Assembly: GCA_018000995.1 (NCBI GenBank)
Contig: JAGNIU010000001.1
Location: 310,001-374,000, forward strand
Origin: Bacteroidia bacterium
GTDB taxonomy: Bacteria; Bacteroidota; Bacteroidia; B-17B0; Aurantibacillaceae
Direction of reading: 5' to 3'
Length of the DNA: 64,000 nt
Shown: positions 1 to 64,000 of the stretch, piece after piece
Layout of the letters: every line of letters begins with the position of its first letter
Position numbering within the stretch: position 1 is the stretch's first letter
The notes under the pieces: model-generated
What the model saw: the letters and a program-made list of their open reading frames with translations, nothing else
What the model was told of the DNA's origin: nothing
Databases searched by the model: none
Position numbers and translations under genes: made by a program

Positions 1-90
1 AATATGTTGATTAGCACACTTTCCCGCTTAAGCGACATTGAGAAAAATATTTGTTTGATAGAAACCGAAGTATTAACTCTAAAAAACTAA
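1..90 (+). CDS. C-terminal end of an unidentified protein (partial)
   Basis: The first 90 bases are open in frame 1 and end with TAA at 88-90, three bases before the ATG of the next gene. The visible tail contains LSRLSDIEKNICLIETEV and ends in LKN, a charged, probably helical segment. Too little is present to name a family. The tight spacing suggests it is cotranscribed with the GldL-like membrane protein. It could also be a chance open frame, since only 29 codons are visible. Confidence 0.4.
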   Translation, partial: NMLISTLSRLSDIEKNICLIETEVLTLKN

Positions 91-93
91 ATC

Positions 94-1059
94 ATGAAAA
101 AATCAGTTTATATCTCCGGAATTAGTTGCGCCATTTTAATGTTGTTTGGCTGCATCTTTAAAGTCATGCACTGGCCGGGAGCCAGCGTGATGATTATTTC
201 TTCAGTGACTTTGTTTTGCTTTTGGTTTTTACCTTCAGGCTTAATGAACAGTTACGAGTCGTTGCCACTTAAAAAAATGAAAACACTTCACGTTGTTTCT
301 TTTATTGTGTTCGCGGTTTGTATGATGAGCGTTTTGTTCAAAGTAATGCATTGGCCGGGAGCGTCTGTGTTTTTACTTTTAGGAATATTGTTGCCCTTTA
401 TTGTTTTTCTTCCTGTGTATTTATACCACACCAGTGAAGAAGAAAAAACAGGTAACAAAAATTTCTTTGGTCTAACTATTGGGCTTACTTTTCTTGCTGT
501 GTTTGGTGTGTTGTTAGCTTTAAGTGTAAGTAAGCAAGTGATTCAGAGCGCTGTGATGTCGGTAACCCAAAATGAAACAACAACACGTTTTTTTATTGGT
601 GAGCCTAAAGATTCTGAAGTTGGCAAAACAGCAACGGAGCTTTTAAATTACACAGATGAACTAAAGTGTATGGTGCTAACGGCTGATGGTGAAAACATGT
701 GCGACGGAAATAAAACAAATGCCAATTACAGTGCTGAAAATATTTCGGGTGCAGATAACAGAGAAGTAGTGAAAAGAGTATTTTTCTCGGGAGAAGGCGA
801 ATCAAAAGCTAAACTTCTAAAAGAAAAAGTAAATGCTTTCCGCGAAACTGTTTTATCCACTAAAAATATTAGTCCTGAATTAGCCGAGTTAACTAAAACA
901 CTTTTCGATACAAGTGATAATGACGTGAATGGTGTTTATCAAAATGACATGGCGTGGGAACATAGAGAGTTATATAATTACTCTTTAATTTTTACGCTTG
1001 ACTTCTTATCTAAACTACAAAGCAATGTTCGTTTGGTAGAGGGTGAGGCTCTGAAGTAG
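94..1059 (+). CDS. Membrane protein with two GldL-like transmembrane hairpins
   Basis: A 321-residue inner-membrane protein of unknown function. The N-terminal 150 residues hold four to five hydrophobic segments. The motif FKVMHWPGASV occurs twice, near residues 22 and 83, each time followed by a hydrophobic helix. A hydrophobic helix followed by F-K-x-x-H-W-P-G-A is the hallmark of the N-terminal region of GldL, the type IX secretion motor subunit, so the protein looks like a tandem duplication of that hairpin. The C-terminal ~170 residues are soluble and contain nothing I recognise. It lacks the long cytoplasmic tail arrangement of true GldL and has no gldK, gldM or gldN neighbour, so a motor role is not implied. 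The start is an ATG 3 nt after the preceding stop. Confidence 0.8.
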   Translation: MKKSVYISGISCAILMLFGCIFKVMHWPGASVMIISSVTLFCFWFLPSGLMNSYESLPLKKMKTLHVVSFIVFAVCMMSVLFKVMHWPGASVFLLLGILLPFIVFLPVYLYHTSEEEKTGNKNFFGLTIGLTFLAVFGVLLALSVSKQVIQSAVMSVTQNETTTRFFIGEPKDSEVGKTATELLNYTDELKCMVLTADGENMCDGNKTNANYSAENISGADNREVVKRVFFSGEGESKAKLLKEKVNAFRETVLSTKNISPELAELTKTLFDTSDNDVNGVYQNDMAWEHRELYNYSLIFTLDFLSKLQSNVRLVEGEALK

Positions 1060-1084
1060 AAACAGAGCGTGTTATGGTTAAGAA

Positions 1085-1117
1085 AAAAGGCGGAAATTAA
1101 TTTCCGCCTTTTGTTTT
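1085..1117. terminator. Bidirectional intrinsic terminator
   Basis: A 28-base perfect palindrome (1085-1112) has arms AAAAGGCGGAAATT and AATTTCCGCCTTTT, with A-runs on one side and T-runs on the other. It sits between the convergent ends of the GldL-like gene (1059) and metH (1116), so it can terminate both transcripts. Confidence 0.85.
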
Positions 1118-4100
1118 AGTAACCTAACACAGGACCGAGCCATCGCTCAACTATTTCGAAATTCATGTTCTTACGTTTCGAATAATCTTCCACTTGCTCT
1201 TTGGTGATTTTCCCTACTCCGAAGTATTGCGCTTCTTTATTAGCAAAATATAATCCACTAACAGCAGCCGTTGGCACCATTGCTAAACTCTCAGTTAAAA
1301 TTATTCCAGTCTCTTTTTCTACATTTAATAATTTCCAAATAGTAGTTTTCTCAGTATGGTCAGGTTGTGCGGGATAACCCGGAGCCGGACGAATACCCGC
1401 GTACTCTTCCTTAATTAAATCTTCGTTACTCAACGTTTCATTCTTAGCATAAGCCCAAATTTCGGTACGGACTTTCTTATGCATTAATTCTGCAAATGCT
1501 TCTGCTAATCTATCAGCTATTGCTTTTAACATAATCGCGCTATAATCGTCGTGGTCTTTTTCAAAACGTTTTACGTGCTCATCAATGCCAATTCCTGTTG
1601 TTAAAGCAAAAGCACCAACATAATCCGTTGCGTTATCTTTATTGGCAATTTCTTTTGGTTTAATAAAATCAGCTAAAGCAATGTTATGTTGTCCAGCCGG
1701 TTTTTTTGTTTGCTGACGAATAGTATGGAAAGTGCATTTTACATTTTTACCGTCTTCACTTAATACTTCCACATCATCATGATTCACAGTGTGCGCCGGA
1801 TAAATTCCAATTACTGCATTAGCTTGTAACCATTTTTCATCAATGATCTTCTTTAACATGGCCTGGGCATCAGCAAATAATTTTTTTGCTTCTGCACCAC
1901 GCTCTTTGTCATCAAATATTTTTGGGTAAGACCCTTTCATTTCCCAGCTATGGAAAAACGGTGTCCAATCAATAAACTCAGAAATTTCTTTTAAAGAATA
2001 ATTATTGAAAGTTTTGTTTCCTAAAAATGCAGGTTTTGAAATGCTTCCGTTACTGAAATCTAATTTCAACTTGTTCTCTCTTGCTTCAGCTAAAGGAATA
2101 AATTTATTTTGTCCTTGTGCATTTTTATTTTGTTCGCGAACGCGTTCGTAATCTTTATTCACATCCGCCATAAAAGCATCACGCAATTCATTCGAGATTA
2201 AACTACTTGCAACAGGAACAGATTTACTAGCATCATTCACATGGACAACCGGTCCTGAATAATTTTGCGCAATCTTCACTGCAGTATGAACTTTAGAAGT
2301 TGTAGCGCCTCCAATTAACAGAGGAGTTTTAAATCCAAGTCGCTCCATTTCCTTAGCCACGTGAACCATTTCATCCAATGAAGGCGTAATTAATCCACTT
2401 AAGCCAATTACATCTACATTGTGTTTTTTAGCTTCTTCCAAAATTTTATCGCAAGAAACCATTACACCTAAATCTATAATTTCGTAATTGTTACAAGCTA
2501 ATACAACACCGACAATATTTTTTCCAATATCGTGTACATCCCCTTTAACAGTTGCCATTAATATTTTTCCTGCATTGCTTCTTCCATCACCAACAATTCC
2601 AGCTTTTTTGTTTGCCTCTTTCTCTGCTTGTAAATAAGGCTCTAAATACGCAACAGCTTTTTTCATTACACGCGCGCTCTTTACCACTTGTGGTAAAAAC
2701 ATTTTTCCGCTTCCGAATAAATCTCCCACCACATTCATTCCATCCATTAACGGACCTTCGATTACGTGAAGTGGTCTTCCTAATTTTAAACGAGCTTCTT
2801 CTGTATCAGCATCAATATGTTCAACTAATCCTTTTACTAAAGCGTAACTCAAACGTTCTTCAACAGTTCCTTTACGCCACTCTTCGTCTTTTTCTGTTTT
2901 TTGTCCGGAGATTCCTTTTAAAGATTCTGCATGTTCAACTAATCTCTCCGTTGCATCATCTCTTCTGTTCAACAATACGTCTTCAACTAACTCTAATAAT
3001 TTTTTATCTATGTCGTCGTAAATCACCAATTGAGATGGATTTACAATGCCCATATCCATTCCGTTTTTAATAGCATGATATAAAAACGCTGAGTGAATAG
3101 CTTCACGAACGTGATCATTACCACGGAAAGAGAAGCTCACATTACTTACTCCACCACTTACTTTCGCAAATGGTAAATTTTCCTTAATCCATTTTGTTGC
3201 TTGGAAAAAATCTAATGCATTCAAACGATGTTCTTCCATTCCTGTTGCGACAGGAAAAATGTTTGGATCAAAAATAATATCCTGAGGCGGGAAGTTTACT
3301 TTGTTAACCAAAATATCATAAGCACGTTTACAAATATCAATTCTTCTTTGTAATGTGTCAGCCTGACCAACTTCATCAAATGCCATCACAATAACAGCGG
3401 CGCCGTATTGTTTTATCTTTTTTGCTTGCTCAATAAATTTCTCTTCGCCTTCTTTCATGGAAATTGAATTCACAATAGCTTTTCCCTGAACACATTTTAA
3501 TCCGGCTTCAATTACACTCCATTTTGAAGAGTCAATCATAATTGGAACGCGTGAAATATCCGGTTCAGAAGCAATGAGATTTAAAAACTTAGTCATGGCT
3601 GCTTCGCTATCCAACATTCCTTCGTCCATGTTCACATCAATCACCTGAGCACCGCCATCTACTTGATCTTTCGCAATAGAAAGCGCTTCTTCATAATTTC
3701 CTTCTTTAATTAAGCGTAAGAATTTTTTCGAACCGGTTACGTTTGTACGTTCACCAACATTCATGAAATTACTTTCAGGACGAAGAGTTACGGGTTCTAA
3801 TCCGCTTAAGTGCATTAATGTGTCTGCAGCTGGTTTTTTTCTAGGCTTCGATACTTTTGCGATTTCAGCAATACGTTTAATGTGTGAAGGCGTAGTTCCA
3901 CAACAACCTCCCACAATATTTAAAAATCCTGCTTTTAAAAATTCTTCAACTTCATGTCCCATTGCATGAGCATCCTGATCGTACTCGCCAAACTGATTTG
4001 GTAAACCTGCATTCGGATAAGCACTCACGAAGAAAGGAGCCTTATCAGAAAGTTCTTCTAAATACGGACGCATATCTTTTGCACCTAATGCACAATTCAA

Positions 4101-4832
4101 TCCAACGCTTAACAAGTCAACATGAGAAATAGAATTCAAAAATGCTTCTGTAGTTTGTCCCGATAAAGTTCTTCCGCTGGCATCCGTAATGGTTCCAGAC
4201 ACCATCACAGGCATTTTAATATTTTTTTCTTTACACACATTTTGAATCGCGAACAAAGCGGCTTTCGCATTAAGTGTATCGAAAATAGTTTCTACCAATA
4301 AAATATCTGAACCTCCTTCGATTAATCCTTTTGCTTGTTCCGCATACGCTTCAACTAATTCATCAAATGTAATAGCGCGGAAGCCCGGATCATTTACATT
4401 AGGAGATAATGATAAAGTACGATTTGTTGGTCCGAATGCGCCTGCAACATACTTTGGAACATTCGCAAATTCAGGAAACTCTTTTTTAAATTCCGCAACA
4501 GCTTCCTTCGCAATTTTAGCCGATTCATAATTTAATTCGTAAGCTAAAGACTCCATGCCGTAATCTGCCATCGCCACAGTGGTTGCACTGAACGTATTTG
4601 TTTCAATAATATCAGCGCCGGCTTTTAAATACTCTTTATGAATAGCTTTTATGATTTGTGGTTGGGTAATCGACAATAAGTCGTTGTTGCCTTTTAAATC
4701 CTTAGGCCATTCTAAAAAACGCTTGCCGCGGTAATCTTTTTCCTCTAGCTTGTATTGCTGAATCATGGTGCCCATCGCGCCATCAATTACCAAAATTCTT
4801 TTTTCTAATTCTTTTTTAATGTCTGAGTTCAT
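1116..4832 (-). CDS. metH: Cobalamin-dependent methionine synthase
   Basis: MetH moves the methyl group of 5-methyltetrahydrofolate to homocysteine through methylcobalamin. All four modules are present in order: a homocysteine-binding domain (about residues 10-335) with the zinc cysteines in NCALGAK and GGCCGTTP; a pterin-binding domain (about 345-620; [25 protein letters not shown]); a cobalamin-binding region with [14 protein letters not shown], whose His is the lower cobalt ligand; and a C-terminal AdoMet-activation domain ([12 protein letters not shown]). About 1,238 residues is the usual length. I start at the ATG at 4832 rather than the in-frame TTG at 4853, because the ATG lies 4 nt after the methyltransferase stop and begins the conserved [22 protein letters not shown]. 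It is cotranscribed with the methyltransferase and lies under the upstream SAM riboswitch. Confidence 0.97.
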
Positions 4833-4836
4833 AAGC

Positions 4837-5610
4837 TTAACTAAGTTGTCCAAAATAAATTTTTGTATCGTAATCTAATCGCACCATACCGTTTTCCTGG
4901 TAGCGCATAAATATTTTCTTTAAACAGTAAATCATAAATTCAAAATCCTTGTGCTCTTCATTTGGCATATAAGATGATGACAATACTCTTCCCTTTAAAC
5001 CTGCAAAATCCACATCCTGATAATTGTAAAAGCTTTTCTCTTTGTGATTCTGCTTACCAAAGAAATTATCAAACTGAGATGTTTCTTGTGTGTTTTTATG
5101 ATTAATCTCTTTATAATCCGTTCCGAACATTTGTAAGAAGTCTTCATAAACTTTTAAAAAGTCAGTTGTATCTGTTCTTCTGTCATTCCACATTAAAACA
5201 ACTTGTCCGTTTGGTTTCAATATACGCTTACATTCATTTTTGAATGTATCATTATTGAACCAATGAAAAGCCTGAGCGCAAACAATTACATCCACACTAT
5301 TATTTCCTAAACTTGTTGCTTCTGCTTTTCCATTTACAGAAACAAATAAATTTTTGTCGGAATAATTTTGCAAAATACGTTCCGCAGCTTCCCGCATGGG
5401 TTCGTTGGGTTCAACACCAAATACTTTGTAGCCATTTTTTAAAAACAATTCTGCTGAAATTCCTGTGCCTGAACCAATATCCGCAATAACAGCATTTTCA
5501 AAAATAATTTTTTCTGTTTTCAAAAAGTCAATTACCTCCGCAGGATAATGCGGACGATATTTGACGTAATTGTCAACTCTATCAGAAAATCTATTTGTTA
5601 TAACTGTCAT
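4837..5610 (-). CDS. Class I SAM-dependent methyltransferase
   Basis: A 257-residue protein with a Rossmann-type methyltransferase fold. Motif I is [13 protein letters not shown] near residue 43, an acidic residue follows in FGVEPNEPM, and [13 protein letters not shown] plus [12 protein letters not shown] match the Methyltransf_11 (UbiE/Tam-like) family. The substrate cannot be told from the sequence. It is the first gene after the SAM riboswitch and terminator and directly precedes metH (4 nt gap), so its expression should fall when SAM is abundant. That context suggests a link to methionine/SAM metabolism, but this is inference. Confidence 0.9.
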
Positions 5611-5611
5611 A

Positions 5612-5647
5612 AATAAAAAAATCCCTTACGTTTTACCGGAAGGGATT
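5612..5647 (-). terminator. Riboswitch expression-platform terminator
   Basis: On the minus strand, arms AATCCCTT (5647-5640) and AAGGGATT (5627-5620) enclose a 12-nt loop and are followed by a run of seven T's. The run ends a few bases before the methyltransferase ATG at 5610. Its position between the SAM aptamer and the gene fits a transcription-attenuating platform. Confidence 0.8.
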
Positions 5648-5683
5648 AGTTATATTTTGTTTTATTAAATACTAATTACTCCG

Positions 5684-5860
5684 GCTTATTTGCACCGCGT
5701 TAAACGCGATCACGATTTCCCACCTTCTGTTACAGTTGGTGAGTTGGTGAGTTATGAGTTAGCGAGTTTAACTCACTAATTCACAGATTCACTAATTCAC
5801 TAATTGAATCAGGGTTGGTAAGGTATCATAGGGCGTGTCCCTCCTCCTTTCGCAATAAGC
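5684..5860 (-). promoter_or_regulatory. SAM-I riboswitch (S-box) with extended P3
   Basis: On the minus strand the leader of the methyltransferase-metH operon carries the S-box core. P1 is formed by GCTTATTGC (5860-5852) and GCAAATAAGC (5693-5684). The P2/kink-turn segment reads AAAGGAGGAGGGAC, then GCCCTATGATACCTT and ACCAACC. The P3/P4 junction is AAGGTGGGAAATCG, and P4 is a CGCGTT/AACGCG hairpin (about 5696-5708). These match the class I SAM aptamer (GGAGGGAC, GCCC-UAUGA, AACC, AAGGTG), which binds S-adenosylmethionine and represses methionine genes. P3 spans about 5727-5812, roughly 86 nt, much longer than usual, and consists of repeat-like sequence. The metH target agrees with the assignment. 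Confidence 0.9.
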
Positions 5861-5880
5861 ATACTATAAAGAACTGGGTG

Positions 5881-5888
5881 TAAAGATA
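5881..5888 (-). promoter_or_regulatory. Probable -7 box for the metH operon leader
   Basis: TATCTTTA on the minus strand is a 7/8 match to the Bacteroidota -7 consensus TAnnTTTG and lies about 20 nt upstream of the first P1 base of the SAM aptamer, where a riboswitch leader should start. No good TTG -33 partner is evident. Confidence 0.5.
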
Positions 5889-5939
5889 CAGCTTTTCCAA
5901 ATAACATAAAAATCCCTATTTTAGAGCTAAAATCATCCC

Positions 5940-6365
5940 ATGAAATTATTACTCCTCGCCATTTTTAGTCTTTTTAGCATTGGCTGTTTTTGTCAGTCGA
6001 AAACCGACATTTCAGAGGTAAAAGAAGCCATGAAAAACCAGGAAACAGCTTGGAATAAAGCCGATGTTGAAGGCTTTATGGCTTATTATTGGAAAAGCGA
6101 TAGTTTGAAGTTTATTGGGAGCAAAGGCATAACTTACGGTTGGCAAAAAACCTTGGATAATTATAAAAAAAGCTATCCAACAGCGGATGCGATGGGAGTT
6201 TTAACTTTCGAAAATAATACGATTGAACAATTATCTCCCACAAAAATATTTGTGATTGGAAAATGGAGTTTGAAAAGAAAACAAGGTGATGTGGGCGGTC
6301 ATTATACTTTGCTTTGGAAAAAAATAAATGGCAAATGGGTGATTGTTGTTGATCACACAAGTTAA
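5940..6365 (+). CDS. Secreted SnoaL-like / DUF4440-type protein
   Basis: A 141-residue protein with an N-terminal export signal (MKLLLLAIFSLFSIGCFCQS). The FSIGC segment could also serve as a lipobox, so it may be a lipoprotein. The mature part (EVKEAMKNQETAWNKADVEGFM through W-K-KINGKWVIVVDHTS) matches the NTF2-like cone fold of the DUF4440/SnoaL-like superfamily, whose members are often small periplasmic proteins of unknown or ketosteroid-isomerase-like function. No catalytic assignment is possible. It lies 17 nt upstream of the beta-helix protein and may be cotranscribed with it. Confidence 0.8.
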   Translation: MKLLLLAIFSLFSIGCFCQSKTDISEVKEAMKNQETAWNKADVEGFMAYYWKSDSLKFIGSKGITYGWQKTLDNYKKSYPTADAMGVLTFENNTIEQLSPTKIFVIGKWSLKRKQGDVGGHYTLLWKKINGKWVIVVDHTS

Positions 6366-6382
6366 ATTTTAAATAAATTATT

Positions 6383-7891
6383 ATGAAAAAAATATTACTC
6401 TTATTGTTTGTCGGCGTTGGGTTTTCTGCAAGTGCAGTGACCTGGAAAGTTGGCGCTGCTCAAACGTATACTACACCAAGTGCTGTTGTGAACTTAGTTC
6501 AGAATAATGATACGATAAAAATTGATGGTGGTGTTTATTTGAATGATCCTGTAATCTGGACAAAAAGAAATTTAGTGTTTATTGGTTTAGGCACCGGAAG
6601 CAATAGAAGTATTATGCGTTGGTCGGGCGGCGATATTGCTAATGGAAAAGGTATTTGGGTTTTTGCAAATCCTGCCATTACTGGAAATGCAACTGTAGAC
6701 AATATTGTTTTTGAAGGGGCAAGAGTTTCTGATGGCAATGGAGGAAATGGCGCCGGAATAAGATGTCAGGCTAAAGATCTAACTATAAGAAACTGTCAAT
6801 TTAATTCTTGCCAGAATGGTATTTTAGAGGGGGGAAGTTACACCGGCGCAATTATCACTATTCAAAATTCAGAATTTTTTAATAACGGATATGAAGTTAT
6901 TGGTAACACCTCTTTTTCAGGATACGAACACAATATTTACATCAGCGCTCAAACGGATAGTTTATTGGTGAAGAATTGTTACTTCCACAGTCCGCGTGGC
7001 GAAGCCAATAGTTTAAAAACTCGCGCACAAAAAAGTTACATACTTTATAACGTAATTGATGAAGCTCTAGGACAAGGTAGCTGGGAAATAAACCTTGCGC
7101 AGGGTGGATTAAATGTGATTATTGGAAATACAATTATTCAAGGTGTGAATAGCATTAATCACGGGATAGTAAGTTACGATGCGGCGACAAATCCTATTCA
7201 AGATTTTTACTTTATAAATAATACAGTGATTAATAAATATACATCAACGAGTTTCAGATATTTTAATGTTTCGCCTACTAGTGGCATTAATAAATTTAAA
7301 GTTTATAATAATATTTTCGCGAAGGCATCTTCTGCAAGCATGAGCAGTTTCATTTCAGGAACACTTGGTCCCGCTTTGGATACTTTGTCAAACCGCATCT
7401 TAAACAATTATACAACAGTTGGTTTTGCAAATGCTGCAGGAAACGATTTTCATTTAACTTCAACAGCTTTGTCATTCATTAATAATTGTTCAAATGCAGG
7501 TCTGGCTTCGAATGGCTTTTCTTTGCTTCCTACAAACGAATATGTAAACTTTATTTCTGCCTTAGCGCCAAGGGTAATGAGTGGTCCGGCTAATGATATT
7601 GGTGCTTTTGAATTTAATTCAGGTGTTGGCGTGAATGAAAATAAATTGTCAGACTCTGAAGTTTCTATTTATCCAAACCCTTCCGACAATTATTTTAATG
7701 TTGATCTGAAAAATAATTCGCTTGAAAATTCGAGTATCATCATTTATGATGTATTGGGGAAAGAAGTGAAGCGCGAAAAGTTATCAGAAACTAAAACAAC
7801 ATTGCATCATAATTTACAAAGTGGGATTTACTTCTATAATGTTTTAAAGGATTCGAAAAAAATTAGCAGCGGAAAACTAATTATTGAATAA
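6383..7891 (+). CDS. Secreted right-handed beta-helix protein with type IX sorting domain
   Basis: A 502-residue exported protein. A signal peptide (MKKILLLLFVGVGFSASA) precedes a segment opening like parallel beta-helix proteins (WKVGAAQTYTTPSAVVNLVQNNDTIKIDGGVY). Repeated short strand patterns follow to about residue 400 (DNIVFEGARV, LTIRNCQFNSC, ITIQNSEFFNNG, LLVKNCYFHS, FYFINNTVINK), as in pectate-lyase-like folds. The last ~80 residues (VSIYPNPSDNYFNVDL, YDVLGKEVK, LQSGIYFYNV, GKLIIE) form a type A type IX C-terminal sorting domain. It should therefore be secreted and probably attached to the cell surface. No catalytic residues for a particular polysaccharide lyase are evident. Its 3' end lies 1 nt from a convergent gene. 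Confidence 0.88.
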   Translation: MKKILLLLFVGVGFSASAVTWKVGAAQTYTTPSAVVNLVQNNDTIKIDGGVYLNDPVIWTKRNLVFIGLGTGSNRSIMRWSGGDIANGKGIWVFANPAITGNATVDNIVFEGARVSDGNGGNGAGIRCQAKDLTIRNCQFNSCQNGILEGGSYTGAIITIQNSEFFNNGYEVIGNTSFSGYEHNIYISAQTDSLLVKNCYFHSPRGEANSLKTRAQKSYILYNVIDEALGQGSWEINLAQGGLNVIIGNTIIQGVNSINHGIVSYDAATNPIQDFYFINNTVINKYTSTSFRYFNVSPTSGINKFKVYNNIFAKASSASMSSFISGTLGPALDTLSNRILNNYTTVGFANAAGNDFHLTSTALSFINNCSNAGLASNGFSLLPTNEYVNFISALAPRVMSGPANDIGAFEFNSGVGVNENKLSDSEVSIYPNPSDNYFNVDLKNNSLENSSIIIYDVLGKEVKREKLSETKTTLHHNLQSGIYFYNVLKDSKKISSGKLIIE

Positions 7892-7892
7892 A

Positions 7893-9317
7893 TTATTTTT
7901 TATCCTTTAATTTATTAACGTTTCTTTCGATATACTTTTCGGTTGGCATCAACGATTGTTGGATCCGCTTTGCGTACTGAATACTATCTAAAATTTCTTT
8001 CTGTTTTTCTTCAACCAAATGTTTTTGAGCTGTAATTATTTTGTTGGCGTGTTTATTCTTCTGTAAACTTCTATAGATAAAAACAGAAAACACACTCACT
8101 AACAACAGTCCTACAATTACAGATACTATAATAAGATTCAACCTTTTCTTGTCCTCCTCCGCCTTCAATTCTGTTTTTTCCTTTTCAACTTTAGCAACAG
8201 CACGAACTTCAGCCTCCTTTTTATCGTACTCAAATTGCATTTCTTTCCGTGTCATTTCACGATTATTTTTTTCATTAAGAATACTATCATTGTAATTCCG
8301 CTCCGCTTGGTAAAACTCAAGCGCCTCTCTGTAATTCTTAGCCCCTAGATTGCTTTCGTATAAACACTGACAGGTGTTTTTTAGCCATATCAATGATTTA
8401 TAGCTTTTAAAATGTTCTAATCCTTCCTTGCATAATTTAGTGGCTTTAGCGAATTCCTTTTTCTTCACCGCAATATTTCCTTGGTTTACCATTGCTATAG
8501 CAATCCAAAATGTATCTCTTTCTAGACAAGAAATCCGATAACATTCATTTATTAAAGATTCTGCTTTATCGAGTTGGTTTAAGTTAATACAGGCTTCCGC
8601 GTAGTTATTGTAAAAGGATTCTTTTGCTTGATTTTTCAAATTCGTAATCAATTTTTCCAACTTAGAATAAACTGTATCAGCTCTTTGGTATTCGAGTTTC
8701 TCAAGATACAAAATGGCTAGTGCAGAATAAGCATCAAATATATTGAGAGTGTCTTTTGTCTTCTCCGATAATTTAATGGCGCGGTTTACATACGTTAAAG
8801 ACTGATCAAACATTTTCATTCTACGGTAGCAATTAGAAATGCTACCAAGTATTAAAACCTGTTGACGCTCTTCCTTCTTGTGTGTTTCAAAATAATCCAA
8901 ATTATTTAACAAATACCCAAGCGCACTGTTGTAGTCTGACATGACCAGATATATTCTCGCCTTATTGTATTCGGACTGATACTTTAAATCTACATCCTCA
9001 CCATAATTAATAGTTTTAAGCATTGCTAACGCCTCGTCTCCTTTTCGGTTTTTACGAAGCGCAACAGCTTTAATGAGCTTTAGGAATTCTGATAAAACAT
9101 TCTTTTGACCTATTACAAGAATAAGAGAGTCGCTCAATTCTATTAAAGCATTTGTTTCTTTTTCGCGGATTGTTTCGGTTATTTTAAAAATCTTCGCCTT
9201 CTTATCACTTAAAGTTAGTTTGGAAGATAAAACAAGTTCTCTTAAATCCTCAACGTTTCCTGCCTTTATAAAAAGGGAGATGAAAAAGAATACTATGAAA
9301 GTGGTTTTTTTAAACAC
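7893..9317 (-). CDS. TPR sensor-like membrane protein ending in a SpoIIE-type linker
   Basis: A 474-residue protein with a signal peptide, a tetratricopeptide-repeat region (about 40-340; SALGYLLNNLDYF, SLTYVNRAIKLSEKT, ALEFYQAERNYN), a charged coiled coil, one transmembrane helix near 400-425 (LIIVSVIVGLLLVSVFSVFIY) and a cytoplasmic tail. The tail contains EKQKEILDSIQYAKRIQQSL and MPTEKYIE, the linker that in Bacteroidota TPR regulators usually leads into a SpoIIE/PP2C phosphatase domain. Here the protein stops right after the linker, so it has no output domain. It may act as a scaffold or regulatory partner, or be a shortened relative. It follows mutB by 3 nt and is presumably the last gene of that operon. 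Confidence 0.8.
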   Translation of the reverse strand: MFKKTTFIVFFFISLFIKAGNVEDLRELVLSSKLTLSDKKAKIFKITETIREKETNALIELSDSLILVIGQKNVLSEFLKLIKAVALRKNRKGDEALAMLKTINYGEDVDLKYQSEYNKARIYLVMSDYNSALGYLLNNLDYFETHKKEERQQVLILGSISNCYRRMKMFDQSLTYVNRAIKLSEKTKDTLNIFDAYSALAILYLEKLEYQRADTVYSKLEKLITNLKNQAKESFYNNYAEACINLNQLDKAESLINECYRISCLERDTFWIAIAMVNQGNIAVKKKEFAKATKLCKEGLEHFKSYKSLIWLKNTCQCLYESNLGAKNYREALEFYQAERNYNDSILNEKNNREMTRKEMQFEYDKKEAEVRAVAKVEKEKTELKAEEDKKRLNLIIVSVIVGLLLVSVFSVFIYRSLQKNKHANKIITAQKHLVEEKQKEILDSIQYAKRIQQSLMPTEKYIERNVNKLKDKK

Positions 9318-9320
9318 TTC

Positions 9321-11453
9321 TTACTTTTTTGGATTTAATAGTTTTTCAAGAAGGTCTTGTGCACTTTTTGCAATAACAGTTCCCGGACCGAAAATAAAAC
9401 TCACACCTGCTTTATATAAAAAATCATAATCCTGCTGAGGAATTACTCCGCCAGCTACAACAATAATATCTTCGCGCTTATATTTTTTTAATTCTTCAAT
9501 TACTTGTGGGACTAAAGTTTTATGTCCCGCTGCCAAACTGCTGATGCCTAAAATATGAACGTCGTTTTCTACAGCTTGTTTTGCTGCTTCGGCAGGCGTT
9601 TGAAATAACGGACCAATATCTACATCAAATCCCATATCAGCAAAACCGGTAGCAATTACTTTTGCCCCGCGGTCGTGACCATCTTGTCCCATTTTTGCCA
9701 CCATAATACGTGGACGGCGACCATCTTGTTCAGCAAACTTATCTGCTAATTCACGGGCTTTTGCAAAATCTTTATCCATACTAATTTCTTTACTATAAAC
9801 GCCGGCTATTGAACGGATGCTTGCTTTATAACGACCATACACTTTTTCTAAAGCCAATGAAATTTCTCCTAACGATGCGCGAACGCGTGCTGCGTTAATT
9901 GATAATTCCAATAAATTTCCTTTTCCTGATTGTGCTGCTTCTGTTAAAGCGTTTAATGCTTTTTCAACTTCTGTGTTGTTGCGTTCTGCCTTTAATTTTT
10001 TTAATCGTTCTAATTGTTGTGTGCGGACTTTTGTATTATCGACATCTCGAACTTCAATATTAGTTTTCTCATCTGTTTTAAAAGCATTCACACCAACAAT
10101 AATATCTTTTCCACCATCGATGCGAGCTTGTTTACGTGCAGCAGCTTCTTCGATTCTCATTTTTGGAATGCCGGTTTCAATAGCTTTTGCCATGCCACCT
10201 AATTCTTCCACTTCCTGAATTAAAGCCCAGGCTTTTTGCGCTAACTCATTCGTTAAACTTTCTACATAATAAGAACCGCCCCACGGATCAACAACTTTAC
10301 AAACATTTGTTTCTTGTTGCAAAAATATTTGTGTGTTACGTGCAATTCGCGCACTGAAATCTGTTGGTAAAGCAATTGCTTCATCCAATGCATTCGTATG
10401 TAAACTTTGTGTTCCGCCCATTGCAGCTGCTAATGCTTCAATACAAGTGCGAGCGACATTATTATATGGATCTTGTTCTGTTAAACTCCAACCACTGGTT
10501 TGACAATGTGTGCGAAGCGCTAACGATTTTGCAGATTTCGGATTGAATTGCTTAACAATCTTAGCCCACAACATTCGTGCTGCACGCATTTTTGCAATCT
10601 CCATAAAATGATTCATCCCGATGGCCCAGAAAAAAGATAAGCGTGGTGCAAATGCATCAATGTCTAATCCTGATTTTACGCCCGTACGAATGTATTCTAA
10701 ACCATCGGCTAAAGTATAAGCTAATTCAATGTCAGCAGTAGCACCTGCTTCTTGCATGTGATAACCACTAATAGAAATTGAATTGAACTTCGGCATATTT
10801 TTAGAAGTGAATTCGAAAATATCTGCAATTATTTTCATGGAATGAGAAGGCGGATAGATATACGTATTCCGCACCATGAATTCTTTTAAAATATCATTTT
10901 GAATAGTGCCGCTCAATTTATCCATACTCACACCTTGCTCTTCTGCTGCAACAATGTAAAATGCAAGAATAGGAAGAACAGCTCCGTTCATGGTCATGGA
11001 CACACTCATTTGATCTAAAGGAATCTGATCAAACAAAATTTTCATGTCTAAAATTGAATCTATAGCAACTCCTGCTTTTCCAACATCACCTTCTACTCGT
11101 TCATGATCACTATCATAACCACGGTGTGTCGCTAAATCAAAAGCAACTGATAATCCTTTTTGTCCGCCTGCTAAATTCCGTCTGTAAAAGGCATTGCTTT
11201 CTTCTGCTGTACTAAATCCTGCATACTGACGGATAGTCCAAGGATTTTGAACGTACATGCTGGAATATGGTCCGCGTAAAAAAGGAGCAACACCGGCACC
11301 AAAATTTATATGTTCCAGTTTCTTTGTATCGTCAGAAGTATAAATTGGTTTGAGTTCGATTTGCTCAGCAGTAGTGAACTTCTCGACTACGCTCGAGGTG
11401 ACAGTTCCCTTCGAGGTTGATGTATATTTAATATTTGAAAAATCTTTTCTCAT
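9321..11453 (-). CDS. mutB: Methylmalonyl-CoA mutase, large (catalytic) subunit
   Basis: The 710-residue catalytic subunit interconverts methylmalonyl-CoA and succinyl-CoA using adenosylcobalamin. The N-terminal TIM barrel is recognisable from [36 protein letters not shown] and [18 protein letters not shown]. The C-terminal cobalamin domain has the [19 protein letters not shown] motif near residue 590, whose His ligates cobalt. The start codon overlaps the mutA stop by one base (TAATG). The N-terminus ([17 protein letters not shown]) replaces the usual W-x-T-P-E-Q-I-x-V-K-P segment and is encoded by a short interspersed repeat at 11379-11403. Confidence 0.97.
11379..11403. repeat. REP-like interspersed element inside mutB
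   Basis: The core CTCGA-CTACGC-TCGAG (11382-11397), flanked by CTT and GTGACA, is a hairpin-forming unit. It resembles the CTTCGACTACGCTC...GTGACA family of short repeats that I know from intergenic regions of many Bacteroidota. Here it is translated within the mutB N-terminus as TSSVVEK. The family assignment rests on recall, not on a search. Confidence 0.55.
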
Positions 11454-12802
11454 TAGTTCGCAGTAACTGTTTTTTTATTTTCTACTGAGTAGGCTAAGCG
11501 TATTGGTTTTATTGGCATGATTTCTTTTTTACTGACTCCTTCTGCCTTAGCATTCTTATACTTACTACTCTCTCCTTTATTCTCGTACTTATTTACGCCT
11601 ACTAAAACCAACTTGCCCTCATTGAATTCTTGCTGTAATGAACTAGCGCCTTGCGAAATTAAATCTTGAATAAAATTACTCTTTAAGCAAGCAATAAATC
11701 CACCTTTACTTTCAATAACTTTAAATTGTTCCCAAGCTTTTTCTGCGATGGAATCCGTAACTGATTCAATGTAATATGAACCCGCTGAAATATCAGCCAC
11801 CTTATTCAAATAAGATTCGTCTTTTAAAATATGTTGCTGATTAATGGCGATGCGAGAACTAAATTCACTTCCTTTTTCGAAACCTTCGTTGTACGGTAAA
11901 ACACTTAAACTATTTGCTCCACCGATAACAGCGCTCATGGCCTCAGTAGTTGTGCGCAACATATTATTGTAAATATCCATGCTGCTTTTATCGGCCATTG
12001 TGGTTTGTGCATGAATATGTGTTGGGAAACTTGTATTGTATTGTTCCTGCAGTAATCCAATTAATTTTCTGAAAGCTCTGAACTTTGCGATCTCTGTAAA
12101 AAAATCAGGCGCAACAGAAAAAGAAAAGTGAAGTGATTTATGTTTTAAATTTTTCTGTTCCGACAAATAATTAAAATATTCGTTAGCGTGTGCTAGTCCA
12201 ATGGCTAATTCATTTACAGTACTTGCGCCTGCGTCTTCATACAAACCAACATTTACCGGAATGTGTTGCAATTTCTTTAGTACCGACAAATCTTTTGCCT
12301 CATCCTCATGCCACTCACCATAAAACGCCAACAAATGTAAAGGATCAATATTGACAAAACATTTTACTTTTCCATCGTGCTCATTTACTTTTCCATAAAA
12401 TTCTTTCAAATCATCTAATACATGCAATGCATCGTTAGAAATGTTGAATTGAGAATAAATGTGCTTTAAAGAAATATCCTTTAATAAAACGGAAGTGTTG
12501 ATTTTTTTATTGATGAAGAAAGATAATCCGCTTGCACCACCTTCTAGCGCTTTTAAAGCGCGTTTATTCGCTTCCTTTTCATCCGCCACCATTATTTGCT
12601 CACAAATATCCCAATCACTATTGGTGAAAAGCGGTTGTTTAGTTTCTTTTATATCTTCCGCTGTATAAAATGGATTCACATCAAAACCATTGTGGGTTTT
12701 CCAAACAAGTTGATTAAAATCTACGCCTTTTAAATCTTTTACAATTTGTTCTTTCCATTGTGCGGAAGTAAGGCTGTTAAATTCTGAGAAAAGTTTTTCC
12801 AT
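11453..12802 (-). CDS. mutA: Methylmalonyl-CoA mutase, small subunit
   Basis: A 449-residue MutA-type subunit that pairs with MutB. It keeps the mutase barrel ([60 protein letters not shown]). It ends shortly after the barrel in [13 protein letters not shown] and a short tail, with no DxHxxG cobalamin domain. Small subunits of ~600-640 residues in other phyla keep a degenerate version of that domain, so this is a shorter form. It is probably non-catalytic and structural, as is known for the heterodimer. It lies upstream of mutB with a 1-nt overlap and 30 nt downstream of a small membrane protein. Confidence 0.93.
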
Positions 12803-12832
12803 ACTTCTGTTCTTCTGTAAATGAAGTATCTA

Positions 12833-13357
12833 TTAAAATATTCTTGCGATTTCTTTCTTAATGTATTCTAAAGCAACTTCACTTGGCATTTTTTTATCAA
12901 GCCCGCCAACAATATTTAAAATCATCATGGCTAATTCATTCGAAGGAGCCTCGCCGGGAACTTTAGTTGCTGCAATATTTACAAGTTTAATTAACTCTTC
13001 TTTTGCTGTTTTAACTAACTCCCATGAATTATGCGAAACAAATATTTGTTGCGAAATATTATGCTCATACTCTGATTTAATGGCATGAATTAATTCTTGA
13101 TGTAATTGACGTGATGTAAATCCATGCTTGTTTACACGAACAACAAGACTGCTTGGATTAATCCGCTCTAAAAAAATAACGATACGCTCGTAAGCCTGTA
13201 TTTTTTGTGGCGTAGTTAAATTAAGAGCCGCTTTTTTTATGTCGTGGTCCCGACGTTCTTGTTCATTTTTAAAAAATTTCTGAAACAAAAAGTACGCGGC
13301 TAAAAACACAACTGTTGCCGGTAAAATAATTTTAAGTAGTTCTATAATCGCTTCCAT
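12833..13357 (-). CDS. Small membrane-anchored protein upstream of mutA
   Basis: A 174-residue protein with one N-terminal transmembrane helix (IIELLKIILPATVVFLAAYF) and a basic, mostly helical cytoplasmic domain (QAYERIVIFLERINPSSLVVR, LHQELIHAIKSEYEHNISQQ, MPSEVALEYIKKEIARIF). I know similar ~170-residue proteins in Bacteroidota, often next to methylmalonyl-CoA mutase, but no function. It is probably the first gene of the mutA-mutB operon (30-nt gap). The 211-nt divergent space to the alpha-2-macroglobulin gene holds no clear TAnnTTTG box for this strand. Confidence 0.85.
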   Translation of the reverse strand: MEAIIELLKIILPATVVFLAAYFLFQKFFKNEQERRDHDIKKAALNLTTPQKIQAYERIVIFLERINPSSLVVRVNKHGFTSRQLHQELIHAIKSEYEHNISQQIFVSHNSWELVKTAKEELIKLVNIAATKVPGEAPSNELAMMILNIVGGLDKKMPSEVALEYIKKEIARIF

Positions 13358-13568
13358 AATTGTTTAAGCTTAGTGGATAAATTTCGCTATTTTTTTGTTC
13401 ATTTTATCATAGTTTAATCTAAAAATTTGTCCGATTTTTGTCTCGTTTCTCAGATTATTTCAATAAATAACGCTCTATTTTACAGGAAAATACACTCTAA
13501 ACTTAATTTTTCGGTTTTTTTGTGGAATAATACGATTCTCTACATCTAAATAGCATAAAAACAAGAAT

Positions 13569-16500
13569 ATGACTTTCAAAAAAATTTATACGGTTTTATT
13601 AATGTGCAGCGCAACTGCCATTATTTCGATGGGCTTCTTCAGCAATTTTTTTACAAAAGAAGCCGATTTCATCATAAACAAAAGCGATAATTACGACAAA
13701 CTTTGGAAACGCGTTGATAGTTGTCAGGATAAGGGCTTAACTGAATCTGCTTTAAAAGTAGTTGAAGTGATTTATGCAAAAGCTAAAGCTGATAACAACG
13801 CCGCGCAATTTGTAAAAGCCGTTCTTCATCGTATGCGCTTTGAAGCTGCTAAGGAAGAATTCTCTCTCGAAAAATCCATTATCAAATTACGCGATGAAGC
13901 TAATACAGCAAAATATCCCGTAAAACCTGTTCTACAAAGTATTTTAGCTGATGCTTATTGGCAATATTTTCAAAACAACCGCTGGAAATTTTATAATCGT
14001 AGTACGACTGTCAATTTTAAAAACGATGATATCACCACTTGGGATCTAAAAACCATTACAGATGCCGCTATAAAAAATTACAAAGCTTCATTAAGTACAC
14101 CCGATAGTTTAAAACGTACTAAAGTTGATATTTACGATGCGGTTATTGAAAAAGGAACAACTGAATGCCGCAAATGGCGACCAACACTTTACGATTTTCT
14201 AGCGCACCGCGCTCTTGCTTTTTTTATGGGACAAGAACCGGACATTTCGCGTCCCGCGAATCGTTTTACGGTTAATGATGACATTTACTTAAAAGCGTAT
14301 CCTGAATTTTTAAATGCAGATATTAAAAATCCATCAGATAGTTTGGAGACAAAATATTATGCATTGAAATTAATGCAAGACGTCATTCGCTTTCATCAAA
14401 ACGATAATAATCCTGATGCTTTAATTGATGTTGAGCTTTTACGTTTGGATTATGTACACAACAATTCGCAAAACGCAAAAAAGGATACTTTATATTTTAA
14501 TTCCTTAAAAGGTTTAGAGTCGAAATTCTCGGCTAGTCCGCGCGTTACAGAAATTGACCATCGTATGGCGAATTGGTATTTGCAAAAAGCATCTCAATAC
14601 AATCCATTAGTTGGCGATAATTACAAATGGTATAAAAAAACAGCGAAAGAAATTTGTTTAGAGGCGATCAAAAAATTCCCGGATTCTTATGGCGCAAAAG
14701 AATGTCAAAACACAATTGCTTCGATTGAAGATAAAACAATGAATTTGGTTGTTGAAGAAGTGAATGAGCCCAATAAACCATTTCGTGCTATGGTGGCGAC
14801 AACCAACATCAACAAAATGTATTTTAAAATTGTAAAGACATCGCATTTAGAATTGCGCAAATTTTACAGAAATCTTTATAGCGAAAAGCTTTATGCTAAA
14901 CTAAGTTCTTTGCCAACTGTAAAAACGTTTGAGCAAGACATTCCTAACGACGGCGATTATCAAAGTCATAATTTAGAAATAAAAGTTCCTGAACTGGCGC
15001 CTGGTTATTATGTGATTATTTCATCATTAACGCCTGACTTTAAATACAACAGCAATTTAACGTCCTATGCGCAAGTTATTTCTTCTGATATCACAACTAT
15101 CGAACGCCGCAAAGACGATGGCTCTTATGATTTTTACGCCGTTCACCGTCAAACCGGCGAGCCTTTAAAAAATATTAATGTACAGGTGTGGCACGAAAAA
15201 TACAGTTATACTACACGTGAATACGAAGTAAAAAAAGGAGAAAGTTTAAAAACAGATGACAAAGGCTATTTCAATATTAGTTATAACAAAGATGAAGATC
15301 GTTCGTTTTTTGTAGAAATGATTAATGGCAATGATTCTTATTTTAATAATAACAGTTACTATACTTACAAGCCTTATCATAATGATTACACACAACTCCG
15401 CTCTTTCATTTTTACAGACAGAGCGATTTATCGTCCGGGACAAACAGTTTATTTTAAATCGATTGTATTAGAAGGAAAGAATAATGACAATTTTAAAATC
15501 AAAACTAATTATCCTGTCACCGTTACTTTTTACGACGTAAACTATCAAAAAGTAGCGTCACAAGATTTAACTACTAATGAATTTGGTTCGGTGAGCGGCT
15601 CGTTTGTTGCGCCGCAAGGTGTTTTAAACGGACAAATGCGAATTACAGACAATCATGGTAACGCATATTTTTCTGTGGAAGATTATAAACGTCCGAAATT
15701 TGAAACAAATTTTATTCCTGTAAAAGGTTCTTATAAAATTAATGATGAAATCACAGTTACAGGTATTGCAAAAGCTTATGCCGGAAATGTGATTGATGGT
15801 GCAAAAGTTAGCTACAGAGTAATTCGTCAAATAAATTATCCGTATTGGTATTGGTGGTACCGCTCGTATTCTAATTCAGGCAGTGAAGTTGAAATTACCA
15901 ATGGAGAAACGGTTACTAACGATACCGGCGCTTACATTATAAAGTTCAAAGCTTTGCCTGATGAAAGTGTTGCAAAAGCAAGTCAGGCTACTTATCAATA
16001 CAAAATAATGGCTGACGTAATTGACATTAACGGAGAAACTCACAGCACAGAAGCTTATACAACAGTTGGCTATCAAGCTATAAAATTAAATGTGGATGCA
16101 GATGATATTATTGATCAAAATAAATTTAAGCCATTTAACATAAGCACCTACAATTTAAATGGTGTTGCTGAAGCTACTAAAGGTACATTTACTATACACA
16201 AATTAAAACAACCGGAAAAAGTTTTCAGAAAACGTATTTGGGCGCAACCCGATAGACACGCTTTAAATAAAGAAGACTATTACAAAACCTTCCCAACCGA
16301 TTTGTATGCTGATGAATTAAATAAATACAAATGGGAAAAGGAAACTAAAATTCTGGAAAAATCATTCGACACTGGAACTAAAACAGAATACGATTTAGCA
16401 GCTGACTTAAAAAATCTAAAGCCGGGCGTTTATGTTATTGAAGCCGTTTGTAAAGATAAATTTGGTGAAGAAGTAAAAGCATTTGACTATTTTACTTTGT

Positions 16501-19500
16501 TTAATCAGGACAACACCAATCTTCCTGAACAAACACCGGATTGGTTTTATACTTCGAAAACAAAAGCCGAGCCTGGAGAAAAAATTAATTACATTTTACA
16601 TTCGGCTTATCCAAACACCAATTACTTGTTTGAATTAGAACACCAAGGTAAAGCTTTAGTTACAAAAACGATAGCAGCTTCAATGCAACCAAATGAAATT
16701 ATTGTTGAAGAATCTTACAGAGGTAATTTTGCTTTCCATACCACATTTATCAAAAACAATCGCTTTTATCATCACAGTAATGTTGTTACAGTTCCATACA
16801 CCAATAAAGAATTGGATATTGAATTTCAAACGTTCCGCAATAAATTATTGCCCGGACAAGAAGAAGAGTGGAAATTAATTATCAAAGACAAAAAAGGTGA
16901 TAAAGCTGCTGCAGAATTAATGGCAGGCATGTACGATGCTTCTTTAGATGCCTTCGCCGCAAACAATTGGTATTTTAATGTTTACAACACTTATTATGCA
17001 CGATTAATTTGGACTGCAGGTGTTGGTCGCCAAAACAGTTCAACCGAATTTAATAATTTAGGAAATAATTATACATCAGTTCCTTCGCGTTATTATGATT
17101 ACTTAAATTACTTCGGTTTATATTTTTACAGTAATTACTATTACAGAGGCGGTCGTGGCGATTACGAAGACGATGGCGTTTATCCTGCATCTGAAGTTGC
17201 AGGGAACGCACGCTTTCTAGATGAGGCGGAGACAAAATCTGCTCCCTCTCCAAAAAAATCTGTTATGCGTGAAAAATCAAAAAAAGATGGTGATGAAAAA
17301 AATATGGAAGAAAAGGAAGAGCCTGAAACAACAACTACCTCTAGTGGAGAAAACAGACCAATGGGTGGAAGTACCGGCAAAGATGGTAAGAAGAGCGAAG
17401 AACTATCAGGCGTTAAAGCAAGAAGTAATTTTAATGAAACTGCATTCTTCTTCCCGCATTTAGAAACAAACGAAAAGGGTGAAACCGTAATTAAGTTTAC
17501 CGTTCCTGAAAGTTTAACTAAATGGAAAGTAATGGGCCTAGCTCATACTAAAGATTTAAAAATTGGTCAGTTTACAAAAGAAGTAGTCACGCAAAAAGAA
17601 TTAATGGTAATGCCAAATGTGCCACGTTTCTTCCGTGAAGGTGATAAAATGACTTTCATTTCTAAAATTTCAAATTTATCGGAAGCTGATATGAAAGGTT
17701 TTGCGGAATTAAAATTATATGACGCTTTAACAGAGCAAGAAATTTCAACAAAAATGATTGAAGCGGTTTCCGGTCCTTTCCCAACTATTGGCTATAGAGA
17801 TTTCGCTATGAAAAAAGGATTAAGCACAACTATCGAATGGAACATTGCTATTCCTGAAGGTTACTCTGCTATCAAATATAAAATTGTTGCAAAAGCAGGA
17901 AACTTTAGTGATGGTGAAGAAATGGCCGTGCCGGTACTTACTAACCGTATGTTAGTTACTGAGAGCATGCCATTACCAATCCGTAGTAATCAGACGAAAG
18001 ATTTTTCGTTTGTTAAGTTCGGTAATCAAAACAATAATTCTACAACTTTAAAAAATCATGCTTATACATTAGAGTTTACTGCTAATCCTGCATGGTACGC
18101 GATTCAGGCATTACCATACTTAATGGAATATCCTTACGAGTGTGCTGAGCAAACTTTCTCGAGATATTATGCAAACACATTATCATCGTATGTGGTAAAT
18201 TCAAAACCAAAAATCAAATCTATTTTTGAAGCTTGGAAAACTTCTAGTCCTGATGCCTTTTTATCTAACCTGGAAAAAAATCAGGAATTAAAAGCAGTTG
18301 TATTGGAAGAAACGCCTTGGGTTTTACAATCGAAGAGTGAAAGTGAAAATAAAAAACGTGTTGGTTTGTTATTCGATTTAAATAAAATGGCGAACGAACA
18401 AGCGCGTGCATTTAAAAAACTACAAAAAGCACAAACTTCAAATGGTGGCTTCTGGTGGTTCGAAGGTGGTCCGGATGATTGGTATATCACTCAACATATA
18501 GCTTGCGGTTTTGGTCACATGGATAAACTAGGCGCGATTAAAGCACGTGAGAACAGTGAGATTTGGAGCATGGTAACAAATGCTGTTCAATATTGTGATA
18601 ACCGCATGCGCGAAGAATATGAATACATGAAAAAATATAATAAAGATTGGAAAACGACAAATCATTTAAGTTACAACGCAATCCAATATTTATATATGAG
18701 AAGTTTCTTTAAAGACATAAGCATGTCGAATAGAAACAAAGAGCATTTCGAGTATTACAAAAAACAAGAACAAACGTATTGGTTACAAAACGGAAGATAT
18801 ATGCAAGGTATGATGGCTTTAAGCTTACACCGTTATGCTGATTTAAAAACGCCAAAAGACATTTTAAAATCATTAAAAGAAAATTCGTTGAACAGTGAAG
18901 AAATGGGCATGTATTGGAAAGAAAATTATGGCTACTACTGGTACGAAGCTCCAATAGAAATGCAAGCCTTAATGATTGAAGCATTTGATGAAGTAAACAA
19001 CGACACAAAAGCTGTTGACGATTTAAAAACCTGGTTAATTAAAAGCAAACAAACTCAACATTGGGGAACAACTCGTTCAACAACTGAAGCTGTTTATGCT
19101 TTACTTTTAAAAGGAACCGATTGGTTAGCAACAGAACCAAATGTTGAAATTACTGTTGGCGATATTGTTCTGGATCCTAAAAACGACAAGAGTATTAATG
19201 CAGAACCAGGTACGGGTTACTTCAAAAAAACATGGAGCGGTTCAGATATTAAAACTTCCATGAGTAAAATTAAAGTCGCGAAAAAAGATCAAGGTGTTAG
19301 TTATGGAGCGGTTTACTGGCAGTACTTCGAACAATTAGACAAAATTACACCTCACGAAACACCATTGAAAATTAAGAAACAATTATTCTTACAAAAAAAT
19401 ACAGCGGGCGGTCCGGTTATTGAACCAATAACTTCAACCACTAAATTAAAACTGGGCGACAAAATAAAAGTAAGAATAGAATTACGTGTTGACCGTGATA

Positions 19501-19784
19501 TGAACTACGTGCACATGAAAGATATGCGCGCTGCAGGATTTGAACCAACTAATGTATTTAGTGGTTACCGCTGGCAAGATGGTTTAGGCTATTATGAAAG
19601 CACTAAAGATGCGGCCACTAACTTCTTCTTCTCCTATTTAAATAAAGGAACTTATGTGTTTGAATATCCTTTAGTGGTAAATCATTCAGGTGATTTCAGT
19701 AATGGCGTAACAACTATTCAATGCATGTATGCTCCTGAATTTACCAGTCATAGCGAAGGTATAAGGGTGAAAGTGGGGAAATAG
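13569..19784 (+). CDS. Bacterial alpha-2-macroglobulin family protein
   Basis: A 2,071-residue protein of the periplasmic/outer-membrane alpha-2-macroglobulin family, broad protease traps thought to protect the envelope. Evidence includes a hydrophobic N-terminal export segment, an MG2 signature FTDRAIYRPGQTVYFK near residue 617, the A2M domain (NETAFFFPHLETNEKG, FTVPESLTKWKVMGLAHT near 1,290) and the thioester motif CAEQ at about residues 1525-1528 within YPYECAEQTFSRYY. The CxEQ motif is intact, so covalent trapping is plausible. A charged, Lys/Glu/Ser-rich linker of about 60 residues (1217-1280) just before the A2M domain could be the bait or a flexible hinge. No PBP1C (pbpC) gene, a common partner in other phyla, is present. 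The start is an ATG with a hydrophobic leader. Confidence 0.93.
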   Translation: MTFKKIYTVLLMCSATAIISMGFFSNFFTKEADFIINKSDNYDKLWKRVDSCQDKGLTESALKVVEVIYAKAKADNNAAQFVKAVLHRMRFEAAKEEFSLEKSIIKLRDEANTAKYPVKPVLQSILADAYWQYFQNNRWKFYNRSTTVNFKNDDITTWDLKTITDAAIKNYKASLSTPDSLKRTKVDIYDAVIEKGTTECRKWRPTLYDFLAHRALAFFMGQEPDISRPANRFTVNDDIYLKAYPEFLNADIKNPSDSLETKYYALKLMQDVIRFHQNDNNPDALIDVELLRLDYVHNNSQNAKKDTLYFNSLKGLESKFSASPRVTEIDHRMANWYLQKASQYNPLVGDNYKWYKKTAKEICLEAIKKFPDSYGAKECQNTIASIEDKTMNLVVEEVNEPNKPFRAMVATTNINKMYFKIVKTSHLELRKFYRNLYSEKLYAKLSSLPTVKTFEQDIPNDGDYQSHNLEIKVPELAPGYYVIISSLTPDFKYNSNLTSYAQVISSDITTIERRKDDGSYDFYAVHRQTGEPLKNINVQVWHEKYSYTTREYEVKKGESLKTDDKGYFNISYNKDEDRSFFVEMINGNDSYFNNNSYYTYKPYHNDYTQLRSFIFTDRAIYRPGQTVYFKSIVLEGKNNDNFKIKTNYPVTVTFYDVNYQKVASQDLTTNEFGSVSGSFVAPQGVLNGQMRITDNHGNAYFSVEDYKRPKFETNFIPVKGSYKINDEITVTGIAKAYAGNVIDGAKVSYRVIRQINYPYWYWWYRSYSNSGSEVEITNGETVTNDTGAYIIKFKALPDESVAKASQATYQYKIMADVIDINGETHSTEAYTTVGYQAIKLNVDADDIIDQNKFKPFNISTYNLNGVAEATKGTFTIHKLKQPEKVFRKRIWAQPDRHALNKEDYYKTFPTDLYADELNKYKWEKETKILEKSFDTGTKTEYDLAADLKNLKPGVYVIEAVCKDKFGEEVKAFDYFTLFNQDNTNLPEQTPDWFYTSKTKAEPGEKINYILHSAYPNTNYLFELEHQGKALVTKTIAASMQPNEIIVEESYRGNFAFHTTFIKNNRFYHHSNVVTVPYTNKELDIEFQTFRNKLLPGQEEEWKLIIKDKKGDKAAAELMAGMYDASLDAFAANNWYFNVYNTYYARLIWTAGVGRQNSSTEFNNLGNNYTSVPSRYYDYLNYFGLYFYSNYYYRGGRGDYEDDGVYPASEVAGNARFLDEAETKSAPSPKKSVMREKSKKDGDEKNMEEKEEPETTTTSSGENRPMGGSTGKDGKKSEELSGVKARSNFNETAFFFPHLETNEKGETVIKFTVPESLTKWKVMGLAHTKDLKIGQFTKEVVTQKELMVMPNVPRFFREGDKMTFISKISNLSEADMKGFAELKLYDALTEQEISTKMIEAVSGPFPTIGYRDFAMKKGLSTTIEWNIAIPEGYSAIKYKIVAKAGNFSDGEEMAVPVLTNRMLVTESMPLPIRSNQTKDFSFVKFGNQNNNSTTLKNHAYTLEFTANPAWYAIQALPYLMEYPYECAEQTFSRYYANTLSSYVVNSKPKIKSIFEAWKTSSPDAFLSNLEKNQELKAVVLEETPWVLQSKSESENKKRVGLLFDLNKMANEQARAFKKLQKAQTSNGGFWWFEGGPDDWYITQHIACGFGHMDKLGAIKARENSEIWSMVTNAVQYCDNRMREEYEYMKKYNKDWKTTNHLSYNAIQYLYMRSFFKDISMSNRNKEHFEYYKKQEQTYWLQNGRYMQGMMALSLHRYADLKTPKDILKSLKENSLNSEEMGMYWKENYGYYWYEAPIEMQALMIEAFDEVNNDTKAVDDLKTWLIKSKQTQHWGTTRSTTEAVYALLLKGTDWLATEPNVEITVGDIVLDPKNDKSINAEPGTGYFKKTWSGSDIKTSMSKIKVAKKDQGVSYGAVYWQYFEQLDKITPHETPLKIKKQLFLQKNTAGGPVIEPITSTTKLKLGDKIKVRIELRVDRDMNYVHMKDMRAAGFEPTNVFSGYRWQDGLGYYESTKDAATNFFFSYLNKGTYVFEYPLVVNHSGDFSNGVTTIQCMYAPEFTSHSEGIRVKVGK

Positions 19785-19856
19785 CTTAACATTAGTTGAC
19801 AATTAGGAGATAATAACTGCCCCATTTAAGCGTTAAAAACCTTAGAATTTTTGTAT

Positions 19857-19864
19857 TATCTTTG
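19857..19864 (+). promoter_or_regulatory. -7 promoter box of dxs
   Basis: TATCTTTG is a perfect match to TAnnTTTG and ends only 5 nt before the dxs ATG at 19870. Transcription would begin at or within a few bases of the start codon. No convincing TTG box lies 19-21 nt upstream. Confidence 0.6.
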
Positions 19865-19869
19865 TAGTA

Positions 19870-21840
19870 ATGGAATTTGTAAAAGGATCAGGTGTTATTC
19901 CCGGTGAATTATTGGCCAAGGTTAACAGTCCTGACGACCTAAAAAAACTTAGCGAGGATCAACTCGAGCAATTCTGCAACGAATTACGCCAGTTTATTAT
20001 CGATATCGTTTCTGTAAAAGGCGGTCACTTCGGCGCATCTTTAGGTGTGGTTGAATTAACTACAGCTCTCCATTATATTTTTAATACACCAAGCGACCAA
20101 TTAGTTTGGGACGTGGGCCATCAAGCTTACGGACATAAAATTATAACCGGTCGCAGAGATATTTTTCATACCAACCGGATTTATAAAGGCATTAGCGGTT
20201 TCCCGAAACGTAGCGAAAGTAATTACGATACATTTGGTGTTGGTCACTCTTCTACTTCTATTAGTGCTGCTTTAGGAATGGCAGTTGCTTCTAAATACAA
20301 AGGCCTAAAAGATAAACATCATATTGCGGTTATTGGCGATGGTGCTATGACCGGCGGTATGGCTTTTGAAGCGTTGAATCATGCAGGTGTTGAGCACGCT
20401 AATTTGCTAGTAGTATTAAATGATAATTGCATGAGCATCGACCCTAACGTTGGTGCTTTAAAAGAATATCTAACGGACATCACCACTTCCCACACTTACA
20501 ATCATGTTAAGGATGAAGTGTGGAACATGTTAGGGAAACTCAGCAACTTTGGAAAAAGTGCACAGGATATTGTTTCGAAAGTTCAGGCTTCCATTAAAAC
20601 ATCTTTATTAAAACAAAGTAATTTATTTGAATCTCTTCAGTTCCGTTATTTCGGTCCGGTGGATGGACATGACGTTGTTCGTTTAACAAAAGTATTAGCA
20701 GATTTAAAAGACATTCCCGGACCAAAAATTTTACATGTACTTACTAAAAAAGGTAAGGGTTATAAGTTTTCGGAAGAAGGAAACGAAACTACTTGGCACG
20801 CTCCCGGTTTATTTAATAAAGAAACAGGTGAGATAATTAAAGTGGTTCCGAAAGAACCTCAGCCACCGAAATATCAAGATGTATTTGGACACACCATTGT
20901 TGAATTAGCAGAGAAGAATGAAAAAATAATGGGAATCACTCCCGCAATGCCTTCAGGTTGTTCTCTAAACATTATGATGAAGGCCATGCCTACTCGTGCA
21001 TTTGACGTTGGGATTGCCGAACAACATGCTGTTACTTTTAGTGCAGGATTAGCTACACAAGGATTAATTCCTTTCTGTAATATTTATTCTTCTTTCATGC
21101 AACGTGCCTACGATCAAGTAGTGCATGATGTAGCTTTACAAAAATTAAAAGTTGTGTTTTGTTTAGACCGCGGTGGTATTGCGGGAGCTGACGGACCAAC
21201 ACATCATGGTGCATTTGATATTGCTTATTTCCGTTGCATTCCTAATATGATTGTGAGTTCTCCAATGAATGAAGAAGAGTTGCGCAACTTAATGTACACC
21301 GCACAACTTGACGAAACTCAAGGTTGTTTTAGCATTCGTTACCCTCGTGGAAATGGTGTTATGGTAAATTGGAAAACACCATTTCAAAAATTAGAAGTTG
21401 GTAAAGGAAGGAAAATACGCGACGGAAAAGATGTTGCCATTTTATCGTTTGGTCACCCGGGAAATTTAGTAACTGAAGCTATTTCTATTTTAGAAAAAGA
21501 CCTGCCTGCCGGACAGGCAGGAAATATTTCTCCCGCACATTACGATTTGCGTTTTGCAAAACCACTTGACGAAGCTTTATTACACGAAGTATTTACAAAA
21601 TACAAAAAAGTAATTACGGTTGAAGATGGGACCATTGTTGGCGGAGTTGGCTCAGCAGTTTTAGAATTTATGGCCGATAATAATTACAACGCACAGGTAA
21701 AACGTTTAGGCATGCCCGATCATTTCATTGAGCATGGCGAGCAAAAAGAATTATACGAAGAGTGCGGTTTCTCACCCAAACAAATTGCTGAAACAGTTGT
21801 TGAACTGATTTCTGAAAAGAAAAAATCTAAAGTTTCTTAA
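19870..21840 (+). CDS. dxs: 1-deoxy-D-xylulose-5-phosphate synthase
   Basis: Dxs condenses pyruvate and glyceraldehyde-3-phosphate in a thiamine-diphosphate-dependent step, the entry to the MEP isoprenoid pathway. Visible are KGGHFGASLGVVELTTALHY, the cofactor motif GDGAMTGGMAFEALNHAG with LNDNCMSIDPN, the central transketolase pyrimidine-binding part (GIAEQHAVTFSAGLATQG, DRGGIAGADGPTHHG) and the C-terminal transketolase domain. At 656 residues it is slightly longer than usual. Part of the excess is a DLPAGQAG peptide near residue 546, encoded by a 21-nt palindrome. It overlaps the convergent MBL-fold gene by 4 nt. Isoprenoid output may feed the uppS and uppP products nearby. Confidence 0.97.
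   Translation: MEFVKGSGVIPGELLAKVNSPDDLKKLSEDQLEQFCNELRQFIIDIVSVKGGHFGASLGVVELTTALHYIFNTPSDQLVWDVGHQAYGHKIITGRRDIFHTNRIYKGISGFPKRSESNYDTFGVGHSSTSISAALGMAVASKYKGLKDKHHIAVIGDGAMTGGMAFEALNHAGVEHANLLVVLNDNCMSIDPNVGALKEYLTDITTSHTYNHVKDEVWNMLGKLSNFGKSAQDIVSKVQASIKTSLLKQSNLFESLQFRYFGPVDGHDVVRLTKVLADLKDIPGPKILHVLTKKGKGYKFSEEGNETTWHAPGLFNKETGEIIKVVPKEPQPPKYQDVFGHTIVELAEKNEKIMGITPAMPSGCSLNIMMKAMPTRAFDVGIAEQHAVTFSAGLATQGLIPFCNIYSSFMQRAYDQVVHDVALQKLKVVFCLDRGGIAGADGPTHHGAFDIAYFRCIPNMIVSSPMNEEELRNLMYTAQLDETQGCFSIRYPRGNGVMVNWKTPFQKLEVGKGRKIRDGKDVAILSFGHPGNLVTEAISILEKDLPAGQAGNISPAHYDLRFAKPLDEALLHEVFTKYKKVITVEDGTIVGGVGSAVLEFMADNNYNAQVKRLGMPDHFIEHGEQKELYEECGFSPKQIAETVVELISEKKKSKVS
21501..21521. repeat. Palindromic repeat inserted in frame in dxs
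   Basis: CCTGCCTG and CAGGCAGG flank a CCGGA loop, giving an 8-bp perfect stem much richer in GC than its surroundings. Read with the preceding GA it is translated as DLPAGQAG. The same peptide is familiar from many Bacteroidota proteins, where a short mobile palindrome enters coding regions without breaking the frame. The 21-nt length preserves the frame. Confidence 0.7.
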
Positions 21841-22475
21841 ACCAAAAAAGGATTATTGTCTTTCTCGAAACCAATAGTTGTGTATTGGCCGTGACCGTTG
21901 TATACTCTAACATCATCTCCTAACGGAAATAAATGCTGTTTGATTGAATTAATCAACGTGTCGTAATCTCCACCCGGCAAATCAGTTCTTCCAATACTTC
22001 CGTAAAACAAAACATCACCGGCAATAATAAATTTTTGTTCTCTGCAATAAAACGTAATGCTTCCAGGTGAATGTCCCGGCGTAAAAATCATTTCCAATTT
22101 ACTTTTTCCAAATGAAACTGTTTCTCCTTCTTTCAAAAAAACTTTTGGTAAGGGTGATTCTTCGCAAGGCAAACCGTACATATCAGCAACTTGTTTGTGA
22201 CGCTCTACATAAGGTAAATCTTCCTTATGAACTTCAGGTAAAAATCCCCAAGTATCAAAAACAAAACGGTTTCCGTTAATATGATCAATGTGCGCGTGAG
22301 TTAACAATAACCGGTTGAGTTGTAAATTATTTTGAGTGATAAAATTCTTTAGTTGTAAATGTTCAGATGTTGAACTATTTCCCGGATCAATAATAACAGC
22401 CTCCAAAGTTTCATCCCACAACACATAAGTATTCTCCTGAAAAGGGCCGAAAACGAAAGATTTTATTTGAATCAT
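21837..22475 (-). CDS. MBL-fold metallo-hydrolase (glyoxalase II-like)
   Basis: A 212-residue cytoplasmic protein with the metallo-beta-lactamase metal motif THAHIDHINGN (HxHxDH) near residue 58, GHSPGSITFY, the bridging Asp in IAGDVLFYGSIGRTDLPGG and the final His in VYNGHGQYTTIG. This matches the YcbL/hydroxyacylglutathione-hydrolase-like branch. The true substrate of these short members is often uncertain. It runs convergent to dxs with a 4-nt overlap. Confidence 0.92.
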   Translation of the reverse strand: MIQIKSFVFGPFQENTYVLWDETLEAVIIDPGNSSTSEHLQLKNFITQNNLQLNRLLLTHAHIDHINGNRFVFDTWGFLPEVHKEDLPYVERHKQVADMYGLPCEESPLPKVFLKEGETVSFGKSKLEMIFTPGHSPGSITFYCREQKFIIAGDVLFYGSIGRTDLPGGDYDTLINSIKQHLFPLGDDVRVYNGHGQYTTIGFEKDNNPFLV

Positions 22476-22645
22476 TTTTTAGTACAGATTTTGTAGCCCC
22501 GAAATTAGCGATTTGTTGCCTGTTTGGTCCTTTCTGCTGTTTTTTTCCTCCTATCAATACAAAATATTGATTATCAAATACATAAATCTAAGTCTTTAAC
22601 ACTTTTTTTAGTACTAAATTCCCGATATTTGCGTTCTTATATACC

Positions 22646-23467
22646 TTGAAACGCCTCATTATCATATTTTTAGTGTTTTTAATGGCCGGAGAAATCCAAG
22701 CCCAAAAAAGCCGACGAAATTTCCGTCAACACGAAATCGGTGTTTTTCTTGGTGGTTCTTATTATTTAGGTGATTTAAATCCGGGAAAACACTTTTTTTT
22801 AAGTCGGCCCGCCGGCGGACTTTTTTACCGTTTTACACCTAGCTACCGTTATGCTTTTAGAGCGGGCATAAATTTGGGAAATGTTCAGGGTGATGATTCT
22901 CAGAGTGAAGATCCGGATCAACGTAAGAGGAATCTTAATTTTAAATCTCGAATGAACGAGTTTCACGTTTTAGCAGAATTTAATTTTTTAGAATACAGAA
23001 TCAGCAACAACAAACACAAATTTTCGTTTTTTCTATTTGCAGGAATTAATGTTTTTAATTTCAGACCAATGGGAAATTTAGGTGGCGCCCAATGGGAATC
23101 GCTGCGTGAATTACGCACTGAAGGACAAACAAAAAAATATCGTTTATACCAAATTGGAATTCCTTTTGGTTGTGGAATAAAATTAAATGTTGCCAAAATG
23201 GTTGGTATAGGTTTAGAATGGGGGCCACGAAAAACCTTTACCGATTATATTGATGATGTAAGTAAAACCTATCCGAATCCCGCAGTAAATCCACCAAACG
23301 GTGCATTAGGAATGGCATTTTCAAACCGAACCAGAGATGGTGGCGGTGTTATTAATTCGCAACGCGGAAACCCCCGTACTAAAGATTGGTATGTATTTTT
23401 TGGACTAACATTAAATATAAAACTTGCCCTTAGCCCCGAGCCTTGTTATGCAACTGGTTTTGATTAG
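22646..23467 (+). CDS. porG: PorG-like outer-membrane protein (DUF6089 family)
   Basis: A 273-residue exported beta-barrel protein. A signal peptide (MKRLIIIFLVFLMAGEIQAQ) precedes HEIGVFLGGSYYLGDLNPGK, typical of the DUF6089 family, which includes PorG, the outer-membrane subunit of type IX secretion in Porphyromonas. Alternating beta-strands continue to the C-terminus (DWYVFFGLTLNIKLAL). The start codon is TTG. The order porG-uppS-bamA-skp matches what I recall of the Porphyromonas locus, which strengthens the call. GATATTTG, a 7/8 -7 box, lies at 22624-22631, 14 nt before the start. Confidence 0.75.
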   Translation: MKRLIIIFLVFLMAGEIQAQKSRRNFRQHEIGVFLGGSYYLGDLNPGKHFFLSRPAGGLFYRFTPSYRYAFRAGINLGNVQGDDSQSEDPDQRKRNLNFKSRMNEFHVLAEFNFLEYRISNNKHKFSFFLFAGINVFNFRPMGNLGGAQWESLRELRTEGQTKKYRLYQIGIPFGCGIKLNVAKMVGIGLEWGPRKTFTDYIDDVSKTYPNPAVNPPNGALGMAFSNRTRDGGGVINSQRGNPRTKDWYVFFGLTLNIKLALSPEPCYATGFD

Positions 23468-23582
23468 GGTGTTGGATAAAACAAAGTTTTAGAATTTCAC
23501 ACCCTTAGTCACAAAATTTATTAAATCCCCGTAAATACTTATAAAAACACGTCTTATAGAGGGGGGTTTAGCCGTTTTTTGC

Positions 23583-23590
23583 TAAATTTG
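23583..23590 (+). promoter_or_regulatory. -7 promoter box of uppS-bamA operon
   Basis: TAAATTTG matches TAnnTTTG perfectly and lies 20 nt upstream of the uppS ATG. The spacer upstream has no clear TTG at the right distance, so only the -7 element is supported. Confidence 0.5.
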
Positions 23591-23610
23591 CCCGCTTCGT
23601 AAAGCTATAA

Positions 23611-24351
23611 ATGAGCGCCTTAAATAAAGATAAAATACCTCAGCACATTGCCATCATTATGGATGGTAACGGACGTTGGGCAAAGCAACAAGGCGAAGAT
23701 AGAATTTTCGGTCACCACGAAGGTGTGAACTCAGTTCGTGAAATTGTTGAAGCAGCTGCAGAAGTTGGTGTAAAATATTTAACGCTTTATGCATTCAGTA
23801 CGGAAAACTGGAACCGTCCGAAAGAAGAAGTAGATGCTTTAATGGAATTGTTAGTAGCAACCATCAGCATGGAAACACCTCAGCTACACAAAAACGGTGT
23901 TAAGTTAGAAGCAATAGGAAATTTAAAAAGTTTGCCAACAAGTTGTTTTAACGAATTACAGGAATCTATCAATACAACAAAAAACAATAAGGGTTTAACT
24001 TTAGTTCTTGCTTTAAGTTATTCTTCCAAATGGGAAATTACAAGTAGTGTTAAAGAGATTGCAGAACAAGTGGCTGCCGGAAAATTAAAACCAAGTGATA
24101 TTACAGAAGAAACTATTTCATCTCATCTTTGTACTACAAAATATCCTGACCCTGAATTAATGATTCGTACCAGCGGCGAACACCGCATTAGTAATTTCTT
24201 ATTGTGGCAATTAGCTTACGCTGAATTTTATTTTACAGATAAGTTGTGGCCCGATTTTAGAAAAGCAGATTTTTTCGAAGCTATAAATTCATACCAATCA
24301 CGCGAAAGACGCTTTGGAAAAACAAGTGAGCAAATAAGTCAAGCTAAATGA
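23611..24351 (+). CDS. uppS: Undecaprenyl diphosphate synthase
   Basis: A 246-residue cis-prenyltransferase that makes the C55 lipid carrier for cell-wall and polysaccharide synthesis. It has the P-loop-like IAIIMDGNGRWAKQQG (catalytic Asp near residue 18), the conserved TLYAFSTENWNRP and the C-terminal LMIRTSGEHRISNFLLWQLAYAE, which binds the diphosphate. Length is normal. Its stop overlaps the bamA start by 4 nt (ATGA), so the two are translationally linked. It fits functionally with uppP and the WecA-type transferase elsewhere in the window. Confidence 0.97.
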   Translation: MSALNKDKIPQHIAIIMDGNGRWAKQQGEDRIFGHHEGVNSVREIVEAAAEVGVKYLTLYAFSTENWNRPKEEVDALMELLVATISMETPQLHKNGVKLEAIGNLKSLPTSCFNELQESINTTKNNKGLTLVLALSYSSKWEITSSVKEIAEQVAAGKLKPSDITEETISSHLCTTKYPDPELMIRTSGEHRISNFLLWQLAYAEFYFTDKLWPDFRKADFFEAINSYQSRERRFGKTSEQISQAK

Positions 24352-26897
24352 AACTAAACTTTACGTACATACTTTTGTTTTGCTTGGTGTTTACATCATC
24401 GGTGTTTTCTCAAGGCGACTCCACATCAACTATTGATTACTCTGCCCCGAAAGAATATATTATTGGCGGTATTGAAGTAAGTGGCGCTAACTTCACTGAT
24501 AAAAACGTAATCAAATTATTATCGGGATTAGTGGTTGGCGATAAAATTAAAATTCCCGGCGATAAAACTACGGATGCGATTAAAGCGCTTTGGAAACAAG
24601 GCTTATTCGAAAACATAAAAATTTATCAGGATAAAGTAATTGGCAAAGATGTATTCTTGCGTATCGATATTACAGAGCGCCCTCGTTTATCACGATTTGC
24701 ATTTAAAGGAAAAGTAAGAAAGAACGAAGCGGATGAAATTCGTGCTAAGATTCGTTTAGTGCGCGAAAAAGTAGTTACTGATTATGCTTTAGGTTTTGTA
24801 CAGAATACCGTAAGGGATTATTTTGTGAATAAAGGATATTACAACGCAAAAGTTTCTATTACTCAGGAAGCTGATCGCACAACAAAAACACCACACACTA
24901 TTGTTTACATTAACGTTGCAAGGGGTAAAAAAGTTCGTATTAAAGCTTTAACCTTTCACGGCAACAACACTATTGCCAGTTGGAAATTACGCCGTAAAAT
25001 GGAAGACAGTAAACCATTCCGTGCTTACAACCCATTTAATTCAGGAAAATATTTAGAAGAAAATTTAGATAAAGATTTACCGGCTGTAATTGCAAAATAC
25101 AACAGTAAAGGTTACCGCGACGCGCGTGTGGTAAGAGACACAGTTACTTTTGTTAGCCGTAAACGCGTAAAAATTGATGTGTATTTGGAAGAAGGTCACA
25201 AATTTTATTTCGGAAAGTTCAAATGGTTCGGAAATACAAAATACAGAAGCGGGCAACTCGATACCATTCTAAACATCAAACCGGGCGATGTGTTTGATCA
25301 AAGTCACCTCGAACAAAAATTATTTAACAACCCGAATGGTTTTGATATTTCATCTTTATACATGGATGATGGGTATTTGTTTTTCCAGGTAAATCCTCAG
25401 GAAGCGAACATACACAACGACACTATTGATTTTGATATACAGATGTATGAAGGTAAGCAAGCCATCATTAATAAAGTTACCGTTAGAGGAAATGATAAAA
25501 CAAATGACCACGTTATTTACAGAGAAATAAGAACCAGGCCGGGACAATTATTCCGCCGATCTGATATTATGCGTACAACTCGTGAGTTAGCAACCCTCGG
25601 TTATTTTGATCAGGAAAAATTAGATGTAAAACCAATTCCTAATCCTGCTGAAGGAACTGTAGATATTGAGTATATTGTAGAAGAAAAACCAAACGACCAA
25701 ATTACACTTTCCGGTGGTTGGGGTGGTGGCCGTTTAATTGGAACGCTTGGTGTTACGTTTAATAATTTTTCGATGCGTAATTTCTTTAAGAAAGATTCTT
25801 GGAGACCATTACCAACGGGCGACGGACAACGTTTTAGTGTACAAGCACAAACCAACGGATTGTTTTATCAGTCGTATAACATTTCGTTTACCGAACCTTG
25901 GTTAGGCGGTAAAAAACCAAACTCATTAACTGTTTCTGCATTCCACTCATCTTTCTCGAATGGTGAAAAGAGAAAAATCAACTCAAACGGAGTTTCTATC
26001 CCTAATCCAAACCGTAGTGTGATGAATATCATTGGCGGATCCGTTGGATTTGGAAAACGTTTAAAGTGGCCTGATGATTATTTTCAGATGTTTACTAATT
26101 TAAGCTACAACTATTACGATTTATATAAGTATCCTTATTTTGTTTTATCTACAGGCTATGCTAATGATATTAATCTTGGTTTAAACATTTCGCGTAATTC
26201 AGTTGATGCGCCTATCTATCCGAAGAATGGATCTAACTTTGTGTTTCATGGACAATGGACCCCGCCTTATTCAACCTTTAATGGAAAAAATTATGTGGAC
26301 GCTACTGCGCAACAACGTTATAAATTTATCGAATATCAAAAATATAAATTCACAGCCGAGTGGTTTACACAGCTTACCAATAAACGCGCAGCAGAAGGTA
26401 AAGAAGCGCGTAATTTAGTATTACGTACAAAAGTTGGATTTGGTTTCTTAACGTATTATAATAAAGATGTTGGCGTATCTCCATTCGAGCGTTTTTACTT
26501 AGGCGGTAGCGGATTAAGTGGTTATCAAAACTTTGTAGCGCGTGAAATTATTGGATTAAGAGGTTATACCGATAACTCATTATCATCTGCACAAGGCGAT
26601 CCTATTGCTTCGCGTTATACTATGGAATTACGTTTCCCTGTTACATTAAATCCGCAAGCAACCATATTTGTTTTAGGTTTTGCTGAAGCGGGAAATTCTT
26701 GGTCGAACTACAAACAATACAATCCGTTTCAAGTTAAACGTAGTGCAGGTTTTGGCTTGCGTGTTTTTTTACCAATGTTTGGTTTATTGGGAGTTGATTA
26801 CGGATGGGGATTTGATAATGTGCCGGGTAATCCGGGAATTGGAAATGGTAAAGGACAATTTCACTTTACCATTGGCGGACAACTGGGTGAGATGTAA
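24348..26897 (+). CDS. bamA: Outer-membrane protein assembly factor BamA
   Basis: An 849-residue Omp85 protein that inserts beta-barrels into the outer membrane. After a signal peptide (MKLNFTYILLFCLVFTSSVFSQ) come about five POTRA domains (about 35-430; IGGIEVSGANFTDKNVIKLL, ISYIEG-like strands such as KVRIKALTFHGNNTIASWKL, FYFGKFKWFGNTKYRSG, INKVTVRGNDKTNDHVI). A 16-strand barrel follows, with IGLRGYTDNSLSS as the loop 6 RGF/Y motif and an aromatic-rich C-terminus. Length is typical. It is coupled to uppS and followed by three skp-like chaperone genes that supply its substrates. Confidence 0.96.
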   Translation: MKLNFTYILLFCLVFTSSVFSQGDSTSTIDYSAPKEYIIGGIEVSGANFTDKNVIKLLSGLVVGDKIKIPGDKTTDAIKALWKQGLFENIKIYQDKVIGKDVFLRIDITERPRLSRFAFKGKVRKNEADEIRAKIRLVREKVVTDYALGFVQNTVRDYFVNKGYYNAKVSITQEADRTTKTPHTIVYINVARGKKVRIKALTFHGNNTIASWKLRRKMEDSKPFRAYNPFNSGKYLEENLDKDLPAVIAKYNSKGYRDARVVRDTVTFVSRKRVKIDVYLEEGHKFYFGKFKWFGNTKYRSGQLDTILNIKPGDVFDQSHLEQKLFNNPNGFDISSLYMDDGYLFFQVNPQEANIHNDTIDFDIQMYEGKQAIINKVTVRGNDKTNDHVIYREIRTRPGQLFRRSDIMRTTRELATLGYFDQEKLDVKPIPNPAEGTVDIEYIVEEKPNDQITLSGGWGGGRLIGTLGVTFNNFSMRNFFKKDSWRPLPTGDGQRFSVQAQTNGLFYQSYNISFTEPWLGGKKPNSLTVSAFHSSFSNGEKRKINSNGVSIPNPNRSVMNIIGGSVGFGKRLKWPDDYFQMFTNLSYNYYDLYKYPYFVLSTGYANDINLGLNISRNSVDAPIYPKNGSNFVFHGQWTPPYSTFNGKNYVDATAQQRYKFIEYQKYKFTAEWFTQLTNKRAAEGKEARNLVLRTKVGFGFLTYYNKDVGVSPFERFYLGGSGLSGYQNFVAREIIGLRGYTDNSLSSAQGDPIASRYTMELRFPVTLNPQATIFVLGFAEAGNSWSNYKQYNPFQVKRSAGFGLRVFLPMFGLLGVDYGWGFDNVPGNPGIGNGKGQFHFTIGGQLGEM

Positions 26898-26973
26898 TGC
26901 AAAAAATGTTAATTTAGAGATATTACGTATCTTGGCACAACTTATGATTGCTTAACTATTAAACACAACAAAG

Positions 26974-27492
26974 ATGAAAAAGATTATTTCTGTTTTAGCG
27001 ATTGTAGCACTTACCGCATTTTCGGTAAAGGCACAAAAAATCGGTTATGTGGATACTGATTATATTTTAACCAGTATTCCTGAGTACAAAGCGGCACAGG
27101 GGGAGATTGATAAATTATCGGTTGATTGGCAAAAAGAAGTTGAAGCCAAATATACTGAGATTGATAAATTGTATAAAGCTTACCAAGCTGATGCGATTTT
27201 ATTAACTGATGACATGAAGAAAAAACGTGAGAACGAAATCATCAATAAAGAAAAAGAAGTAAAAGAATTACAAAAGCAACGTTTTGGTGTTGACGGCGAA
27301 TTATTTAAAAAGCGTCAGGAATTAGTAAAACCATTACAAGATAAAATTTACAACGCGGTAAAAGCTGTTGCTGAACGTAGTGGTTTAGCCATCATCTTAG
27401 ATAAAGCCGGTCAGGTTTCAATTTTATACGCTAACACAAAATACGATAAGAGTGAAGACGTGTTAACGTATATGGGATATAATAAAAAATAA
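26974..27492 (+). CDS. OmpH/Skp-like periplasmic chaperone 1
   Basis: A 172-residue secreted, highly helical protein. A signal peptide (MKKIISVLAIVALTAFSVKA) precedes QKIGYVDTDYILTSIPEYKAAQ, the conserved beta-strand and start of the tentacle helices in OmpH/Skp. Charged coiled coil follows (KKKRENEIINKEKEVKELQK) and then LAIILDKAGQVSILYANTKYD. Skp trimers hold unfolded outer-membrane proteins for BamA. It lies 76 nt after bamA and is the most divergent of the three copies here. Confidence 0.92.
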   Translation: MKKIISVLAIVALTAFSVKAQKIGYVDTDYILTSIPEYKAAQGEIDKLSVDWQKEVEAKYTEIDKLYKAYQADAILLTDDMKKKRENEIINKEKEVKELQKQRFGVDGELFKKRQELVKPLQDKIYNAVKAVAERSGLAIILDKAGQVSILYANTKYDKSEDVLTYMGYNKK

Positions 27493-27514
27493 TACTTCGA
27501 CAAGCTCAGTAACC
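27493..27514. repeat. REP-like short interspersed element
   Basis: The stretch contains TTCGACAAGCTCAGTAACC (27496-27514), close to the widespread short bacterial repeat TTCGACAAGCTCAGTGACC. It lies in the 49-nt gap between the first and second skp-like genes, directly after the stop of the first. The family assignment is from recall. Confidence 0.5.
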
Positions 27515-27541
27515 AAATAAAAATTAACATCAATTAATACT

Positions 27542-28123
27542 ATGAAAACTACAATTAAAAAGGCAGCCCTGATGATTTTTGCTGTTGGAGCCTTAACAAC
27601 AGCTAGTGCACAAAAAGTAGCACACATTCATTTAGATTCATTATCGAACCTAATGCCTGAGACTAAAGTGGCAAAAGGAGTTGCAGAAGTTTATTTTAAT
27701 GATTTAAAGAAAACTGTTTCTTCGATGGAAGAAGAGTTTCAGAAAAAATATAACGACTACCTTCAAAACGAAGCAACCATGAGCGAACTGGTTAAAAAAA
27801 CTAAGCAGGAGGAATTACAATCATTACAAACCCGCATTCAGGATTTTAATCAGCAAGCCCAAATGGATTACCAAAAAAAATCGGCTGAGTTAACTGCTCC
27901 TATTATGGAGAAAGCGAAAAAAGCTATTGAAGCTGTTGCAAAAGAAAACAGTTATAAATATGTGTTAGATACAAGCGCAGGAAATGTATTATACTCTGAG
28001 GCCAGTGAAGATATTTTAATGCTTGTAAAAAAGAAATTAGACTCGATGCCGGCAGCAGTTATTCCGGGAGCTAATCCTGAAAAACCAAAAACAAATCCCG
28101 GCCCAACTAAAGGCGGTAAATAA
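27542..28123 (+). CDS. OmpH/Skp-like periplasmic chaperone 2
   Basis: A 193-residue Skp-type protein with a signal peptide ending in ASAQ, then VAHIHLDSLSNLMPETKVAK, a long amphipathic helical region (KKYNDYLQNEATMSELVKKT) and KYVLDTSAGNVLYSE. The C-terminus is a Pro/Lys/Gly tail (NPEKPKTNPGPTKGGK) absent from copy 1. By eye it is about 65% identical to the following gene, a tandem duplicate. It probably shares the bamA operon transcript. Confidence 0.92.
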   Translation: MKTTIKKAALMIFAVGALTTASAQKVAHIHLDSLSNLMPETKVAKGVAEVYFNDLKKTVSSMEEEFQKKYNDYLQNEATMSELVKKTKQEELQSLQTRIQDFNQQAQMDYQKKSAELTAPIMEKAKKAIEAVAKENSYKYVLDTSAGNVLYSEASEDILMLVKKKLDSMPAAVIPGANPEKPKTNPGPTKGGK

Positions 28124-28146
28124 TTCTCACTACTAAAAAACAAAAC

Positions 28147-28740
28147 ATGAATAATTCATTAAAGAAAGCCGCGTTAACAGTATTTGCATTAGGAACTTTT
28201 GCTTTTTCTAACGCACAAAAAATGGCGCATATCGATTTAGACTCGTTGGTAAGCATGATGCCTGAAACCAAAACAGCTAAAGAAATTGCACAAGCTTATT
28301 GGAAAGATTTAGAGAAAACTGTTATCAGTATGGATAACGAATTCCAAACTAAATACAACGACTACTTAACTAACCAAGCTACGATGAGTGAATTGGTTCG
28401 TAAAACAAAAGAAGAAGAATTACAATCTCTTCAACGTCGTATTGAAGATTTCAAACAACAAGCTCAGGCTGATTATCAAAAAAAATCGGCTGAGTTAACT
28501 GAACCGATTATGGATAAAGCAAAGAAAGGTATTGAAGCTGTATCGAAAGAAGGCGGTTATAAATATGTGTTAGACACAAGCACAGGAAATGTATTGTATG
28601 CTGATCCTGCTGATGACGTTTTAGCAGCTGTAAAAAAGAAATTAGACGGAATGCCTTTAGCAACTCTACCAGGCGCAAACCCTGCTGCCGAGAAACCTAA
28701 AACGGCACCAAAAACAACACCAAAAGCAGGTGGTAAATAA
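28147..28740 (+). CDS. OmpH/Skp-like periplasmic chaperone 3
   Basis: A 197-residue close paralogue of the preceding gene. Shared blocks include MPETK, KYNDYL, ATMSELV, EELQSLQ, DYQKKSAELT and YKYVLDTS-GNVLY. It has the same Pro/Lys-rich tail, extended (AAEKPKTAPKTTPKAGGK). It has a signal peptide and lies 23 nt after copy 2. A strong terminator follows, making it the last gene of the uppS-bamA-skp unit. Confidence 0.92.
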   Translation: MNNSLKKAALTVFALGTFAFSNAQKMAHIDLDSLVSMMPETKTAKEIAQAYWKDLEKTVISMDNEFQTKYNDYLTNQATMSELVRKTKEEELQSLQRRIEDFKQQAQADYQKKSAELTEPIMDKAKKGIEAVSKEGGYKYVLDTSTGNVLYADPADDVLAAVKKKLDGMPLATLPGANPAAEKPKTAPKTTPKAGGK

Positions 28741-28760
28741 CATTTTTTAATTCATTAATA

Positions 28761-28788
28761 AAACCCCCGACTAAATCGGGGGTTTTTT
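28761..28788 (+). terminator. Intrinsic terminator after the bamA-skp operon
   Basis: Arms AAACCCCCGA and TCGGGGGTTT around a CTAAA loop form a stable stem, followed by further T's. It lies 20 nt after the third skp-like gene. Confidence 0.9.
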
Positions 28789-28793
28789 ATTTG

Positions 28794-28801
28794 TATCTTT
28801 A
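28794..28801 (+). promoter_or_regulatory. Probable -7 box of the DUF4296-type gene
   Basis: TATCTTTA, a 7/8 match to TAnnTTTG, lies directly after the operon terminator and 5 nt before the inferred CTG start of the lipoprotein gene at 28807. Confidence 0.45.
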
Positions 28802-28806
28802 TTCCT

Positions 28807-29151
28807 CTGAAATCATTTCTAAAAATATTCATCTGCACCATGGCCTTTTCTTCTTGTGGTGGCGAGGACCGCGAAGTGGAAATTCCTGATTACGTTTTGG
28901 ATAAAGAAAAATTTAGCGAAGTAATTGTTGATTTTACTTTAGCTGAATCAGCAGCAGGGATAAACATTTTAAGCGTGCCCGGCGCAAAAGGTGATACGGT
29001 TTATGCCTTCAACCCTTTAATCGATAATAATGTTAAGCGGGCAACATTCGATACAACATTATATTTCTATAGTCATAATCCAAAACTATTTAAAGAAGTT
29101 TATGTTTTGGCGCTCGAAAAATTGAGCAAGCTGCAAGCTTCTAGAAAATAA
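28807..29151 (+). CDS. DUF4296-type lipoprotein, apparent CTG start
   Basis: A small lipoprotein of about 114 residues. The first ATG (28840) would begin at MAFSSCGGED, leaving no export signal although AFSSC is a lipobox. Reading upstream in frame to a CTG at 28807 gives a complete lipoprotein signal, KSFLKIFICTMAFSSC, so I prefer that start. The mature part (IPDYVLDKEKFSEVIVDFTLAESA, FYSHNPKLFKEVYVLALEKL) matches the DUF4296 family of Bacteroidota lipoproteins of unknown role. CTG initiation is unusual; ATT at 28801 is the only other upstream candidate. Its stop is directly adjacent to the convergent EnvC-like gene. Confidence 0.65.
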   Translation: MKSFLKIFICTMAFSSCGGEDREVEIPDYVLDKEKFSEVIVDFTLAESAAGINILSVPGAKGDTVYAFNPLIDNNVKRATFDTTLYFYSHNPKLFKEVYVLALEKLSKLQASRK

Positions 29152-30495
29152 TTATTTTCCGCGTTGTAGCCAATCTGAAGGATCCATTGTTTTCTGCCCC
29201 TTCCATATTTGAAGATTCAAAGAAGATTTGCCTTCATCTTCATTATGTAATACTGTTCCAATACTTTGTTTCAAGCTTACCTTCTCGCCTGTTTTAACTG
29301 TTATATCGCTAATGTTAGAGTATACGCTTAAATACTCTCCGTGACGTATAATAACCAACTTTCCACCTGTAGGAGAAATGGATATCGCTGTAACTTCTCC
29401 TTCAAAAACCGCACGAGCTTGTGAGCCCATTGAAGAACAAATTTCAATTCCATTATTAAACATCATAAATCCTTTTATAGCAGGATGCTCGTGTTCACCA
29501 TACGGTTCGCAGATATATCCTTTTGTAACGGGCCAAGGTAATTTACCACGGTTGTTTGCAAAATCATTACTTAATTCAACAGCCTCTTCGCTTAGCTCAG
29601 GAATGTTAACATCCTTTTTTACCTCCTTAACCTCTTTTGTTTTTGTGGTCTTTGTGGTTTTCTTTTCTGTTGCTTTTTTAGTTGCCGCTATGGCCGCCTC
29701 TGCTTTTGCAGCTTCTTCGGCTTTTCGTTTTATTTCATCAGCAATTAATTTTTTAATCGCAAGTTGTAGATTCTGAGCATCACGTTTTTTCTTTTCCAGT
29801 TCAGATTTTAATTCTTGTTCTTTTTGCTGAAGCTCAGTTAATACAACTTCCTGATCCTGCTTTTCTTTATTTAAATAGCCTTTCTCTTCTTCTTCATTAC
29901 CCAGCAAAAGATTCTTTTCGTGTCGCTTTTCTTTCAGCTCATTTATTTTTACAATCAACAAGGCCTGTGCATCCATTATTTCTTGCGCTTGTTGTTTTCT
30001 GAATTGCGAATACTGCTGAAAATACTTTAATCGCATGTAAGCCTGGTTAAAATCACCGGAAGCGAAAATAAAAACTAAACGACTATACGAATCGCGGTTG
30101 CGCTGTGCAAAATAAATCATGCGGGCATACTCCGCTTTTAACTTTGTTAAGTTTTCCTTTAGCTTATTGATTTCCTTTTCGTTTTGTTTTATGCCACGAT
30201 TTAATTGATGAATCTCAGCTACAATTGTGCCAATTAGTTCTTCGCGAATGCTTATTTTTTTATTGATGGCAACCAGTTGGTTTAAGGATGTTTTTTTACC
30301 AACTTTTGTTTCGTTTAATAATGAATTGATTTCATTAATCTCTTCGCTTAATTTTTTCTTCTTGTTCTCGAGAGTTTGTTTGTTTGGAAGAGGCTTGGTT
30401 TGAGAAAAACCATTTGAAAAAATAACTGCACAAAAAACCAATACTACCCAAAAAGGTCGTACACTAAGGTTTTTTCTTGACAGATATAGGTTCAT
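29152..30495 (-). CDS. EnvC-like murein hydrolase activator with degenerate LytM domain
   Basis: A 447-residue periplasmic protein. It has an N-terminal signal (VRPFWVVLVFCAVIFSNGFS), two long coiled coils (about 40-270), a Lys/Ala/Thr-rich linker (about 270-300) and a C-terminal M23/LytM domain (GEHEHPAIKGFMMFNNGIEI, SPTGGKLVIIRHGEYLSVYS). The metal ligands of active LytM enzymes are changed: H-x-G-x-D reads N-N-G-I-E near residue 347, and the last His of the HxH site is Asn (YSNI). This is the pattern of EnvC/NlpD-type regulators, which activate amidases during division rather than cut peptidoglycan. The start overlaps the DUF4292 gene by 32 nt; no nearer start codon is in frame. Confidence 0.88.
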   Translation of the reverse strand: MNLYLSRKNLSVRPFWVVLVFCAVIFSNGFSQTKPLPNKQTLENKKKKLSEEINEINSLLNETKVGKKTSLNQLVAINKKISIREELIGTIVAEIHQLNRGIKQNEKEINKLKENLTKLKAEYARMIYFAQRNRDSYSRLVFIFASGDFNQAYMRLKYFQQYSQFRKQQAQEIMDAQALLIVKINELKEKRHEKNLLLGNEEEEKGYLNKEKQDQEVVLTELQQKEQELKSELEKKKRDAQNLQLAIKKLIADEIKRKAEEAAKAEAAIAATKKATEKKTTKTTKTKEVKEVKKDVNIPELSEEAVELSNDFANNRGKLPWPVTKGYICEPYGEHEHPAIKGFMMFNNGIEICSSMGSQARAVFEGEVTAISISPTGGKLVIIRHGEYLSVYSNISDITVKTGEKVSLKQSIGTVLHNEDEGKSSLNLQIWKGQKTMDPSDWLQRGK

Positions 30496-31348
30496 ACTTT
30501 GCAGGTATGTTTATGTTAAGCTTTTGTGGTACATTTTTCTCAACACGAACATACTCAATTTTAAGGTTCACTTTCTTCTCAGCCACTATGTCAATATTAA
30601 CATGCCGTGGTGCATAAACTGAGTCGCTTTTTGCCGGATACTTTTCGTATGTAGCGGTAAAAATACGGTTGGTTTCAACATCTATAAACTCATTCTTTAC
30701 AATCTTAAACGTCTCCGGGTCAAGCGTCATAGATTGTAAGGACTTTTTAGGGTCGTGTCCCTGCGTGATTTTTTTCAATCTTCTTTTTCGCTCTGTACTT
30801 AGCATATAACGGCAGTTTTGACGGTCGGTTACAGGTTTCAACTTATCATCGTCATCATGAAACTCAGCACTATTACCAAACAAAACGGCTTGCAATAAAT
30901 CAAAATCTAAATCGGCATGCAATAATTCGTTTATGTAGTTAAAGTCACCTCTGAAATACTGCTTTTTTGGATAAATAACCATTTTCACTGAGTCTTTTGT
31001 AATCAACACTTTGGCGACTTCAATTCCTAAAAGATATTGTATGGATACCAGTATGGCGCTATCTTTTCGTATTCTAACTTTAATATCAAAGCTTTCTTCT
31101 TTCCCATCAATTAACGATTCAACATTCGCTTTAGCGTACATCCATGTATAGTTAAGTTCGTTTTCCCTAATATATTTTGTAAGTGCTTTTGCGTTTTTAA
31201 AATCCAATTTGCAACGATCATTTGTTGTATCGATTGCCGCCATTGGCTGATTCTCTTTTTGAATTTTGCGTTTTGTTTTACAACTATTCATTGCTAACAA
31301 AATACTAATGCTAAAAAATAAAATAAAATATGTCGTCGCTCTATTCAC
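30464..31348 (-). CDS. DUF4292-type lipoprotein
   Basis: A 294-residue lipoprotein with signal and lipobox MNRATTYFILFFSISILLAM then NSCKT. The body (YAKANVESLIDGKEESFDIKVRIRKDSAILVSI, VYPKKQYFRGDFNYINELL) matches the DUF4292 family, whose fold resembles LolA/LolB lipoprotein carriers. A role in outer-membrane lipoprotein handling is therefore possible but unproven. It overlaps the TPR lipoprotein upstream by 8 nt and the EnvC-like gene downstream by 32 nt. Confidence 0.85.
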   Translation of the reverse strand: MNRATTYFILFFSISILLAMNSCKTKRKIQKENQPMAAIDTTNDRCKLDFKNAKALTKYIRENELNYTWMYAKANVESLIDGKEESFDIKVRIRKDSAILVSIQYLLGIEVAKVLITKDSVKMVIYPKKQYFRGDFNYINELLHADLDFDLLQAVLFGNSAEFHDDDDKLKPVTDRQNCRYMLSTERKRRLKKITQGHDPKKSLQSMTLDPETFKIVKNEFIDVETNRIFTATYEKYPAKSDSVYAPRHVNIDIVAEKKVNLKIEYVRVEKNVPQKLNINIPAKYEPISVKKKP

Positions 31349-33083
31349 CTAGTTTTTTTGTACTTATTTTTTTTAGTAATGCTTCAGATTTTCCGCCGGC
31401 TTCATTTGCCAACATCCAATATTTTAAAGCTTCTGTTGGTTTCCCTAATTTATACATTACATCGCCGTAATGTTCCAAAATCAATGGTTTCTTACTAGTT
31501 AATTTTACAGCTCTTACTAGCCACTCTTCCGCTTCTGCATATTTTGCTTGCTGAAATAAAATCCATCCATAAGTATCAATATAAGAGGGATTATCGCGGA
31601 CTAAATCATTACTGCGTTTCGATAATTTCTCAGCTTTATCCAACTTTTCTTTTCTTAGCGATAAATAATACGCGTAGTTATTTAAAACATAGGCGTCATC
31701 CGGATTAATTTTTAAAGCATCATCATAAGCTTTGTCTGATTTTTCATGCTCTTCTAAAAAACTATATACATCGCCAAGATTAATAAAAAAATTAAGCATC
31801 AAGGTTTTATCATCATAAACGAATTCAAGCCCATCGTAAAACGATTGTGCTGATTTTTTATAGTTACGTAGTTGTCGGTTCGCTAATCCGTTATAATAAA
31901 ACGGGCGCGGTTGAGTTGGAAATAATTCCGTGGCCAAAGTGCTATGAATTTCAAGTGAATCGAATTTTTCGAGATACGCTTCTAAATCTAAAAGGTCGGT
32001 CCAAATATTAAAATTAGTCTTGCTGTAACGACTAGCTATTAAAAAGTGAATATAGGCTTCGTCAATTTTCTTATCGCGTGCCAAAAATTGCGCATAAAAA
32101 CCATGGGCTTCAGCTGAAGTTGGGTGTACTTTCAAAATGATATCACATAATTCATAAGCTTTTGGAATAAATTCCGGGAAGCGTTCTGATACTTCCATAT
32201 AAAATTGCAAATACTTTATTTTTATTTCAATTTCTAAATCCGGATTGGCCAAAGCAATTTTTAATTCGTTGTGAGATTCTTCTGCTTTTCCTTGTTCCTT
32301 ATAATACTCCGCCATAACCAAATGCACACGTGGATTATTTGGGTCAAGAACTAAAAGTTTATCATAAACAGTTTTTGCTTGCGCGAAATTGCCAATGTCC
32401 TCGTAATGTTCTGCTAAATATAAATAGTATCGGGGTTCGCCTGGATTTAAGTCAATCATTTTCTTCAACTCGGCTTCAGCTTCATTAAAGCGCTTTAATT
32501 GTTTTAAAAGTTTTATTCTGTTGATTGTGATTACTTCGTCTTTGCCATAACGTTTTTCAAGTTCATCATAAATTTTAAAGGCTTTGTTATAATTTTGACT
32601 TAGCGCATAGTCGTATGCCATCGCTTCCATCAAATCACTTCTTTCCGGGAAAATTTTTACCAGTCGTTCGTAAGCGTCGGCCGATGCAGCAAAATCTTTT
32701 TTCAAATGCAGAACATCAATATAACCTAAATGATACCATTGATTTTTTGGATTAGCATCAACAGATTCCTTCGCCATTTTTGCGGCCTCTTCCAATCTTC
32801 CGGTTATTGGTAAAATTTTTGATAGTTCGTATTTCGCAGCTGCATTAAGCGGATCATACTTTAAGCACTCTCTAAATAATTTTTCAGCCGCTTCAGGATG
32901 GCCTCCAATTTTTTCTCTGCAAGCTTCAATATACGTAGCTTCTAAAATAATTTGACTTTTCTCGTCCAAATTACTTTTAGGAGATGTTGTAGTTGCGTTT
33001 GCAGAAGTTTTGCAAGACGAAAAATTAAGCGAGAAAAAAATTAAACCGCAGCAAAGAATAGAATATGAGAATGCTTTATACAA
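31341..33083 (-). CDS. Tetratricopeptide-repeat lipoprotein
   Basis: A 580-residue protein with a lipoprotein signal (LCCGLIFFSLNFSSC, Cys near residue 24) followed by about a dozen TPR units across the whole mature part (AAEKLFRECLKYDPLNAAAK, AQTVYDKLL-type repeats such as AQAKTVYDKLLVLDPNNPRV, KAYDDALKINPDDAYVLNNY). TPR arrays bind other proteins, and this one is probably an outer-membrane-anchored assembly scaffold. It overlaps the nucleotidyltransferase upstream and the DUF4292 gene downstream by 8 nt each, showing tight operon structure. Confidence 0.9.
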   Translation of the reverse strand: MYKAFSYSILCCGLIFFSLNFSSCKTSANATTTSPKSNLDEKSQIILEATYIEACREKIGGHPEAAEKLFRECLKYDPLNAAAKYELSKILPITGRLEEAAKMAKESVDANPKNQWYHLGYIDVLHLKKDFAASADAYERLVKIFPERSDLMEAMAYDYALSQNYNKAFKIYDELEKRYGKDEVITINRIKLLKQLKRFNEAEAELKKMIDLNPGEPRYYLYLAEHYEDIGNFAQAKTVYDKLLVLDPNNPRVHLVMAEYYKEQGKAEESHNELKIALANPDLEIEIKIKYLQFYMEVSERFPEFIPKAYELCDIILKVHPTSAEAHGFYAQFLARDKKIDEAYIHFLIASRYSKTNFNIWTDLLDLEAYLEKFDSLEIHSTLATELFPTQPRPFYYNGLANRQLRNYKKSAQSFYDGLEFVYDDKTLMLNFFINLGDVYSFLEEHEKSDKAYDDALKINPDDAYVLNNYAYYLSLRKEKLDKAEKLSKRSNDLVRDNPSYIDTYGWILFQQAKYAEAEEWLVRAVKLTSKKPLILEHYGDVMYKLGKPTEALKYWMLANEAGGKSEALLKKISTKKLGE

Positions 33084-34086
33084 TAATTTGCGTGTAATCG
33101 CTAATACTTAAATCTAATGGCTTTCCTTTTACCTCTGCGCCTTCGCCTAACATGCTATTATTAATACTCGCATTGTTAGTTTTTGTTGAAGCTTGAAGAA
33201 TAGAATTTTTAACAATGCTCGTTTCGATACTACTGTTAGCCCCAATACTTGCGTGTGGACCAACAATTGAATTATTAATTTTTACATTATCACCAATGTA
33301 ACAAGGTTCGTTAATAATGCTATTGTTGATTTCAATATTTTTTCCGCGTAAATACGGTTTTGCTTTATCAAATTCTAAAACGCGTTGGTTGGTGTAAACA
33401 GTTGCGTCTTTATTTCCGCAATCTAACCACTCCGTAACTTTACCGGGTTCAAATTTAATTCCTTTTGCTTTCATGTTTTCTAAAGCATTGGTTAATTGAA
33501 ATTCTCCTTTTTCGGTAATGTTGTTATCCAATAAATATTTTAATTCTTTTTTAAGATTATCGCCGTCTTTGAAATAATAAATTCCGATGATGGCTAAATC
33601 ACTTACAAATTCAACAGGTTTTTCTACAAAATCTGTAATCACACCTTTACTATCTAATTTCACAACGCCAAACTGACGAGGATCTTCAATTTTTTGAACC
33701 CAAATCACACCTTCTTTTTCAGTGTCCATTACAAAATCGGCTTTAAATAAAGTATCGGCAAATGCAATAACAGTTTTTCCGGCAATTGATTTTTCGGCGC
33801 ACATAATAGCATGAGCCGTTCCGAGAGCTTTATCCTGATAATAAATACTGCCTTTTGCGCCTTGACCTTCAGCAATTTTTATTAAGTTTTGTTCCGTTTC
33901 TTTTCCGAAATCACTGCCAATTACGTAAGCAATCTCTTCAACTTTCTCTCCGCAAACTTTTGTAATGTCTTCTACCAGTCGTTGTACAATTGGTTTTCCG
34001 GCTACCGGTATAAGAGGCTTAGCAACTGTTAAAGTATGCGGGCGCATTCGTTTGCCCTTGCCTGCCATTGGAATAATAATACGCAT
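33076..34086 (-). CDS. Sugar-1-phosphate nucleotidyltransferase
   Basis: A 336-residue enzyme that forms nucleotide sugars. The N-terminal domain opens with the NTP-binding motif IIPMAGKGKRMRPHTLTVAKPL and contains GTAHAIMCAE and AFADTLFKADF (metal-binding Asp). The C-terminal third is a left-handed beta-helix of hexapeptide repeats (IGDNVKINNSIVGPHASIGA). It resembles the RmlA/glucose-1-phosphate thymidylyltransferase group, but the exact nucleotide and sugar cannot be fixed. It is 54 nt downstream of truB in the same orientation. Confidence 0.9.
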   Translation of the reverse strand: MRIIIPMAGKGKRMRPHTLTVAKPLIPVAGKPIVQRLVEDITKVCGEKVEEIAYVIGSDFGKETEQNLIKIAEGQGAKGSIYYQDKALGTAHAIMCAEKSIAGKTVIAFADTLFKADFVMDTEKEGVIWVQKIEDPRQFGVVKLDSKGVITDFVEKPVEFVSDLAIIGIYYFKDGDNLKKELKYLLDNNITEKGEFQLTNALENMKAKGIKFEPGKVTEWLDCGNKDATVYTNQRVLEFDKAKPYLRGKNIEINNSIINEPCYIGDNVKINNSIVGPHASIGANSSIETSIVKNSILQASTKTNNASINNSMLGEGAEVKGKPLDLSISDYTQIIV

Positions 34087-34140
34087 AGTTTATCTAATAC
34101 AATAGACTACAAATTTAACAGAATAATTGGTAAAAGGAGG

Positions 34141-34845
34141 CTATAATTCGTTAAAGACCTGTAAAAACTCGTTGGGTTCCTGAGCGTCTTTTACATCGAA
34201 ATCTCCAATTTTTGTACGAACTAATTTAGTGAGATGAGCGCCGCTATTTAATGCTAATCCTAAATCGCGGGCAATGCTACGAATATAAGTTCCTTTACTG
34301 CAAACAATTCTGAAATCAATTTCTGGTAATTCAATTCTGGTAATTTCAAATTCCAAAATTTCGATAGGGCGCGATTTTAATTCTGCCGTGCCGCCATCGC
34401 GTGCAATATCGTAAGCGCGTTTTCCATTTACCATTACAGCACTGTACAAAGGCGGCACTTGTTCTTGCGGACCTAAAAATGTTTTTACGGTTTCTGCTAT
34501 TAGTTGTTCGGTGATGTGTTCTGTTGGAAATGTTTTATCAATTGGTTTTTCCAAATCATAACAAGGCGTTGTTGCGCCAATGAAAAAAGTGCCCGTGTAT
34601 TCTTTTTTCAAATCCTGAAACGATTGAATTTCTTTTGTTTTTTTTCCGGTGCAAACAATTAATAATCCAGTTGCTAATGGGTCTAAAGTGCCGGCGTGGC
34701 CAATTTTTAGGTGTACATGTTTTCCATCTAACAATAACGAATCGTGTCGCTTTAATCCGTGTTTTAATTTATTTACAGCTTGGAAGGAAGTCCAACCTAA
34801 AGGTTTATTTATTAATAATATTTCTCCCTGATAAAAATTGCGCAT
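34141..34845 (-). CDS. truB: tRNA pseudouridine(55) synthase
   Basis: TruB isomerises U55 in the T-loop of most tRNAs. The catalytic motif HAGTLDPLATGLLIVC, with its Asp, lies near residue 50, preceded by INKPLGWTSFQAVNKL and followed by YDLEKPID, PPLYSAVMVNGKRAYDIAR and CSKGTYIRSIARDLG. About 234 residues is the short TruB form common in Bacteroidota. I start at the ATG at 34845 ([17 protein letters not shown]), which overlaps the uppP stop by one base (TAATG). A longer in-frame start at 34917 would add 24 unconserved residues inside uppP. Confidence 0.95.
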   Translation of the reverse strand: MRNFYQGEILLINKPLGWTSFQAVNKLKHGLKRHDSLLLDGKHVHLKIGHAGTLDPLATGLLIVCTGKKTKEIQSFQDLKKEYTGTFFIGATTPCYDLEKPIDKTFPTEHITEQLIAETVKTFLGPQEQVPPLYSAVMVNGKRAYDIARDGGTAELKSRPIEILEFEITRIELPEIDFRIVCSKGTYIRSIARDLGLALNSGAHLTKLVRTKIGDFDVKDAQEPNEFLQVFNEL

Positions 34846-35639
34846 TATACTACGCTTAAAGGAACTTCTAATAAAAATAGAATAATCAAAACTGCTCCTA
34901 CAATAATGCGATACCAACCAAAACCTCTAAAACCATATTTGTTTAGCATTTCAATAAAAAATTTAATTGCTAAAATAGCTACTATAAAAGCCACAATGTT
35001 TCCAAAAATTAAGAGGGAAATTTCGTGTGAATCTAAAGTTAAACCCGTTTTATAAAAATCCAATAATTTTTTTGCTGTTGCTGCAAACATGGTTGGTACC
35101 GCAAGGAAAAAAGAAAATTCAGCTGCGTTTTTGCGCGTTAGTTTTTGCGACATCCCGCCAACAATGGTGGCGCCACTTCTACTAATTCCCGGAAATAATG
35201 CTAAGCATTGAAAAGCCCCAATTTTAAAAGCTTTTATAAATGAAATGTCTTCTTCTTTTTCCAGCGAGCTTCCTTTAAACCATTTATCTACAAACAACAA
35301 AACAATGCCTCCTACAAATAATGCAATGGCAACACCAAAAACATTTTCCAATGCAGCATCAATATAATCTCCCAATAGTAATCCTGCAAAGGCTGCAGGA
35401 ATAAAAGCAACAATTAATTTTAAATAAAAATTTACTGATTTAAAAAATCGTTTGAAATACATTACCACTACTGATAAAATAGCTCCCAGTTGAATAGCCA
35501 CCGTAAATAATTTTACAAAAGGTGTGGTTTCAACCCCTAATAAAGCGGTTGCAATCATCATGTGACCTGTTGAAGAAACCGGTAAAAATTCGGTAAGGCC
35601 CTCAATTAGTGCAATAAAAAAAGCGTCGAGAAATGACAT
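34845..35639 (-). CDS. uppP: Undecaprenyl-diphosphate phosphatase
   Basis: A 264-residue polytopic membrane protein (about eight helices) of the BacA/UppP family that recycles undecaprenyl diphosphate to the monophosphate carrier. The two signature segments are present: [17 protein letters not shown] near residue 13 and [16 protein letters not shown] near residue 148. It is 12 nt downstream of the DUF3098-type gene and overlaps truB by 1 nt. It completes the carrier cycle begun by uppS. Confidence 0.96.
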
Positions 35640-35651
35640 GGTTTTTGCGGA

Positions 35652-35885
35652 TTATTTCGCTTCCTGATTTTGTTTTGGCCTCCACATAATAGCCACAATA
35701 ATAGTTACGAAACCCAAAACACAAACCATTGGGGCAACTGTTATACGCTGTGTATCAAAAATAGCGGGATTGAATACATTTGGGTCTTCACTTCCGCCGC
35801 CAATCATTAAAATATAACCCAATACTATTAGCCCTAAACCGGCTAAAAAAAGTAGATAATTTTGTTTCGAAAAAGTAGATTTCAT
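35652..35885 (-). CDS. DUF3098-type small membrane protein
   Basis: A 77-residue protein with two transmembrane helices (YLLFLAGLGLIVLGYILMIG and VAPMVCVLGFVTIIVAIMW) joined by a short loop with GGGSEDPNVFNPAIFDTQRI, the mark of the DUF3098 family. In Bacteroidota it commonly sits between ftsX and uppP; no ftsX is seen here, where it is the first gene of the operon. Function is unknown. Confidence 0.88.
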   Translation of the reverse strand: MKSTFSKQNYLLFLAGLGLIVLGYILMIGGGSEDPNVFNPAIFDTQRITVAPMVCVLGFVTIIVAIMWRPKQNQEAK

Positions 35886-35891
35886 ACCTCA

Positions 35892-35899
35892 CAAATCTA
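35892..35899 (-). promoter_or_regulatory. -7 promoter box of the DUF3098-uppP-truB operon
   Basis: TAGATTTG on the minus strand matches TAnnTTTG exactly and ends 6 nt before the ATG at 35885. A TTG lies 22 nt upstream (35924-35922), close to the 19-21 nt expected for the -33 box. Confidence 0.6.
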
Positions 35900-35958
35900 A
35901 GAAAATTATTGGCTTAAAACACAAGGCTTTTACGTTAAAATTCCGTAATATTGCTATT

Positions 35959-35980
35959 TACATTTCGCCCTTAAAAGGGC
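35959..35980 (+). promoter_or_regulatory. Possible gmd -7 box followed by a leader hairpin
   Basis: TACATTTC (35959-35966) is a 7/8 match to TAnnTTTG. It is directly followed by the hairpin GCCCTTAAAAGGGC (35967-35980), which would lie at the very 5' end of the gmd mRNA, 9 nt before the ATG. Confidence 0.4.
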
Positions 35981-35989
35981 ATCTATTTT

Positions 35990-37078
35990 ATGTCGAAAGT
36001 TGCATTAATTACAGGGGTTACAGGACAAGACGGCGCTTATTTGGCCGAGCTATTATTAAACAAAGGTTATAACGTACACGGTGTAAAACGCCGTAGTTCG
36101 ATGTTTAATACCGACCGGATTGACCACCTTTATCAGGATTTACACGAGAAAAACGTGAGTTTTAAATTGCATTATGGCGATTTAACGGATAGCACCAATT
36201 TAATCCGTATTATTCAGGAAGTACAACCTGATGAAATCTATAATTTAGCAGCACAATCTCACGTAAAAGTGAGTTTTGAAACCCCTGAATATACCGCTAA
36301 TGCCGATGCAATTGGGGCGCTCCGTATTTTAGAAGCTATTCGCATTTTAGGTTTAGAGAAAAAAACAAGATTTTATCAAGCAGGCACTTCCGAAATGTTT
36401 GGTTTGGTGCAAGAAATTCCTCAAAAAGAAACTACTCCCTTTTATCCGCGTAGTCCGTACGGTGTTGCAAAAGTTTATGCGTATTGGATTACAAAAAATT
36501 ATCGCGAGGCTTATGGCATGTATGCTTCCAATGGTATTTTATTTAATCACGAAAGTCCAATTAGAGGAGAAACATTTGTAACCCGTAAAATAACACGCGC
36601 TGCTGCAAAAATTAGTTTAGGCATGCAGGAAAAATTATTCCTTGGAAATCTAGATGCTGAACGTGATTGGGGACATGCACAAGATTACGTTGAGGGCATG
36701 TGGTTAATGTTACAACAAAAAGAAGCTGATGATTTTGTTTTAGCAACCGGAATAAAAATAACTGTCCGTAAGTTTGTTGAGATGTCATTCGCTGAAGTTG
36801 GAATTACATTGGAGTGGAAGGGCGAAGCTGAAAAAGAAAAAGGTTATAACAAAGCAACTGGAAAAGTAATTGTTGAAATTGATGAAAAATATTACCGTCC
36901 TGCCGAGGTAGATCTATTAGTTGGCGACTCAAGTAAAGCTAAAAAAATATTAGGGTGGGAGCCAAAGAGAACCGTTGCACAATTGTGTAAAGAAATGGTG
37001 GCGAGCGATCTTGAATTATTTAAGCGCGACAAATATTTGCTTGAGGGCGGACACAAAGTATTAAACTACAAAGAATAA
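35990..37078 (+). CDS. gmd: GDP-mannose 4,6-dehydratase
   Basis: A 362-residue short-chain dehydrogenase-type enzyme converting GDP-mannose to GDP-4-keto-6-deoxymannose, the first step to GDP-L-fucose. It has the NADP motif [15 protein letters not shown] at the N-terminus, [17 protein letters not shown], the catalytic TSEMFG segment and [10 protein letters not shown] (YxxxK), [16 protein letters not shown] and the C-terminal [19 protein letters not shown]. Full length. It is followed 8 nt later by fcl. Confidence 0.97.
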
Positions 37079-37086
37079 TTTTTCAA

Positions 37087-38028
37087 TTGGAACTTACTGC
37101 TAAAATATATATTGCCGGTCATCGCGGAATGGTGGGTTCGGCTATTTTGCGTAATCTTCAAAAAAAAGGTTACAACAACATTATTACAAAAACTTCAACT
37201 GAACTAGATTTAAGAAATCAGCAAGCAGTGAGTGATTTTTTTGCAAAGGAAAAACCTGAATATGTTTTTTTAGCCGCTGCACGAGTGGGAGGAATTCAAG
37301 CTAATAACACTTACCGGGCTGATTTTATTTACGAGAATTTGATGATTCAGAACAATGTGGTTCATTCGTCTTACCTAAACGGAGTAAAAAAATTAATGTT
37401 CCTTGGTTCGTCTTGCATTTATCCCAAACTAGCACCTCAGCCCTTAAAAGAAGATTATTTATTATCAGGGTTTTTAGAAGAAAGCAATGAGCCTTATGCT
37501 ATTGCTAAAATTGCAGGCATTAAATTATGTGAATCCTACAAAAGACAATACGGTTGTAATTTTATTTCGGTAATGCCTACCAATTTGTACGGCCCCAACG
37601 ATAATTACAATTTAAATAATTCTCACGTGTTGCCTGCATTAATCCGCAAGTTTCATGACGCTAAAGAAAATAAATTAGAGAGTGTTGAGATGTGGGGAAC
37701 AGGAACGCCAATGCGTGAATTCTTGCATTCGGATGATATGGCTGATGCTTGCGTTTACCTGATGAAAAATTATACCGGCGAAAAATTCGTCAACATTGGA
37801 ACAGGTACTGATTTAACTATAAAAGATTTAGCACTCCTTATTAAAAAAATTGTTGGTTACACCGGCGAAATAAAGCACGATTTAACTAAACCCGATGGCA
37901 CGCCACGAAAATTATTAGACGTAACCTATTTACACAGTCTGGGCTGGAAACATAAAATTGAATTAGAAGAAGGCATAAAAGCTGTTTACGAAGATTTCAA
38001 GAAAAAAGAAGGCGTTAAGGTTTGGTAA
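37087..38028 (+). CDS. fcl: GDP-L-fucose synthase
   Basis: A 313-residue epimerase/reductase making GDP-L-fucose from the Gmd product. It shows [18 protein letters not shown] at the N-terminus, [20 protein letters not shown], the [19 protein letters not shown] segment characteristic of this enzyme, the [13 protein letters not shown] YxxxK site and [11 protein letters not shown]. The start codon appears to be TTG, 8 nt after gmd. Together with gmd it implies fucose-containing surface glycans. Confidence 0.96.
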
Positions 38029-38048
38029 ATAAAATTTAATGTTGTTAC

Positions 38049-39605
38049 GTGAATAAACGTTTATCTATAAAATTTACAATTGTATTTTTGATTCTGAACT
38101 TCGCCTTTGGATGTTTACAAGCGCAATTTTATAATTTACCAAATGATTATTCTTATTCTTTACTTACCGAGAGAACATTAGCAGAAAAAGATTCGTCTAT
38201 TCACTCTTCTGTAAAACCCTACATTCATTTCTTCTCAAACAAGTACAAACACGTTGCCGATAGTTTTAGAGTTTTCAAATTTATTACCGAAGATCCGTTA
38301 CTAGATAAAGTTTTTTTCGACCACTTAATTCACATCAAATCGCGCAACAAAAAATATACTTTAATAGTTGATCCCCTACTTAATTTTGAATTTGGCAGAG
38401 ATGCCGAAGACACTTTACAGAGGAGTTTATATTCTAACACGCGTGGTTTTATTGCAAGTGGCTCTATTGGAAAAGATTTTTATTTTGAAACTATGTTGTC
38501 TGAAACACAATCTGTTTTTCCAAATTACCTTGAAACTTATAGCAGAGGTAGTGGCATTGTGCCGGGACAAGGACGCTGGAAAACATTTAAAACGCGGGGA
38601 TTTGACTACGCTTTTTCTTCAGGATTTTTTTCTTGGCAGGCTACTAAAAATATTAATATTCAGGCCGGACATGGCAAACAAAAAATCGGACAAGGTTATC
38701 GTTCTCTCTTTTTAAGTGACAACTCTTTCAACTATCCTTATGCACGAATTACACAACAATGGTTTAAAGGAAGATTGCAATACACCAATATTTATGCCTC
38801 GTTCATGAACATGACTTCTGCCAGCGAAAAAATTGTTCCAAACACTGAACGTTTGTTTCAGAAAAAAGCAGCTTCGTTTCAGCACTTGAGTTTAAACTTC
38901 ACCAAGTGGTTAAATCTTGGGTTCTTTCAAGGTTTAATGTGGCAAGTGGGTGACAAAAACAATGTTCAGCATTTCGAGTGGCAATATTTTAACCCCGTCA
39001 TTTATACCAACCTTGGCTCTTATGGTTTAAATAACCGAAACAATATTTTAATTGGGTCTGAATTAAATTTAAAAATTACAAAACGAATTAGTTTATATGG
39101 ACAGCTAATTGCCGACGATTTAAGCAACACCAGGAAAGTTGGAAACGGCATTGGCTACCAAGCGGGTTTAAAATACTTCGATGCGTTTAAAGTCAAAAAT
39201 TTATTTTTACAAGCCGAGTATAATGATGTAAGTGAAAGTTGTTATACCAGTCCAATTACAGATACTTCTAACCAGTCTTATTCTCACTACAACCAAAACA
39301 TTGCTTACACACCAGGATATGGAAAGGAAATTGTCGCAATTGTTGATTATAAGCTTCGTCGCTGGACCCTTAACGCGCGCTACAATTACCAGTACTATAC
39401 CGTTCTTAATTATGCCCTATATACTAACCAACATATTAATTTAAGACTGGGATATACCATTAATCCCTCATATAACATGAATATTAGTTTAGGTTTATTA
39501 TACCGGTCTCAGGATTATTTTGGATTTAATGCTTCCAATAACAAAACAGCTTACGTATATTTAAGTTTTAAAACCAGTTTATTTAACAACTACTACGATT
39601 TTTAA
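38049..39605 (+). CDS. Wzi/RemB-like outer-membrane barrel protein, copy 1
   Basis: A 518-residue exported protein with a GTG start and a signal peptide (FTIVFLILNFAFGCLQAQ). The middle carries GKQKIGQGYRSLFLSDNSFN and YPYARITQQWF, the motif of Wzi-type capsule-assembly barrels and the gliding-associated RemB family. The C-terminal half is strand-rich with aromatic ends (GYTINPSYNMNISLGLLYRS, SLFNNYYDF). Likely role: binding or assembling surface polysaccharide at the outer membrane. Its stop directly abuts the next ATG, and a paralogue follows that gene. Confidence 0.82.
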   Translation: MNKRLSIKFTIVFLILNFAFGCLQAQFYNLPNDYSYSLLTERTLAEKDSSIHSSVKPYIHFFSNKYKHVADSFRVFKFITEDPLLDKVFFDHLIHIKSRNKKYTLIVDPLLNFEFGRDAEDTLQRSLYSNTRGFIASGSIGKDFYFETMLSETQSVFPNYLETYSRGSGIVPGQGRWKTFKTRGFDYAFSSGFFSWQATKNINIQAGHGKQKIGQGYRSLFLSDNSFNYPYARITQQWFKGRLQYTNIYASFMNMTSASEKIVPNTERLFQKKAASFQHLSLNFTKWLNLGFFQGLMWQVGDKNNVQHFEWQYFNPVIYTNLGSYGLNNRNNILIGSELNLKITKRISLYGQLIADDLSNTRKVGNGIGYQAGLKYFDAFKVKNLFLQAEYNDVSESCYTSPITDTSNQSYSHYNQNIAYTPGYGKEIVAIVDYKLRRWTLNARYNYQYYTVLNYALYTNQHINLRLGYTINPSYNMNISLGLLYRSQDYFGFNASNNKTAYVYLSFKTSLFNNYYDF

Positions 39606-40694
39606 ATGGAACTTTTAATTTTAGTTTTTATAACCTCTTTTGTTGTAGTGCTCTACTCTACCCCGGCGCTAATTAAAGTGGCTATACTTAAAAATCTAAT
39701 CGACCTTCCATCAGAAGAACGTAAAATACACAAACGCGCCATTCCAACCATTGGTGGAATTATTATTTATGCCGCCACATTGTTTTCATTTTCGCTTTGG
39801 TATAACATTGAAGAGCTTCATGAATATTCTCTTATTTACGAATCTGTAAAAGAGTTTCAAATTTTAATTGCTACGAGTTTGGTATTATTTTTTGTTGGTG
39901 TAAAAGATGATATTATTGGTACAGCTCCCGTAAAAAAACTTTTTGCACATGTAGTTGTTGGGCTTATTCTAATTTTAATGGGAAGCATAAAAATAACAGG
40001 GCTACATGGCGTGTTTGGTATTGAACAAATTCCGGACTGGGGAAGTATATTTTTATCACTCTTCACTTACATTGTTGTAGTTAACGCTATGAATTTAATT
40101 GATGGGGTTGATGGCTTGGCTGCCGGCGTTGGATTTTTAGCTGCCACTTTTTTTGGTACTTGGTTTGTATTTGCAAACGAATATACTCTGGCCTCTTTAT
40201 CGTTCGCATTAGCAGGTTCTTTACTTGGATTTTTAGTTTTTAATTTTTCGCCTGCCAAAATATTTATGGGCGACTCCGGCTCCTTAATAATTGGAATGTT
40301 TATTTACGTATTAAGCGCAGAGTTAATTGAATATCCTGCCGATCGTTTGGATGCGTTTTGGGTTAATGTTTCAAATCCTGTTTTTGCAATTGCGGCTTTA
40401 ATCTATCCTTTAACTGATACGCTTCGTGTGTTTATTATCCGTGCTGTAAAAGGGCAATCTCCTTTTTCGGCCGACAGAAGCCACTTACATCACCGTTTAA
40501 TTGATTGTGGTTATTCTCACGCGAAAACCGCCATCATTATTTATCTATTTACATTAATTACGGTTGGCGTTTCACTTTTAAGTTATTACATAAATACCAG
40601 TTTAGCCTTACTAACTGTTATGGCTTGCAGCGGGATATTTATTCTGTGGGTGTTAGCAGCACATAAAGTAAAATCCAATAAAGTTGAACAATAA
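39606..40694 (+). CDS. WecA/MraY-type polyprenyl-phosphate glycosyl-1-phosphate transferase
   Basis: A 362-residue polytopic membrane enzyme (about ten helices) that attaches the first sugar phosphate, usually GlcNAc-1-P, to undecaprenyl phosphate. Motifs are RKIHKRAIPTIGGIIIY, the metal-binding VGVKDDIIG, NAMNLIDGVDGLAAG, FNFSPAKIFMGDSGSL and the substrate-recognition SADRSHLHHRLIDCG. The HHRLI-type loop places it with the WecA/TagO branch rather than MraY. It is cotranscribed with gmd, fcl and the two barrel genes and overlaps the second by 11 nt, so it probably initiates the glycan those barrels handle. Confidence 0.92.
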   Translation: MELLILVFITSFVVVLYSTPALIKVAILKNLIDLPSEERKIHKRAIPTIGGIIIYAATLFSFSLWYNIEELHEYSLIYESVKEFQILIATSLVLFFVGVKDDIIGTAPVKKLFAHVVVGLILILMGSIKITGLHGVFGIEQIPDWGSIFLSLFTYIVVVNAMNLIDGVDGLAAGVGFLAATFFGTWFVFANEYTLASLSFALAGSLLGFLVFNFSPAKIFMGDSGSLIIGMFIYVLSAELIEYPADRLDAFWVNVSNPVFAIAALIYPLTDTLRVFIIRAVKGQSPFSADRSHLHHRLIDCGYSHAKTAIIIYLFTLITVGVSLLSYYINTSLALLTVMACSGIFILWVLAAHKVKSNKVEQ

Positions 40695-42282
40695 ACATTG
40701 CTTTATACTCGTTTTTGTTTTATTCATTTTTGTACGTGGCTTAACACAGTATAATCCTTTAGCACAAAATATTTTCCTGAATCAAGAAACACAACAAGTT
40801 ATTGATGAATGGAATATTAAATCTCCCTCCGTAGATTTTCATAGTAGTTTCAGGCCCTACCTCAGCTCTACTTTGAAAGACTTCAATGACACTTGTGTTT
40901 CGTACAGACACTATCTTATTAAAAACTTTTTCTTAAGTAAAACATTAAATGAAGGTCCACAAAAAAGAAATCAATTCAACTTTCAAATTTTACCTATAGT
41001 TGATTTACAAACCGGCTTTGATGTGTTAGAAAATAAAAACGTTAATGAGCTAAGCGGTGGCTTACACGCCAAATTAAACATCAACGATGATTTCACTTTA
41101 GTAGGAACCGCTTTAGCAGGAAATGTTACATACCCTTACTTTACTAATAGTTTTGTGAAAGATAAAATGCTCATTCCGGGCTTAGGCATGGCTTATAAAT
41201 CAGGAGGTAATTCTTATGCTTATTCTAATTTTTCAGGATACGCCTCTTATTCTCCCAACAAAATATTTAATTTGCAATTAGGCAACGGTAAACATTTTTT
41301 AGGTGATGGTTATCGTTCGTTATTACTATCTGATGCTGCCAACAACTACCCTTACTTCCGCATTAACGCAAACGTTTGGAATATACAATACAGCGTTTGG
41401 TATACTTGGATGAAAGATTTAACTAATTCGGGAGGAATAAAAAATAAATTTCAGGATAAATATGCAACCATGCATTATTTAAGTTGGAACATTATTAAGG
41501 AAGTTAATTTCTCGCTTTTCGAAAATGTAATTTGGCAGGGCACAGACACCAATCGCGCCAGAGGTTTTGATCCTAATTATTTGAATCCAATTGTGTTTTA
41601 CCGTCCGCAAGAATATTCTGTTGGCTCACCTGATAATGCTTTTATCGGCGCAAACCTTTCTATTAAATTATTTTCGTGTTTAAAGGTGTACGGACAATTA
41701 GCGCTGGATGAATTTTTCTTAAAAGAAATTCGTGCGCGCAAAGGATGGTGGGCTAACAAACAAGGTTGGCAAGTGGGTTTAAAATATGTGAATGCATTTA
41801 AAGTTAAAGGGCTAACCATTCAAGCTGAGTACAATGAGGTGCGGCCATACACTTATTCACACGGCTCAGTTCCTCAAAATTACGCACATTACGGTCAGCC
41901 CCTTGCTCATCCTTTTGGCGCTAACTTTAAAGAGTACTTAGGTTTTCTTTCTTACAGAAAAGGCAGATTTATGATTAGCGCTCAGGGTATTTATTCTACA
42001 ATGGGAGTTGATAGTACTAATTCGAACGTGGGACAAAACATTTTTGCGTCATATACAACTCGGCCTTATGAATACGGACATAAAACCGGCCAGGGCGTGA
42101 AAACCACTTTTATGCAAAGTGATTTACGTTTAACTTATTTTTTAGTGCCTCAAATGAATTTACGAATAGAATTAGGTTATATTCAGAGAAGTCAAACGGA
42201 CGCCAGAGGATACGAATTGCAAAACCCTTACATTTATTTTGGATTAAAAACCAGCTTCTGGAATTTCTACCGCGATTTCTAG
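40684..42282 (+). CDS. Wzi/RemB-like outer-membrane barrel protein, copy 2
   Basis: A 532-residue paralogue of the gene at 38049. The shared motif reads GNGKHFLGDGYRSLLLSDAA then NNYPYFRINANVW, and both end in a strand followed by F-Y-D/R-D-F. It has a TTG start and a signal sequence ending near GLTQ. Middle segments align (KYVNAFKVKGLTIQAEYNEV here, KYFDAFKVKNLFLQAEYNDV in copy 1). The overlap with the transferase gene points to coupled expression. It converges on recO with a 4-nt overlap. Confidence 0.82.
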   Translation: MNNKHCFILVFVLFIFVRGLTQYNPLAQNIFLNQETQQVIDEWNIKSPSVDFHSSFRPYLSSTLKDFNDTCVSYRHYLIKNFFLSKTLNEGPQKRNQFNFQILPIVDLQTGFDVLENKNVNELSGGLHAKLNINDDFTLVGTALAGNVTYPYFTNSFVKDKMLIPGLGMAYKSGGNSYAYSNFSGYASYSPNKIFNLQLGNGKHFLGDGYRSLLLSDAANNYPYFRINANVWNIQYSVWYTWMKDLTNSGGIKNKFQDKYATMHYLSWNIIKEVNFSLFENVIWQGTDTNRARGFDPNYLNPIVFYRPQEYSVGSPDNAFIGANLSIKLFSCLKVYGQLALDEFFLKEIRARKGWWANKQGWQVGLKYVNAFKVKGLTIQAEYNEVRPYTYSHGSVPQNYAHYGQPLAHPFGANFKEYLGFLSYRKGRFMISAQGIYSTMGVDSTNSNVGQNIFASYTTRPYEYGHKTGQGVKTTFMQSDLRLTYFLVPQMNLRIELGYIQRSQTDARGYELQNPYIYFGLKTSFWNFYRDF

Positions 42283-42995
42283 TTAAATAATTCCTTTAAG
42301 ATGGCGTACGATTTTAATTCGTTGAATCCTGCCACATGCATTTTATAATACGCCAATAAACACTCTAACAATTCATTTCTTTCTAATCGACTCATTGGTT
42401 TTCCCAACAAATTGGCATCGAACATTTTTAGAAAGTGTTGTGATTGAAGTTTATCAAATCCCAAAGGAAAACCTAATGACGAAGGAGTAAATTTTCCTTC
42501 ACGCGTATCAAAATAAATATTGTGCGGGTCAAAATTATTGTGCGGTTCAAATCCTAAAAATTTACTTAGCTCAAACAAAAAACAAATGTGAAAATTGTTA
42601 TAATCTTCATCTGATTCATTAAACCATTTGTACGACGAAGTAATAAAATCGAATAACTCTTCGTTAGGGTGTTGTTCTTTAATACATTTAATTAACACCT
42701 CATTCAAAAATTGGGCAACAGCCAATTTGTTAAAATTTTTACTTACATCATCACAAACATAAAGTATGTTGGCTTCCGTGAGTTGCTGAACTTCTCTGTT
42801 CACTTTCAAGTTAAAACTTAATTCTACTAACTGTAATGGTAAAGTGCTTGCCGATTTAATTTTTGCAGTTGGCGATTTGCTGGCAATTGCACTAAACGTA
42901 ACAAGACCTTGCTGCTTAGTAAAAGCTTTAAGAATTAATTTTTTATCGCCGTACTTTATGTTTTGTAGAATTATGCCTTCGGTTTTAACCAGCAT
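42279..42995 (-). CDS. recO: DNA repair protein RecO
   Basis: A 238-residue RecO, a mediator in the RecFOR pathway that helps load RecA on gapped DNA. The N-terminal OB-fold begins MLVKTEGIILQNIKYGDKKL and continues with FTKQQGLVTFSAIASK. A helical domain follows (LNEVLIKCIKEQHPNEELFD, FELSKFLGFEPHNN). The zinc-finger cysteines of some RecO proteins are absent, as in other Bacteroidota members. It lies 1 nt after porZ. Confidence 0.92.
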   Translation of the reverse strand: MLVKTEGIILQNIKYGDKKLILKAFTKQQGLVTFSAIASKSPTAKIKSASTLPLQLVELSFNLKVNREVQQLTEANILYVCDDVSKNFNKLAVAQFLNEVLIKCIKEQHPNEELFDFITSSYKWFNESDEDYNNFHICFLFELSKFLGFEPHNNFDPHNIYFDTREGKFTPSSLGFPLGFDKLQSQHFLKMFDANLLGKPMSRLERNELLECLLAYYKMHVAGFNELKSYAILKELFN

Positions 42996-42996
42996 A

Positions 42997-45366
42997 TTAA
43001 TTGAGCACTAATATTTTTGCAACTGCCGAAGTGCTGCCGTCAGAAAGCGCGCATGAAGCTAAATAAACACCGGGAGCAACTTTTTTTCCATTAATGTTTT
43101 TTAAGCCCCACTCTATTTGTCCGCCTTGCGATTTTGTTTCCCAAACCAGATTACCATTAATGTCTGTTATTTTTACAACCGATTCATCTATCAGTCCTCT
43201 AACATAAACATTACCTGTGTAGCCCGGCTTAACAGGATTTGGATAAGCGTGTACCTCCTTATACTCTTCTTCACCTTTTATAATCAAAGTGCGGTAAGAC
43301 TGCATTCCTTGATCGGAACCAATAAATACATCGCCCGTTGTTTCGTTATAAGCGATATCGTGAATTAAATTTGAGAATAGCGGACTGTTATCTTGTGTGA
43401 AATGATAAATCTCTTGCTGACCATCAGGTGAAAAACAATAAACACCGGAAGCTTCTGTTCCAATCCATTTACGGTTTGCGCCATCAACTGCAATGGCTGT
43501 TACTTTTTCGGTTTCTAATAATATTTGTACATGACCATCTTGTGTAATTAAGATTTGTTGTGCATCGTAATTTGATCCATTAAAAATATTTTCCGGATTA
43601 TAGTACACAGCGATTCCTTTTGATGTTCCAACCCAAATTTGTCCGTCCTTATCTTCAGCAATAGCAAAAACATAAGGGTCAGGTAATTTTCCTTGTCCTT
43701 CTGATAGAGTAAAGAATTTAAAGTTGCTTGAGTTTGGTGCGGCAAAATTTGTGTTTTTGTAAACAGCCAAACCGGCCGCTGTTTGATAATTCGTGCTATT
43801 ATGCATCCCAATAACACCAGCACTACGCGGGAACAAAACCCAAATCTGATTATTTTTATCAGCTAAAACCCGCCCAACAAAAGGTGTAATAGAAGAAAAA
43901 TTAAAATTCTGAAACGTGCCGTTAGTTTTTCTTACCGTTAAAAAATTCTGAACATCACTTCCGCCAATCCAAAGGTTTCCCGGTTCGTCCATCGATAAAC
44001 CCGCCACACGATGCCAATAAGCATAAGCAGATAAACTTGGTATACTTGCATTAACCCCATTATAAATTTTTACCAATTGTCCGTTATAATATTCACACAG
44101 TCCCTGAAACCAACTTCCTGACCAAAATCTTTTTGGATCTTTTCTGTCAATTATAGCATAGGTTTGATCGTACACCGTATCCACTACACTCTCTTTAATA
44201 TATTTCCACTCTGATTCCTCATACAGACTTAAGCCCTCTTTTGAATACTTCGGTGAGCCTGTCTCGTCAATTTTGGTCGGGGCAGTTAACACTTTACCGT
44301 CAAATGCATCAACTGTACTTACAAAATTACTGTGCGTTCCGTTGACTGAAATTTTAGTGTTACTGCTAAATGAAAATGCGCCGTTTGATCTTATAAATCC
44401 ATGTGCCAAATCTGCAATCCAGTATTCTGGTTTTGAAAAATCTACACTAACATCGCCCATATAAGAATATCCTAAATTTAAAGAGGGGTATGCAGAAATA
44501 TACATTATTCGCTGACCAAGGGAGTTGTATATTTCAAAACCACTTTGTTCGATGGTGGTGAAATAATTTCCGTTTGGAATTAATTTCCTTATGTAATATG
44601 GAAACGGTTTCATCAAATCTTTTTTCCAAGTTGTTCCGTCGTAACTATACAAGGTGTCTTTACCAAATGTTCCGTTGGCTGCCCAAGGAGAATAATTTGC
44701 CATTAACTTTGTGCCGAATCTAACTACACCGTTATAAGTTCCGACAGGAATGCCGCTTACAACACTCCAATTTTGAAAATTATTTAATAGCATTGAAGTG
44801 TTTGCTTTGTAAAGTCCGTTCGTGGTTGCTGCAACCAATGTGCTGTCGGTATACTCTATTTGGTATACGTTAATATAGGCACCGCCCGGACCAATATAAT
44901 AAGTGTCTTTTGTTTCAATTTTATCAGTATCAAAAACAACAATACCAAAACCACAAGCTAAATACGCAATGTTGTTTTTAAAAGTAACTTCATTAATGTT
45001 TTTTTTGCCGGTAATTGTTTTGCGTTTTATATCAGAGAAGTTTGTGATTACATCTCCTTTTAAAACATCTATGTTTGCGTTATTGTAAACGATTAGTAAT
45101 GTGCCGTTATAGGGATTATATCTTAATAGTGTAATACCAATATCAGATAAGCCATTTATTTTACTCACTAGTTCAGTTGAGCCGTCAGAAATTGTATACT
45201 TAATTAAGCCGGTTCCGTTGGATGCATAAACCACATCGCCAACTTTTGCAACTGTATTACAAGAATTGTAACTAAGATGGTCTTTCCATTCGCCTACCTT
45301 AACCTGAGCCATTCCGACTAAGGTTATTAAAACAAAAAGTAAGGCTATTTGTCTCTTTCTATTCAT
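42997..45366 (-). CDS. porZ: PorZ-like type IX secretion surface protein
   Basis: A 789-residue exported protein. A signal peptide (RQIALLFVLITLVGMAQ) precedes VGEWKDHLSYNSCNTVAKVG, which opens the first of two beta-propellers. Propeller signatures include NLWIGGSDVQNFLTV, DKDGQIWVGTSKGIAVYYNP and GANRKWIGTEASGVYCF. The last ~80 residues (YPNPVKPGYTGNVYVRG, ITDINGNLVWETKS, VAPGVYLASC) form a type A sorting domain. Two propellers plus a C-terminal domain at ~780 residues match PorZ, a part of the surface attachment complex that delivers anionic LPS to type IX cargo in Porphyromonas. The porZ-recO adjacency also fits what I know of this phylum. Confidence 0.85.
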   Translation of the reverse strand: MNRKRQIALLFVLITLVGMAQVKVGEWKDHLSYNSCNTVAKVGDVVYASNGTGLIKYTISDGSTELVSKINGLSDIGITLLRYNPYNGTLLIVYNNANIDVLKGDVITNFSDIKRKTITGKKNINEVTFKNNIAYLACGFGIVVFDTDKIETKDTYYIGPGGAYINVYQIEYTDSTLVAATTNGLYKANTSMLLNNFQNWSVVSGIPVGTYNGVVRFGTKLMANYSPWAANGTFGKDTLYSYDGTTWKKDLMKPFPYYIRKLIPNGNYFTTIEQSGFEIYNSLGQRIMYISAYPSLNLGYSYMGDVSVDFSKPEYWIADLAHGFIRSNGAFSFSSNTKISVNGTHSNFVSTVDAFDGKVLTAPTKIDETGSPKYSKEGLSLYEESEWKYIKESVVDTVYDQTYAIIDRKDPKRFWSGSWFQGLCEYYNGQLVKIYNGVNASIPSLSAYAYWHRVAGLSMDEPGNLWIGGSDVQNFLTVRKTNGTFQNFNFSSITPFVGRVLADKNNQIWVLFPRSAGVIGMHNSTNYQTAAGLAVYKNTNFAAPNSSNFKFFTLSEGQGKLPDPYVFAIAEDKDGQIWVGTSKGIAVYYNPENIFNGSNYDAQQILITQDGHVQILLETEKVTAIAVDGANRKWIGTEASGVYCFSPDGQQEIYHFTQDNSPLFSNLIHDIAYNETTGDVFIGSDQGMQSYRTLIIKGEEEYKEVHAYPNPVKPGYTGNVYVRGLIDESVVKITDINGNLVWETKSQGGQIEWGLKNINGKKVAPGVYLASCALSDGSTSAVAKILVLN

Positions 45367-45423
45367 TATAATCTTTAACGCAAAAAGGATAAATTTATTA
45401 TAAATCTAAATAAATAATTGGAT

Positions 45424-45431
45424 TATCTTTG
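45424..45431 (+). promoter_or_regulatory. -7 promoter box of tRNA-Arg
   Basis: TATCTTTG is an exact TAnnTTTG match and lies 10 nt upstream of the mature tRNA-Arg 5' end. No clear -33 TTG is present. Confidence 0.55.
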
Positions 45432-45441
45432 CCCGCAGCAA

Positions 45442-45516
45442 GGCTCTGTAGTTCAATGGATAGAATGGGAGTTTCCGGAACTCTTGATATAGGTTCGATT
45501 CCTATCAGAGCTACCA
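45442..45516 (+). tRNA. tRNA-Arg (anticodon CCG)
   Basis: The cloverleaf can be drawn by hand. The acceptor GGCTCTG pairs with CAGAGCT (one G-U pair). The D-arm contains AGTTCAATGGATAGAAT. The anticodon arm has loop TTCCGGA with anticodon CCG. The T-arm is ATAGGTTCGATTCCTAT. The discriminator is A, followed by an encoded CCA (45514-45516). It reads CGG arginine codons. Confidence 0.93.
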
Positions 45517-45521
45517 TAATG

Positions 45522-45554
45522 AAAAGCCCGATAATCTCGCGGCTTTTTGTTTTT
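45522..45554 (+). terminator. Terminator after tRNA-Arg
   Basis: AAAAGCC pairs with GGCTTTT (inner pairs CGA/TCG with a bulge) and is followed by T-rich sequence, starting 5 nt after the tRNA CCA. Confidence 0.75.
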
Positions 45555-45674
45555 AAGAGTCGTTCCGGGCAATTCCTGCTCTTATTTGAGTGAAAATCGT
45601 GAAATAACACATAAAACGGCTCCGGTTTCTTCCTTTAGATTAGGCTCAAAAGTCTCAAATTTTGTGCTTTTCTG

Positions 45675-45705
45675 TTGCTTATTTCCAAAATACATAGTAA
45701 TATTG
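45675..45705 (+). promoter_or_regulatory. Promoter of tRNA-Asn
   Basis: TTG (45675-45677), a 20-nt spacer and TAATATTG (45698-45705, 7/8 to TAnnTTTG) give the two-part Bacteroidota promoter, 20 nt upstream of the tRNA. Confidence 0.6.
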
Positions 45706-45725
45706 CACCCCCAGTTTGGGAATTT

Positions 45726-45799
45726 TCCTTCTTAGCTCAGCTGGTTAGAGCACGTGACTGTTAATCACGGGGTCCCTGGTTCGAGCCCAGGAGAAGGAG
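45726..45799 (+). tRNA. tRNA-Asn (anticodon GTT)
   Basis: The acceptor TCCTTCT pairs perfectly with AGAAGGA. The D-arm is AGCTCAGCTGGTTAGAGC, the anticodon loop CTGTTAA gives GTT, and the T-arm is CCTGGTTCGAGCCCAGG. The discriminator is G at 45799. The CCA end is not encoded, unlike in the neighbouring tRNA-Arg. Confidence 0.95.
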
Positions 45800-45803
45800 C
45801 AAA

Positions 45804-45838
45804 AAGAGGATGTAAGAAATTGCATCCTCTTATTTTTT
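45804..45838 (+). terminator. Terminator after tRNA-Asn
   Basis: Arms AAGAGGATG (45804-45812) and CATCCTCTT (45823-45831) with a 10-nt loop are followed by ATTTTTT. It separates the tRNA from the kinase gene. Confidence 0.88.
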
Positions 45839-45858
45839 AAAAACAAAAATTATTAAAT

Positions 45859-46782
45859 ATGAGTTTATTAGTTGTAGGTACAGTTGCTTTTGATGCTATC
45901 GAAACCCCTTTCGGAAAAACAGATAAAATTGTAGGGGGCGCTGCTTCTTATATTGCTTTAGCTGCTTCTTATTTTCATAAAGACATTAGTTTGGTTTCAG
46001 TTGTTGGTGATGATTTTCCACAAGATTTTTTAAATATTTTGAAAGGAAAAGGCGCTAATTTAGATGGCTTACAAATTAAAAAAGGTGAAAAATCTTTTTT
46101 CTGGGCCGGTAAATATCATAACGATTTAAATAGCCGCGACACCTTAGAAACTCAATTAAATGTATTAGAAAAATTTGACCCTATTGTTCCTGAAAGTTCT
46201 AAATCGGTTGATTTTTTAATGTTAGGAAATTTAGTGCCTGCGGTGCAACAAAAAGTTATTTCTCAGTTAACTAAACGTCCTAAATTAATTGTATTAGACA
46301 CGATGAATTTTTGGATGGACATTGCCATGGATGATTTGAAAAAAACATTAACCATGGTTGATGTTTTAACAATCAATGATTCTGAAGCGCGTCAATTATC
46401 AGGCGAATATTCATTAGTAAAAGCAGCACAAAAAATTTTACAAATGGGGCCGAAAACTTTAGTGATTAAAAAAGGTGAGCACGGTGCTTTATTATTTAAT
46501 AAAGACGAAGTGTTTTTTGCGCCTGCGCTTCCTTTAGAAGATGTTTATGATCCAACCGGTGCCGGTGATAGTTTTGCAGGTGGTTTTATTGGTTACTTAG
46601 CTAAAACAAAAGATATCTCTTTCGAAAACATGAAACGCGCTATTATTTTTGGTAGCGCTATGGCAAGTTTTACTGTAGAAAAATTCGGAACTGAGCGTTT
46701 AATTAATTTATCACAAAACGATATTGAAGAACGCGTACAAGAGTTTGTTGAATTAGTTCAGTTCGATATTTCTTTAGTTTAG
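45859..46782 (+). CDS. PfkB-family carbohydrate/nucleoside kinase
   Basis: A 307-residue ribokinase-fold enzyme. The N-terminal strand LLVVGTVAFDAIETPFG is followed by VGGAASYIALAASYF, whose G-G substrate motif is conserved. The C-terminal signature DPTGAGDSFAGGFIGYLA holds the catalytic Asp and anion hole. TLVIKKGEHGALLF is typical of the family. The substrate (ribose, fructose, adenosine or another) cannot be assigned. It follows the tRNA-Asn terminator closely and converges on a type IX cargo gene with a 4-nt overlap. Confidence 0.92.
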   Translation: MSLLVVGTVAFDAIETPFGKTDKIVGGAASYIALAASYFHKDISLVSVVGDDFPQDFLNILKGKGANLDGLQIKKGEKSFFWAGKYHNDLNSRDTLETQLNVLEKFDPIVPESSKSVDFLMLGNLVPAVQQKVISQLTKRPKLIVLDTMNFWMDIAMDDLKKTLTMVDVLTINDSEARQLSGEYSLVKAAQKILQMGPKTLVIKKGEHGALLFNKDEVFFAPALPLEDVYDPTGAGDSFAGGFIGYLAKTKDISFENMKRAIIFGSAMASFTVEKFGTERLINLSQNDIEERVQEFVELVQFDISLV

Positions 46783-47630
46783 TAAACAAGGACTTTGGTT
46801 ATAGTCCGTTCGCCTGCTTTAGAAATATAGTGTAGAAAATAAATACCGCTTTCTACTTCTGAAATATCAAATTCAATGCTTGTAGAGTATTTTTCCGATT
46901 TTCTTCTTTGAATTTGTAATCCGGTTGCTGAAGTTATTATAAACTCAGAGCCTTCGTCAATTTTCCCTGAGAACGTGAATTTACCGTTTGCCGGATTAGG
47001 TATTACAGATCCATTAGCTAAAGAATATTCTTCGATTCCTGTTGTAGAAAATCCCATTGTGAAAGTTGTGCAAACAGTGCAGCCAAAATTGTCAACTCCG
47101 CACAGTGTATGCGTTCCTGGACAAACGTTCAACGCGGGCCAAAATTGCCACGCTAAATAAACACCATCAATAGAAAAAGTGGTTGGTCCGCTTGATGTGT
47201 TACCTCCTGTAGATTGACAATAAACGCTTCCGTTACAACAGGAGGAACAGGTTGCCGGCACCACGTTAGCACTAACAGTTAGAGGTGCAGTTGCGCCTGA
47301 ACCAAATGAACCATAGCTATTCCCAATAAAAGTATTAGTACCATCATAAAAACTAAATGTGGTTATAAAAGCATTACATTGGCAAATATTTGTAAAAGTT
47401 ACAGTGGGGCCTGCAAAAGGAGTAACTGTTGGGTTTGTACAACCTGGAGTGTTAGTGATGGCAACACTAAACGGTCCGGTAGCTCCACTTATACTAAACG
47501 TAATCTGACCATCACAAATTCCAAAACATTTTGCTTTCTGAACATTAGACGGCGTGATTGTCACTTGCGCAATGCCTTTAAAATAAACAGCACATAAGGC
47601 AAGGGTAATTATTGTTTTGACATAACTCAT
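46779..47630 (-). CDS. Secreted SprB-repeat-like protein with type IX sorting domain
   Basis: A 283-residue exported protein. After a signal peptide (VKTIITLALCAVYFKGIAQ) comes a Cys-rich segment (KAKCFGICDGQITFSISGAT, GPFSVAITNTPGC) that resembles the SprB repeat of gliding adhesins (C-x-G-x-C-x-G ... G-x-x-P). A second Cys cluster follows (PATCSSCCNGSVYC, FGCTVCTTF). The last ~85 residues (VIPNPANGKFTFSGK, GIYFLHYISKAGERTITKV) are a type A sorting domain. It has only one or two repeats, unlike the giant SprB. It is probably a cell-surface protein, possibly disulfide-stabilised. Confidence 0.82.
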   Translation of the reverse strand: MSYVKTIITLALCAVYFKGIAQVTITPSNVQKAKCFGICDGQITFSISGATGPFSVAITNTPGCTNPTVTPFAGPTVTFTNICQCNAFITTFSFYDGTNTFIGNSYGSFGSGATAPLTVSANVVPATCSSCCNGSVYCQSTGGNTSSGPTTFSIDGVYLAWQFWPALNVCPGTHTLCGVDNFGCTVCTTFTMGFSTTGIEEYSLANGSVIPNPANGKFTFSGKIDEGSEFIITSATGLQIQRRKSEKYSTSIEFDISEVESGIYFLHYISKAGERTITKVLVY

Positions 47631-47660
47631 ATACTAAATCTAAAACAATTTTTTTAAAGT

Positions 47661-48056
47661 TCAAAACCATCCGCCTTCTTTTCCCAAATTTCGACGATCT
47701 TTTTTCGTAGGTCTTCCGCTGCCCTTTTCTTGTTTTACATTCATTGTAAAAAAAGCTTTTGCTTGTTTATCTACTTTTTCCATTGGGGGAGAGTGATCAG
47801 CGTAATACTTTTTCGCTGTTTCAAAATTTCCTCGCCTATCGGTTAAACCAATTACTTCAATAATTTTTTTGTAGTTCGCCGAAACTGAAATCGTGTAAGT
47901 TTCTCCTATTTTTACAAGATGTGACGGTTTAATATTTGTCTCGTTCAACTTAACTTTTCCGCCTTTTATAGCATCGCTGGTTAACGAACGTGTTTTAAAA
48001 ATACGTATCGCCCATAGGAAAGTATCAATGCGTATGTCGGTTTTTGGAGCTTTCAC
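47661..48056 (-). CDS. S4-domain RNA-binding protein (Hsp15-like)
   Basis: A 131-residue protein with an N-terminal S4 domain (RIDTFLWAIRIFKTRSLTSDAIKG then GKVKLNETNIKPSHLVKIGE) and a basic C-terminus rich in Lys, Arg and Gly (GSGRPTKKDRRNLGKEG). This is the layout of Hsp15/RqcP-type proteins that bind stalled 50S subunits. The start appears to be GTG at 48056. It is divergent from nadK with 51 nt between them; TACATTTA (48081-48074) is a possible -7 box for it. Confidence 0.88.
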   Translation of the reverse strand: MKAPKTDIRIDTFLWAIRIFKTRSLTSDAIKGGKVKLNETNIKPSHLVKIGETYTISVSANYKKIIEVIGLTDRRGNFETAKKYYADHSPPMEKVDKQAKAFFTMNVKQEKGSGRPTKKDRRNLGKEGGWF

Positions 48057-48095
48057 GGCTTAAAATGCTTTTCTAAATGTAAAACAATTATTTCG

Positions 48096-48103
48096 TACCT
48101 TTA
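48096..48103 (+). promoter_or_regulatory. Probable -7 box of nadK
   Basis: TACCTTTA is a 7/8 match to TAnnTTTG and ends 4 nt before the nadK ATG, so the mRNA would have almost no leader. Confidence 0.45.
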
Positions 48104-48107
48104 CGCC

Positions 48108-48986
48108 ATGACAATTGCGGTATACGCGCGCAACACTAAAGACAATCATCCTCTTTATATCGAAAAATTAGCTGCTCTTTTGAAAAAAGAAAAAGTTAAT
48201 CTTATCGTTTACGAATCGTATTATCAGTTTCTTCAAAAACAATACAACTTCAAAACAGAGCTTGAAACTTTTTCTTGTTCCGATTCATTAAAATCAAAAG
48301 CAGATTATGTGATTTGTTTAGGTGGTGATGGTACTATGCTTGAAACACTTGCTTTGGTAAGAAAATCAGGCATTCCTGTACTTGGTGTAAACACCGGTCG
48401 ATTAGGTTTTTTAGCTTCAGTTTCGAAAGATGATATCGAAAAAGCGGCTTTGCTTTTAGTTGAAGAAAAATTTAGTTTAGACAAACGCGAATTACTTGAA
48501 ATTGTTGGGGGCGAAAAACAATTTGCTGATGTAAATTACGGATTAAACGAATTTACCATTCACAAAAAAGATTCTTCAGCCATGATTCACATTGACACTT
48601 ATGTTGATGATGTGTTTTTAAATTCTTATTTCGCCGACGGTTTAATTGTATCAACACCAACAGGATCTACAGCGTATTCTTTAAGTTGCGGCGGACCAAT
48701 TATGGTTCCTGATTCTGAAAATTTTATTATTACTCCTATTGCACCACATAATTTAAATGTGCGACCAATCGTTATTTCCAATAACAAAACTTTGAGTTTT
48801 AAAGTTAGCGGACGTTATGACGGGTTCAATATTTCGCTTGATTCTCGCGGCTCACAAATCAACTCAAGCACCGAAATAAAAATCAAAAAAGCCGATTTCA
48901 GATTTAACATGATTAGCTTCGAAGGACAGCATTTCTTTGAAACCCTTCGCAACAAATTATTGTGGGGCTTAGACAAGCGCCGATAA
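48108..48986 (+). CDS. nadK: NAD kinase
   Basis: A 292-residue cytoplasmic enzyme that phosphorylates NAD to NADP. It has the family motif CLGGDGTMLETLALVR (GGDG, near residue 76), VNTGRLGFLASVSKDD, the glycine-rich STPTGSTAYSLSCGGPI and ITPIAPHNLNVRPIV. Length is typical. In many relatives nadK lies upstream of porG-uppS-bamA; here it is separated and next to maeB, which yields NADPH. That functional neighbourhood is suggestive only. Confidence 0.96.
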   Translation: MTIAVYARNTKDNHPLYIEKLAALLKKEKVNLIVYESYYQFLQKQYNFKTELETFSCSDSLKSKADYVICLGGDGTMLETLALVRKSGIPVLGVNTGRLGFLASVSKDDIEKAALLLVEEKFSLDKRELLEIVGGEKQFADVNYGLNEFTIHKKDSSAMIHIDTYVDDVFLNSYFADGLIVSTPTGSTAYSLSCGGPIMVPDSENFIITPIAPHNLNVRPIVISNNKTLSFKVSGRYDGFNISLDSRGSQINSSTEIKIKKADFRFNMISFEGQHFFETLRNKLLWGLDKRR

Positions 48987-49086
48987 TTGGCTAATTGATT
49001 GATTATCAGACTATTTAATCCGCGTTAAAATCTGTCCGTTTTCTAAAGATTTCGTATTTTCGCTATTCACTAAATTTTGAAAATTT

Positions 49087-51357
49087 ATGGCCAAATTCAG
49101 ACGAGAAGATGCGCTTGATTATCACTCACAAGGCAGGCCCGGAAAAATTGAAGTAGTCCCAACAAAACCATATAGTACCCAACGCGATTTAACTCTCGCC
49201 TACTCTCCCGGAGTAGCGGAACCGTGTTTGGAAATTGAAAAAAATCCGGAAGACGCTTACAAATACACAGCTAAAGGAAACTTAGTAGCAGTAATTTCAA
49301 ACGGAACTGCTGTTCTTGGTCTAGGCGATATTGGAGCGCTAGCTTCAAAACCCGTAATGGAAGGTAAGGGTTTGCTTTTTAAAATTTTTGCTGATATAGA
49401 TGTTTTCGACATTGAAGTTGACACAAAGAACATTGATGAATTTGTAAACACCGTAAAAAATATCGCACCAACATTCGGGGGAATTAATTTAGAAGATATA
49501 AAAGCTCCCGAGTGTTTTGAAATTGAGCGTCGCTTAAAAGAAGTTTTAAATATTCCTTTAATGCACGATGACCAACATGGTACCGCGATTATTTCTGCAG
49601 CCGGATTATTAAATGCTGTTGAGATTGCAGGGAAGAAAATGGAGAAGGTGAAGTTGGTTATTAATGGTGCGGGAGCTTCTGCTAACTCTTGTGCAAAAAT
49701 GTACATAGCTGTTGGTGTGAAGAAAGAAAATATTACAATGCTCGATAGTAAGGGCGTAATCCATAAAGGTCGTACAGATTTAGATCAATACAAATCTTTC
49801 TTTGCTTCTGATAACACAAAAATAAACACATTGGAAGAAGCCATTAAAGGAGCTGATGTTTTTGTTGGTTTATCGAAAGGAAATATTTTGAATCAACAAA
49901 TGGTTCAGAGTATGGCAAAAAAATGTATTGTTTTTGCATTAGCAAATCCAACGCCTGAAATTTCTTACGAAGATGCTATTGCAGCACGTAAAGATATTAT
50001 CATGGCAACAGGAAGAAGCGATCATCCTAATCAAGTGAACAACGTATTAGGATTTCCTTTTATTTTCCGTGGAGCGATGGATGTTCGCGCCACTTGTATT
50101 AACGAAGAAATGAAATTAGCTGCTACAAAAGCAATTGCCGAATTAGCAAAAGAACCTGTTCCTGATTATGTGAACTTAGCATACGGTTCAAAAAATTTAA
50201 GTTTTGGTGAAGAATATATTATTCCAAAACCAATTGATAGTCGTTTAATCTCTGCAGTATCAGCCGCAGTTGCAAAAGCAGCAATTGATAGCGGAGTTGC
50301 AAAACATATTATTACAGATTGGGATGCCTACAAAACATCTTTGGACAATCGTTTAGGAAAAGACAACAAATTAATGCGCTCTCTTGCTAATAAAGCAAAG
50401 AGCAATCCAAAACGCGTTGTGTTTACCGAAGCCGATACTTACAAAATTTTAAAAGCCGCACAAGTGGTGCGCGACGAAGGTATTGCTAAACCAATTTTAT
50501 TAGGTAACAAAGAAAAAATTCTAAAATTATTAGAAGAGTACCAATTAGATTTAGGTGACACCCCTATCATCGATCCGTGGTTAGCAGAGGAAGAAGCAAA
50601 ACGTAACGAGTATGGCGACATGCTTTGGCGTAAACGCAATCGTCGCGGTTTAACGCAGTACGATGCAAGAAAATTAATGCGCGACCGAAATTATTTTGGC
50701 GCCATGATGGTTGAGTTAGGTTTAGCTGATGCGATGATTTCAGGTTTAACCAGAAAATACAATGCCCCAATTAAACCCGCACTAGAAATTATCGGCGTTC
50801 AACCGGGAGTTAGTAAAGTAGCAGGACTTTACATGATGATTACAAAAAAAGGTCCGTACTTTTTTGCAGACACAACCATGAATGTAAATCCAACTGCACA
50901 AGAGTTGGTTGATATTGCTGTGTTGACTGCAAATACAGTGAAGAGTTATAACATCACACCGCGCATCGCCATGTTGTCGTATTCAAACTTTGGTTCTGTT
51001 ACAGGAGAAGTTCCTAATAAAGTTGCTGAGGCTGTAAAAATATTACACAATAATTATCCCGGCTTAATTGTGGATGGCGATATACAAGCCAACTTTGCGT
51101 TGAACAATAATTTATTAAAAGAGCAATTTCCGTTTAGCACATTGGCCGATAAAAGTGTAAACACATTTATTTTCCCAAATCTTGCTGCCGGAAATATTGC
51201 TTATAAATTAATGCAAGAGATGGGTGGCTCTGAAGCTATTGGTCCGGTATTAATGGGATTAAAAAAACCTGTACACGTATTGCAACTAGGAAGCTCCGTT
51301 CGTGAAATCGTTAATATGATAATCATTTCTGTGTTAGACGCTCAAAATAAAAAATGA
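49087..51357 (+). CDS. maeB: NADP-dependent malic enzyme with phosphotransacetylase-like domain
   Basis: A 756-residue MaeB oxidising malate to pyruvate and CO2 with NADPH. Residues about 1-425 form the malic enzyme ([58 protein letters not shown], the dinucleotide motif [14 protein letters not shown]). Residues about 430-756 form a phosphotransacetylase-like domain ([38 protein letters not shown]), which in MaeB is regulatory and usually binds acetyl-CoA. The stop overlaps the ruvA start by 4 nt. Confidence 0.96.
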
Positions 51358-51947
51358 TTAGTTACATAGAAGGCCATATTTCCGAATTAAATCCTGCGCT
51401 CATTACCCTTGAAACAAATGGTATTGGTTATTCGTTATTAATTTCTTTGAACACTTACACTGCTTTTGCCGGTAAAGAAAAAGCAAAAATATTTATTGAA
51501 AGCGTTTTTGTTCGTGATGACAATCCGCGTTATTTCGGCTTCCACACTATTGATGAGCGCGATTTATTCCGCAAATTAATTTCAGTTTCTGGCGTTGGAG
51601 GATCAAGTGCAATGCTAATGTTATCGTCTCTTGCCCCTTCTGAAATTGCCGGAGCGATAAATACTGCCAATGTGTCCTTGTTAAAAAGTATAAAGGGAAT
51701 AGGCGAAAAAACAGCTCAGCGTATAGTTGTCGACCTTAAAGGAAAATTAGGCAAACATGAGGGAGGAATTTCGCAGATTTTAACACCTTCGTACAATAAA
51801 AATAAGGAGGAGGCGTTAATGGCTTTAACTACACTAGGCTTCCCCCGTGCTACCGCCGAAAAAGCTATTGAAAAAAGCTTAAAGCAACAAGGCGTTAGTT
51901 CTGAGAGTGTAGAAACTTTAATAAAAACGGCACTAAAAAACTTATAG
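51354..51947 (+). CDS. ruvA: Holliday junction branch migration protein RuvA
   Basis: A 197-residue RuvA. The N-terminal OB domain begins [26 protein letters not shown]-like, two helix-hairpin-helix motifs follow ([16 protein letters not shown] and [21 protein letters not shown]), and the C-terminal domain III ([20 protein letters not shown]) contacts RuvB. Length is normal. It overlaps maeB by 4 nt and is followed 10 nt later by sprA, a gene order common in the phylum. Confidence 0.97.
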
Positions 51948-51957
51948 ACTTAATAAA

Positions 51958-54900
51958 GTGAGGCTTAAAGGCGTTTTAAATTTTTTGGTATTTGGGGCTA
52001 CGTCAGCAGCCTTAATGGGCATTGTATTTAACTCAAGCGCCAACCGAAATTTATTTAAACCCGTTTATGATATTTCAGGACAGACAAAAGTTTTAGCAGT
52101 TGATACTCCCGAAGTAGATCTTCCTTATAAATTCGGAGACAATCAGGGTAATGAACCGATTTACGATGACAAACACCAACTTTATCTTCAAAATCCTTCC
52201 AATGTAAAAACCGATATTCAATACAATCCGGAAACCGGAAATTACGATGTGTCTCAAAAAATGGGAAAACTCGATTACCGTCCGGATACTTATATCGACG
52301 CACAGGATTATCAGGATTACGTCTTTAAAAAATCAACTCACGATTACTGGCGCACAAAAATTGCAGCCGAAGACATGAACAAGCCACGTAAAGGGATTGT
52401 TCCGAAATTACAAGTGAACAGCGAATTGTTTGACAGAATTTTTGGAGGTAACACCGTTGATATTCGTCCAACCGGTACCGCAGAATTAATTTTTGGTTTA
52501 AACAGAAACAAAACATTAAACCCTGCTATTCCTCAAAGACAGCAAAAGGTTACCAACTTCGATTTTAACATGCGTATCCAATTAAACTTAATTGGTAAAA
52601 TTGGAGACAAATTAAAAATTACAACCAGCTACAATACCGAAGCCTCTTTCGATTGGGAAAATCAAATTAAATTAGATTACACCGGTTACGAAGATGAGAT
52701 TATTAAAAAAATTGAAGCTGGTAACGTTTCATTACCACTTAACAGTTCTTTAATTACAGGAAGTCAAAGTTTATTTGGTATAAAAACACAATTACAATTT
52801 GGGCGTTTAACTATGACCACCATTTTATCGCAACAACGTGGTAAAAAACAAGAGGTAAATATTCAGGGTGGCGCACAAACACAACAGTTTTCAGTTAACG
52901 GCGATAATTACGAAGCCAACAAACACTTTTTCTTATCTCATTATTTCCGTGACAACTATAACGCATGGATGGCTACTTTACCTGTAATGAGTACACCTAT
53001 TGTAATTACCAAAGTAGAAGTTTATTTATTAAACCAAACCGGCAACACTGAACAAACGCGTAACATTGTTGCTTTTGAAGATTTAGGTGAAGATAGTTTA
53101 CACGTACAGCCCTTTTTTAAACCTAGCAGTGGTTGTTTAAGCAACAATAACTACGCTGTTAATGACAGCGCGGGGGTTATTCCGCATAACGGCGCCAATA
53201 GTTTGTATTCAATTGTTTCAAATACAACAACGGGACTTTTATCTGATAGAAAAATTTCAAATGCCACTTCAGTGTTAACAAACTCAGCTGTTGTTTCTAA
53301 TATTTGTAACGGGGCAAATGGACAATACATGGTTGCCGGGCGCGATTTTGATTTAATTAGTAATGCAAGAAAATTAAATCCAACTGAATACACATTAAAC
53401 AACCGCTTAGGATTTATTTCCTTAAATCAAACTTTGAATAACGATCAAGCGCTTGCTGTTTCTTTTCAGTTCACCTTTAATGGCAAAACCTATCAGGTTG
53501 GTGAATTTACCGATCAAGTTCCTGATAATACTTTAGCCATCTTTGCAAAATTATTAAAACCGGTAACCGTAAACGTAAAATATCCAACATGGGATTTAAT
53601 GATGAAAAACGTTTATTCATTAAGCGCATATAACCTCAACCAACAAGATTTTCAATTGAACGTTTACTACAATAACATCGAAACAGGTGTTGACATTCCT
53701 TACATTCCTTACGGGTCAATTAATGGCCAACAATTAGTTCGTGTTCTGGATTGTGATAAACTAAGTGTAAACGGTGACAGGTTTTCGGATGGCGTGTTCG
53801 ACTTTTTACCCGGCTTTACTATAAATCCTGCTAATGGAAGAATTTATTTTACAACCATCGAACCATTTGGTTCAACATTACAATCTAAGTTTAATCAAAC
53901 AGATGATTTTCCAACTGCTAACAAATATTTGTTTCAGGAACTTTATGATTCAACGCGTGTTTCTGCGCAACAGTTGCAGGAAAAAAACCGTTACAAAATT
54001 AAAGGCTCTTACAAATCAGCTTCAGGTTCCGAAATTTCTTTAAACGCCCTTAACATTCCGCAAGGCGCGGTTGTTGTAACAGCGAACGGCGTACGATTAA
54101 CTGAAAACTCTGATTATACTGTTGATTATACTTTAGGTCGCGTAAAAATTATTAACGAGAGTATTTTAAACAGTGGGGCTCAAATTAAAGTTTCGGTTGA
54201 AAGTAATTCCTTATTTAACGTTCAGCAAAAAAGTTTAATGGGTACGCGCCTCGACTTTAAAGTAAATCGTGATTTAACTTTAGGTGGTAGCTTCCTCCGT
54301 TTTTCTGAGAAACCTGTAACGCAAAAAATTAGTACTGGCGACGAACCTGTATCGAATATTATTTACGGCGTTGATTACAATTACAAAACTGAAGTTCCTT
54401 TTTTAACGCGTGTTATCGATCGTATTCCTTTAATCAACACCAAAGAAATGAGTAGCATTACCACGCAAGGTGAGTTTGCTCATTTAATTCCAGGTAACGC
54501 CGCCGCCATTGGTAAAAAAGGAAATTCTTATATCGATGATTTTGAAGGAAGCATTTCTTTAATTGATATTCGTAGTCCGCAAGCCTGGATCCTCGCCAGT
54601 ATTCCGCAAGGACAGCCCGCATTATTTCCTGAAGCCAGCGCAAATGATGATATTGATATTGGGAAAAACAGAGCGCGGTTTAACTGGTACACCATTGACC
54701 CGGCTTTAACTCGGAATCAATCCGGAGTAACACCAAGCAATTATAACAAAAACGTTTATTCAAACAATTTATACCGTCAGATTCTTGAAACAGAATTGTT
54801 TCCGGGCAAAACGCCACCTAACGGTCAGCCCGTTGTGCTTCCTGTTTTAGAATTAGGTTTTTATCCTGCTGAACGCGGGCCATATAACTTAGATGTTCTT

Positions 54901-57900
54901 CCTGTAGGAGGTAAAACTGCCGGAGTTGATGGTGCAACCGGAAGATTAAACAATCCTGCAAGTCGTTGGGGTGGTATGATGCGCCGTTTAGAGACAAATG
55001 ATTTTCAGGCCGCCAACATTGAATACCTTCAGTTTTGGGTGATGGATCCTTTTAACGAAGATTACAATGTAGACACGCATCCTGATATGGATAAAGACAA
55101 TCTTCCTTCAGGAGATTTATACATTAACATTGGAAACGTATCAGAAGATATTTTAAAAGACGGTCGTATGTCGTATGAAAATGGGCTGCCTGGTGTATCT
55201 GCAAGTACTTCCAACTTACCTGTTGTATCTACAAACCTTGGCGTTACTCCTACTTTGCCTCCTATAACAAATTCTTTTTCCTCCGATCCTGACGATCGCG
55301 CAAAACAAGATGTTGGTTATGACGGCATCGACAATCCTGCTGAGGTGGATAAGTTTGGTGCGTCCCTAGCTGCTATGCAAACCTTGAGTGGTTTTAACGC
55401 CTCAGCCGAATTAAACGCAAACTTTTTTAAAGATCCTTCATCTGATGATTATAATTTCTTTAGAGATGATGATTACGATAGTGGTGATAAAAAAACATTA
55501 GACCGCTACAGATTTTACAATAACTCAGAAGGAAATTCACCTACTGAAGAGGTTTACAAAAACCAAAATAGCGGAGGGTATTCAACAGTAAGTTCTAACA
55601 ACCCAAACATTGAAGATATTAATAAGGATAATACGTTGAGTGAAACTGAAAATTACTATCAATACCGTATTAAAATTTCGAAACAAGATTTAGACCCGAA
55701 TAATGTGGGAAATAATTTTATTGTAAACTCATTTGAAGGAACGGGTGATATTGAAGGCATTAAAAAAACTGTTCGTTGGTATCAATTTAAAGTGCCGGTT
55801 ACACAATTTGAAAATGTAGTTGGTGGTATTGAAGGCTTCAACTCTATTCGTTTTATGCGTGTGTACATGAAAGGGTTTGATAAGCCGGTTGTATTACGTA
55901 TTGCCCGTTTTGAAATGGTGCGTAGCGATTGGAGACGTTATCAATTTGACTTAAGCAGACCGGGAGAATATTTAGGTAATGAAGACAACTCGACTTCATT
56001 TGACGTATCTGCAGTAAGTGTGCAAGAGAACGGACAAAAAGCTCCTGTTAATTATGTAATTCCGCCGGGCATTCAACAACAGCAAAATATTCAAACAACA
56101 AACTTAGTATTACAAAACGAACAAGCTTTACAACTTCGTACAACCAATTTAAAAGATGGTGATAGTCGCGCTGTTTTCAGAAACATGGATCAGGATATGC
56201 GAATGTTTAAAAACTTGAAAATGTTTGTGCATGGTGAAAAATTAGGTTTAGATCCATTAAATGATGGTGACTTAACTGTATTTATCCGTTTAGGTACCGA
56301 CTACAATAACAACTATTACGAATACGAAATTCCATTACAATTAACTGCACCTGCTTATTACGATCCGAATAACGAGAACGATAAAAATTTAGTTTGGCCA
56401 GGAGCCAATGAAATAAATATTTTGTTTGACGAATTAACCAGCGCGAAAGAATCCCGTAATCAAAGTACAGGAAGAGATTTAAGTTTAACGCAAAAACCTT
56501 TTTCTATTGCCTCAGGTAATAACACCATTACAATTGTTGGTAATCCAAATTTAGGTAGTGTAAAAAGTATTATGATTGGAATCCGCAATCCGAAAGATGA
56601 CGGCGCATTACCACATAGTGCTGAGGTATGGGTTAACGAATTACGTTTAACTGATTTTAATAATAAAGGCGGCTGGGCAACAACGGGTCGCGTGCAAGCT
56701 AAACTCGCCGACTTAGGACAAGTATCACTAGCGGGAACCTATAGCAAACCGTTTTTTGGAAGTGTAGAAAAGAAAATTAACGAACGCAGTAAAGAAACTA
56801 CTTTGAATTGGGATTTCACTTCACAATTTCAAATTGGTAAATTTTTCCCTGCTAAATGGAAAGTAAGTTTGCCTGTTTATTATTCGTATGGTGAAACCAG
56901 AATTAAACCATTGTTTAATCCGTATGAACCCGATGTGGCTTTAGATAATTTAAAGCCCAACGAACACTTTAGTGCTGAAGACATAAAGAAATTAAAATTT
57001 AATGCTTTAGATTATTCTAAACGTAAGGGTATCAACTTTACCAACGTGCGTGTTGACGGATTAAAACGTGCCGGCGCAAAACCAATGCCCTGGGATATTT
57101 CCAATTTTGCAGTTACTTATGCTTACACCGAACAATTCCGCCGCAACGTAAACATTCATCACAACATTTTAAAACAATACAGAGCTAACGTCACTTATGG
57201 ATTCCAGTTACAACCAAAAGCTTGGAAGCCATTTAGCAAAATGAAAATTTTTGAAAACAAATGGTTTGCACTCATTAAAGATTTCAATTTACAGCCTTTA
57301 CCAAATCGTTTTGGTGTGTCGTTGGATATTACCCGGAATTACTCAGAATTATTAAACCGTGATATCACCAGTTTCTATACTAACAGTGATGACCGCACAT
57401 TAACGCAGTTCAACAAACAGTTTTTAATTTCTCGCGCCTATGATTTCAGATGGGATTTTTCTAAAGCATTAAAGTTTGATTACACCGCCAATAATGACGG
57501 ACGAATTTTAGAGCCTTACGGCGCTATTGATACAAAAGAAAAGAAAGATACTATTAAACAAAATTTACTGGGCTTTGGTGAAAATATGGTGTTCCGTCAG
57601 CAGTTTAATATTAACTATACTGTTCCGCTAAATAAAATTCCTATTCTCGATTTTGTTACTTTATCGTATCGTTATGGCGGCACTTATACTTGGAACAGAA
57701 AACCATTTGCTGCTGATGAGAAAATTGGTAACACTATTCAAAATACAAATACAAAAAACTATACTGCTAATCTTAACATGATTAGTTTGTATAATAAAAT
57801 TCCTTATTTAAGGCGGATAAATTCAGGGCAATCTTCAAAACCCGGTAAGAGCTCGTCAGTTAAATCAAAGAATACTTCTTCAGCCAGCGATTCTACTGCA

Positions 57901-59358
57901 GTAGATAAAGTTAAAGAGTCGGATAACTTTAAAGACATTGGAGAATTTTTAGCGCGTGGCGTAATGATGATTAAAACCGTAAATTTTGTTGTACAACAAA
58001 CCAACGGAACCGGTATGCCAAACTTTAATCCAAAATCAGAATATCTTGGTATGGATTGGGGACAAAATCAAGCGCCAGGTTTACCATTTATTGCAGGTTC
58101 TCAAGATGACATCAGGCCTTATGCGTATGAACAAGGTTGGTTAACGCTTAACCCAAATCAAACCACGCCATACACTCGCAATAAAGCACAAACCATAACG
58201 TATCGAACAAGTATTGAACCTCACGGAAGTTTGAAAATAGAATTAAACGGCTCGCAAAACAGAAGTCATAATGTAACGGAATTTATGCGTTGGGACTCTA
58301 TTTCTAACTCGTATAACTTCCACGAAAGTCCAAACGAAACCGGAAACTTCAGCACAAGTGTATTTACTTTAGGAAAATCCTTTACTGATAAAGGTAGAGG
58401 CGTAGAATCAGAATTGTTTAAAGAGTTTTTAGTAATTCGTCAGGATTATGCTCGTCAGTTGAGTGAAGACAACGCTGCGCACTCGGCAGGTTTGCAAACA
58501 AATGGTTTGGGTGATCCTTATTATGATGGATATAACCCCACACAGCAAGATGTTTTAATGGGGGCTTTTTATGAAACATACACCGGAAGAAAAATTAGAA
58601 ATTACGGAACAAAAAATATTTTTCCGGGAATACCAATGCCTAACTGGACAATTACTTGGGACGGTTTAGGAAAAATTAAATCTCTACAAAAAATATTCCG
58701 TGCCATTACACTTCGTCATAGCTATAAATCAAATTATACAATTGGCGGTTATTCAAACAACTTATTATTTGTTAGCGATAACAACGACCGTGTTGTTTCT
58801 CGTTCGCCTGTACAAAATCCGGTAATTAACGGAACAGCAGAGAGCGCCAACTTTACACCATATTACAACGTTGCTTCAATCGTCATCAGTGAAGGTTTTC
58901 AACCATTAATTAAATTAGATTTACAATTTGTGAAACCGGGATGGCAAGGTAATTTTGAAATTAAACGTGATAAAACCGTAACGTTAAACTTTACCGGCCC
59001 GCAAATTATTGAAACAAAAGGTCAGGAATATGTAATTGGGGTTGGATACCGTTATCCTAAATTAACTATAAAAAGACTAAGTATTCAGGGCAAACCTTTA
59101 CAAAGTGATTTAAATATTAAAGTTGACTTAAGTTACCGCCGCAACGTATCGGTAATTAGACGAATAGTTGATGAGATTAGTACGCCAACCGGAGGTACAA
59201 ATATCATCACCTTGCGTTCAGCTATTGATTATCAGTTAACTCAAAACATAAACCTGCGTATATTTTATGATTGGATTAGAACAACGCCTCAAACCTCGGC
59301 CTCGTTCCCAACCTCTAACGTTAACGCCGGATTTAGCTTAAGGATTAACCTCCAATAA
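51958..59358 (+). CDS. sprA: Type IX secretion outer-membrane translocon SprA
   Basis: A 2,466-residue giant outer-membrane protein, homologous to SprA of Flavobacterium and Sov of Porphyromonas. It forms the 36-strand barrel through which type IX cargo leaves the cell. A GTG start gives a short hydrophobic signal (LNFLVFGATSAALMGIVF). The sequence then shows SprA landmarks: the N-terminal repeat VTNFDFNMRIQLNLIGKIGDKL with ITTSYNTEASFDWENQIKLD, the mid-section SYIDDFEGSISLIDIRSPQAW and the C-terminal barrel ending in VNAGFSLRINLQ. Full length with no frameshift. It is the last gene of maeB-ruvA-sprA. PorV and plug partners are not in the window. Confidence 0.97.
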   Translation: MRLKGVLNFLVFGATSAALMGIVFNSSANRNLFKPVYDISGQTKVLAVDTPEVDLPYKFGDNQGNEPIYDDKHQLYLQNPSNVKTDIQYNPETGNYDVSQKMGKLDYRPDTYIDAQDYQDYVFKKSTHDYWRTKIAAEDMNKPRKGIVPKLQVNSELFDRIFGGNTVDIRPTGTAELIFGLNRNKTLNPAIPQRQQKVTNFDFNMRIQLNLIGKIGDKLKITTSYNTEASFDWENQIKLDYTGYEDEIIKKIEAGNVSLPLNSSLITGSQSLFGIKTQLQFGRLTMTTILSQQRGKKQEVNIQGGAQTQQFSVNGDNYEANKHFFLSHYFRDNYNAWMATLPVMSTPIVITKVEVYLLNQTGNTEQTRNIVAFEDLGEDSLHVQPFFKPSSGCLSNNNYAVNDSAGVIPHNGANSLYSIVSNTTTGLLSDRKISNATSVLTNSAVVSNICNGANGQYMVAGRDFDLISNARKLNPTEYTLNNRLGFISLNQTLNNDQALAVSFQFTFNGKTYQVGEFTDQVPDNTLAIFAKLLKPVTVNVKYPTWDLMMKNVYSLSAYNLNQQDFQLNVYYNNIETGVDIPYIPYGSINGQQLVRVLDCDKLSVNGDRFSDGVFDFLPGFTINPANGRIYFTTIEPFGSTLQSKFNQTDDFPTANKYLFQELYDSTRVSAQQLQEKNRYKIKGSYKSASGSEISLNALNIPQGAVVVTANGVRLTENSDYTVDYTLGRVKIINESILNSGAQIKVSVESNSLFNVQQKSLMGTRLDFKVNRDLTLGGSFLRFSEKPVTQKISTGDEPVSNIIYGVDYNYKTEVPFLTRVIDRIPLINTKEMSSITTQGEFAHLIPGNAAAIGKKGNSYIDDFEGSISLIDIRSPQAWILASIPQGQPALFPEASANDDIDIGKNRARFNWYTIDPALTRNQSGVTPSNYNKNVYSNNLYRQILETELFPGKTPPNGQPVVLPVLELGFYPAERGPYNLDVLPVGGKTAGVDGATGRLNNPASRWGGMMRRLETNDFQAANIEYLQFWVMDPFNEDYNVDTHPDMDKDNLPSGDLYINIGNVSEDILKDGRMSYENGLPGVSASTSNLPVVSTNLGVTPTLPPITNSFSSDPDDRAKQDVGYDGIDNPAEVDKFGASLAAMQTLSGFNASAELNANFFKDPSSDDYNFFRDDDYDSGDKKTLDRYRFYNNSEGNSPTEEVYKNQNSGGYSTVSSNNPNIEDINKDNTLSETENYYQYRIKISKQDLDPNNVGNNFIVNSFEGTGDIEGIKKTVRWYQFKVPVTQFENVVGGIEGFNSIRFMRVYMKGFDKPVVLRIARFEMVRSDWRRYQFDLSRPGEYLGNEDNSTSFDVSAVSVQENGQKAPVNYVIPPGIQQQQNIQTTNLVLQNEQALQLRTTNLKDGDSRAVFRNMDQDMRMFKNLKMFVHGEKLGLDPLNDGDLTVFIRLGTDYNNNYYEYEIPLQLTAPAYYDPNNENDKNLVWPGANEINILFDELTSAKESRNQSTGRDLSLTQKPFSIASGNNTITIVGNPNLGSVKSIMIGIRNPKDDGALPHSAEVWVNELRLTDFNNKGGWATTGRVQAKLADLGQVSLAGTYSKPFFGSVEKKINERSKETTLNWDFTSQFQIGKFFPAKWKVSLPVYYSYGETRIKPLFNPYEPDVALDNLKPNEHFSAEDIKKLKFNALDYSKRKGINFTNVRVDGLKRAGAKPMPWDISNFAVTYAYTEQFRRNVNIHHNILKQYRANVTYGFQLQPKAWKPFSKMKIFENKWFALIKDFNLQPLPNRFGVSLDITRNYSELLNRDITSFYTNSDDRTLTQFNKQFLISRAYDFRWDFSKALKFDYTANNDGRILEPYGAIDTKEKKDTIKQNLLGFGENMVFRQQFNINYTVPLNKIPILDFVTLSYRYGGTYTWNRKPFAADEKIGNTIQNTNTKNYTANLNMISLYNKIPYLRRINSGQSSKPGKSSSVKSKNTSSASDSTAVDKVKESDNFKDIGEFLARGVMMIKTVNFVVQQTNGTGMPNFNPKSEYLGMDWGQNQAPGLPFIAGSQDDIRPYAYEQGWLTLNPNQTTPYTRNKAQTITYRTSIEPHGSLKIELNGSQNRSHNVTEFMRWDSISNSYNFHESPNETGNFSTSVFTLGKSFTDKGRGVESELFKEFLVIRQDYARQLSEDNAAHSAGLQTNGLGDPYYDGYNPTQQDVLMGAFYETYTGRKIRNYGTKNIFPGIPMPNWTITWDGLGKIKSLQKIFRAITLRHSYKSNYTIGGYSNNLLFVSDNNDRVVSRSPVQNPVINGTAESANFTPYYNVASIVISEGFQPLIKLDLQFVKPGWQGNFEIKRDKTVTLNFTGPQIIETKGQEYVIGVGYRYPKLTIKRLSIQGKPLQSDLNIKVDLSYRRNVSVIRRIVDEISTPTGGTNIITLRSAIDYQLTQNINLRIFYDWIRTTPQTSASFPTSNVNAGFSLRINLQ

Positions 59359-59365
59359 AAATCAT

Positions 59366-59395
59366 TTGTAAATATTAACTAAACACATACATTTG
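59366..59395 (+). promoter_or_regulatory. Promoter of gcvH
   Basis: TTG (59366-59368), an exact 19-nt spacer and TACATTTG (59388-59395) match both Bacteroidota promoter boxes. The ATG follows 13 nt later. It is the best two-part promoter in the window. Confidence 0.75.
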
Positions 59396-59408
59396 TAAAA
59401 AAACAATT

Positions 59409-59789
59409 ATGAATTTTCCTTCAGACCTTAAATACACAAAAGACCACGAGTGGGTAAAAGTAAACGGTGGCGAAGCTACTATTGGTATTACTGATTTCGC
59501 GCAAAAAGAATTAGGCGACATTGTTTATGTCGATATTTCTACAATTGGCGAAACTGTTGAGATGGAACAAGTGTTCGGTACAGTTGAAGCGGTTAAAACC
59601 GTTTCTGATTTATTTATGCCTGTATCCGGTAAAGTTTTAGAAGCGAATAAAGATATTGATTCAGCTCCTGAAAGCGTAAATACTGATCCTTATGGAAAGG
59701 GCTGGATTATTAAAATTGCAATCTCTGATGCTAAACAATTAGATAGCTTGTTATCAGCTGATGCTTACAAAAAATTAATTGGCGCTTAA
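59409..59789 (+). CDS. gcvH: Glycine cleavage system H protein
   Basis: A 126-residue lipoyl carrier that shuttles the aminomethyl intermediate between the P, T and L proteins. [20 protein letters not shown] opens the domain. The lipoylated Lys is residue 63 in [20 protein letters not shown], and [13 protein letters not shown] closes the fold. Full length. It has its own promoter and a strong terminator, so it is probably monocistronic despite lying just after sprA. Confidence 0.97.
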
Positions 59790-59809
59790 TTCTGATTAAA
59801 AATAATAAT

Positions 59810-59840
59810 AACCGTCTCCACTAAAAGGGACGGTTTTTTT
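59810..59840 (+). terminator. Intrinsic terminator between gcvH and the VanZ-like gene
   Basis: AACCGTC (59810-59816) and GACGGTT (59829-59835) with extra C/G pairs form a stem followed by seven T's. The T-run ends at the base before the VanZ-like ATG (59841). Confidence 0.88.
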
Positions 59841-60227
59841 ATGGTTATAACTCTGCTAAAAAATCATTCTTACAAAATCTCCATTCTTTGGGCGCTGGTA
59901 ATTTTTGCCTTGTGTTCAATGCCGGGGCGGTTAATACCCGCTGTTAGTTGGCTGGAATTATTGAGTTTTGATAAATGGGTACACGCCGGTGTTTTTTTTG
60001 TTTTGGTTAGTTTGTTTGGCGTTTCTGTAAAAGCGCATCAACAAAACAACAACCTATTTTATTTGTACTTTCTAATTTCTGTAATGTACGGCGGACTTTT
60101 AGAAATAATGCAGGCAAAAGTTTTTAGCGAACGTAGTGCTGATTGGTATGATGTGATTGCGAATTCCTTTGGTTGCTTAATAGCATTACTGCTACATCAT
60201 AAAATAACCCGATTGGTTTTTAAATAG
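59841..60227 (+). CDS. VanZ-like membrane protein
   Basis: A 128-residue protein with three to four transmembrane helices: SILWALVIFALCSMPGRLI, WVHAGVFFVLVSLFGVSV, FYLYFLISVMYGGLLEIMQ and DVIANSFGCLIALLLHHKI. The W-V-H-x-x-x-F helix and the GGLLEIMQ-x-x-x-x-x-R-S-x-D-W-x-D motif are typical of the VanZ family, named after a teicoplanin-resistance accessory but mostly of unknown function. It commonly follows gcvH in Bacteroidota. Its ATG abuts the T-run of the gcvH terminator. Confidence 0.9.
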   Translation: MVITLLKNHSYKISILWALVIFALCSMPGRLIPAVSWLELLSFDKWVHAGVFFVLVSLFGVSVKAHQQNNNLFYLYFLISVMYGGLLEIMQAKVFSERSADWYDVIANSFGCLIALLLHHKITRLVFK

Positions 60228-60366
60228 AGCCTTTCGACTGCTTTCTAACTTTTTTCTTCATGGCAGGGCAACCATCGCATTTATTCGTCTTACACTGCTG
60301 AAAAATAAGCGCTGTACTTAAAACAATGGCCCATAAAAAAACCTGACTCTTAAAGATTTGTTTCAT
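60220..60366 (-). CDS. 48-residue lipoprotein with CxxxxCxxC
   Basis: A small gene below usual size cut-offs. It encodes 48 residues: MKQIFKSQVFLWAIVLSTAL, then IFQQCKTNKCDGCPAM and a basic tail KKKVRKQSKGSI. The N-terminus is a classic lipoprotein signal with lipobox IFQQC; the lipidated Cys (25) is followed by Cys 30 and 33. An exact -7 box, TATCTTTG (60378-60371), ends 4 nt before the ATG. The stop lies within the end of the convergent VanZ-like gene (8-nt overlap). Function unknown; a metal- or redox-active surface peptide is only a guess. Confidence 0.7.
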   Translation of the reverse strand: MKQIFKSQVFLWAIVLSTALIFQQCKTNKCDGCPAMKKKVRKQSKGSI

Positions 60367-60370
60367 AATT

Positions 60371-60378
60371 CAAAGATA
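60371..60378 (-). promoter_or_regulatory. -7 promoter box of the 48-residue lipoprotein
   Basis: TATCTTTG on the minus strand matches TAnnTTTG exactly, 4 nt upstream of the ATG at 60366. No clear -33 TTG is present. Confidence 0.55.
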
Positions 60379-60406
60379 TAATTTAGTACTTTAGTATCAT
60401 TATTAT

Positions 60407-61153
60407 ATGATGCTTTTTTTCCATATTGGCCGCTATTTTATGCTTTTATTCAGGGTTTTTAGTAAGCCTGAGAAGTTTTCTGTTTATGGTCGTCAAATTG
60501 TTTACGAAATCAATTCCCTTGGAATTGGCTCTTTAAGTATCGTAAGTATCATTTCTGTTTTCATGGGTGGGGTTATCACCATTCAAAGTGCTTATGGTTT
60601 TTCAAGTCCCTGGATCCCGTTATACGCCGTTGGTTATACAACACGCGAATCCATGTTACTTGAATTTTGTCCAACTATTGTGAGTTTAATTTTAGCAGGA
60701 AAAGTTGGATCTAATATTGCTTCCGAAATTGGTGCCATGAGGGTAACTGAACAAATTGATGCGCTCGAAATTATGGGTGTAAACTCTGCAGGTTATTTGA
60801 TTCTTCCAAAAATTGTTGCGGCCGTATTCATCAATCCTTTTCTAATTGCAATTAGTATGTTCTTAGGGTTGGTAGGTGGTTATTTAATGGGGGTCGCTTC
60901 CGAGGCTTGTACATCGTACGAATACATTTTCGGGATTCAGGCCATGTTTGAGCCGCGGAAATTATATTATTCATTTACAAAAGTTGTAGTGTTTGCTTTC
61001 TTAATTACGTCGGTTGCTTCCTATTTTGGTTACTATACAAAGGGTGGCGCCCTTGAAGTTGGTGTATCGAGCACGCGCGCTGTAGTAATTACAAGTATTT
61101 TGATCCTGGTCTTCAATTTAATTCTTACCGGATTATTATTGCCAATTGATTGA
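60407..61153 (+). CDS. MlaE-family ABC transporter permease
   Basis: A 248-residue inner-membrane permease of the MlaE/YrbE family, which moves phospholipid between inner and outer membranes. Five to six helices are visible. Family segments are SIVSIISVFMGGVITIQSAY, LILAGKVGSNIASEIGAMRVTEQIDALEIMG and PKIVAAVFINPFLIAISMFLG. Two ATG codons in tandem begin it. It overlaps the ATPase gene by 8 nt. The substrate-binding MCE protein (MlaD) is not in the window. Confidence 0.92.
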   Translation: MMLFFHIGRYFMLLFRVFSKPEKFSVYGRQIVYEINSLGIGSLSIVSIISVFMGGVITIQSAYGFSSPWIPLYAVGYTTRESMLLEFCPTIVSLILAGKVGSNIASEIGAMRVTEQIDALEIMGVNSAGYLILPKIVAAVFINPFLIAISMFLGLVGGYLMGVASEACTSYEYIFGIQAMFEPRKLYYSFTKVVVFAFLITSVASYFGYYTKGGALEVGVSSTRAVVITSILILVFNLILTGLLLPID

Positions 61154-61904
61154 AATTAAAAACATATCCAAAAGTTTTGGCGACCGTAAAATAATCGATG
61201 ACGTGTCGTTTACGTTTTATCCCGGAAAAACTAATTTAATGATTGGCGAAAGTGGTTGCGGAAAAACAACCATTCTAAAATTAATGGTGGGATTACATGA
61301 GGTTGATGAAGGACAAATTTTATATTCAGGGAAAAACTTTCCGGTATTAGGACCAAAAGAAAAACAAGAGGTGCGCAAAGAAATTGGCATGTTGTTTCAG
61401 GCGGGCGCTTTATTTGATTCGCAAACCTTAGAAGAAAACGTTCGCTTTCCATTAGATATGTTTACTAGTCTTACTAAGGCTGAAAAACTAGACCGCGTTA
61501 ATTTTTGTTTAGAGCGCGTTAAACTAGAAGGAAGAAACGCTTTATATCCATCAGAGTTAAGCGGTGGTATGAAAAAACGTGCGGCTCTTGCGCGCGCTAT
61601 TGCTAATAATCCGAAATATTTATTTTGTGATGAGCCTAACTCTGGTCTGGATCCAAAAACATCGATTATAATTGATGAATTAATTCAAGACATCACCCAC
61701 GAATATAATATTACAACTGTTGTTATTACGCACGACATGAATTCGGTTCTTGAAATTGGCGAAAACGTTATGTTTATCTACAAAGGAAAAAATTGGTGGA
61801 CAGGAACACAAAAAGATATTTTAAGCGTTACCAATAAAGAGATGTACGATTTTGTTTTTGCTTCAGAATTTATGCAGCAGGTTTTTAAAGCCGCTAAATC
61901 ATAA
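61146..61904 (+). CDS. MlaF-type ABC transporter ATPase
   Basis: A 252-residue ATP-binding subunit. Walker A is GESGCGKTTILKL near residue 34, the Q-loop GMLFQAGALFDSQT has the form usual for MlaF, the signature is ELSGGMKKRAALARAIA, Walker B is YLFCDEPNSGLDP and the switch His is in VVITHDMNSVLEIG. The start is TTG, inside the permease gene. It should energise the adjacent MlaE-type permease. It converges with the Cys-cluster gene (6-nt overlap). Confidence 0.94.
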   Translation: MIEIKNISKSFGDRKIIDDVSFTFYPGKTNLMIGESGCGKTTILKLMVGLHEVDEGQILYSGKNFPVLGPKEKQEVRKEIGMLFQAGALFDSQTLEENVRFPLDMFTSLTKAEKLDRVNFCLERVKLEGRNALYPSELSGGMKKRAALARAIANNPKYLFCDEPNSGLDPKTSIIIDELIQDITHEYNITTVVITHDMNSVLEIGENVMFIYKGKNWWTGTQKDILSVTNKEMYDFVFASEFMQQVFKAAKS

Positions 61905-62387
61905 TTTTATTTTCCGCTTCACCTCTTCGGTTATTCTTAAAACGGCCGGACAAACCATTGTGTTCTTAAAAGTAAGATCCATCACCTGAATCATTTTTTT
62001 TCTGTCGGTGTGAGGATATTCTCTACAAGCATTAGGTCTGTCATTATAAATACCACAATAATTTTCTGAGTCTAAAAACGGGCACGGCGCCACTTGTAAC
62101 ACGTAGTCGTTATCTTCATCTAAGCGTAAATATTTTTCAATAAATGTTCCGGGTTTTAATTTCACTGCTTTTGATGCGCGCTCAATATCTTTTTGGTAAA
62201 AAATAGGTGAGGTTGTTTTGCAGCAATTACCACAAGTTAAACAATCTATTTTAGCAAAAGCTTCTTCGTGTGCTTCGTGAAAAAGTTCGTCAAGCTCATC
62301 AGGTTTACGCAACTTAAGTTTATGAAAAAACTTGAGGTTTTCCTTTCTTAATTTTTCAGCTTGTTTTCGGAAGTGTTCTAAATCCAC
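61899..62387 (-). CDS. YkgJ-type cysteine-cluster protein
   Basis: A 162-residue protein with the zinc/iron-chelating domain of the YkgJ family: IDCLTCGNCCKTTSPIFYQ near residue 48, then APCPFLDSENYCGIYNDRP and NACREYPHTDRK. The spaced cysteines (CxxCxxCC and C...C) could bind Zn or an Fe-S cluster. Biological role unknown. It is 3 nt downstream of the DivIC/FtsB-like gene. Confidence 0.9.
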   Translation of the reverse strand: MDLEHFRKQAEKLRKENLKFFHKLKLRKPDELDELFHEAHEEAFAKIDCLTCGNCCKTTSPIFYQKDIERASKAVKLKPGTFIEKYLRLDEDNDYVLQVAPCPFLDSENYCGIYNDRPNACREYPHTDRKKMIQVMDLTFKNTMVCPAVLRITEEVKRKIKL

Positions 62388-62390
62388 AAC

Positions 62391-62675
62391 TTATTTTTTT
62401 ACGATAACGTACACATCTTCGTTATCTTTTTTCATGTGGTATTTTTCGCGGGCGAATTTTTCCAAACTTTTTTTGTTTGTTTTTAATTCTTCTATTTCAC
62501 GCTTATTATTTTCTATCTCAGTTAAATAATAATTGCGGTCGCCCTTTAACTTATTTAATTTTCCAATTAAATCGGCTTGACTGAACACATCGTTTTTATC
62601 AAAAAACAAGAGCCACACTACAATGCCAATAGTTGTTAAAAGGTATTTGTTACGTATGAATTTAAAAAATTTCAT
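62391..62675 (-). CDS. Septum formation initiator (FtsB/DivIC-like)
   Basis: A 94-residue bitopic protein with one transmembrane helix (YLLTTIGIVVWLLFFDKNDV) followed by a coiled coil (LIGKLNKLKGDRNYYLTEIENN, REIEELKTNKKSLEKFARE) and KYHMKKDNEDVYVI. This is the DivIC/FtsB layout: helix, coiled coil and a short conserved E-x-x-A-R-E-x-Y/H-x-M-K-x-x-x-E-x-V/I end. Such proteins form part of the divisome with FtsL and FtsQ. Confidence 0.9.
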   Translation of the reverse strand: MKFFKFIRNKYLLTTIGIVVWLLFFDKNDVFSQADLIGKLNKLKGDRNYYLTEIENNKREIEELKTNKKSLEKFAREKYHMKKDNEDVYVIVKK

Positions 62676-62723
62676 TTTACTTTAGTATAAAGTTAATCCA
62701 AAAACCAAGTCTCATTTTCTCTT

Positions 62724-63479
62724 TTGAAAGCAATTATTAATATAGCATTGTTAGTTTGTTGGGGATTGTTAAATCCGGTGTTTTCACAGGAAAACAGCTC
62801 GTTTAAAGCCCAACAATTAAAGAATAAACGGGTAAAAGACGCTTATGCCACTAAATGGCCGGGGCTTGAAGCGGAGTTAAAGGCCAAAAAGATAAATTCC
62901 TCCGCAATGGAAGTATTTATCCGCATCTTCAAAAAAGAGAAAGAATTAGAGCTCTGGGTAAAAAACAAAAGCGATTTAAAATACACCTTTCTCAAAAAAA
63001 TTACAATTTGTGCCTCTAGCGGAGAGTTGGGGCCTAAACGTAAAGAGGGCGATTATCAGGTGCCTGAAGGTATTTATGATATTCCTGTTTTTAATCCAAA
63101 CAGCTCCTATTTTTTAGCCCTAAAAGTAGGTTATCCAAATAAAAGCGACAGGATTTTAGTAGATGGAAAAAGGCCAGGTGGAGATATTATGATTCACGGT
63201 AATTGTGTAACTATTGGTTGCATTCCTTTGCAAGACGACCCGGTAAAAGATGTGTATATGCTTTGTGTTGAAGCTAAAAACAATAGCACATCACCACGAG
63301 TAGAAATTTATCCGTGTAAGTTAACAGATGAGAATTGTAAACTACTAAAAGAAGAATTTAACGAGGGCAAAAATAATTTTTGGACAAATTTAAAGCCGGC
63401 TTTTACTTACTTTGAAGCAAATAAAACGCCGGCTAAATATAGTATTAATGCAAAAGGACTTTACGTTTTCAGTAACTAA
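62724..63479 (+). CDS. L,D-transpeptidase (YafK-like)
   Basis: A 251-residue exported protein with a TTG start and signal peptide IINIALLVCWGLLNPVFSQ. The YkuD-type catalytic core shows PEGIYDIPVFNPNSSYFLAL and the active-site IMIHGNCVTIGCIPLQDD, with nucleophilic Cys in GC and His in HG. The short spacing and the EAKNNSTSPRVEIYPCKL tail are typical of the YafK/DpaA subfamily, some of which cleave lipoprotein-peptidoglycan links instead of forming crosslinks. It converges with the ferritin gene (4-nt overlap). Confidence 0.9.
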   Translation: MKAIINIALLVCWGLLNPVFSQENSSFKAQQLKNKRVKDAYATKWPGLEAELKAKKINSSAMEVFIRIFKKEKELELWVKNKSDLKYTFLKKITICASSGELGPKRKEGDYQVPEGIYDIPVFNPNSSYFLALKVGYPNKSDRILVDGKRPGGDIMIHGNCVTIGCIPLQDDPVKDVYMLCVEAKNNSTSPRVEIYPCKLTDENCKLLKEEFNEGKNNFWTNLKPAFTYFEANKTPAKYSINAKGLYVFSN

Positions 63480-64000
63480 CCCTTGCCACCTTTTTCGGCA
63501 CCGCCACCAGAGGCCTTTCCTGCAATACCTTCTAAATCGCGATCGAAGAAATATAAACCACCTTTATCATCACCAACTAATTTAAGTTTATCAACAATTT
63601 GGCGCGCTAATGATTCCTCCTCTATTTGCTCGCTTACATACCATTGTAAAAAGTTGTGCGTGGTATAATCTTTTTCCTTTAAAGTAGTCTCTACTAATTT
63701 ATTTATTTCTGAAGTCACTTTTATCTCATGCTTTAACACTTCTTCAAAAACATACTTTACAGATTTAAAACTTGCAGGCGGCTGCTTTAACGCAGGAACC
63801 AAACCATGACCACCACGCTCGTTAACGAACTTAATTAGCTTTAACATATGCATACGCTCTTCGTCGGCATGCGTATATAAAAAAGCAGAAATGCCATTTA
63901 AGCCTTGGGTTTCTGCCCAGCTGGCCATAGCTAAATAATATTGTGAGGAAGACGCTTCAAGCTCTATTTGCTTATTTAAAGCGCTGGTTACTTTTGAACT
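63476..64000 (-). CDS. Ferritin (5' end beyond the window)
   Basis: An iron-storage ferritin. The frame stays open to the right edge, so the N-terminus is missing. The visible start reads SSKVTSALNKQIELEASSSQ then YYLAMASW, the first ferritin helix with its Glu ligand. DEERMHMLKLIKFVNERGG (ExxH) and FLQWYVSEQIEEESLARQI supply the other ferroxidase residues. A Gly/Lys-rich tail (GKASGGGAEKGGKG) extends past the usual end. The internal ATG at 63928 is not the real start because conserved residues lie upstream. Confidence 0.93.
   Translation of the reverse strand, partial: SSKVTSALNKQIELEASSSQYYLAMASWAETQGLNGISAFLYTHADEERMHMLKLIKFVNERGGHGLVPALKQPPASFKSVKYVFEEVLKHEIKVTSEINKLVETTLKEKDYTTHNFLQWYVSEQIEEESLARQIVDKLKLVGDDKGGLYFFDRDLEGIAGKASGGGAEKGGKG

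Follow-up and report, generated by a model that had tools for sequence, protein, structure and literature searches.

A long P3 arm built of short repeats in the metH SAM-I riboswitch of a Bacteroidia family

Introduction

Long, non-conserved and stable stem-loops inserted at fixed points are known in riboswitches in general (Barrick-Breaker review, PMC2258182). The closest described arms built of short repeats are found in cyanobacteria: heptanucleotide motifs (TDNGATT or NNTGAGT) make up the P6b arm of the group I intron in Nostoc tRNA-Leu(UAA), an arm that varies by replacement of the repeat class and by insertion and deletion of units (PMC4476775), while heterocystous cyanobacteria have STRR repeats in their RNase P RNA (Vioque 1997, as cited in PMC2858038); moreover, intergenic direct repeats of the heptamer TAACTGA are present in cyanobacteria, in Beggiatoaceae and in some Bacteroidetes, slippage having been proposed as their origin (PMC4679880). 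As for riboswitches, no description of a repeat-built arm was found in the open-licence literature; the statement of a preliminary description of the present locus, that no case of such an expansion had been described, holds to this extent and has to be narrowed by the repeat-built arms of cyanobacterial RNAs (PMC4476775; PMC2858038).

The locus considered here lies in a window (the whole stretch of DNA analysed, 64,000 nucleotides) from the genome of an uncultured Bacteroidia lineage (3.61 Mb, 77 contigs). With the SAM-I family (RF00162) it shares the full match to the model, the helices P1-P4, metH downstream and a terminator platform, and it differs in that its P3 consists of 85 nt of tandem 8-nt units, whereas the other switch of the same genome has a short P3. 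With the Nostoc P6b arm it has in common that a structured RNA has a variable arm resting on heptanucleotide motifs, with class replacement and unit indels; in that case, however, the host is an intron, the motif classes are two and the organisms are cyanobacteria, whereas here a riboswitch of Bacteroidia carries many different units. The cyanobacterial STRR repeats are reportedly likewise short tandem repeats within a structured RNA gene, but the RNase P RNA of the window's family is devoid of such periodicity; and the TAACTGA repeats, although also 7 nt long and intergenic, are direct copies of one fixed heptamer rather than diverse hairpins. The riboswitch itself is thus ordinary; its repeat-built arm is old and not recent, and a DNA-level origin of the arm is testable.

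The SAM-I aptamer and its expression platform

In a covariance-model search the aptamer exceeds the RF00162 gathering score (58.4 against 44.4 bits) and covers all model positions from 1 to 108, the alignment display omitting 76 nt that all fall within P3; the genome-wide search returned two matches, the window aptamer being the second (Table 1). By its match, its P1-P4 helices, its metH context and its terminator platform the element is a SAM-I riboswitch, with SAM binding predicted. The preliminary description, which had placed a SAM-I riboswitch upstream of a methyltransferase-metH unit, was correct as to the riboswitch and its context. One correction concerns the strand: the element is encoded by the minus strand, so that the highly stable structure obtained for the plus strand belongs to the antisense and overstates the stability of the RNA. 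Upstream of the riboswitch, TATCTTTA (window 5880-5888, minus strand) resembles the Bacteroidota -7 element; a TTTG at the customary -33 spacing from it was not found.

Table 1. Features of the metH riboswitch locus (window coordinates) and the second SAM-I riboswitch of the genome.
Feature	Position	Strand	Evidence
SAM-I (S-box) riboswitch aptamer, complete	5683..5861	-	RF00162, 58.4 bits, E 6.2e-11
Extended P3 arm, 85 nt	5728..5812	-	TRF, lag-8 identity, hairpin z, arm-to-arm alignment
Expression platform, putative antiterminator halves	5636..5684	-	Stretch folds at -11.5 kcal/mol; P1 overlap read from sequence
Intrinsic terminator, AATCCCTTCCG / CGTAAGGGATT then T7	5612..5647	-	Fold -12.3 kcal/mol
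Class I methyltransferase gene, 257 aa, first in regulated unit	4837..5610	-	ORF; Pfam Methyltransf_11, E 2.3e-18
metH, B12-dependent methionine synthase, 1245 aa	1116..4853	-	ORF; Pfam Met_synt_B12, S-methyl_trans, Pterin_bind, B12-binding
Second SAM-I riboswitch	L001 1501-1633		RF00162 match

The halves of the antiterminator, CCGGAGTAATTAGT (5684-5671) and ACTAATCCCTTCCGG (5651-5637), are able to pair with each other; CCGGAGTAATTAGT, which directly follows P1, thereby offers the 5' side of the terminator an alternative partner, and the antiterminator, as read from the sequence, overlaps the 3' strand of P1. The ATG at 5610 is immediately 3' of the intrinsic terminator, and the presence of a matching terminator in all 50 orthologues examined makes the metH unit most likely a SAM-off transcription attenuator, if the usual S-box logic is applied to it. 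According to this logic, plentiful SAM would stabilise P1 and block the antiterminator, so that the terminator preceding the ATG would halt RNA polymerase, both the response to SAM and the direction of switching being predicted ones.

Architecture of the P3 arm

The P3 segment (5728-5812) is bounded by CCAACC on one side and by GAAGGTGG on the other; its 5' arm is made of GTGAATTA-type units, its 3' arm of TAACTCAC-type units, and GAGTTAAACTC occupies the centre. Tandem 8-nt units were detected by TRF in both arms (5734-5768 and 5769-5805), and the lag-8 identity inside the arms (0.64, z = 8.2) was reached by none of 300 dinucleotide shuffles. Compared with shuffles, the energy of the hairpin has a z of -4.7 in the sense and of -8.5 in the antisense orientation, the sense arm folding more weakly (-22.2 against -40.2 kcal/mol). 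A long P3, built of repeats and folding on itself, had indeed been proposed in the preliminary description, and these values bear it out; as to the repeat unit, the degenerate tandem units are present, but their length is 8 nt in the window P3 and 7 nt in most relatives. An arm of such length may, as the preliminary description suggested, alter the kinetics of folding.

Distribution and age of the long arm

Almost the entire family has the long arm, and it recurs in several further families of the class. Within the genus, a long-arm metH S-box was found in six other genomes; within the family, 62 distinct long-arm S-boxes were extracted from 87 genomes, 61 of them with metH downstream and the remaining one cut by the end of its contig, and their P3 arms measure 81.8±7.2 nt (between 74 and 90 nt in 56 of the 62). 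Beyond the family, 70 low-scoring genomes from the class gave 81 SAM-I matches, of which 11 are at least 155 nt long; eight of the 12 arms extracted there show significant periodicity of 7 or 8 nt. The search at the level of the order gave nothing beyond the family, since the order comprises only this family, while a simple regular expression applied to named metH loci, too strict for the rest, retrieved the long arm from no more than three contigs, all of the same family. The arm, being shared across family and class, is therefore an old lineage feature, and a local, recent expansion of P3 is rejected by the genus, family and class searches alike. The preliminary description had taken the arm for a special expansion and had suggested that P3 lengths be compared in relatives; this comparison (82±7 nt in the 62 family S-boxes) went against it, nearly all metH S-boxes of the family having the long arm, which several other families in the class have too.

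Some members of genus g9 (G060 and G066) have a short P3 before metH. Their metH SAM-I switches (L128 and L130, respectively) resemble the second, metX-type switch described below, and a replacement of the riboswitch at metH is possible in these two genomes.

Periodicity within arms and turnover between species

The aptamer, the terminator, the orthology, length, periodicity and turnover of the arms, the lack of a G·U bias, the robustness to deletions and the other hairpins of the genome were all computed directly. Over the family, identity within arms is 0.529 at lag 7 and 0.528 at lag 14, against 0.31 after shuffling (sd 0.0065 and 0.009, respectively); identity is highest at lag 7 in 50 of 61 species and at lag 8 in seven others, and significant periodicity is absent from six of the 62 arms. 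This evidence bears on the simplest alternative, according to which P3 carries an ordinary variable insertion and the repeats arise incidentally from AT-rich, low-complexity sequence: the arms are AT-rich indeed, many having 15-30% G+C, but the sharp periodicity at 7 (and 14) goes far beyond what composition and dinucleotide shuffles produce, so that this explanation is strongly disfavoured and must be regarded as very improbable.

Between species the sequence of the arm has been turned over almost completely at a nearly constant length. Orthologous arms are 0.566 identical, against 0.522 for shuffled partners, and just 0.584 identical even where the aptamer cores are 90-95% identical; the median core identity between species is 0.85. 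Units that are similar within a species and dissimilar between species are the signature of concerted evolution or of replacement. Among individual pairs, G037 and G024 differ by a one-sided loss of 17 nt lying between repeats, G003 and G004 by paired gains or losses of units, and G021 and G038 by substitutions that fall only in the 5' arm and in the loop, the 3' arm being free of them. The features that characterise the P6b-type arm of Nostoc trnL were thus found, namely units of about 7 nt that pair across the stem, and gain or loss of units and replacement of motifs among relatives, by whatever mechanism these may come about. The rewriting might proceed by slippage of units, by conversion between units, by templated copying between the arms or by replacement with a similar hairpin.

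RNA pairing or a DNA process

Whether RNA pairing has been selected can be judged from transition-type mismatches, among which G·U should then be favoured over A·C; P4 of the same RNAs was used as the control for P3. Of these mismatches, P3 has 95 of the G·U and 133 of the A·C type, which matches the expectation from base composition (p 0.29), a comparison that presumes correct alignment of the arms, whose degenerate repeats align uncertainly and which share ancestry; those of P4, in the same RNAs, number 17 G·U and 3 A·C (p 0.0005), and the two ratios differ (Fisher p 0.0002). Since, in addition, the mean hairpin z of the arms is equal on the two strands (-3.4 and -3.5), the palindrome points to a strand-symmetric DNA process, and it looks as if it were made by DNA rather than maintained by pairing in the RNA.

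The opposite reading, that the arm is selected as RNA, would turn it into a rigid, rod-like helix of about 35-38 bp, the length of which would be important (for the order of folding, for shielding from RNases or for contact with a factor) while the sequence drifts by compensatory change. The near-constant length over 62 species (82±7 nt), a sense hairpin energy well under that of shuffles (mean z -3.4) and the precedent of the Barrick-Breaker review, in which variable insertions are stable stem-loops, speak in its favour; however, the arm shows no preference for G·U over A·C (95 to 133), unlike P4 (17 to 3), its antisense hairpins equal the sense ones in stability, self-similarity at 7 nt would not be maintained by compensatory drift alone, and the metH S-boxes of G060 and G066 have a short P3. 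On balance such selection on the RNA is unlikely to account for the arm, although it deserves to be taken seriously; the conserved length does argue for some selection on it, of a kind not required for a purely neutral appendage.

The account that we regard as probable, with due reserve, is that this metH SAM-I switch carries a tolerated P3 appendage, a DNA hairpin of about 80 nt made of 7-8-nt repeats and rewritten by events at the DNA level. The appendage would be directed away from the ligand pocket, and the hairpin would have resided in P3 since before the family diversified. As any unit pairs with any unit of the opposite arm, gains and losses leave the arm foldable, and the aptamer thereby survives the turnover. 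Indeed, after any 7-nt deletion, repeat arms retain 80% of their folding energy against 68% in structure-matched scrambled arms, their tolerance being above that of the scrambled arms in 59 of 61 cases; the repeat hairpin can re-register, and the aptamer therefore survives the loss of a unit.

A natural comparison is thus available within one RNA over dozens of species, P4 mismatches showing selection for RNA pairing and those of the neighbouring P3 none; this contrast permits testing how repeat dynamics at the DNA level build and maintain the arms of RNAs, a question left by the intron arms of cyanobacteria. For the modelling of SAM-I riboswitches it means that P3 tolerates almost any replacement, with its length fixed at about 80 nt.

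Dispersed hairpins of 7-8-nt repeats

In 854 kb sampled from the window's own genome, 14 hairpins made of 7-8-nt repeats were counted, mostly intergenic, against about 1.3 expected in second-order Markov sequence. They comprise a family of palindromes of about 75 nt built of 8-nt units (GCCACTAAA...), with at least six copies, and several singletons with other units. The copies of this family (GCCACTAAAGCACTAAA...TTTAGTGGGATTTTGTGTTTTAGTGGC), mostly intergenic, are at L136:15895, L146:8113, L326:14818, L330:7867, L336:9281 and L340:6276, and one more is at L353:2203 in genome G002. Single hairpins, each with a different unit, occur at L334:11722, L331:4283, L338:18700, L339:17264 and L340:10428 in the own genome, at L308:15902 in G010 and at L352:12006 in G002; they share the design of the P3 arms and lie in or adjoining intergenic DNA. 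Within the seven sources scanned (five from the own genome and two from relatives) no Rfam match other than tRNA was obtained, and these scattered hairpins merit a survey.

The window P3 itself has no second copy in its own genome (no match longer than about 20 nt), and a 17-nt pattern derived from it is, P3 itself aside, no more frequent there than its reversed control; the candidate explanation that it is a copy of a dispersed repeat of the own genome is accordingly rejected. Replacement by a dispersed element is unsupported in this genome for want of that second copy; similar elements do exist in G038, G021 and G010, where hairpins resembling the local P3 are present at other loci, some of them in short spacers between genes (operon spacers). 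At L255, L256, L259 and L261 (G038 and G010), heptad hairpins of AATTAAG/CTTAATT occupy short spacers and have sequences near to those of P3 arms in the same or in related species.

It might be supposed, from these operon-spacer hairpins and from the 75-nt palindrome family of the own genome with its six or more copies, that the arm is a mobile palindromic element (REP- or MITE-like) that has jumped repeatedly into P3. Such an element would be expected in multiple near-identical copies, and the window P3 is single in its genome; the base of the stem and the length are conserved between species, and no target duplication is seen by eye, all of which renders repeated insertion improbable. With the tolerated, rewritten hairpin as the preferred account, a broader interpretation may be put forward tentatively, as one that could well turn out otherwise: a widespread, strand-symmetric DNA process of Bacteroidia would make and rewrite hairpins of about 80 nt from 7-8-nt repeats, and one of these would have lodged, for the whole life of the family, in a riboswitch aptamer, its size and palindrome being kept without selection for RNA pairing and its repeat design allowing the RNA to withstand the churning.

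Other structured RNAs of the genome and of the family

The possibility that structured RNAs of the family generally carry repeat arms was considered and rejected: the RNase P RNAs (310-422 nt) give no lag-7 signal, remaining flat near 0.25, and the TPP riboswitches that pass the cut-off have the usual size (91-100 nt). The STRR repeats of cyanobacterial RNase P RNA are reportedly located in P12.

The P3 of the second SAM-I riboswitch of the genome is of ordinary short length. The gene about 540 nt 3' of this switch resembles, as judged by eye, a MetX-type acyltransferase. Between the switch and the main genes there is a short ORF that starts near 1647 and contains many cysteine codons; it may be leader peptide-like.

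Follow-up and report, generated by a model that had tools for sequence, protein, structure and literature searches.

In the 64,000-nucleotide stretch of Bacteroidia DNA analysed here (the window), a short reading frame on the minus strand, called X in the following, lies between a VanZ-like gene and an mlaEF gene pair. The genes and features at this locus are as follows, in window coordinates:

59841..60227 (+), VanZ-like gene, convergent with X and overlapping it by 8 bp (PF04892, E 5.3e-07)
60220..60366 (-), X, putative micro-lipoprotein gene of 48 residues, ATG at 60364-60366 and stop codon at 60220-60222
60223..60234 (-), C-terminal KGSI of X, invariant in 12/12 rows from the genus and near relatives only
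60265..60285 (-), core of X, N28-K-C30-D-G-C33-P34, with N28, C30, C33 and P34 invariant in 17 rows
60292..60294 (-), C25, presumed lipid-anchor Cys, with an aligned Cys in 69/70 relatives
60295..60366 (-), putative signal peptide of X, residues 1-24, ending in F-Q-Q (from the sequence and an AlphaFold2 helix at residues 3-26)
60371-60378 (-), -7 box of X, TATCTTTG (TAnnTTTG), 4 nt before the ATG
60407..61153 (+), mlaE (MlaE permease), divergent neighbour of X (PF02405, E 9.3e-63)
61146..61904 (+), mlaF-like ABC ATPase gene (PF00005, E 6.3e-33)

Translation of the minus strand from 60220 to 60366 gives MKQIFKSQVFLWAIVLSTALIFQQCKTNKCDGCPAMKKKVRKQSKGSI followed by a stop codon, with cysteines at positions 25, 30 and 33. 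X runs towards the VanZ-like gene and away from mlaE, and 40 nt separate its ATG from the first candidate start of mlaE; given this distance and the 8-bp overlap on the other side, X takes up essentially the whole gap, as an earlier note on this DNA had described. The same note had proposed a 48-residue, Cys-containing exported small protein, had made the proposal dependent on conservation of the frame in close relatives, and had suggested a comparison of synonymous and nonsynonymous changes. Orthologues are present at the equivalent place in six of the seven other genomes of the genus, with frame, place and motif kept, which bears the proposal out; no X was found in the seventh, G004, which is 75% complete. 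The seven genus sequences give pS > pN in all 21 pairwise comparisons, in agreement with purifying selection, and dN/dS ranges from 0.06 to 0.21 in the seven pairs that are diverged and have an estimable dS, the remainder being either saturated in dS (13 pairs) or near-identical (one pair). No alternative frame is open in the X region. Since the frame is conserved and pS lies above pN in all pairs, we regard X as a protein-coding gene, and it is virtually certain that it encodes a real protein. The shortness of X and its lack of a curated family above cut-off would fit a reading frame that arose by chance, or regulatory DNA without a protein product, but the conserved frame, motif and place as well as the pS excess do not; this explanation is extremely improbable, and the chance reading frame was ruled out on grounds of conservation and selection. 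At 48 residues, X is below size cut-offs, which would overlook it, and a gene of fewer than 50 codons can be missing from curated family libraries although it is kept across many families.

A 17-row profile detected relatives of X at E ≤0.01 in 76 of the 87 family genomes and 129 of the 395 class genomes, the weaker matches including signal peptides of other proteins. A 46-row profile gave matches in 78 of these 129 genomes at E 0.01. The 57 genomes referred to below as X genomes are those matched by the latter profile at E 4.8e-5 or better; they include G136, whose locus L189 carries a CDCP core and was counted as genuine X. In an alignment of 70 relatives, the anchor Cys is followed mostly by K and N, by a Cys and by a C-P that is invariant in 70 rows, usually with x-W or x-F behind it. 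The core that persists in the family comprises a signal peptide, the anchor Cys and a nearby K-N-x-C-x(1-3)-C-P-x-[W/F]. Among the 69 scored rows, the spacing n in C-x(n)-CP is 2 in 58, 1 in 10 and 3 in one, the mature part comprises 17-49 residues (median 27), and the median net charge is +5. Some further relatives have a single free Cys, so the two-Cys site is not universal in the family. Very small lipoproteins with a CPAY end and one free Cys make up a wider set (loci L014, L016, L019, L341 and L342); the genes occur as tandem copies in L341 and, in L014, L016 and L019, adjoin genes that we take to be ung and OsmC-like. The basic tail pointed out in the earlier note, KxSKGSI, is shared by the genus with several relatives; other subgroups lack it, and it is not class-wide. 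As KGSI is also kept where vanZ is not the neighbour, we consider it a feature of the protein.

The AlphaFold2 prediction for X, based on a 24-row alignment and with a mean pLDDT of 67.7, consists of the signal helix (residues 3-26), with no fold in the mature part. The lipobox consensus is [LVI][ASTVI][GAS]-C after a signal peptide. Of the 69 scored relatives, 61 have G or S directly before the anchor Cys (-1), whereas the window's protein has Q and its genus E, Q or A; since these residues are non-canonical, cleavage in the genus is presumed rather than safe. When the genes of the window itself were surveyed for their lipobox -1 residues, only four candidates turned up, and these were uninformative. 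The complete lipoprotein signal with lipobox that the earlier note had claimed is thus correct with regard to the signal peptide and the Cys in place, but not with regard to F-Q-Q before C25, which is non-canonical. Likewise, C25, C30 and C33 are present as the three spaced cysteines described there, but C25 is the presumed lipid anchor and two of them, not three, would be free. On the sequence evidence, X is probably a lipoprotein. Surface-exposed lipoproteins of Bacteroidota carry an acidic signal after the Cys, given for C. canimorsus as K-(D/E)2 or Q-A-(D/E)2 (PMC5080379). X differs from them in that a pair of neighbouring acidic residues at +2 to +6 after the Cys occurs in none of the 69 scored rows, which suggests that it faces the periplasm.

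The -7 box 4 nt upstream of X, which had been reported as exact, was confirmed at its position, and TATCTTTG is found upstream of X in 7/7 genus genomes, at a distance to the ATG of 17-19 nt in five of them and of 4-5 nt in two, including the window's. Of the 60 class loci in which mlaE is close, 48 have TANNTTTG on the X strand between the two genes, compared to 5.7 +/- 2.2 (maximum 12) expected from 200 sets of dinucleotide shuffles. In 15 of the 48 loci the end of the box lies 3-5 nt ahead of the ATG, and in 24 it lies within 10 nt, start codons having been assigned by a rule. The -7 box sits at -12 to -5 (PMC9723704), so that transcripts with such a short spacing would begin on or next to the ATG, and the X mRNA is likely to be leaderless in many genomes. 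Leaderless mRNAs account for just 5.5% in the same study, and 5' UTRs of <10 nt for about 3.7% in B. thetaiotaomicron (PMC7366714). The mlaE strand carries a box in 12 of the 60 intergenic regions versus 5.2 +/- 2.2 in shuffles, which is modest evidence for X and mlaE having a promoter pair. A direct repeat conserved in the genus is located upstream of the -7 box, at 60379-60405 of the window, where it reads ACTAAAGTACTAAA; it may be the site of a regulator or belong to the mlaE promoter.

With regard to gene neighbourhood, mlaE is in place in 26 and vanZ adjoins X in four of 39 named loci, nearly all of them from metagenome-assembled genomes, and the far side is variable. VanZ was ruled out as a partner of X, being a local neighbour only, and the gap between a VanZ-like gene and Mla genes in which the earlier note had placed X is real in the window, but a local context rather than a class-wide one. 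Outside the family, 80 loci were chosen from the better class matches, down to E about 1.6e-3; this set contains a single false match (L182) and omits G043, the second matches of G176 and G073, G382 (stop in frame), G192, G251 and all weaker ones, so that the counts from it apply to these 80 loci. mlaE is divergent from and adjacent to X in 61 of the 80 loci, at a distance within 400 nt in 60 of them from 15 families and further off in the remaining one (L152). A feoA gene is located on the same strand, at most 300 nt downstream of X, in 47 of the 80 loci from 14 families. Both neighbours are present in 37 loci, mlaE only in 24 (three of which stop at a contig end right behind X), feoA only in 10 and neither in nine, including L182. 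A frequent order in the class is mlaF-mlaE <- -> X-feoA-feoB. The labels FeoA, SprT and TonB receptor are presumptive, having been recognised from sequence; FeoB was also located by PF07664 coordinates, and Pfam identified the neighbours in the window itself. In 13 loci that were read past feoB, a SprT-like gene comes next in seven, and no small gene resembling PF12669 was evident by eye behind feoB. X before feoA is also found in G148, G095 and G065, two of which have a low-identity MlaE, and in L025, a locus from a single genome of the family to which the window belongs. The window's genome has FeoB on another contig (C59), apart from X, and in this genome and six others of its family no X was seen before feoA, feoAB being elsewhere.

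Several further neighbours were observed. A ferritin-like gene is the convergent neighbour of X in four loci of family f24, one subgroup of X is located by rlmB, and in a subgroup with a KKKKH end (L096, L098, L103 and L105) X is followed convergently by what we take to be a TonB-dependent-receptor-like gene and then a heavy-metal-domain-like gene. Locus L332 of G065 has two different X-like genes in tandem directly upstream of feoA-feoB (1501-1776). In the window itself, a gene for a putative zinc- or iron-chelating CxxCxxCC protein (PF03692; 61899-62387, minus strand) and a ferritin gene (PF00210; 63476-63928, minus strand) lie beyond mlaF, both within about 3.6 kb of X, so that its surroundings hold further genes related to metals.

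Using the window's MlaE as query, 122 matches were obtained in 121 of the 129 class genomes, and X is divergent from 45 of these window-type mlaE genes. This number is composed of 26 cases found from the X side, 17 found in upstream regions, G043 (coordinates only) and G155 (by eye); 15 of the 17 were detected by HMM, and L203 and L208 were accepted by eye. A reversed control of this HMM scan gave nothing at E <0.1. All 45 X-adjacent MlaE are among the 83 with at least 53% identity, and none is among the 39 below. Furthermore, X is present in 0/8 sampled genomes without a window-type MlaE (p 0.0098), and in seven of the eight X carriers without FeoB it lies beside mlaE. X could thus be an accessory of the Mla/MCE system, that is, a lipid-anchored peptide at its outer-membrane end or at MlaE which partly replaces MlaA and MlaC, with the divergent layout serving shared control. 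Neither MlaA (PF04333) nor MlaC (PF05494) was matched in any of the 129 class genomes, E. coli and Caulobacter controls being matched, and membership of X itself in MlaA or MlaC was likewise rejected for lack of a match in these genomes. The MlaD beta-barrel is described as absent in the FCB group (PMC10665443), and for the outer-membrane end of Mla the Bacteroidota are named as unexplored in two reviews (PMC11131202, PMC10212509). It is the mlaE adjacency in FeoB-less genomes, together with this open outer-membrane end, from which the Mla explanation gains. Against it, X is divergent from mlaE and not co-transcribed with it, ten of the 80 class loci have X with feoAB and not with mlaE, and X adjoins none of the 39 lower-identity MlaE. 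In addition, MlaE occurs in 383 of 395 class genomes, and with such near-universal presence its co-presence with X says little. Mla as sole partner was dropped once FeoA/FeoB-like genes had appeared on the other side of X; we keep it as a rival explanation that we judge rather unlikely. The window's genome encodes three MCE (MlaD) proteins, two of them beside their own mlaE. The third (G000 C64:135273-135512, locus L202, a 330-aa frame with no mlaE in the stretch examined) is a candidate for the missing MlaD partner of mlaEF in the window.

The relation to FeoB was assessed in the 57 X genomes. Where mlaE is adjacent to X (37 genomes), FeoB is downstream in 18, elsewhere in 12 and absent in seven; where it is not (20 genomes), the corresponding numbers are eight, 11 and one. 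Counting against a function in ferrous-iron import, X is found in eight of the 24 sampled genomes that lack a FeoB_C match (including G154, counted as FeoB-less as it has no PF07664 match), and its presence is not significantly tied to FeoB (p 0.17 and 0.36 for two nearly identical tables). The p values 0.17, 0.36 and 0.0098 were computed on 49/7, 48/8 and 56/0, respectively, the final counts being 49/105, 8/24 and 57/121. X might be an independent envelope peptide with a role in thiol redox, metal buffering or membrane stress, placed between mlaE and feoAB by an inherited gene order that overlapping promoters preserve. This would account for the persistence of X without adjacent feoAB or mlaE, as in the subgroup by rlmB and in 12 of the 57 X genomes, which have neither FeoB downstream nor mlaE adjacent, and for the CPAY-type relatives with a single free Cys, which are located elsewhere again; it does not sit well with the placement before feoA, which recurs in at least 14 families, also without mlaE nearby. 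We regard it as a tentative explanation, an independent thiol or metal role being nearly as likely as a Feo role.

X is a genuine gene of the class Bacteroidia that probably encodes a micro-lipoprotein; there is no doubt about the gene, but its function is uncertain. The leading single guess, to which we assign a probability of roughly 40%, is that X is a periplasm-facing accessory lipoprotein of ferrous-iron import; it is based on the same-strand placement at the head of feoAB, the two free cysteines and the precedent of small Cys-rich peptides around FeoB (PMC8749426). The ferritin-like gene convergent with X in family f24 is a further point in its favour. The frame is under purifying selection and provides a signal peptide, the aligned Cys at the lipobox position and the adjacent K-N-x-C-x(1-3)-C-P core; according to the accessory model, the product would be exported by Sec, lipidated on C25 and stay on the periplasmic side. 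By its sequence, the gene has its own sigma-A type -7 box, often at leaderless spacing, in the short region shared with the divergent mlaEF, and beyond its own family it is the first gene before same-strand feoA-feoB in 14 families or more. In the weak step of the model, the two free cysteines would act at the periplasmic face of the membrane as a small metal or redox accessory of Fe(II) import. In the window's lineage, X would have been separated from feoAB and stands beside mlaE. Given the FeoB-less carriers and the window's own genome, X cannot be called an obligate Feo subunit. We consider it improbable that X is a lipid-anchored Feo component in the stricter sense, i.e. an often leaderless, periplasm-facing, class-wide family that receives or protects Fe(II) for FeoB and whose expression is tied to MlaEF via the shared promoter region; if true, such a component would link iron import to outer-membrane lipid balance. 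Overall, the earlier note was right about a real, conserved, small exported Cys protein and its -7 box, but its account of the context was incomplete, since the frequent mlaF-mlaE <- -> X-feoA-feoB order and the K-N-x-C-x-x-C-P core could not be seen from the window alone. X thereby becomes a defined and testable small-protein family in a class in which the literature treats the outer-membrane end of Mla as an open question (PMC11131202, PMC10212509) and the translation of small Cys-rich peptides around FeoB as unanswered (PMC8749426). The conserved core points to residues to mutate, and the natural variation of X, with or without feoAB and with or without an adjoining mlaE, provides ready-made comparison strains.

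We recognised no paper describing the X family in the open-licence literature searched. Neither Pfam nor NCBIfam gave a match above cut-off for the window's X protein, and no curated family was seen above cut-off among the matches listed for 46 relatives, the weak ones other than PF12669 being scattered; a Uteroglobin match of P0001 (E 0.023) was below cut-off and taken as chance. Among known systems, small Cys-rich membrane peptides that go with FeoB in Bacteroidetes (PF12669, FeoB_associated) resemble X in being tiny, Cys-containing membrane peptides encoded with feoB, but they are encoded downstream of feoB and have a Cx3-5Cx2-3Cx6-8C motif (PMC8749426), whereas X lies upstream of feoA and has two free cysteines and a lipobox-like Cys. 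Only one of the 46 members matches PF12669, at 19.4 versus a cut-off of 27 bits, and membership was rejected because of this score and the different gene position. FeoC resembles X in being small and Cys-containing, with its Cys motif at the C-terminus, but this Feo accessory is described as cytoplasmic (PMC8749426), whereas X has a signal peptide; no FeoC family is among the matches listed for the 46 members. MlaA (VacJ) is an outer-membrane lipoprotein connected with MlaEF, a connection that X has by neighbourhood only, and its model comprises 195 positions compared to a median of 27 residues for mature X. Solely in terms of how it might work, X can be compared with LptM, a small lipoprotein serving a large envelope machine, which works with LptD/LptE and is reported as conserved in Enterobacteriaceae (PMC10567701); three of the 46 members match its model NF047847 weakly (best E 0.00059), and X differs from LptM in its C-x(1-3)-C-P core and its neighbours. 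X would be best described, as far as its sequence and gene context indicate, as a small lipoprotein of the envelope whose gene is associated with transport genes.
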